This document shows, one piece after another, positions 1 through 22,126 of a DNA stretch of 22,126 bases. The first letter of the stretch is position 1; each line of letters starts with the position of its first letter. The DNA is from a virus. Position numbers and translations under genes: made by a program. The stretch lies in IMG/VR virus record IMGVR_UViG_3300008448_000743, positions 1 to 22,126 of that record; one strand, 5' to 3'. The notes beneath the pieces were generated by a model, which did no database searches, was not told where the DNA came from, and worked only from the letters and a program-made list of their open reading frames with translations.

Positions 1-594
1 GTAATGCTTACCGCCCTCGGCTCCTAGAAATGCATAGAACCCAAAAGGCACACCGTCATTAAATTTACACCATGCATCTAATCTCTGTTGTGTTTCTATG
101 TCGTCTTGACGGTCTATGGTTCTGCTGGCTAATTTGCAACATTCTCTGAACGCTGATTTCCAAGTATTGAACGGATCGGTATTGAATGCCGTGACATTAC
201 TGATTTCTGGCATGGCTTTAAACCATAACGAAATGCTAGTGGTCATATCTGTCTTAGATACATCCATGGTCTGTGTAAGTTTTTTTGGTAACAATTTAAC
301 TCCGCCATATCCGTATTGTAAATCATTTATAGGATTTATGCTGCGCCAAACATGCACACATTCTATATCTTCTTTAGGAACAACATAATCAAAATTGAAC
401 GAGTCAACTATTTCTGCATCGCCGTCCACTACCCAAAACATCTTGGTAAAAGAGTTGTTAGCGGCCGCAATATGTGCTTGATGTATGCCTTTGACATCAT
501 GCACTCGTTGAGATCTAGGAAATCTAGATTTTAATTTTGCAAAGTTAGCATCCGCATTCGGTTCATTATAACTGATGAAAATAATATCGTACAT
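1..594 (-). CDS. Putative phage glycosyltransferase, GT-A-like (partial, 3' end outside window)
   Basis: This open frame runs off the left edge with 198 codons visible and no stop. The start ATG (592-594) shares one base with the TAA of the gene before it (TAATG), so it is probably translated by coupling. The N-terminus MYDIIFISYNEPNAD is a Rossmann-like first strand. A DGD at residues 57-59, after a hydrophobic strand (FWVV), is where GT-A enzymes carry the metal/nucleotide-sugar DxD motif. YGYGGVK (94-100) and PFNTWKSAFRECCK (141-154) recur at matching places in the neighbouring gene at 594-1475, so the two are tandem paralogues. I recall similar proteins from marine T4-type phages, annotated as glycosyltransferase or hypothetical. 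The sugar donor and acceptor are unknown. A virion protein or host glycan acceptor would be inference from its place beside the fibre genes. Confidence 0.75.
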   Translation of the reverse strand, partial: MYDIIFISYNEPNADANFAKLKSRFPRSQRVHDVKGIHQAHIAAANNSFTKMFWVVDGDAEIVDSFNFDYVVPKEDIECVHVWRSINPINDLQYGYGGVKLLPKKLTQTMDVSKTDMTTSISLWFKAMPEISNVTAFNTDPFNTWKSAFRECCKLASRTIDRQDDIETQQRLDAWCKFNDGVPFGFYAFLGAEGGKHY

Positions 595-1475
595 TATTGT
601 TTGAAATAAGTCAACCCTAAATTTATTGTTTCGTCGTATAGGTCTAAGGTATACTTGCTTTGTTTTGCATCCAACCACGGCCAATCTAAGCCTAACTTAG
701 TTCTTAAATGATAACCTAAATCTTGAGCATCGTGTTCTACATCGAAATGCTTAACTTTAGTTTCATAGATTTCTCTCAATACTTCAAAATCTCGAACCTG
801 GACATAGTCCCAGTCTGTGCAATTAGTCATCCATGTTCCCATGCGGGAGCCAAGAATAGCATATATCCCGTTGTCTTCGTGCATCCCAACGGTGCTCCAC
901 ATTCTCAATCTATGAATATTATGCCACCAAATTCGTTCTCGAATTTCTTGTGACGGAACTCGAACTCCATCTAACAATGTCATCTTGACACCTTCTCGAA
1001 ATCCTGCTCGCCATGCTTGAAACGGTGAGCCTGTGATGATGCTGTCACTATAAACTCGAGGAAAATTACGATAACCGTCCTCCCAACAAAAATCAACTTG
1101 AGCTCTATCGCTGACTGCATTTTCGTGTGTTCGCATGTTCAGAACAAATTTCTTATTCCAAATTTTTATTCCGCCATTACCATAACGTAGTCCATTGATG
1201 CTGTTGCGGCCGCACCACCCATATACCTGTATCTTAGGATCTGTCATGTCAAGATCAAGATCAAAAAATTTAGGATCTACAATGTTGTCTGCATCTATAG
1301 TTATAAACCAGTCAGTTGATGATAATTCAGCTGCTGCTTTATGTGCATGATCGCTGCCCTTAACTCCATGTACTCGTTTAGCCCAAGGAGCTTTGCCACA
1401 GAGATCTGCATAGTGCAATTCAGCATTTGGTTCGTCGTAGCTTAAAAATACTATGTCAAATTCAACTATTTTCAT
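594..1475 (-). CDS. Putative phage glycosyltransferase, GT-A-like (paralogue of the left-edge gene)
   Basis: The 293-residue protein starts with FDIVFLSYDEPNAE, very close to the start of the left-edge gene. It has a DAD at 61-63 after the strand WFITI, the expected DxD site for a metal-dependent nucleotide-sugar transferase. YGNGGIK (98-104) and PFQAWRAGFREGVK (151-164) match the paralogue, but the stretch between them and the C-terminal 130 residues (rich in W, H and R) differ, which suggests a different substrate. I chose ATG at 1475 because it forms an ATGA overlap with the TGA of the upstream gene, the junction seen elsewhere in this cassette. ATG at 1481 would add two residues (MS). Neither start has a good Shine-Dalgarno, which suggests coupled translation. 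No signal peptide or membrane segment is visible. The enzyme class is moderately supported; the target is unknown. Confidence 0.75.
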   Translation of the reverse strand: MKIVEFDIVFLSYDEPNAELHYADLCGKAPWAKRVHGVKGSDHAHKAAAELSSTDWFITIDADNIVDPKFFDLDLDMTDPKIQVYGWCGRNSINGLRYGNGGIKIWNKKFVLNMRTHENAVSDRAQVDFCWEDGYRNFPRVYSDSIITGSPFQAWRAGFREGVKMTLLDGVRVPSQEIRERIWWHNIHRLRMWSTVGMHEDNGIYAILGSRMGTWMTNCTDWDYVQVRDFEVLREIYETKVKHFDVEHDAQDLGYHLRTKLGLDWPWLDAKQSKYTLDLYDETINLGLTYFKQ

Positions 1476-2089
1476 CGACATTCAATCACATAATTTTTAA
1501 ATAATCTTCTGGTATATACACTGAATTTAGAATAATTAAAATCTGTTATCAACTTGGGTTTTCCAATGAGATCGTTAATTGTAACAGTAACTACTTCAAA
1601 GAGCAAGTTGGGATCGTTGTATTCAGTAATAAAAAATTGCATTTCAGTGTTGCCGTCCCACACAATATTACGTTTCTTTATCCCAGCTCTGGCTTTACGT
1701 GTTCCCCCGAATTCTGTAGACATTTCGATTTTTAAGACAGAAAGTTTCGAATCATACTTAATATAGATATCTGGTTTTTTTATTTCAGAATCTTTCTTAG
1801 AAATGATTCTATGCAAAACATCATCTATCTTATAAACACTTTTTATTTCTGACACTTCCAAGGTATTAGAATTCATATCAACTACACAATTATCAATTTT
1901 TATTTCTGCGTTAATTATAGATTCTGCTAATTCTTTATCTACAGTAATCTTGTGTTTTTGATCCTTGAAAGCATGACTAGGTCCTACACTGATTACTGCT
2001 CCAGTATCAGGATTAAACACTGCGACAAATTTTACAGGTGGTAATTTAAAATTTGTAAACCAATGATCAAAATCTTCTATTTTTTCCAT
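1472..2089 (-). CDS. Conserved-looking phage protein of unknown function, 205 residues
   Basis: I do not recognise a named domain. The protein is soluble-looking, with no signal peptide, transmembrane stretch or cysteine cluster. It begins MEKIEDFDHWF and then has alternating beta-type segments (VKFVAVFNPDTGAVISVGP; IYIKYDSKLSVLKIEMS), a short basic patch (TRKARAGIKKR) around residue 130, and a basic C-terminus. The start is firm: GAGGAG lies 5 nt before the ATG. That ribosome site lies inside the end of the upstream glycosyltransferase gene (13-nt overlap), and the 3' end overlaps the next gene by ATGA. Being locked between four putative sugar-transfer genes suggests an accessory role in the same process, such as acceptor binding. 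It could equally be a virion protein. That role is inference only. Confidence 0.7.
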   Translation of the reverse strand: MEKIEDFDHWFTNFKLPPVKFVAVFNPDTGAVISVGPSHAFKDQKHKITVDKELAESIINAEIKIDNCVVDMNSNTLEVSEIKSVYKIDDVLHRIISKKDSEIKKPDIYIKYDSKLSVLKIEMSTEFGGTRKARAGIKKRNIVWDGNTEMQFFITEYNDPNLLFEVVTVTINDLIGKPKLITDFNYSKFSVYTRRLFKNYVIECR

Positions 2090-2916
2090 GTTATCTCCTC
2101 TAGAATATTGATTATTTCATTATTGATTTTATCTTTTTCAACATAATGAACAATGTCATGCTGTTGATAATTTCCTATTTTAAGTTCGCCCTTTCGATTT
2201 AAATAAAAACCCACATGATCGCTCCAGCAGTCAGCAGGCCATGGCCAATTCTGTATCATAGGTTTCATATGTATTACTCGAGGAAACTCTAGAGGATATG
2301 CAATGTCATCGGTAATATCTAATATTTTAGCTGCTAATGCGAATGCCTCGTCTGTGCCTAGAACACGAGGCTTATGATTCGACAAAAAAGCATTTGAGAA
2401 CTCTACAGGATTTTTTATAATATCTCTTCCTAGGTTAAAAAATTCTTTAGTTATCTCGCTGTCTTTTTTAAAAAAAGTGTATAGACTGTAAAGGTTCGGT
2501 AAATTATTCTTTGTAAAAGTCTTACGATAATGTTGATCTACCACAGTTTCACCTCTGTAGGTGTAAGTTTTATTAGCTACATATAATTCACTATGCTCAA
2601 TAAAGTACTCTACCCAATGACTGTAATCTCGCATAAACAACATATCTACATCTAGACATACAGTATATTCGAATGGGGTAAGTTGATCCATCCATGATCT
2701 ACCATTCCAAAATGTTTCTTGACTCCATTCTATAACGTGATCAAAAACCCAACTGCTGGTTAAATCATTAAGTTTTTGTTTGTTATCTATTACCAAAGCA
2801 ACTTGATCAAACCCGGGTCTCTGCGTGTTTTTTATGCTTAGTGCTAATGCATATGCCAACTGTAGGTAATTCACAGTTTCATGTTCCGCTACGACTAGTA
2901 GATATCCAAACTTCAT
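2077..2916 (-). CDS. Putative glycosyltransferase (GT8/nucleotide-sugar transferase-like)
   Basis: The 279-residue protein begins with a beta strand (FGYLLVVAE) followed by an alpha helix with LAYALALSIKNT, as in glycogenin/GT8-like enzymes. TPFEYTVCLDVDMLFM (80-95) carries a DVD at 89-91 after a hydrophobic strand, the expected DxD metal/donor site. LGTDEAFALAAKIL (186-199) fits the second conserved acidic region of such folds. HMKP (216-219) and the later H-rich stretch QQHDIVHYVEK fit the C-terminal metal-binding histidine region. The next gene upstream, 2913-3773, shares the same frame of motifs (LTPxxxTxxxDxD), so these are a second paralogue pair. It starts with an ATGA overlap and lacks a strong Shine-Dalgarno. 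Enzyme type is inferred from motifs and architecture, not from a search. Substrates are unknown. Confidence 0.72.
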   Translation of the reverse strand: MKFGYLLVVAEHETVNYLQLAYALALSIKNTQRPGFDQVALVIDNKQKLNDLTSSWVFDHVIEWSQETFWNGRSWMDQLTPFEYTVCLDVDMLFMRDYSHWVEYFIEHSELYVANKTYTYRGETVVDQHYRKTFTKNNLPNLYSLYTFFKKDSEITKEFFNLGRDIIKNPVEFSNAFLSNHKPRVLGTDEAFALAAKILDITDDIAYPLEFPRVIHMKPMIQNWPWPADCWSDHVGFYLNRKGELKIGNYQQHDIVHYVEKDKINNEIINILEEITWKK

Positions 2917-3773
2917 ATCAATTCCAACAATCGATCACTATGTCTTACTATGCTCTGCTTATTCATTATATGAATATCCAGATTCTGTATTGAAGCTGCA
3001 CAATAGTTGTCATTTAATTTCGGGGATACCAGCACAGTCAATTTACTGGCATCTACTGAGTGTAATATATCCCTATCTAATAATGTTAAAACCGGAGGCA
3101 AACATCCTATTGGCAACTGTTCGAAACCTCCTAATATATGCCTAGCAACACTAAATGCAATATCGTTTCTATATTGTTTTGAATCAAATCTATATGTGTC
3201 GGCGTAGTATTGATAATGATCTTTAATATGGCTAACAAGATCAAAAAACATTTTAGAATATGTATTTTTTGTAAACATCACTGTAGTGGCCCAATACAAT
3301 TTAACGCCTACGTCAGAAACATATCGGTCATGATACCCCATTCGTTGATTGTCGTATATATCGTTGATAGATTCTCCAATCATAACATCACTGTCTATGT
3401 CCCAATACTCTGATAATCTATTGGAAAATATAAGAAAATCTGCGTCAATTACCAGTGTTCGTTGATAAGGAGTAAGATCGTAGGCAGAATTTCTATTACC
3501 ATTAATGAATTGTACCACACTGCGTTCTGTGCCGTCATACAATCCTCTAAAGTTATTTGACCCAGGTCTAGCAACTATGAAAATATTTTCAAATACTGTC
3601 TTGGCCTTTTCGTAAATCTTAGATTCTATCATCCAATCTACCGTGGTTTGATCAGTAACTAATGACGCAGGTTGTCCGAGATGTTTCTTGGCCAACCCTC
3701 CAGAGATAATCGCCATTAATGCATAATCTACTGTGCGATTATTATGAGCGTAGATTAATATGCCTTTGATCAT
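2913..3773 (-). CDS. Putative glycosyltransferase (GT8/nucleotide-sugar transferase-like), paralogue of the following gene
   Basis: The 286-residue protein opens with MIKGILIYAHNN followed by a helix (YALMAIISGGLAKKHL) that aligns in layout with its neighbour at 2077-2916. LTPYQRTLVIDADFLIF (100-116) contains the putative DxD (DAD, 110-112). YRNDIAFSVARHIL (201-214) matches the neighbour's GTDEAFALAAKIL region. The C-terminus ends in IHIMNKQSIVRHSDRL, where the shared fold expects metal- or donor-binding histidine. Both ends overlap neighbours by ATGA, and no strong Shine-Dalgarno is present, so it depends on translation from the 116-residue gene upstream. The pair probably arose by tandem duplication and then diverged strongly. 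Function as a sugar transferase is likely; the molecule modified is not known. Confidence 0.7.
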   Translation of the reverse strand: MIKGILIYAHNNRTVDYALMAIISGGLAKKHLGQPASLVTDQTTVDWMIESKIYEKAKTVFENIFIVARPGSNNFRGLYDGTERSVVQFINGNRNSAYDLTPYQRTLVIDADFLIFSNRLSEYWDIDSDVMIGESINDIYDNQRMGYHDRYVSDVGVKLYWATTVMFTKNTYSKMFFDLVSHIKDHYQYYADTYRFDSKQYRNDIAFSVARHILGGFEQLPIGCLPPVLTLLDRDILHSVDASKLTVLVSPKLNDNYCAASIQNLDIHIMNKQSIVRHSDRLLELI

Positions 3774-4120
3774 TGTTCTAGTAATTTTTCTACTGATCTA
3801 CTTTTTTTGAGATTTTGATCTTGTTCAAAATATTCATTAGTAGCTTCAAAATATCTATCAAAGCATTGATCTCTAAACGTTGTTAGATCTTCAATTAGTA
3901 TAGGATTTTCGTTACTATCTAGCAGTACTACTCCCCCGATTCTTCCTTTAATCAATAACAATTCTACAAAAGTCAAAAGTGTTTGATTAATATGAAACAA
4001 CCCACCATTATACCCTAGTGTTAATTTGGCCGAGATTTTTTCTTTTAGAATCTTACGTTGGATTGAAAACGTCTGCCGGTAATTAGCAAACTCTAGAGCG
4101 TTTTTAAGTTGATCCTGCAT
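3770..4120 (-). CDS. Small conserved phage protein of unknown function, 116 residues
   Basis: The protein is mostly helical and charged: an N-terminal helix (LKNALEFANYRQT), a central hydrophobic helix (TLLTFVELLLIKG), a short beta hairpin (GVVLLDSNENPILIEDL) and a charged C-terminal helix ending SVEKLLEQ. It resembles short proteins of unknown role that I recall from T4-type marine phages, usually near structural genes. The central hydrophobic stretch is short and amphipathic, so a membrane segment is unlikely. The start is clear: AAGGAG lies 5 nt before the ATG. This Shine-Dalgarno is the 3' arm of an inverted repeat (4124-4136 with 4164-4176), and a late-promoter-like sequence lies in the loop, so its translation may be switched by which transcript is made. 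It is the first gene of the overlapping glycosyltransferase cassette, so its control could govern the whole cassette. Confidence 0.8.
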   Translation of the reverse strand: MQDQLKNALEFANYRQTFSIQRKILKEKISAKLTLGYNGGLFHINQTLLTFVELLLIKGRIGGVVLLDSNENPILIEDLTTFRDQCFDRYFEATNEYFEQDQNLKKSRSVEKLLEQ

Positions 4121-4123
4121 GCA

Positions 4124-4176
4124 TTCTCCTTGATTATCTGCGCACTTTATTTAGTGGCTGAACTAATCAAGGAAAA
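4124..4176 (-). repeat. Inverted repeat covering the ribosome binding site of the 116-residue gene
   Basis: The 10-base arms TCCTTGATTA (4127-4136) and TAATCAAGGA (4164-4173) are perfect reverse complements. In RNA the stem extends by one G-U and two A-U pairs to 4124-4136 with 4164-4176, giving 13 pairs. The 3' arm in the mRNA holds the Shine-Dalgarno of the 3770-4120 gene, and the 5' arm sits just after the stop of the 4179-5177 gene. The 27-base loop also contains a small CACT/AGTG hairpin around AAATAA. There is no U-run after the stem on either strand, so this is not a standard terminator. Confidence 0.6.
4148..4155 (-). promoter_or_regulatory. Candidate T4-type late promoter (ACTAAATA)
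   Basis: On the minus strand the octamer reads ACTAAATA, two mismatches from the T4 late core TATAAATA. It lies 28 nt before the ATG at 4120 and inside the loop of the inverted repeat 4124-4176. Initiation roughly 6 nt downstream, as for T4 late promoters, would make an mRNA that lacks the 5' arm of the repeat and so has a free ribosome site. An 8-base match is weak on its own; spacing shared with two other sites raises it. Confidence 0.35.
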
Positions 4177-4178
4177 AA

Positions 4179-5177
4179 TTATGGGGCGATAGCTGAGATC
4201 GTCACTGTGGGAAGTGTTACTGAAAAATTACCTAGGTTTAATGGCACTAATATTCCAGTGGCAAATAACAAACTCACTGATACTGTGAATGTACCGTCTA
4301 CTAAATCGTCTGGAGGGAACATTGCAGTGGTAGCTGTTTGAATGTTGCCTGGAGGAGCAATAGGTGCGATTCCTGGATCTACATAATTATCAACAAATTC
4401 TATATGCCATTCGCCCTGACGGGCTGAACCTGTAGAATTGTTACCTGATGTGGCATCTATGGTCCTAGCATATATCTTATAGGTGTTAGACCCATAAGGA
4501 CTAGAACCGCTCAACGAATACCATAACTGACGGCTATTGGTGCATCTGTACCAGTTTTGCCCATCGTTAGGACTAACCCCAGTACCGGGGTTATTTCCGC
4601 CATAAGTTTGCATGCCTGCATTGCTTAAAATTGAGTTCCACTGTGTATTTTGAGTTGTGGTGGAACCACCTGATCGACTTGCAGTAAATCTAATTTGTCC
4701 GCCACTGTTCCAAAAATATCTAGCTTGATCAGCATCTGGCCAGACAGCTGTGACCGTGCATTGTATGAGGCTGGTCCACGATGTACCATATATTCCCGGC
4801 CAAGTAGAAGACGATGGTGTTGCAGGAACATTGGTTGCAGATTGACTACCTGCCACTGTAAATCTATTAGAATTAATAGTATTAACTATAGCTGTGTATG
4901 AATCTACCGGAGCAGTAGATGAGTTAAATCTTACCTTCGCATTCTCTATCACTGTAACCGGTGTAGGTGCTGATCCAAAAATATGAGTCCATGCATTTAT
5001 GATATCATTGCGCAACTGGGTTATGTGCGTGACCGTGAGTTTGGTACCTTCTGCAACCGCAGAACTGTTTAGTGATTGTCCGTAGCCAAACGGTCCAGCC
5101 CCTGTGCCCAAAACATTAGCCACGGTGTTTCTAATTGTGTTGTAGTCTGCTACACGGATTTTGTCATTTACGGCCAT
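4179..5177 (-). CDS. Phage virion structural protein, paralogue of the preceding gene
   Basis: The 332-residue protein aligns along its length with the 302-residue product of 5213-6121. Shared points are an N-terminal helix-rich part with GTGxxxxGYGQ (24-34) and LRND/LRYDI (55-58), then ARYFWNSGGQIRF (152-164), SSPYGSNTY (225-233), NNSTG (246-250), NYVDP (264-268), FPPDDLVDGTFT (287-298) and a closing 'TVTISAI'. The ARYF(F/W)NSGG(x)IRF motif occurs, to my recollection, in tail or fibre-associated proteins of T4-type marine phages. The C-terminal 60 residues are hydrophobic and beta-rich, as in trimeric virion parts. No enzyme motif is visible. The upstream gap (5178-5212) holds a TAAATA element. 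The Shine-Dalgarno is poor (AAAAGACAATTATG). The likely role is a baseplate or fibre-attached virion component; the exact position is unknown. Confidence 0.75.
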   Translation of the reverse strand: MAVNDKIRVADYNTIRNTVANVLGTGAGPFGYGQSLNSSAVAEGTKLTVTHITQLRNDIINAWTHIFGSAPTPVTVIENAKVRFNSSTAPVDSYTAIVNTINSNRFTVAGSQSATNVPATPSSSTWPGIYGTSWTSLIQCTVTAVWPDADQARYFWNSGGQIRFTASRSGGSTTTQNTQWNSILSNAGMQTYGGNNPGTGVSPNDGQNWYRCTNSRQLWYSLSGSSPYGSNTYKIYARTIDATSGNNSTGSARQGEWHIEFVDNYVDPGIAPIAPPGNIQTATTAMFPPDDLVDGTFTVSVSLLFATGILVPLNLGNFSVTLPTVTISAIAP

Positions 5178-5201
5178 AATTGTCTTTTATATCAAGTATG
5201 C

Positions 5202-5209
5202 TATTTACA
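5202..5209 (-). promoter_or_regulatory. Candidate T4-type late promoter (TGTAAATA)
   Basis: In the 35-nt gap between two genes the minus strand reads TGTAAATA, one mismatch from TATAAATA, 25 nt before the ATG at 5177. The position matches that of the sites at 4148 and 15269. The downstream leader would be short, about 18 nt. Confidence 0.35.
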
Positions 5210-5212
5210 GAA

Positions 5213-6121
5213 TCAACTGCCACTAATAGCTGAAAGTGAATATGAGGGACTGGTTATTGCAAACGACCCCGATGGTTGCAGGCTGCCCGCGGCTTTCAGC
5301 TCAGAAACTGCCAGAGTAAGTGTGCCAGTCACTGTATCTCCAGGTGGAAATGATGCTCCTGAGGCCACATCTGGATCTACATATGTATCTGCTAGTGTTA
5401 CACGTAAGAACAATTGGGTCGCTGTACCTGTACTGTTGTTAGCTACGTTGGTTCTAGCTTCTAAAGTATATGAATTATTAGAATACGGACTGCTGGCAAA
5501 CTTGGTATAATAGGTTTGAAAAGTATTGGTCAATGTATAGTATGTTATAAACAGATCAGTATCAGCTCCAAAAGATCTAGTTCCGATAGAATTTAAGATA
5601 TTAACCCAGGCAGTATATTGAGGAGTTACAGTACCTCCGGTCAATGAAGGGGTAAATCTAATCTTACCGCCGCTGTTGAAAAAATATCTTGCCTCATTGT
5701 TGTTGGCAAACGTAACTGTAAGTGTTGCTGTAAGACTGTTCGACCAAGCAGATGTGTAGGTTCCGGAGGCTTTTGAAGTCACTACTGCTTGACTAGAGTC
5801 TATTCGAAATCTATTAGCTATAGCTGTTTCTAATAGGGAGTCATAGTTGGTGTTAGGTGAGCCTGCTCCGTATCCTATAGGGTCGCCCGCAGAGATTTGA
5901 ACTATGTTAGGCAATACCCCATCTTGATGCACTCGAATATTAACAATGTCGTATCTTAGTAGATCCCATTGAGCCTTTGTGATAGAATTTCCTTCGAATA
6001 CATCTGCACTCTGCACAGTCTGACCATATCCTCTGGTCGCTGATCCCGTGCCCATCAAAGACTGTGCTTTGTCCTGTATGGTTACGTACTGTGAAGCAAA
6101 AATCTGTGTACCGGATGTCAT
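5213..6121 (-). CDS. Phage virion structural protein (ARYFFNSGG family)
   Basis: The 302-residue protein has a helical N-terminal third (MGTGSATRGYGQ at 23-34; WDLLRYDIVNIRVHQDG at 52-68) and a beta-rich remainder. EARYFFNSGGKIRF (143-156) is the clearest family signature. Later marks are TPQYTAWVNILNSIG (166-180), SSPYSNNSY (210-218), NNSTGTATQ (228-236), DTYVDPD (245-251) and a C-terminus SPSYSLSAISGS. It is the upstream member of a tandem pair with 4179-5177. Its ATG begins one base after the TAA of the fibre gene 6123-7922, with no strong Shine-Dalgarno, so it is probably translated by ribosomes finishing that gene. This suggests balanced production with the fibre. A virion (tail/baseplate accessory) role is inferred from the family and context. 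Confidence 0.75.
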   Translation of the reverse strand: MTSGTQIFASQYVTIQDKAQSLMGTGSATRGYGQTVQSADVFEGNSITKAQWDLLRYDIVNIRVHQDGVLPNIVQISAGDPIGYGAGSPNTNYDSLLETAIANRFRIDSSQAVVTSKASGTYTSAWSNSLTATLTVTFANNNEARYFFNSGGKIRFTPSLTGGTVTPQYTAWVNILNSIGTRSFGADTDLFITYYTLTNTFQTYYTKFASSPYSNNSYTLEARTNVANNSTGTATQLFLRVTLADTYVDPDVASGASFPPGDTVTGTLTLAVSELKAAGSLQPSGSFAITSPSYSLSAISGS

Positions 6122-6122
6122 G

Positions 6123-7922
6123 TTACAGCACCACTGATTGTATTAATTTTACATCTTCGTTGTCACTGGTTTCCATGGCTACAGCAAATACATCTAATCT
6201 ATCTTGCGCTACCTGTGCGCAACCTTGATCACCGGCAACTAATCTATCTCCTTTACGTACTGATCCTTTGACCTTGATTGGTACTCGACCCTTAAGTGCC
6301 ACGTAAACCCCGCCTTCTAGCTCACTGTTCATCATGTATGCTGGATTTTCACTGATCACTCCTATGGCTAGTTCGCCGTAGCTAGATGCGGTAACTTCGG
6401 CTGGACCCCCTATGACCATTACAGTGCCAACTTCGTATTCTGTGTCAGCTAGATATTTCTCTGCGAGATCTGCATACCGTGCTGATGTAGCGGTTCCTTG
6501 GAATAATACCGCTGAGATATTACCGCTGGAGTCTCTAGCCGCAATGCTATATGCGGTAGCAGTAAGTCTAGCGGTTCTGTACTTGGTACTGGTAGTTGCA
6601 TCATTCCATGCAGGATCTACTACAGCATCAGTTTTATCAATGAATGTCTTGTCAGTCTTATCTGCGATACCTACAAATTGGTTAGCCAGTATATTTCCTG
6701 AAGTATTTCTTACAGGTATAGTAGCTATTGCAGTACCTGGTACCGTAGCACTAGGATCTAGATCATTTAGCTTACTGGCATTAGTGGCTGCAGAAGCTGT
6801 ACCTGTAACTGATCCGGTTAAGGTTCCTACTATATTGGCTCCCGCAAATCCAATCTGTTTAGTTGCGGCATTTATCATTACTGTGTTATCTGAGGCCAAC
6901 ACATTGCCTGTATGAACTCCTAGAGAATTTCCTGTGACATTTCCTACAAGATTGCCAGTATGTGTGGTAGCGTAAACGTTGCTCCAACGACCTCCGTTGG
7001 CACCTAATGAGTAGGCATTGTCATTGCCAGGCACAACTCCTGTGCTGGTAATCACCGCGATGTCTCGTTCATCGGTAGTTTCAGTTACAGTAATGCGGAA
7101 TGTTATAGGGTTTCCTAGTCGATTTTCAACAATCACTTCGTCACCACCTTCAACACGCAGTCTAAAATCGTTACCATCACCTACAGTTAGGCCTGGATCA
7201 TAAAATTGTACTTCACCAGTGAATGAATTTTCACCTTGTTTGAGGTATTGATCTGCAGCAAAACCACCAAGGCGAGCTGCATTATTTGCTGTGCCCCACA
7301 TCACATAATCATCAGTACTTACTCCAGACTGAGATTTGGCCAAGGTAAACCCTTTCTTTATGACCGTGAAGTCATCGATTGTATTCTGTGCGTTGTCGAG
7401 GGTAAATGATGTTTTACTAAAAATTCCTATGACCTTGTCATCTGCTATTATTTTAAGTATAGTATGTGGACCCACCGCTGTGCTGACCGTTCCTTTAACC
7501 ACTGCTGCAGACACTATAGACGATCCTAGATCGGGACTGGCTTCTGGTCCAATAAGTGCAAACTCTGTGCCTGTCCATGCATACAATTGTTTGGCAGCAG
7601 AATCCCACCAAAAGTCACCAGTGCTTAAACCGCTGGGCGCAGTGGTGCTGACTTCTGCACCGCCTGCTAGTTTAAATCGAGAACCATCATAGAATTTTAA
7701 TTTTTTATTAGCACTATCGAACCAGATTTGCCCTGTGATTACCTTGGGAGGAGCAGTAGTGTTAGAAAAATTCTCTAAAAGATGTAGAAAGTTTTCATTC
7801 TGAACTTCGCCGTATCCCGCATAGTTTTTACCTACAAATCTTAAATCTGAGGTGGTGTCTATGGTCCCGTCTTCTACAGATACAAAAAAAGCACCGTTAA
7901 ATTTATCTACTTGATATGCCAT
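6123..7922 (-). CDS. Tail-fibre-like protein with shared N-terminal module and a possible self-processing C-terminus
   Basis: Of 599 residues, 1-128 are the module shared by four genes here: DGTIDT (18-23), NYAGYGE (33-39), NENFLHLLENF (42-52), GQIWFDS (64-70), TGDFWWD (101-107) and FALIGPE (121-127). The middle (200-480) is a repetitive low-complexity shaft with VTG/LTG turns and two related RNTSGN/RDSSGN units (405-410, 463-468). From about 480 a compact globular end starts: YADLAEKYLADTEYEVGTV (483-501), GVISENPAYMMN (521-532), VALKGRVPIKVKG (541-553) and KGDRLVAGDQG (557-567). That end recalls C-terminal domains that trim or chaperone trimeric phage fibres (peptidase G2-like), but I see no proven catalytic residue. 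GGAG lies 7 nt before the ATG. It is probably a side fibre or baseplate-attached spike used for host contact. Confidence 0.8.
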   Translation of the reverse strand: MAYQVDKFNGAFFVSVEDGTIDTTSDLRFVGKNYAGYGEVQNENFLHLLENFSNTTAPPKVITGQIWFDSANKKLKFYDGSRFKLAGGAEVSTTAPSGLSTGDFWWDSAAKQLYAWTGTEFALIGPEASPDLGSSIVSAAVVKGTVSTAVGPHTILKIIADDKVIGIFSKTSFTLDNAQNTIDDFTVIKKGFTLAKSQSGVSTDDYVMWGTANNAARLGGFAADQYLKQGENSFTGEVQFYDPGLTVGDGNDFRLRVEGGDEVIVENRLGNPITFRITVTETTDERDIAVITSTGVVPGNDNAYSLGANGGRWSNVYATTHTGNLVGNVTGNSLGVHTGNVLASDNTVMINAATKQIGFAGANIVGTLTGSVTGTASAATNASKLNDLDPSATVPGTAIATIPVRNTSGNILANQFVGIADKTDKTFIDKTDAVVDPAWNDATTSTKYRTARLTATAYSIAARDSSGNISAVLFQGTATSARYADLAEKYLADTEYEVGTVMVIGGPAEVTASSYGELAIGVISENPAYMMNSELEGGVYVALKGRVPIKVKGSVRKGDRLVAGDQGCAQVAQDRLDVFAVAMETSDNEDVKLIQSVVL

Positions 7923-7954
7923 TGATATACTCCGCTAATCATTATTATTACTTA

Positions 7955-8311
7955 TCAAACTATGCGAGCGGACGCGGCTTGGCGCTGCTGCTCGAGCGTT
8001 ATGTACTCTTCATCAGATAGACTGGTAGTAATATTCAGTGCTTTTTGTCGCAGATGTCGAAGAACTTTCCAATCTGTGCTATTTAAAAATTCACGTTCTT
8101 GCCCGTTTGCCAGTTCCTGTGCCTTTTGTGTTGCTACATTTGCAGCTACAGCTATTATAGTTCTACTGGCAACATCAAAATTATGTGTTTGCGCTCTAAG
8201 CTGTTCGGCTTGAGAATCTGTGATTTCCTGCACACTAACAGTGCTAGGAACACTGGGTAGATAATTTAATAGCGCAACTACGGTGTTGTTTTCTATACAG
8301 ATATAATGCAT
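7955..8311 (-). CDS. Tail fibre assembly chaperone-like protein, 118 residues
   Basis: The N-terminus (HYICIENNTVVALLNYLP) is a short beta-rich part, the middle is a long helix (AVAANVATQKAQELANGQ), and the C-terminus has the pattern REFLNSTDWKVLRH (73-86) followed by TTSLSDEEYITLEQQRQAA (95-113). That C-terminal pattern is common in tail fibre or tail assembly chaperone proteins of many phages. I chose ATG 8311 because GGAG (8318-8321) precedes it by 6 nt. An ATG four codons upstream (8323) lies inside the previous gene and has no such site. It sits directly between two fibre genes, as fibre chaperones usually do. Its likely task is to help trimerise one or both fibres, and it may or may not remain in the virion. 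Confidence 0.75.
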   Translation of the reverse strand: MHYICIENNTVVALLNYLPSVPSTVSVQEITDSQAEQLRAQTHNFDVASRTIIAVAANVATQKAQELANGQEREFLNSTDWKVLRHLRQKALNITTSLSDEEYITLEQQRQAASARIV

Positions 8312-8313
8312 GA

Positions 8314-10596
8314 TTAACTCCAAATGGCCAAATAGTTTGCTGCTGGGGTGCCATTCTGTTCTGTGTTCTGAACATATACTCTGATTCTATCGCTGAGATA
8401 TGAATACTGGCATCTTAATCTGTCATTTCCATCTACTCCACCGGCAAAAGCTATAAAATGTATAGAAGGAATAAATCCTACAATATTTGCCATGCTTTTG
8501 CCTGCAGGAGGAAATACATCAAAAAAGTTTGCGCCATTGTTAAAAGATCCCACTTGATTAGTAAATCCCGAGGTGCTAGACTGTTGGCCGCTGACGAAAG
8601 TGTACTGAGGTAACCTACTATCTACATAAGTTTTGGTGGTAGCATGATTGTCATTCACTGGGGCACCGACCAGTGTAAGATAACCAGTCATTGTATCGCC
8701 AGATTTAGATACTCTTGCAGTATCACTAGCTGTGATAGTAATGTTTGTGGTACCGTTGAATGCAACACCGTTAATGGTTCTTGCAGTTTGTAATTGTGTC
8801 GCAGATCCTGCGTTTCCGGACACTGTCCCAGAGACATTACCTATTAAGTTAGCAGTGATCGTGCCTGCGGCAAAATTGCCACTGGCGTCACGTGCTACAA
8901 CTTTGCTGACAGTATTGGTGGAGGTAGCATCTACAGCGATTGTTGCATCAACGATTCCATCGTAACTGGCTATAGCACCACTGGTGCTGGTATTAACTAG
9001 TGTAAGAAATGAACCCTTACGCAAAGGTTCTCTACTGATTGAAGCCCATGTAATTGAGCCTGCTTGTGCAGTTAATACATACCCAGCTGTGCCTAGTCCC
9101 AGCATTGATGTAGTTCCAGCAGCGGTTTGGAATGGAATTGCTCCTGCACCACCACCTGCTATATTTGTAGCTGTCGTGGCCAAGGTTGCTGTAGTTGCAT
9201 TCCCTAAGAAATTGTTGGCATAAATGTTGTTGAATTTATATCCTGTGATTCCAAGATTAGTTGTGTTGTCGCCTAGTACCGCAGGTGCATTAGGACCTCC
9301 TAACGAAAGTGCTGTGGCAGCATCTACGAATGATACATCGGGTCCGCTTGATCCCATATCAAAATTAAGTGTGCCTGTACTGGATCTTACGGTTGGCCTA
9401 CCAGAATCAACAAACATCTTAAGCTGACCAGAACTACCTATATTAACTCCGCTATCAGTAACATTTAAATTGATTAATGTTCCTAATTGTTGCAAACTAC
9501 TTTGTATTATGGTAGAGTTTAAAGTATCACCGGTTAGTGTATCAGCTGCTGCTGTTACAGTAATATTGCTGGTGCCATTGAAATTCACACCATTAATCTG
9601 TCTTGCTGTGGCCAACTGTGTAGCAGAGTTTGCATTTCCGGTGAGTGTGGCTCCTACAAATGTATTAGCCTGTACAATATTAAATGAACTTGTACCAGAG
9701 CTAGCAATAACATTACCAGTGACATTACCGACAAGATCCGCTGAAATAGTGCCTGCTGAAAATCCCCCCTCTGAATTTCTAGCTACTAATTTACCTACAA
9801 CATTTGAGGGAGTAGCATCTACACTCCATGTGGTCTCTGAACTTCCGTCAAAATCAGAACCAAAAATGTATGTGCCTCGAACTAATTTGTTTGTTGTAGA
9901 AGATTTTATAGTGACATTTTGTTGGCCGTCAAAAGGCGTGCCGTTGATATTCCTAGCAGTACTCAACCTATCTGCACTGGCAGAATTGCCTGTTATATCG
10001 CCTTTGATCTTAGCAGTGTTTGAAAGATTAATACCTGCTATCAACGTATTTTCAAACCCGGCCACTGAATTAGAAGAATTTATAGAAAACGCCTGTGCTG
10101 TACATATAGCAATAGCTGTTCCATTCGTTTCTAGAATTATTACAGGTTTGGGGTCTCCTACAGAATCGTCTAATGAGGTAGCTCTGGCTCTGGTTATTCC
10201 GAACCCGGCCACTGCTTCGGGACCAATAAATGTCCAAGCAGAACCTGTGTAAATCTTAAGTTGATTAGCGGCAGTGTCTAACCACAGTGCGCCTGCGTTA
10301 ATATCCGCAGGAGCGGTTGCACTTAAAATCGCAGCACCTATTGGATTCCAATTTGTACCATCATAAGCATAGGTCAAATTGGTAGTGGTATTAAACCAAA
10401 TCTGCCCCTGCAGTGGTCTTGAAGGTGGAAATTCATTGGCAAAATTTTCCAATAAAAACACAAAGTTTTCGTTCTGTGTTTCACCGTAACCCACATAGTT
10501 TCTACCAACTAGCCCCAGACTAGTAGAGGTATCAATAGTTCCATCTTCTAGAACTATTAACTGTGCCCCACTAAATTTATTTACTATATAGGCCAT
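8314..10596 (-). CDS. Tail-fibre-like protein with internal shaft repeats
   Basis: The 760-residue protein starts with the shared module (DGTIDT 18-23, NYVGYGE 33-39, NENFVFLLENF 42-52, GQIWFNT 64-70, WTFIGPE 121-127). The shaft has three copies of a TAR-INGxxFxG unit at about 213-230, 330-347 and 605-622, a repeat common in long tail fibres. Two longer duplicated units also occur: VARNSEGGFSAGTI (271-284) against VARDASGNFAAGTI (567-580), each followed by LxGNVxG. ATTKTYVDSRL (652-662), the fibre 'ATKxYVD' hinge, leads to a C-terminal domain of about 100 residues rich in aromatic residues, possibly the receptor-facing tip. AGGAG lies 8 nt before the ATG, and the assembly-chaperone-like gene follows after 2 nt. 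This makes it the best candidate for a main host-contact fibre. Confidence 0.85.
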   Translation of the reverse strand: MAYIVNKFSGAQLIVLEDGTIDTSTSLGLVGRNYVGYGETQNENFVFLLENFANEFPPSRPLQGQIWFNTTTNLTYAYDGTNWNPIGAAILSATAPADINAGALWLDTAANQLKIYTGSAWTFIGPEAVAGFGITRARATSLDDSVGDPKPVIILETNGTAIAICTAQAFSINSSNSVAGFENTLIAGINLSNTAKIKGDITGNSASADRLSTARNINGTPFDGQQNVTIKSSTTNKLVRGTYIFGSDFDGSSETTWSVDATPSNVVGKLVARNSEGGFSAGTISADLVGNVTGNVIASSGTSSFNIVQANTFVGATLTGNANSATQLATARQINGVNFNGTSNITVTAAADTLTGDTLNSTIIQSSLQQLGTLINLNVTDSGVNIGSSGQLKMFVDSGRPTVRSSTGTLNFDMGSSGPDVSFVDAATALSLGGPNAPAVLGDNTTNLGITGYKFNNIYANNFLGNATTATLATTATNIAGGGAGAIPFQTAAGTTSMLGLGTAGYVLTAQAGSITWASISREPLRKGSFLTLVNTSTSGAIASYDGIVDATIAVDATSTNTVSKVVARDASGNFAAGTITANLIGNVSGTVSGNAGSATQLQTARTINGVAFNGTTNITITASDTARVSKSGDTMTGYLTLVGAPVNDNHATTKTYVDSRLPQYTFVSGQQSSTSGFTNQVGSFNNGANFFDVFPPAGKSMANIVGFIPSIHFIAFAGGVDGNDRLRCQYSYLSDRIRVYVQNTEQNGTPAANYLAIWS
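8318..8321 (-). promoter_or_regulatory. Ribosome binding site that decides the start of the assembly-chaperone-like gene
   Basis: GGAG on the minus strand lies 6 nt before ATG 8311 and downstream of the alternative ATG at 8323, so it can serve only the shorter start. It overlaps the last sense codon and part of the stop region of the upstream fibre gene, which fits coupled translation. Confidence 0.6.
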
Positions 10597-10616
10597 TTAT
10601 GCCGCTCCTGTGTTCA

Positions 10617-12467
10617 TTATGGTGGTAAAGTAGAATCTGTCTGCCAGGTCCATGCACCTGACACAATTTGAAAGGTTTTAATAATTCTAGTAGTAGAAAC
10701 ACTTGCTGCTGCGATTGTTGCTGTAGGAAATGAAATACTAGTCACTGCCAACGAACTACTGCCAGATAGATCAGTGAGGAAAGGATTCGTGCTGATACTG
10801 GGAGGTAATGCATTTATGGCTAATGAGGTGCTGGAAGGATTTATCAGAGTACACAATATCCTTGCATAAGTGCCACTTCTAAATTCCGCTACAGGTGCAA
10901 GATTATTTAATACATTATTAATAATGTATGTGTTAGATTTACCATCAGATAAATCCATGCTGAATATCAATGGCCGAGATTCTATGGTATTGTCCACATA
11001 TTCTTTGGTCGCAGCATCCTGTTGGCTAACAGGATCCTGCATGCCTGTGATTCTCGGCGAGCCTATCAACGCAACGTTTCCTGTGCCGTCTGGTTCGAGT
11101 TCAATATCAAAATCTGTTGATACTGTGCTGATCCTATGATTTTCTAATCGCATCTGCGTCACTGGCGGTATTCCAGGACCAACGTTGACTACGTTTTGCG
11201 TACCAAATGCTGTAACACCCGGAATACTGGTAATTGCACTTCCAAGGCTATTGCCATCTATGACCTTGACTCCACCTATCTGTAACTGTTTACCTACTGC
11301 CAGATTTAAATCTTCGCTGACGTCAAAAACTCCAGTAGGAGGTGGCCCCTCGCTAGTGGACCTATACACTATTTCTTTGTCGTAGGAAGAAGAATCAGCA
11401 CCGGTTGATCTAATTATGATACCAGCACCAGTAGCCGTGGTTTCACTGGGTGCTGCCACATTGGCTAATGTTAGTGTTTTATCTTCAATGGTAACATTAG
11501 AAGTATTGATAGTGGTTGTTGTTCCTTCTACGGTGAGGTCACCTGCTACCACCAAACTGCCACCAACATTCATTGTGCTATCAATTTTTCCCGAATATAT
11601 ATCGACGATTCTTGAACTGGAATCTATTGCTATGGCATTTTCTAGATCGAGACCTTTTCTAACCTTTAGGAATAGATCTTTGTCGCTGGCGAAATTGGAT
11701 ACTTCTATATCTCCCGAGCTCACCAAGAGATTCATCTGATTGCCTGATCCTATCACAATACCGGCATCTACACCAACAGATACCTGTCCATTAAAAGTAT
11801 TTGATGTGTCTCTTCGGGCATATGTGGTGGCTACCGCACCCCCTAACTGTTCGGAGTTGGTGCAGGTTATACGGAATTTTATGTTAGCTAATGTCCCTGC
11901 GTTAAACCCAGGTTCTATATTACCGCTGAATCCGATGATAGCTATTTTAGGTGTAAAACTGTCTTTGGCAAAAATTCCTAGTAATATACCGTTGTTATAA
12001 AGATATGTTACAACTCTAGTTTGATTCAGGGTGTCTAAAATGCTGTCAACTTCTAATCCGCTTTTACCTTGTGCTGTGGAATATGCAGGTCCGATCAATA
12101 TGGGCTGTGTTCCATCGAAGAAATATAACTGCGCACCTACATCATCGAACCACAGGTCACCTATGCTTAATGTAACAGGCTGTGTGCTAGAAACAGTGGC
12201 AGAACTCACTGGAATGAAAACAGATCCATTATACACCTTAAGTTTGTTTTCTGCACTATCAAACCAAACCTGACCCTTTAGTGGGTGTAGCGGTCGTGTG
12301 GTGCTGGCAAAGTTTTCTAGAAGTTTCACTAGATTTTCATTAAATGCTTCACCAAATCCACTGTAATTTTTGCCTATCAAAGTAAGGTCAGTGGATAATG
12401 TGTCTATCTGCCCATCGGCCACTGTGGCTACTATAGTTCCGTCAGTTTTGTTTATTTGATATGCCAT
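10617..12467 (-). CDS. Tail-fibre-like protein with DAATKxYVD hinge
   Basis: The 616-residue protein has the shared N-terminal module (DGQIDT 18-23, NYSGFGE 34-40, NENLVKLLENF 43-53, GQVWFDS 65-71, GDLWFDD 103-109, LIGPA 124-128). The middle has a known fibre unit: GGSLVVAGDLTVEGTTTTIN (302-321) followed by TIEDKTLTLAN (326-336), as in many cyanophage fibre proteins. TGMQDPVSQQDAATKEYVDN (474-493) marks the hinge before the C-terminal domain of about 120 residues, which is beta-rich, S/T-rich and ends WTWQTDSTLPP. AGAGAA (12473-12478) precedes the ATG by 5 nt. It shares a layout with the other three fibre genes but no C-terminal similarity that I can see. A structural fibre role is well supported; its receptor is unknown. 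Confidence 0.82.
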   Translation of the reverse strand: MAYQINKTDGTIVATVADGQIDTLSTDLTLIGKNYSGFGEAFNENLVKLLENFASTTRPLHPLKGQVWFDSAENKLKVYNGSVFIPVSSATVSSTQPVTLSIGDLWFDDVGAQLYFFDGTQPILIGPAYSTAQGKSGLEVDSILDTLNQTRVVTYLYNNGILLGIFAKDSFTPKIAIIGFSGNIEPGFNAGTLANIKFRITCTNSEQLGGAVATTYARRDTSNTFNGQVSVGVDAGIVIGSGNQMNLLVSSGDIEVSNFASDKDLFLKVRKGLDLENAIAIDSSSRIVDIYSGKIDSTMNVGGSLVVAGDLTVEGTTTTINTSNVTIEDKTLTLANVAAPSETTATGAGIIIRSTGADSSSYDKEIVYRSTSEGPPPTGVFDVSEDLNLAVGKQLQIGGVKVIDGNSLGSAITSIPGVTAFGTQNVVNVGPGIPPVTQMRLENHRISTVSTDFDIELEPDGTGNVALIGSPRITGMQDPVSQQDAATKEYVDNTIESRPLIFSMDLSDGKSNTYIINNVLNNLAPVAEFRSGTYARILCTLINPSSTSLAINALPPSISTNPFLTDLSGSSSLAVTSISFPTATIAAASVSTTRIIKTFQIVSGAWTWQTDSTLPP

Positions 12468-12480
12468 TCTTGTTCTCTAA

Positions 12481-14592
12481 TTAAAATAACGGTGGTCCAG
12501 ATCTAATAATATAATTTATTGTTAGAAATGGATTCATAATACCTATTGGTGTACTCAACGTAGTCAGAGCTGGTTTTTTTATTCCGCCTGAATCTTTTAG
12601 ATACTGTGCTTGGCCAGGAGCAGTTGGTCCTAGTCCTGTTGTCGCTGCAGGATCGATAGTTGTGGTCACAGCTACAGCCGAATAATCTTGTGCACCAGAA
12701 CTTAATGTATGACTATGCTCTGGTAAATTTGCTAGTGTGAGTGTTGCCGAACTCTGACCGGCATCGCCTCCTAGGGTAGTGGCTTTTACGTCGGGCACAC
12801 GTCCTGTCGTACCTCCACCGGCATCTACAAATCCGCCTGTGACGATTGGCACTGTTCCGGCGTTGTCCATATTGTCCTTGCCTAAGGCAAATCTTCCTCT
12901 AAGATCCGGCAGTCTAAAAGTATTCACTCCTATTAAAACTGCTATACCATTATATGTTGTACCTATGACGTCATATAGGGCTGAAAATTTTGTTCTTTCA
13001 ACTTCCGATCCGTCGCAAAATAAAAATCCGTATGGTGCGGTTGCGCCGGCATAAGGAATGATTCCGCCGATTGGAATACCTAGATCTCCTACGAATGTGT
13101 CTCTAGTCTGTTTTAATAAACCCGATGATGCTAATGCCGCTTCACTGGCCCTATATGTAAGCACAAAATCAGTAGGCTTAGATACATTCGGAAAGGGTTG
13201 ATCTTTACTTACAATGATATTAGCAGTCAACGATGTATTGAATATTTTGGTGTAACTTCCTGTCTGCCCGTCAAACTGCACAGCTGGACTTATCACATCG
13301 CCAGTCAATTGAAAACTGGTGATATTAGTAAGACTGGTAGCGGTGTTGGCATTACCGCTGATATTTCCAGACAAAATACCTTGTATATCGTCTGCTATGA
13401 TTGTTTTGGCTCTGATTGTCTTCCAACGTTTAAGATTAGTACCTAGATCATACAGTTCGGTAGTCTTTGGTTGTAGATTATTGACCTGTGATGTACCTGT
13501 GATATCGACTCCGTCGCCTACTATGAGATTTTTAGAAATAGCAGCACCGCCGGCAGTCCTTAAACTTCCATTGTTTAGATTAGTGCTGGCAGTATTGTTT
13601 GTGATTATGATTGAACCAGTTAAAGTAAGGCTGCCGTCAATGTCTAGGGCCTGGTTAGGACTTGCCTGATTTATACCTACTTTGTTGTCCACTACTTTTA
13701 AAATTGTTGACGGAATGCCATTCCGATTGGTTTGAATATCGATAGAACTACCAGCCGCACTGTTGTAGATTTTTGCTGCTGTGGATGTAGTACCAATATT
13801 GAATGTGCCATCGACACCGACCGTAACCCCGTTATTGTTTCTTACATTAAATGCAAAATCAGTAGTATTAATAGTGTTAGATCTTAGGAACTTTCCCGAT
13901 TCTACTTCAACTCCGCCAACACTCAATGCATTAGCCCGAGTGGCGGTTCCGAATAATATTGGTTCAAACCCCCCAACAAATTCTGCTATTTCAGGCGCCG
14001 TACTTGGGTTAGATATGTTAATTCCAGAACGTACAACATCGAAACCAGATATAATGGTCTTAGGAGTAAAGCTGTCCTTGCTAAAAATAATAACTGGTAT
14101 ATCTGCAATGTAGAAAACAAGAATAAATCTATCAATATTATCGGAATCTGCGATCTTTTCTACCACAGGACCGTATCGTAATCCGTCAACAGCACTTTCC
14201 GATGGTCCTACCAATATCCAACGTGAGCCTGTGAAAATTCTTAGCTGTTGATTAGTAGTGTCTACCCATAATTCTCCTACCTTACTAGACTCTACCGATG
14301 GCTCGCTTACACCTTTTTGTATGCCTGAAGCTGCTTTCCATGCAGTATTATCCCATATTTGAAGAACTCCGTCAGTACTATTATACCAAAGCTGCCCTTC
14401 TACAGGGTTTATTGGTTCATCAGCGGAAGCAAAATTTTCTAGTAAAGCCAAAAAGTTTTCTGCAATAATCTTGCCATACCCCGTAACATTTCTACCCGGA
14501 AACGCTAGACTCGTATCTGTACTAGAAGTATTATCAAACACTGTGATGGGTGTTTTATTTTCTTTATCTGTAAAATTAACTGAATATGGCAT
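12481..14592 (-). CDS. Short-tail-fibre-like protein with phage tail collar domain
   Basis: The 703-residue protein has the most diverged copy of the shared N-terminal module (GRNVTGYGKIIAENFLALL at 33-51, GQLWYNS 66-72, GELWVDT 106-112, WILVGP 125-130). KVGINQASPNQALDIDGSLT (304-323) is a unit often found in fibre shafts. IPIGGIIPYAG (506-516), PYGFLFCDGSEV (520-531), NTFRLPDLRGRFALGKDNM (557-575), LPEHSHTL (622-629) and MNPFLTINYIIRSG (686-699) together form a tail collar domain (Pfam PF07484), as in the T4 short tail fibre gp12 and similar tips. HSH fits the metal-binding histidines seen in such tips. GAGGT lies 8 nt before the ATG, within the end of the upstream gene. Its likely role is a baseplate short fibre or fibre tip for irreversible binding. 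Confidence 0.88.
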   Translation of the reverse strand: MPYSVNFTDKENKTPITVFDNTSSTDTSLAFPGRNVTGYGKIIAENFLALLENFASADEPINPVEGQLWYNSTDGVLQIWDNTAWKAASGIQKGVSEPSVESSKVGELWVDTTNQQLRIFTGSRWILVGPSESAVDGLRYGPVVEKIADSDNIDRFILVFYIADIPVIIFSKDSFTPKTIISGFDVVRSGINISNPSTAPEIAEFVGGFEPILFGTATRANALSVGGVEVESGKFLRSNTINTTDFAFNVRNNNGVTVGVDGTFNIGTTSTAAKIYNSAAGSSIDIQTNRNGIPSTILKVVDNKVGINQASPNQALDIDGSLTLTGSIIITNNTASTNLNNGSLRTAGGAAISKNLIVGDGVDITGTSQVNNLQPKTTELYDLGTNLKRWKTIRAKTIIADDIQGILSGNISGNANTATSLTNITSFQLTGDVISPAVQFDGQTGSYTKIFNTSLTANIIVSKDQPFPNVSKPTDFVLTYRASEAALASSGLLKQTRDTFVGDLGIPIGGIIPYAGATAPYGFLFCDGSEVERTKFSALYDVIGTTYNGIAVLIGVNTFRLPDLRGRFALGKDNMDNAGTVPIVTGGFVDAGGGTTGRVPDVKATTLGGDAGQSSATLTLANLPEHSHTLSSGAQDYSAVAVTTTIDPAATTGLGPTAPGQAQYLKDSGGIKKPALTTLSTPIGIMNPFLTINYIIRSGPPLF

Positions 14593-14595
14593 CTG

Positions 14596-15243
14596 TTATA
14601 CCTCGATGAAACCAGTTAGACTCTGCACACGTATGGTGTAATCAATCTGTAGAAGTCTGTTAAGACTTTTTTGTACCGGATGAAATACTACATGTGTCAA
14701 TAATTTACCGGTACCGCTAGGGTTATAGCTTACTAATCCTAGTTCATCAAAAACAAAATTTCCATTCATATCGACCGAATTATCAAAAGCCTGTTGTTCC
14801 AGCGGTTCTCCATAATCTAATAAACAACTAATAAGTATATCACTATAAGTAGATCCACTAACATGCCGTATCTGCATGAGATTTCTAGCAGGATCTGAAT
14901 TTTCGATAGCATTTTGATCTATAACTTTCACATAGGTTTGATTATACAGACTAGAGTTTACTCCTATGGTGTTGGGTGTGAGATAGGTAATCAACCCTGT
15001 CGGATCTACGATTGTGCCGCCAGAACCAAATGCCATTTGATAAACTGTGCCTTGTCCTTGATTGCTAAGACTCTGAACCATAGCCACGCTCATATTTTCA
15101 TAATGTATAGCGTTACGTTTATCAATAAACACTTCTTTGGTGCTAGGATCAAAGATCTTTATGTGTCCTTCAAAATGGAAACCGCCTGTTTCGTTGGGGC
15201 GAGACTGGGGGGTCTCTGAGATTTTTGATTTATTTTCTGGCAT
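14596..15243 (-). CDS. Conserved phage virion protein, 215 residues
   Basis: After a polar, disordered N-terminus (MPENKSKISETPQSRPN) the protein has a compact domain: GGFHFEGHIKIFDPSTKEVF, then KRNAIHYENMSVAMVQSL, YQMAFGSGGTIVDPTGLITYL, LYNQTYVKVID, IRHVSGSTYSDILISCLL, DELGLVSYN and HVVFHPVQKSLNRLLQIDYT. I recall close relatives in T4-type marine phages listed as virion structural proteins, located beside fibre and giant structural genes. ATG 15243 is preferred: AGAGAA (15248-15253) precedes it by 4 nt, the same site used by the 10617-12467 gene, and a late-promoter-like GATAAATA sits 26 nt upstream. ATG 15267 would give 223 residues but has no ribosome site and would lie at or before the predicted transcript start. 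A baseplate or fibre-joining role is inference. Confidence 0.8.
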   Translation of the reverse strand: MPENKSKISETPQSRPNETGGFHFEGHIKIFDPSTKEVFIDKRNAIHYENMSVAMVQSLSNQGQGTVYQMAFGSGGTIVDPTGLITYLTPNTIGVNSSLYNQTYVKVIDQNAIENSDPARNLMQIRHVSGSTYSDILISCLLDYGEPLEQQAFDNSVDMNGNFVFDELGLVSYNPSGTGKLLTHVVFHPVQKSLNRLLQIDYTIRVQSLTGFIEV

Positions 15244-15247
15244 TTTG

Positions 15248-15253
15248 TTCTCT
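15248..15253 (-). promoter_or_regulatory. Ribosome binding site that decides the start of the 215-residue virion protein
   Basis: AGAGAA lies 4 nt before ATG 15243. The same hexamer, followed by ACAA-type bases, precedes the ATG at 12467 (12473-12478). No purine-rich site precedes the alternative ATG at 15267. Confidence 0.45.
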
Positions 15254-15268
15254 GTTGAATTCATCATA

Positions 15269-15276
15269 TATTTATC
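15269..15276 (-). promoter_or_regulatory. Candidate T4-type late promoter (GATAAATA)
   Basis: On the minus strand GATAAATA differs from the T4 late core TATAAATA at one base. It overlaps the TAA stop of the giant gene and lies 26 nt before the preferred ATG at 15243. The expected transcript start, about 6 nt downstream, would fall near 15263. This would drive the fibre genes separately from the giant gene. Confidence 0.4.
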
Positions 15277-18200
15277 GAGGCAAACTGGTGGTCTTCTCCG
15301 CTATGAAACGGGCAATAGCTGTTGAATTTTCTAAAAGCGTTGTACCGCTAGATGCCGTAGTTTCTCCTCTGTCATACCAAATTCTTCCTGTTCTTTTGAT
15401 AATTGTGATTCTGGTTCCTGCTACTATGGGCTCAGTAAGTCTAATATAAGCCGTAATGCCATCTACTGCAAATTCTGCTTCTAACGTTTCATCTGCCGAG
15501 GGACTGTAAGATCCGTTATCTTCAACCCAAATATCTATCGGATCTTTTCGCAATCTACGGCCGCCTGCGAACACTTCGAGTTGATCACAGGCGCCATAAG
15601 TGCTAGGAATAGTATCTCTATACCACACATTTCTCGTGCCTTGTACAGGCACAATATCTAACGGTCCTATTAATAATGAACTACCGTCGCTGACGAAATC
15701 TGTTCTATTTTGTGTTTCATTATAAGGTAGTATTTCTTCGTATCCTACATCAACCACAACAGTTCCTTCAGCATAAGTTTCTGCAATAGCTGTGCCTTGT
15801 GATCCTCTGCGTAGTTGTGATAATACATTACCAATTTTACTCATGTATTCAATACGTTCTCCATTAACACTTATAACTCCTGGAACATTTCTCGATACGA
15901 TTGGATCCGTTAACTGTGAGCTATCAGTAACTGTAATAGTAGTATCAAAGTAGTTGAGAGCACTGGTTAGATATACTTCTCCTCTGGCAAATCTATTATA
16001 GTGATAGACATTTAACATATCTTTGTGTATCTCAAAGGCGCTAGGTGATCTATAAATGTCTGATGAAAACAATACTATCTTGATCTGATCACTAAAAGTA
16101 GAGTCTGTCCCTAGATAAACCACATTTCGAGGAATGCTCACATAGTAATCTTGATCCTGAGTAAGTCGTATTCCATTTTTATATACCCAAACATAACTAG
16201 CAGATATAGGAGCTCGGGGTAATTGATACTGTACCTTGCCGCCAACGATTTCATCAGATATCATATCCAATGAAGCATATTCGCTGAACCATGTAACATT
16301 TATTTCTACATTATCTGTTTCGTTGGTAGTGATCATCTCGACACTGGGATCTATAACGAGATTAGATTCAACTATGGAATATTCTGCCCTTCGATTATTT
16401 TCGATCTTTATGTCGTCGCCCGCTGTAAGTACAGCGGGCGATACCGTTAATTCTTTTGTAGCACCGTTGTAGATATAATCTGTAATGAAAGTTTTTAACT
16501 GATTGTTTACATATACTCTTATATTACTTGGAAGAATAGCTCCTGAAACTTCCAACGGATCTTGACCTAGAATAAACGTATTATTGGTTCCATTATATTC
16601 CACAGAAATTGTATCTGCGCCTCGAAGGTATTGGCCGCCTACTTCTACCAACATTGAATTAGGTGCTGATCCTCTAGATAGTTCTGTAAATCCTTCAAGG
16701 TCAAAACTTCGTGTGCTGCCTTCAAAATATACCGTTTGAGTATTGACTTGCACTACAGCCACACCCGAGCTATCTACATCAGGACTGGCTTCAAGACTGA
16801 TTATTTTTATCACCGCATATGCTGGAGGAATATCACCAAATTCTACCAAAGTTTTTCCCGGTACATCGATAATTCCTGTGCTGTTTTTGAACCCGATATC
16901 TACAAACTCACCATCGACTGTAACAAATATCAATGCTGTGTCTTCGTAATTAGCGTCTGTGAGAAATAAATTAGTGGCTCCATCAGCTACAAACAAATCT
17001 GAAGATAATATACCTATTCCTCCGATGCCTATCGAAATAATTTCTATTACCGAATCGCTGATTGGAGCTGTATTAAATTCTACCGTATTCTGTAATAGGT
17101 CTAAAACATAATCTGTGCCAAGGTGTTTTTTAACTTTATTAACATATACAATTACCGATTTATTTTCAATGACACGTTGTCCGATGTCAAAGTTAGTGAT
17201 AATCCCATTACCCTTGATAATTTTAGATTGCAGCGCCGCTGATCCTGTAGGTGTTGATTGAAACACTTTAATAGACACGCTGTCCATGACCTGACCGGGA
17301 ACATTTTCTTCTGGGGCCGGTACATGGTCAGGTTCCGTGAATCCGCCGCCGGTGATCGCTATTTCTTCTGCTGTGGTGCCTTTGGCTGTGACATACACAC
17401 TGTCTATAGCCGATAAAGTACCACCACTGAGTTTTGTGTCTAGTAGATTATCATCAGTGATAGTAACAGATCCGTCGCTTTCTATAGGACGGAAAATCAA
17501 CGTGTCACCGTCTTGGGTCGAAATATAATTACCAATTTCAATCACCCTATTGACACCGTTACCTATGAATGTAGGCATTTCTGCATTGGGATTTACGCTG
17601 GTGGATGAATCTACTTGATCGGAATAAGCAGGATCGTCGATTCTTCTGGTCAGCGTTTCACCTGCAGGTTTAATATAGATGTTTATCTCCTGTCCCACTG
17701 CAGGAGTATAAGGTAAAGTTACTGTGTTAGTACTTCCGTCACAGACAACGTAATAATCGCTGTTAGTTTCAACACTGTCCCAGTTGTCAGTGAACCACGG
17801 CAGTGCATCCCAGCCGCCAGTAACGTCAAATGTCGTTCCTTGTATTTGAACTCCGCCAAAATCTATCCCTGTCATTAATTGATTAAGTTCTTTGCCAATC
17901 ATACCGCTGACAGGATTATAAAATCTATCTATTCTGTTTACTGCAGATAATAATTCAATATTTTTTTCATAATTAACTACAATGAAATCACCCGACAACG
18001 GTGCGATATTGAATATAATTTTTCCTCTCAGTAACAAATAACTATCAGCAAATGAATAATAGAGATTGAGTGTATATTCACTACTTAACACTAGTTGATT
18101 ATTTTTTAATATAGTAATTTTAGTTTTGTCTCTAGTAGGAGCATATCCCAGTTCAAACACTGCTGTAGTTCCTGTTGCCGTAAATGTTTGATTTTGTGTG

Positions 18201-21200
18201 TATGATTGATAGTCGCCTGTTTTACTCACACGATCAAATTTCACTGTGAGGTCAAAAGTTCTAACTTTGGTATCGCCTAGAACTGCTGTGGCCTTGGCCT
18301 GTGTACCATCATTAGAATTTCCTCCGACTAAAGTTACTGTGGGTCTTTGTGTGTAACCGCTGCCTGCGGTCAAAATCCTAATTCCAGATACTCTACCGTT
18401 GGATATATAGGCCTGAGCCGTGGCTCCTGATCCGTTGCCTTCTATGATCACTCTGGGAACTGTGGTATATGTTGTTCCACTGTTGTATAACAGAATATCA
18501 GTCACTCCATATCCATTGTTATCTGTCCACCATTTCCAGGGATACTGTGTCAATTCTGTGCGTTCGAAAGTTATAGGAACTACTTTACCGTCTGGTACTG
18601 AATAATTAGGAGACAGATCGAAATCTGCGATAGCTGACTGATAGGGATCTGGAGTGTCGTAACGACTCACATACTCTCTTACCGTGGTTCTAAACGGTTT
18701 GACTTCATCTATGTATTGTTGATAACTTTCTAGATTATCATTTTTGTAATTTAATTTTTGTTCAAAACTTCCTACTGAATGTGTAGCGTTTAGGAAACTT
18801 GTTTTAAAAACCCAATCTACATACTGTTGTTCAGATAATACATATCGTACACTAGAGAAAAAGAGTTTGTTCCATTCAACAGCGTAATCAGTTCTAAAAA
18901 TGTCATTTTTCACAGCTTGTAAAATATTCCGTAATTCAATTGAATTAGAAATATCATAGGTGGTATTATCAAAACTCTGTGTGTTATCGAATCCTATTCC
19001 TGTTATGGTAGTATCATACAATGAAGTTTTGAACTGAATTGTGCCGTTTTCTCTCGCTACTAACTTAAATCTATCTGAAAAAGTTGCGCCTATGTCATTG
19101 ATTTTTTCAAAAATTGCCCATCCTCCGGCACCATATTCCTTGACTCTTATTAGTGCACCTAGTGAGATTTGATATTGTTGTTCTTGAAAAACACTTAGAA
19201 TTTCTAGACTTATCTGAGAATCTTTATCGTATCCTGTGAGATACCAATCCACTGTGTTCCAATACTTAGTGGTATCATAGGCCTGAGATTGGCTACGGAA
19301 AAATACCTTTCGAACATCGTCCCAGGCATAGATACTCCAAAAATTGTCTATAGTAGAATCATTTATCACTAAAACTGAAAAGTTCCGTACATTAATCGAC
19401 AAGGTTCTATATCTTTTACCTCTACTCTGTACTGTAGCAGTGACTATTCTTCCTTGGTTATCTAGAACTACTGAAACTTTTGCACCCGTACCGTCGCCTA
19501 CTATCTCTACTGTTGGAACAACTCTATATCCGAATCCCGGTTCAACAATATCAATTGTATCAAGTTCCCCATCTACTAAATTAGCTTGTAAGACAGCCTG
19601 TTTAGTTCGTACTGTACCTACCGTCTGCAAATCAATCTCTGTATCTACTTCAACATCGTACAGATTCAATATATCTACTGGCACAGTATCTTTGGTATTT
19701 AAATTTGTAAAATCTATAAGATCAGAGAACGGCTGAGTAGTCAATACATTATTAATGTTTGTTATAGCTAATTTTAGTGCTGTCAATCTATCAACAAACA
19801 TACTTTGTCGAGGTCGAAAACTAAGACCATATTTTTGTTTAGCAGGCAATTTTGTATCTGGAATTCTATTGCCCTGCAGATCAGTACCTACTAGACTATC
19901 AATCCACTTATTTTCCAATTGCGCAGTGGGGACACTGTCAGCAACAGATTCTGTTAGTAATTGATATTCACTATGTATTGGTCTTTGAGATTCTAAATCA
20001 TTTCTATACTTGATATTAATTAATGCGGTGTCTGATGACATCACCGATTTTAAATTGTATAAAACAAATTTATCAGCCGCTATTAATGCCATAAATGCAG
20101 TGCCGGTACCTACAGGATTAGCAATAATTCCAGCTACTTCTGCAGCTGACCGTGTTCTACCTGGCATATTAGCAGGTACCACTGCTTTGTTTTCCACCCA
20201 ATAAAAGTACATAGTTTCTTGTACCTGCCCTGTGATCGGATTGAAAGTTTGTTTTACGCTATATGCATCGTTATTAGGATATAGAGGTTGTCCGCTAATA
20301 CCTACTGATAAGCCTTCGTTGGTGTCTGCCACTGCTGCCCACTCATTGGGTAATAATACACTTTGTACCCATTCATATACGCCAATATCGCTGCCCTCGA
20401 CCTGTTGGTTCCAGTTGCCTGTTCTAAAAGCAGCATCACCTTGTTCTGCATAAATCCATTTTGCAGCGGCAGTATTCCACCATAATTTTCCAACATTAAA
20501 TTCATACCAGGCTATAGCAGGATCCGTAATCACTCGATCATTGCCTATGGTGTAAACTGCTGGATCGTATGGAGTCTTGAATTTTATTTCTTGTTCTGCT
20601 GAGTTAAGTATTTTACCTTTGGCAGCATCTACGTAATCAAGATCTTGTATTTTAATGTTCTGCACATTGTCGTATAGTTCTATGCTTCTGATTTTTCTTA
20701 TGTCTATCACAGGTTGCTGACTGCTAAGGATATTCCAGGAACTTTGTTCGGAATCTTTTTTGAACAATCTGGCATTGCCTATGTAAGGTCCTTCAAAAGC
20801 CACTACTCCTACATCATGTAGCACCGGTAATCTGTAGTATGGGGAGCCCACAGCCACATAAGATCCCACACAGTCCACGCTAGAGCCGAATGCTTCATCG
20901 GGAGAAAAGACTTCCTGCAGTTTTTCAGTAATAAAAAATATTTGATCTTTCTTATCAAATATATAAACTCCGCCGGTGAAACCTTGGGCAGTGCTGAATC
21001 TAGTTGATCTTAGATCAAATGTGGTATCCTGTAGAATGTCAAAGGTGATAGGAATATTGTTTGAAGCATTCTTTGCACCCACCGCAATTTTTGCTGCATC
21101 GGGACTTACCGAAACTCCGAAGCCAAAATACTCATTGGGATATGTCTCGAAACTTTCTAGACGCTGTTTTACTCTATACTCAGTGGTAGCATTATCTAAT

Positions 21201-22126
21201 TCCAATACATACACGCTGCCTTGGTCCTGATAGTTGATATCTGATTTAGGACTAGAAACAACCAAAGTGTTACCGGTAAGATCCATGTCCATGGCAAAGC
21301 CAAACTGATCCCCAGTACTGATCACCAGTCCGGAATCTATATCTGAGAATGAACTGATAGATGCTGCATTGATCATTTGTTTTAGTTCATAAACATCGCC
21401 TGCTGTCCTAGCATAAACAAATACCTTGCCACTAGACTGGGTGGTGCTGTCTCCTACTACCTGCCAGTTGGCGCTATTTGACGGATCTTCGTTATAGCTT
21501 CTATAAGTAGAATCTGGTCCAAGAAATGCATCACCTAGGCGGTAGTATTGATACGAATCGCCAGGAGCTGTTGGATCTTTAAATCTCACAACTTCACCTT
21601 CTACATATTCTACATCACCTCTCCACAAACCTCGATAATTAGTAAAATATTGACCGTCTGCTTCTGGAGCACCTATTACCAGTATGCTGCCGTCTCTATT
21701 CATGGCCATGCTGGAACCAAATTTATCACCCTGTTTGACCAATTCAGCCATTTGTGTGTCATTCAGTAGACCCGTAATAGCGAATTCAAGTGTGCTGCCG
21801 TCATCCTCTACAGATAATGTGGTTGGCAAAGAACAATTGGTACTAATGTCGCTGACCTTTAGCCAGCCTTGAGATTCAATAGTAATTGTGCTACCGTCTG
21901 AAGTGCTATCTTCTAAATTCATCCATAGATTTCCCCTCACAGCTTCTGTTATGGGGTCTTGCGCAGCTTGCCATACGATTTCCCCCGCTTTGTAAGATTC
22001 TTGGAAATCATATACGCCTTTGTACATGGGATTTTCTAGATGTCTCCATGCTGTACCATCGAACTTGAACAGATATACGCGGCCGGTGTTATTATAGGCG
22101 CCTGTAGCAGATACTGCCATATAATA
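15272..22126 (-). CDS. Giant multidomain virion structural protein (5' end outside window)
   Basis: The frame stays open to the right edge, so the first ATG (22120) is probably internal. YYMAVSATGAYNNTGRVYLF looks like the second half of a beta-propeller blade. Numbering from that Met (2282 residues), four more FG-GAP-like blades follow at about 131-152, 270-291, 329-350 and 408-427 (FGSSMAM, FGFAMDM, FGFGVSV, FGSSVDC). Residues 470-850 show no domain I know. GxGYxxxP/GxGxGA units occur at 853-904, 1206-1240 and 1242-1266. About seven fibre-like beta modules, with a pattern like VYVNxxxLxxxxDYxL...APxxxDxIxI, occur at 1318-1386, 1456-1545, 1640-1696, 1707-1776, 1847-1908, 1964-2020 and 2141-2242. 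A GERIEYMSKIG...LRRGSQGTA module lies at 2058-2125. It is probably a long fibre or baseplate-anchored virion protein. No catalytic site is visible. Confidence 0.85.
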   Translation of the reverse strand, partial: YYMAVSATGAYNNTGRVYLFKFDGTAWRHLENPMYKGVYDFQESYKAGEIVWQAAQDPITEAVRGNLWMNLEDSTSDGSTITIESQGWLKVSDISTNCSLPTTLSVEDDGSTLEFAITGLLNDTQMAELVKQGDKFGSSMAMNRDGSILVIGAPEADGQYFTNYRGLWRGDVEYVEGEVVRFKDPTAPGDSYQYYRLGDAFLGPDSTYRSYNEDPSNSANWQVVGDSTTQSSGKVFVYARTAGDVYELKQMINAASISSFSDIDSGLVISTGDQFGFAMDMDLTGNTLVVSSPKSDINYQDQGSVYVLELDNATTEYRVKQRLESFETYPNEYFGFGVSVSPDAAKIAVGAKNASNNIPITFDILQDTTFDLRSTRFSTAQGFTGGVYIFDKKDQIFFITEKLQEVFSPDEAFGSSVDCVGSYVAVGSPYYRLPVLHDVGVVAFEGPYIGNARLFKKDSEQSSWNILSSQQPVIDIRKIRSIELYDNVQNIKIQDLDYVDAAKGKILNSAEQEIKFKTPYDPAVYTIGNDRVITDPAIAWYEFNVGKLWWNTAAAKWIYAEQGDAAFRTGNWNQQVEGSDIGVYEWVQSVLLPNEWAAVADTNEGLSVGISGQPLYPNNDAYSVKQTFNPITGQVQETMYFYWVENKAVVPANMPGRTRSAAEVAGIIANPVGTGTAFMALIAADKFVLYNLKSVMSSDTALINIKYRNDLESQRPIHSEYQLLTESVADSVPTAQLENKWIDSLVGTDLQGNRIPDTKLPAKQKYGLSFRPRQSMFVDRLTALKLAITNINNVLTTQPFSDLIDFTNLNTKDTVPVDILNLYDVEVDTEIDLQTVGTVRTKQAVLQANLVDGELDTIDIVEPGFGYRVVPTVEIVGDGTGAKVSVVLDNQGRIVTATVQSRGKRYRTLSINVRNFSVLVINDSTIDNFWSIYAWDDVRKVFFRSQSQAYDTTKYWNTVDWYLTGYDKDSQISLEILSVFQEQQYQISLGALIRVKEYGAGGWAIFEKINDIGATFSDRFKLVARENGTIQFKTSLYDTTITGIGFDNTQSFDNTTYDISNSIELRNILQAVKNDIFRTDYAVEWNKLFFSSVRYVLSEQQYVDWVFKTSFLNATHSVGSFEQKLNYKNDNLESYQQYIDEVKPFRTTVREYVSRYDTPDPYQSAIADFDLSPNYSVPDGKVVPITFERTELTQYPWKWWTDNNGYGVTDILLYNSGTTYTTVPRVIIEGNGSGATAQAYISNGRVSGIRILTAGSGYTQRPTVTLVGGNSNDGTQAKATAVLGDTKVRTFDLTVKFDRVSKTGDYQSYTQNQTFTATGTTAVFELGYAPTRDKTKITILKNNQLVLSSEYTLNLYYSFADSYLLLRGKIIFNIAPLSGDFIVVNYEKNIELLSAVNRIDRFYNPVSGMIGKELNQLMTGIDFGGVQIQGTTFDVTGGWDALPWFTDNWDSVETNSDYYVVCDGSTNTVTLPYTPAVGQEINIYIKPAGETLTRRIDDPAYSDQVDSSTSVNPNAEMPTFIGNGVNRVIEIGNYISTQDGDTLIFRPIESDGSVTITDDNLLDTKLSGGTLSAIDSVYVTAKGTTAEEIAITGGGFTEPDHVPAPEENVPGQVMDSVSIKVFQSTPTGSAALQSKIIKGNGIITNFDIGQRVIENKSVIVYVNKVKKHLGTDYVLDLLQNTVEFNTAPISDSVIEIISIGIGGIGILSSDLFVADGATNLFLTDANYEDTALIFVTVDGEFVDIGFKNSTGIIDVPGKTLVEFGDIPPAYAVIKIISLEASPDVDSSGVAVVQVNTQTVYFEGSTRSFDLEGFTELSRGSAPNSMLVEVGGQYLRGADTISVEYNGTNNTFILGQDPLEVSGAILPSNIRVYVNNQLKTFITDYIYNGATKELTVSPAVLTAGDDIKIENNRRAEYSIVESNLVIDPSVEMITTNETDNVEINVTWFSEYASLDMISDEIVGGKVQYQLPRAPISASYVWVYKNGIRLTQDQDYYVSIPRNVVYLGTDSTFSDQIKIVLFSSDIYRSPSAFEIHKDMLNVYHYNRFARGEVYLTSALNYFDTTITVTDSSQLTDPIVSRNVPGVISVNGERIEYMSKIGNVLSQLRRGSQGTAIAETYAEGTVVVDVGYEEILPYNETQNRTDFVSDGSSLLIGPLDIVPVQGTRNVWYRDTIPSTYGACDQLEVFAGGRRLRKDPIDIWVEDNGSYSPSADETLEAEFAVDGITAYIRLTEPIVAGTRITIIKRTGRIWYDRGETTASSGTTLLENSTAIARFIAEKTTSLPR
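16416..16441 (-). repeat. Perfect 11-bp GC-rich hairpin inside the giant gene
   Basis: The arms TCGCCCGCTGT (16416-16426) and ACAGCGGGCGA (16431-16441) are perfect reverse complements around the 4-base loop AAGT. In frame it encodes SPAVLTAGDD of the fifth fibre-type module (residues 1894-1903). No U-run follows on the mRNA or on the opposite strand, so a rho-independent terminator is unlikely. It stands out against AT-rich surroundings. Confidence 0.6.

Follow-up and report, generated by a model that had tools for sequence, protein, structure and literature searches.

A conserved cassette of GT-A-type glycosyltransferase genes behind the fibre genes of uncultured large T4-like phages, with virion proteins as candidate acceptors

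To our knowledge, glycosylated virions have been documented in very few tailed phages. In mycobacteriophages of the Corndog/Che8 type, glycans have been observed on the capsid and the tail tube (Freeman et al. 2023, as reported in PMC12619734). As in those phages, the locus described here carries phage-coded glycosyltransferase genes, identified by sequence and structure model; it differs in belonging to a T4-like lineage and in having four glycosyltransferases, from two other families, that lie behind fibre genes and have candidate acceptors only. In PBCV-1, virus-coded GT-A enzymes build the virion's own glycan and A064R acts on capsid glycans, although this is a eukaryotic algal virus with N-glycans on an icosahedral capsid. 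The moraphages, large phages of aquatic habitats and likewise uncultured, have four core groups of putative glycosyltransferases of unknown acceptor (PMC12619734); they have predicted Bacteroidota hosts and belong to another lineage, and the likeness of the glycosyltransferase sets is one of description. Phage glycosyltransferases also serve GtrABC serotype conversion and T4 DNA glucosylation. In six long records of the present lineage, which may be incomplete, neither GtrA (0/6; control positive in 7 genomes) nor a hydroxymethylase of the thymidylate-synthase family (PF00303; 0/6, control positive in 9 genomes) was found.

The window is the whole stretch of 22,126 nucleotides that was analysed. 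On its minus strand, every named cassette gene is open at the coordinates given here:

1..594, minus strand: GTa1, GT-A-type glycosyltransferase, the second of pair a; 198 aa lie within the window, DGD and YGxGGxK conserved
594..1475, minus strand: GTa2, GT-A-fold glycosyltransferase (AlphaFold2 model and fold matches); DAD motif, D61/D63 invariant
1472..2089, minus strand: P205, conserved protein of 205 aa that lies between the glycosyltransferase pairs; function unknown
2077..2916, minus strand: GTb1, GT8-like glycosyltransferase; D89xD91 invariant, profile match to GTb2
2913..3773, minus strand: GTb2, GT8-like glycosyltransferase with glycogenin fold (model); D110xD112 and H268 invariant
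3770..4120, minus strand: P116, conserved small protein of unknown function, head of the cassette
4148..4153, minus strand: TAAATA motif, T4-late-promoter-like, 33 nt before P116
4179..5177, minus strand: F332, fibre/structural-type protein, paralogue of F302 (34%, E 3e-54)
5202..5207, minus strand: TAAATA motif upstream of F332
5213..6121, minus strand: F302, fibre/structural-type protein
6123..7922, minus strand: F599, fibre protein with a C-terminal peptidase-G2-like/tail-fibre region (phrog_19602 tail fiber protein, E 5e-18)

The cassette genes overlap by 4 nt (P116/GTb2, GTb2/GTb1 and P205/GTa2), 13 nt (GTb1/P205) and 1 nt (GTa2/GTa1), and P116 and the fibre gene F332 lie 58 nt apart. P116 is the sixth gene of the cassette and always lies between the fibre genes and the glycosyltransferases. 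Since the window ends where the contig ends, GTa1 lacks its C-terminus; its relatives are 232 aa at full length. It has the single-module form, and some relatives carry extra degenerate N-terminal modules.

The original prediction, made from the letters alone, was that the four enzymes form two paralogous pairs with a 205-residue protein between them, and this arrangement was borne out. GTa1 and GTa2 are 33% identical over 209 residues (blastp, E 1.2e-28; 5.4e-27 in a second run), and the DGD/DAD, YGxGGxK and PFxxWxxxFRExxK motifs are present in both. Among 64 GTa1/GTa2 sequences, D61, D63, Y98, G99, G101, G102, K104, F159, R160, E161 and K164 are invariant. The AlphaFold2 model of GTa2 (pLDDT 86.8), the most conserved enzyme of the cassette, matches GT-A proteins with a VIA Z of about 10-11 over about 140 residues. 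Its top Foldseek match is domain 1 of PBCV-1 A064R (E 1e-5), a fold match only, at 16-18% identity, and there is a weak fold likeness to the Che8 glycosyltransferase Q855A2 (E 4e-4). Pair a thus has the GT-A fold with DxD seen in GT2 enzymes, the fold being taken from the GTa2 model, and the sequence cut-off for GT2 (PF00535) was missed (13.3 bits for GTa2 and 16.4 for a distant relative, against 23.3).

GTb1 and GTb2 match weakly as single sequences (E 0.08). The LTPxxxTxxxDxD motif common to them nevertheless reflects real homology, because their profiles match with 95% probability (E 2.9e-8, 188 columns). The GTb2 model (pLDDT 88.9) has a GT-A fold over the whole chain and is closest to glycogenin and LgtC of the GT8 family at about 14% identity (Z 16.4, rmsd 3.5 and 214 aligned residues for human glycogenin-1; Z 14.1 for LgtC). 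D110 and D112, invariant in 46 GTb2 sequences, align with the glycogenin DAD, so that the place of the DxD is also shared, and D89 and D91 are invariant in 41 GTb1 sequences. On the other hand, at the sequence level the C-terminal DIHIMNK, within which H268 is invariant, differs from the canonical GT8 motif HxxGxxKPW, and at E up to 1 GTb2 matched no Pfam model at all and GTb1 relatives did not match the GT8 model. The pair is therefore called GT8-like in fold and is not filed as PF01501, GTb1 being assigned through its profile homology to GTb2 only. The GT-A folds expected for the transferases were thus recovered in both models, GTa2 and GTb2, each with a conserved DxD. Profile comparison detected no similarity between pairs a and b, and none of the four enzymes has hydrophobic stretches typical of a membrane protein. 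P205 has no Pfam or PDB sequence match, PHROG matches of GTb2 and P205 are at chance level, and a pattern scan found no GTb2 relatives in bacterial genomes.

Cassette and fibre genes co-occur across phages, a check that the original prediction had called for, even in deeply diverged ones. Almost all of about 100 distinct uncultured relatives share the order fibre, P116, GTb2, GTb1, P205, GTa2, GTa1: P116 stands before GTb2 in 85/86 loci with room for it, and order is kept for GTb1 in 93/101, P205 in 93/98, GTa2 in 93/97, GTa1 in 84/84 and the upstream fibre in 57/57 distinct loci. Marine relatives at 25-51% identity retain fibre-P116-GTb2-GTb1-GTa2, the exceptions being a divergent P205 and the place of GTa1; in distant relatives divergent open reading frames hold the P205 position, one of them with a weak CBM_5_12-like insert. 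The relatives carry gp23 capsid genes, and the cassette is carried by large, uncultured T4-like phages from lakes and seas. At the limits used, tblastn against 50,697 phage records returned no match for GTa2, GTb1, GTb2, P205 or P116, nor for distant GTa2/GTb2, the degenerate modules or the twitch radical SAM protein, while the gp23 control gave 2,500 matches.

Another feature of the locus is the TAAATA motif, which lies about 33 nt upstream of P116 in 75/78 distinct upstream sequences of relatives and before F332 in 31/81 relatives; none was found before GTb2, GTb1, P205 or GTa2. Genome-wide, it precedes 69/224 starts, against 3-8% for control hexamers, and a gp55-like late sigma factor is present in 6/6 long records. 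ATAAATA late promoters have been predicted before structural genes of the jumbo phages CBB and GAP32 (PMC5259590), as has NATAAATA in S-PM2 (PMC2984593). With a conserved promoter motif of the late type at its head, the cassette is a candidate for late expression.

The locus was first read as one cassette, and in evolutionary terms this did not hold, because GTa2 varies independently of the other genes and its tree is incompatible with the GTb clade. P116, GTb2, GTb1 and P205 co-vary with F302 and F332 (r 0.66-0.83) and with one another (r 0.84-0.91; 0.91 for P205 with GTb2), against r 0.18-0.32 for GTa2; the GTb clade (13 rows, support 99) is rejected on GTa2 data (p-AU 0.003). GTa2-GTa1 occurs without GTb or fibres on a Bdellovibrionia contig, followed by a radical SAM gene, and at L211, fused into one protein. 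In bacterial chromosomes, GTa2 homologues lie without fibres, alone or beside radical SAM genes, and adjoin other glycan genes (labels by eye). In the phages, GTa2-GTa1 is followed by an island of variable content, which holds twitch radical SAM genes and sugar-nucleotide genes, among them an NDP-sugar dehydrogenase and a dTDP-glucose 4,6-dehydratase-like gene. Hence there are two modules, P116-GTb2-GTb1-P205, inherited with the fibres, and GTa2-GTa1, exchanged independently. Correlation with GTb2 falls with distance (F332 0.81, F302 0.72, F599 0.55), so the fibre co-variation may be mere physical linkage.

Based on the results presented above, glycosylation of virion proteins is the best explanation, with a probability of about 0.5. 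The GT-A folds with DxD, the co-occurrence with fibres, the late-type motif and the lack of T4-type DNA glucosylation enzymes in the six long records support this part of the original prediction; the unity of the cassette and the argument from S, T and N do not stand. The S/T/N fraction is 0.32 in F332/F302 and 0.22-0.31 in other structural proteins, which is non-diagnostic, and it was dropped as evidence of O-glycosylation. Four cytoplasmic, late-expressed GT-A enzymes would build a short glycan stepwise on a virion protein, a fibre encoded just upstream being the likeliest. The GT8-like pair linked to the fibres may, together with P116 and P205, prime and extend the acceptor; variable outer sugars would then come from the work of the exchangeable GTa pair, with donors supplied partly from the twitch radical SAM, NDP-sugar dehydrogenase and 4,6-dehydratase-like genes downstream. 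Catalytic activity, timing, donor sugars and acceptor are all inferred from sequence and models. Against this reading count the possible linkage effect in the fibre co-variation, the uncoupling of GTa2 from the fibres, the GTa2 homologues in bacterial chromosomes without fibres, and the sugar genes downstream, which would also suit the host surface.

The main rival, which we consider unlikely, is indeed that the enzymes alter a glycan of the host surface, LPS core or capsule, at a late stage of infection, blocking adsorption of competitors or of the phage's own progeny to the infected cell or debris. Cytoplasmic glycosyltransferases can act on the LPS core, the GTa2 homologues beside bacterial glycan genes fit such a role, and co-selection of fibres with receptor modification would account for the fibre neighbourhood and equally yield the co-variation. 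However, exclusion through a surface change is usually useful early, and here a late-type promoter precedes the cassette; the PF01943 flippase (0/6, control positive), like GtrA, was not found in the six long, possibly incomplete records. Conversion of the O-antigen type was rejected on these two absences.

It is less probable still that the pairs have separate jobs, GTb2/GTb1 with P116 and P205 acting on fibres and GTa2/GTa1, as part of the swappable radical SAM/sugar island, on another glycan. The low correlation of GTa2, the rejected clade and the pairs without GTb or fibres favour this division, but in distant relatives, too, GTa2 is found behind GTb1/P205, which suggests that the pairs work together. 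DNA hypermodification, in which the enzymes glycosylate modified bases like T4 alpha-gt and beta-gt, is very improbable: the lineage is T4-like and DNA glycosylation is a common role of phage glycosyltransferases, but the T4 enzymes are GT-B, unlike the folds here, probable late timing and the fibre neighbourhood point elsewhere, and we rejected it on the lack of any thymidylate-synthase-family enzyme in the six long records. The original prediction had likewise leant towards an acceptor other than DNA. The Tet/JBP search of these records gave no match either, a weak result because its control was silent.

If virion proteins are the acceptors, virion glycosylation would be a lineage hallmark and not an oddity in the hundreds of large, uncultured T4-like phages that carry the cassette, and a defined enzyme set with candidate acceptors is now in hand. 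That the GTa module is exchanged suggests that the outer sugars diversify, which would bear on adsorption and on escape from bacterial defence. A more speculative and rather doubtful extension is that the cassette, with the twitch radical SAM, 2OG-Fe(II) oxygenase and sugar-nucleotide genes, makes up an exchangeable island for post-translational modification in jumbo phages. Fibres would then undergo chemical alteration as well as glycosylation, and their outer sugars could be swapped, much as fibre tips are switched but at the level of glycans. The oxygenase gene is a further member of the downstream island. Among the fibre genes, the N-terminal domain of F599 is common to F760, F616 and F703.

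The window is a complete IMG/VR-type record of 22,126 bases whose main genes are all encoded on the minus strand. In order of transcription, these encode a 2,282-aa protein, P223, the four fibre proteins F703, F616, F760 and F599, the fibre/structural-type proteins F302 and F332, and then P116, GTb2, GTb1, P205, GTa2 and finally GTa1, which runs into the contig end. The motifs and coordinates originally assigned to the cassette genes are correct.

6123-14592, minus strand: F703, F616, F760 and F599, with a common homologous N-terminal domain of approximately 200 residues and differing C-terminal parts
3770-4120, minus strand: P116, small protein heading the cassette
2913-3773, minus strand: GTb2, putative transferase, pair b
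2077-2916, minus strand: GTb1, putative transferase, pair b
1472-2089, minus strand: P205, 205-aa protein between the pairs
594-1475, minus strand: GTa2, putative transferase, pair a
1-594, minus strand: GTa1, putative transferase, pair a

F302 and F332 are paralogous. The members of each proposed transferase pair are also related to each other: GTa1 and GTa2 are homologous (E 1e-28), and GTb1 and GTb2 are homologous by profile-profile comparison (95%, E 2.9e-8); comparison of the a family profile with that of the b family gave no relationship. Pfam and PHROGs gave no match above the cut-off for either family; the match of pair a to GT2 is below the cut-off in sequence, and pair b resembles GT8 in fold but not in sequence profile. 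The GTb2 model (confidence 88.9) matches glycogenin and other GT8 enzymes along its whole length (Z 16.4 over 214 residues; LgtC 14.1), and so has a GT-A fold. Its segment LTPYQRTLVIDAD aligns with LTQYSKCVFMDAD of glycogenin, and thus the motif noted earlier is the GT8 DxD region. In the GTa2 model (confidence 86.8), approximately the first 150 residues match GT-A enzymes with Z 10-11, as high as the values for nucleotidyltransferases such as MobA; the best Foldseek match is domain 1 of PBCV-1 A064R (E 1e-5). DxD is invariant in both families, and none of the four proteins has a membrane-type hydrophobic segment. Their catalytic activity and donor sugars are presumed.

Several hundred relatives exist in IMG/VR, where three scans gave 511, 177 and 181 matches that were confirmed. 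The gene order is nearly universal in the 102 distinct GTb2 loci compared, a sample biased towards close relatives: P116 (85/86) and a fibre gene (57/57) lie upstream, GTb1 accompanies GTb2 in 93 of 101, and P205 (93/98), GTa2 (93/97) and GTa1 (84/84) lie downstream of GTb1. Contigs binned into marine MAGs carry relatives at 25-51% identity and retain the order fibre-P116-GTb2-GTb1-(divergent ORF)-GTa2, so that cassette and fibre genes are found together in distant phages too. Radical SAM genes come next after GTa2 in most of these contigs, and P116 has no tblastn match in one (L214). In another marine relative, the protein at the P205 position (L207:6658-7992) has 444 aa and an insert that is weakly CBM_5_12-like (E 0.009, below the cut-off).

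The cassette had been viewed as a single overlapping unit of four transferases. The gene order agrees with this, but the histories do not. The pairwise identities of P116, GTb2, GTb1 and P205 intercorrelate at 0.84-0.91, and at 0.66-0.83 with those of F332 and F302, whereas GTa2, despite its overlap with P205, reaches just 0.18-0.32, a value lowered by its stronger conservation and hence smaller variability. A tree test points the same way: the GTa2 data reject a clade of 13 members that has support 99 in GTb (log-likelihood difference 172; p-AU 0.003, somewhat optimistic because the clade was picked out in the identity tables of these very genes). GTa2 and GTa1 are joined in one protein in L211 (3051-4637), and on a 494-kb Bdellovibrionia contig (L240:7980-9625) they are adjacent genes with radical SAM genes beside them, both without GTb or fibre genes; the two genes therefore make up a unit of their own. 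Rhodobacterales chromosomes carry GTa2 alone (L228:7986-8945).

TAAATA stands directly before P116, with the same spacing in 75 of the 78 distinct sequences compared, and never before GTb2, GTb1, P205 or GTa2, for each of which 77 to 94 upstream regions were compared. Of the 224 TAAATA copies in two long records, 69 lie approximately 10-59 nt before a same-strand ATG, compared to 3-8% for other AT hexamers, and all six long relatives encode a sigma factor like gp55, the T4-type late sigma factor. ATAAATA-type late promoters have been predicted for jumbo phages CBB and GAP32 (PMC5259590), and comparable ones for S-PM2 (PMC2984593). In the loci checked, TAAATA is absent immediately upstream of the T4-type capsid gene gp23, and the motif is thus a putative late promoter. 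It is scarcer in the window than in shuffles (9 vs 30); two of the nine copies closely precede P116 and F332, and another is at the P223 start (15269-15274). Right after the copy before P116, many relatives (L186, L144, L017 and others) have a near-palindrome, AAACTGCGCAGTTT, degenerate in the window, which could be an operator or 5' hairpin.

The window itself has no gp23. The six long records (127-280 kb) all have it, and in one it is nearest to that of jumbo phages such as Phosso, Vibrio phage 2.275.O and PA5oct (72-77%); we conclude that the window derives from an uncultured relative of this group. At the limits used, no cassette genes were found in the cultured phages of the collection.

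The acceptor is more likely to be a virion protein, given the late-type control, the cytosolic nature of the enzymes and their deep linkage with fibre genes, and we give virion glycosylation by the putative transferases a probability of approximately 0.5. The cassette would then work like the self-glycosylation of mycobacteriophages (PMC12619734) and chloroviruses (PMC9614988). The co-variation with fibres declines with distance, and linkage alone may account for it. Modification of the host surface by the same enzymes is the main alternative, though a less likely one. Neither a PF01943 flippase nor GtrA occurs in the six long records, which argues against classical surface conversion, although these records are possibly incomplete and such absence is not proof. 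Thymidylate-synthase-family enzymes are also lacking in the same possibly incomplete records, which makes DNA glucosylation of the T4 type less likely.

In about half of the relatives, GTa1 is fused at its N-terminus to 1 to 5 additional modules that stem from the GTa1 fold itself and are degenerate GT-A half-modules (MFWxIWxD ... HxFKNGxxYDGxCLFPK) with WxW-type residues in place of the lost DxD. The copy number differs among phages (L181:7566-9848, L167:11203-13134, L070:8887-10560 and others), and a search of 50,697 phage records turned up none of these proteins. Behind GTa1, all six long records have twitch radical SAM genes in 1-5 copies. Single loci of this variable island encode an NDP-sugar dehydrogenase, a dTDP-glucose 4,6-dehydratase-like enzyme or a 2OG-Fe(II) oxygenase; some further ORFs, without family match, look SGNH-hydrolase-like by eye. 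In island examples (L006:9567-15313, L027:9537-15853, L070:10538-16521), the radical SAM proteins are of the N-terminal twitch type (NF033640).

Follow-up and report, generated by a model that had tools for sequence, protein, structure and literature searches.

The window analysed here is the whole 22,126-nt stretch of the viral record IMGVR_UViG_3300008448_000743 in IMG/VR. On its minus strand, an operon opens with a conserved gene for a 116-aa protein (3770-4120), followed by a 286-aa GT8-like putative glycosyltransferase of predicted GT-A fold (2913-3773; 4-nt overlap with the 116-aa gene), a 279-aa probable glycosyltransferase with an invariant DxD (D89/D91; 2077-2916), a 205-aa protein (1472-2089), and a 295-aa possible glycosyltransferase with an invariant DAD (D63/D65; 594-1481). 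The order 116-286-279-205-~300 aa, with overlaps of mostly 4 nt, is kept in the relatives whose sequence reaches far enough. Searches of Pfam and PHROG with the 116-aa family gave no match at a threshold of E 0.001; the predicted fold of the window's protein consists of long helices and two beta hairpins, and weakly resembles phage DUF4376 proteins (Foldseek E 0.002-0.02; no Pfam match). The high-confidence predicted structure of the 286-aa protein gave Foldseek matches to glycogenin, UGGT, and LgtC, its fold being nearest to glycogenin (VIA Z 17.5) and LgtC. Sequence-profile support is weak, with one family member matching Glyco_transf_8 at 4.5e-5, and D110/D112 are invariant across the family; the modeled fold and the DxD together point to a GT8-like putative enzyme. 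No convincing database match was found for the 279-aa protein and none for the 295-aa protein, for which the DxD-like motifs are only suggestive of glycosyltransferases. The initial annotation had proposed that one switch could control an overlapping sugar-transfer cassette whose later genes lack strong ribosome sites. The conserved overlapping operon and the predicted GT8-like fold agree with the first part; the second part applies to the first two junctions, which in the window are 4-nt overlaps with no Shine-Dalgarno (SD) match (the first also mostly lacks an SD in relatives), but not to the 205-aa gene, which is preceded by GAGG in near relatives.

Upstream of the operon, on the same strand, lies a 332-aa gene (4179-5177), the source of read-through RNA considered below, and relatives have a similarly long gene at the corresponding position. 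Farther upstream (6123-14592), the window encodes four tail-fibre-like proteins (599, 760, 616, and 703 aa) with similar N-termini (MAY..NK..GT...DG.IDT...). They apparently form a tandem paralogous family, and matching gene lengths recur in the long relatives.

The leader of the 116-aa gene (minus strand, TTTTTTCCTTGATTAGTTCAGCCACTAAATAAAGTGCGCAGATAATCAAGGAGAATGC-ATG, with the start codon at 4118-4120) contains an inverted repeat of two 13-nt arms, identified by repeat finding and RNA folding. The 5' arm or anti-SD (UUUUCCUUGAUUA, 4164-4176) lies directly 3' of the stop codon of the 332-aa gene, which occupies 4179-4181 and thus ends 2 nt before it, and the 3' arm (UAAUCAAGGAGAA, 4124-4136) includes the ribosome site, with the SD AAGGAG at 4126-4131. 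The repeat finder reported the arms as 92% complementary and 27 nt apart; in minus-strand RNA they form 12 Watson-Crick pairs and one G-U pair. The predicted fold is exactly this stem, with an additional CACU/AGUG hairpin around AAAUAA in the loop, confirming the 13-pair repeat over AAGGAG that had been noted from the sequence. A T4-type late promoter box (ACTAAATA, 4148-4155) is located within the loop, as had also been noted, and its CTAAATA (4148-4154) is the only one in the window. In T4 late promoters the TATA box precedes the start by about one helical turn (PMC2988020), and on this spacing we placed the predicted start of the late transcript at 4142, about 6 nt past the box. An intrinsic terminator was considered and rejected, as the minus strand has no U-run 3' of the 3' arm and the plus strand has an A-run, not a T-run; an Rfam search gave no match. 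The leader fold has a z of -2.0 against shuffles (7 of 200 shuffles equally stable). Dinucleotide-shuffled windows contain about 1.0 such repeat each (13 nt, ≤1 mismatch, 3-40 nt loop), and a 13-nt repeat alone is not significant by count in a 22-kb window. We therefore take the hairpin as real on two other grounds, namely that it covers the SD and that relatives conserve it.

One scan of IMG/VR found at least 97 relatives of the 116-aa protein, and another that used alignments found at least 379. Among 50,697 phage records, no cultured relative was detected by tblastn of the 116-aa or 279-aa protein or by DNA match, and the tail sheath of one long relative had its nearest matches in jumbo phages, PA5oct among them (~56% identity across a quarter of the query). 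Of 13 long relatives, 12 encode the gp55 late sigma (phrog_234, identified as gp55 from T4 itself); the one without it is a 46-kb fragment. In three long relatives (280, 199, and 188 kb), ATAAATA showed the strongest enrichment of any heptamer upstream of genes, at 15-23 fold. For comparison of leaders, 77 distinct sequences were collapsed into 44 groups sharing no more than 85% identity, and TAAATA begins 29-39 nt before the ATG in all 77. The phages are a large set of uncultured T4-like phages in which the proposed switch is widely conserved.

The segment upstream of the box diverges strongly between groups and, in most of them, is the complement of the local ribosome site; arm and ribosome-site pairs include CTCCTATTAA/TTAATAGGAG in L074, AATTTCTTCAG/CTGGAGAAGTT in L076, TTTTTTTTCC/GGAAAAAAAA in L077, and GTTCTC/GAGAAC in L056. 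We compared own and swapped arms by the duplex energy between the 45 nt upstream of the box and the leader's final 22 nt together with the ATG. Across the 44 groups, own arms paired at a mean of -14.4 kcal/mol versus -9.3 kcal/mol for swapped arms, and none of 100,000 permutations reached the observed sum. When kinship was thinned such that the 28-nt segments upstream of the box were less than 70, 60, 55, and 50% identical (37, 22, 19, and 12 groups), none of 50,000 permutations reached the own-arm value in any set. Individually, 27 of the 44 groups were significant against shuffles of the 5' segment (P < 0.05) and 17 were not, with pairing no better than shuffles in L047, L049, L075, L091, L121, and L133. 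The initial annotation had expected compensatory changes in the two arms, and in fixed register this expectation failed: covariation among 20 related leaders was not significant, since the 3' arm is nearly constant in this set and the 5' arm slips to other registers. Conservation is seen only once the partner is left free to move, so that pairing is maintained through shift and replacement of the arm and not through paired substitutions in a fixed register. A chance hairpin over an ordinary late promoter would fit the frequency of 13-nt repeats in shuffled windows and the negative covariation, yet it is contradicted by the arm-swap results in 44, 37, 22, 19, and 12 groups and by the negative outcome at two other late genes (below), and is by sequence very unlikely.

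Sliding the tested segment along the leader confined the pairing signal to the stretch from -28 to about +2, counted from the box. No signal was detected farther upstream, nor between the box and the ribosome site, which is the leader of the late transcript (the last rows of this test are artefacts of overlap with the target), and pairing with coding-sequence windows gave none. The 5' arm would thus lie outside the promoter's own transcript, as had been proposed. The pairing target includes the SD (12-nt targets from -26 to -6). These data also bear on the idea that the arms have another role, for example in RNase processing or mRNA stability, or in the DNA as an inverted repeat recognised by a regulator of the late promoter. 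Arms on both sides of a promoter, and a cognate signal that is also seen on the antisense strand (z = -9.1), are what such a role would lead one to expect. However, the sense signal is stronger (z = -12.2) and its pairing includes 52 G-U pairs out of 652, the SD is involved, and the arm sequence is not kept as a protein site would require, leaving this explanation quite improbable.

Late promoters do not in general come with an upstream arm that pairs with the SD. Among the genes with a late box in the three long relatives (42, 26, and 28 genes), the mean pairing z is about 0, whereas the 116-aa gene stands at -3.5, -2.9, and -3.2, respectively. Arm-swap tests were likewise negative for the leaders of the tail sheath gene (21 groups, z = -1.5) and the baseplate hub gene (28 groups, z = +1.75), control sets that are small after identity thinning (7 and 3 groups, respectively). 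The baseplate hub gene, suggested as a second case by genome G002, was rejected since its relatives show no arm signal at this z of +1.75. A methyltransferase-like gene (phrog_8156; L165:18178-19332, equal to G002:58178-59332) has a late box and an upstream segment that pairs with its SD at -17.4 kcal/mol (P = 0.03), and is a possible second case of the switch on this sequence evidence.

Two features of the control leaders were observed in passing. Baseplate hub leaders (phrog_150; L201-L280, e.g., L222 and L207) share a conserved box TATAAATAC, followed about 15-25 nt on by GTATTTAT, which abuts the SD (GGAGA), such that the box itself and the pre-SD sequence are inverted repeats of each other; read on the opposite strand, the repeat gives a late box as well. 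T4 gene 26 is also listed as structured at its ribosome-binding site (RBS) (PMC2988022). In the tail sheath leaders (L281-L360), a long constant stretch, GCTAAATAWTATGAGCAACTATTACCAGGAGA, runs from the late box to the SD and is conserved beyond the needs of a promoter and an SD alone.

We folded both RNA forms, as the initial annotation had suggested, and the predictions agreed with its proposal. The SD of the window had an unpaired probability of about 0.003 in the read-through RNA and of 0.35-0.59 in RNA from the predicted start, the range depending on the amount of coding sequence folded. Across the 44 groups, the predicted mean was 0.17 for read-through versus 0.54 for promoter-started RNA, with the SD more open in the latter in 39 groups; in L077, L097, and L113, promoter-started RNA was also predicted to be largely closed. 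The same method applied to T4 gene e (AF158101) gave 0.0006 versus 0.58. Because the anti-SD lies upstream of or at the box and none lies downstream, RNA from the internal promoter should lack the 5' arm and have an accessible ribosome site.

The source of the read-through RNA was examined in the three long relatives, where a same-strand run extends 32-34 kb upstream of the operon and includes counterparts of the window's tail-fibre-like genes. This run holds 4-5 further late boxes and, by a search for sigma70-like consensus sites only, none of the latter, versus 14-30 elsewhere on that strand. The RNA that would be silenced is therefore probably itself late read-through, although a different type of early promoter, or early read-through at a low level, may also supply it.

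The position of the upstream stop codon, 55-65 nt before the ATG in most groups, raises translational coupling, the strongest rival: the hairpin would silence the operon until translation of the 332-aa gene is completed, when the ribosome at its stop codon would cover the anti-SD and free the ribosome site, and the late box would be separate, sharing the short intergenic space by chance. In the window, the anti-SD lies 5-10 nt past the stop, within reach of a terminating ribosome. Among the 44 groups, however, it falls inside the upstream ORF in only 3; in 10 it follows the stop by 1-9 nt and in 31 by more (median 10.5). Its place is not fixed relative to the stop but is always just upstream of the late box, and these counts indicate that the arrangement follows the promoter more closely than the stop. 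Coupling as the explanation thus seems unlikely, although the two mechanisms are compatible and not exclusive.

We consider a switch that depends on transcript origin, of the kind known from T4 gene e and heading the glycosyltransferase operon, to be the likely explanation. Read-through RNA from the upstream tail genes would carry both arms, whose pairing would bury the SD of the 116-aa gene, leaving the overlapping operon poorly translated. RNA polymerase with the phage late sigma would start at the TAAATA box in the loop, yielding RNA without the 5' arm and with an open ribosome site, from which the 116-aa protein and the products of the overlapping, probably translationally coupled, glycosyltransferase genes could be made. 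The operon would thereby be uncoupled from the upstream tail operon and follow its own late promoter. Computation shows the hairpin, the box, the upstream-only anti-SD, the pairing kept despite changing arms, the late sigma, and the operon structure; we infer the promoter activity of the box, the repression of translation by the hairpin, and the purpose that this serves for the phage. A more tentative proposal, to which we give slightly less than even weight, is that the switch separates two kinds of late RNA, not early from late, and insulates the glycosyltransferase operon next to the tail genes against transcripts running on from the tail operon before it, a use kept across a broad uncultured clade.

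The closest known system is T4 gene e (lysozyme), in which a late promoter (TATAAATA) lies inside an RBS-sequestering hairpin, such that early read-through RNA is silent and promoter-started RNA is open (PMC3014915). The initial comparison with gene e holds for this promoter-in-hairpin architecture, and the predicted accessibilities are similar, but the silencing of early RNA is not supported here, as the upstream run in the three long relatives has late, not early, promoter motifs and no sigma70-like consensus site. Moreover, the gene controlled in T4 serves lysis, whereas the proposed switch here stands before a glycosyltransferase operon adjoining the tail genes and is predicted by computation; that of gene e has been tested experimentally. 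An RBS hidden by RNA structure also occurs in the leaders of T4 soc, 49, I-TevI/II/III, and segB and of Aeh1 mobE (PMC3014915, PMC2988022). The homing endonuclease leaders are alike in that their late RNA lacks the 5' arm (PMC3014915, PMC2988022), but the genes of the intron endonucleases lie within transcription units that are early or middle, while the gene described here is the first of a conserved cassette of several genes in a region of late structural genes, with a switch kept across many diverged phages; its read-through RNA is probably late, unlike that of I-TevI (PMC2988022). The T4 baseplate genes 25 and 26 are reported to have inhibitory structure at the initiation region (PMC2988022), and the portion of that source dealing with them does not describe a promoter-in-loop switch. 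Our search of the literature available to us found no such switch at a phage glycosyltransferase operon and no description of this promoter-in-hairpin arrangement being used to shield an operon from late read-through. So far, the promoter-in-hairpin switch has been known from single genes of T4-type phages, the gene e leader being present also in close T4 relatives. Here, it can be traced through 44 diverged groups in which arms are replaced and pairing is kept, pointing to strong selection for the device, and the comparison of own and swapped arms offers a sequence test able to find more such switches. It also raises the question of why a late-region operon should be shielded from read-through of its late neighbours. 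Together, these comparisons describe a device known from T4 in a new and unusually well conserved case, possibly put to a different use.
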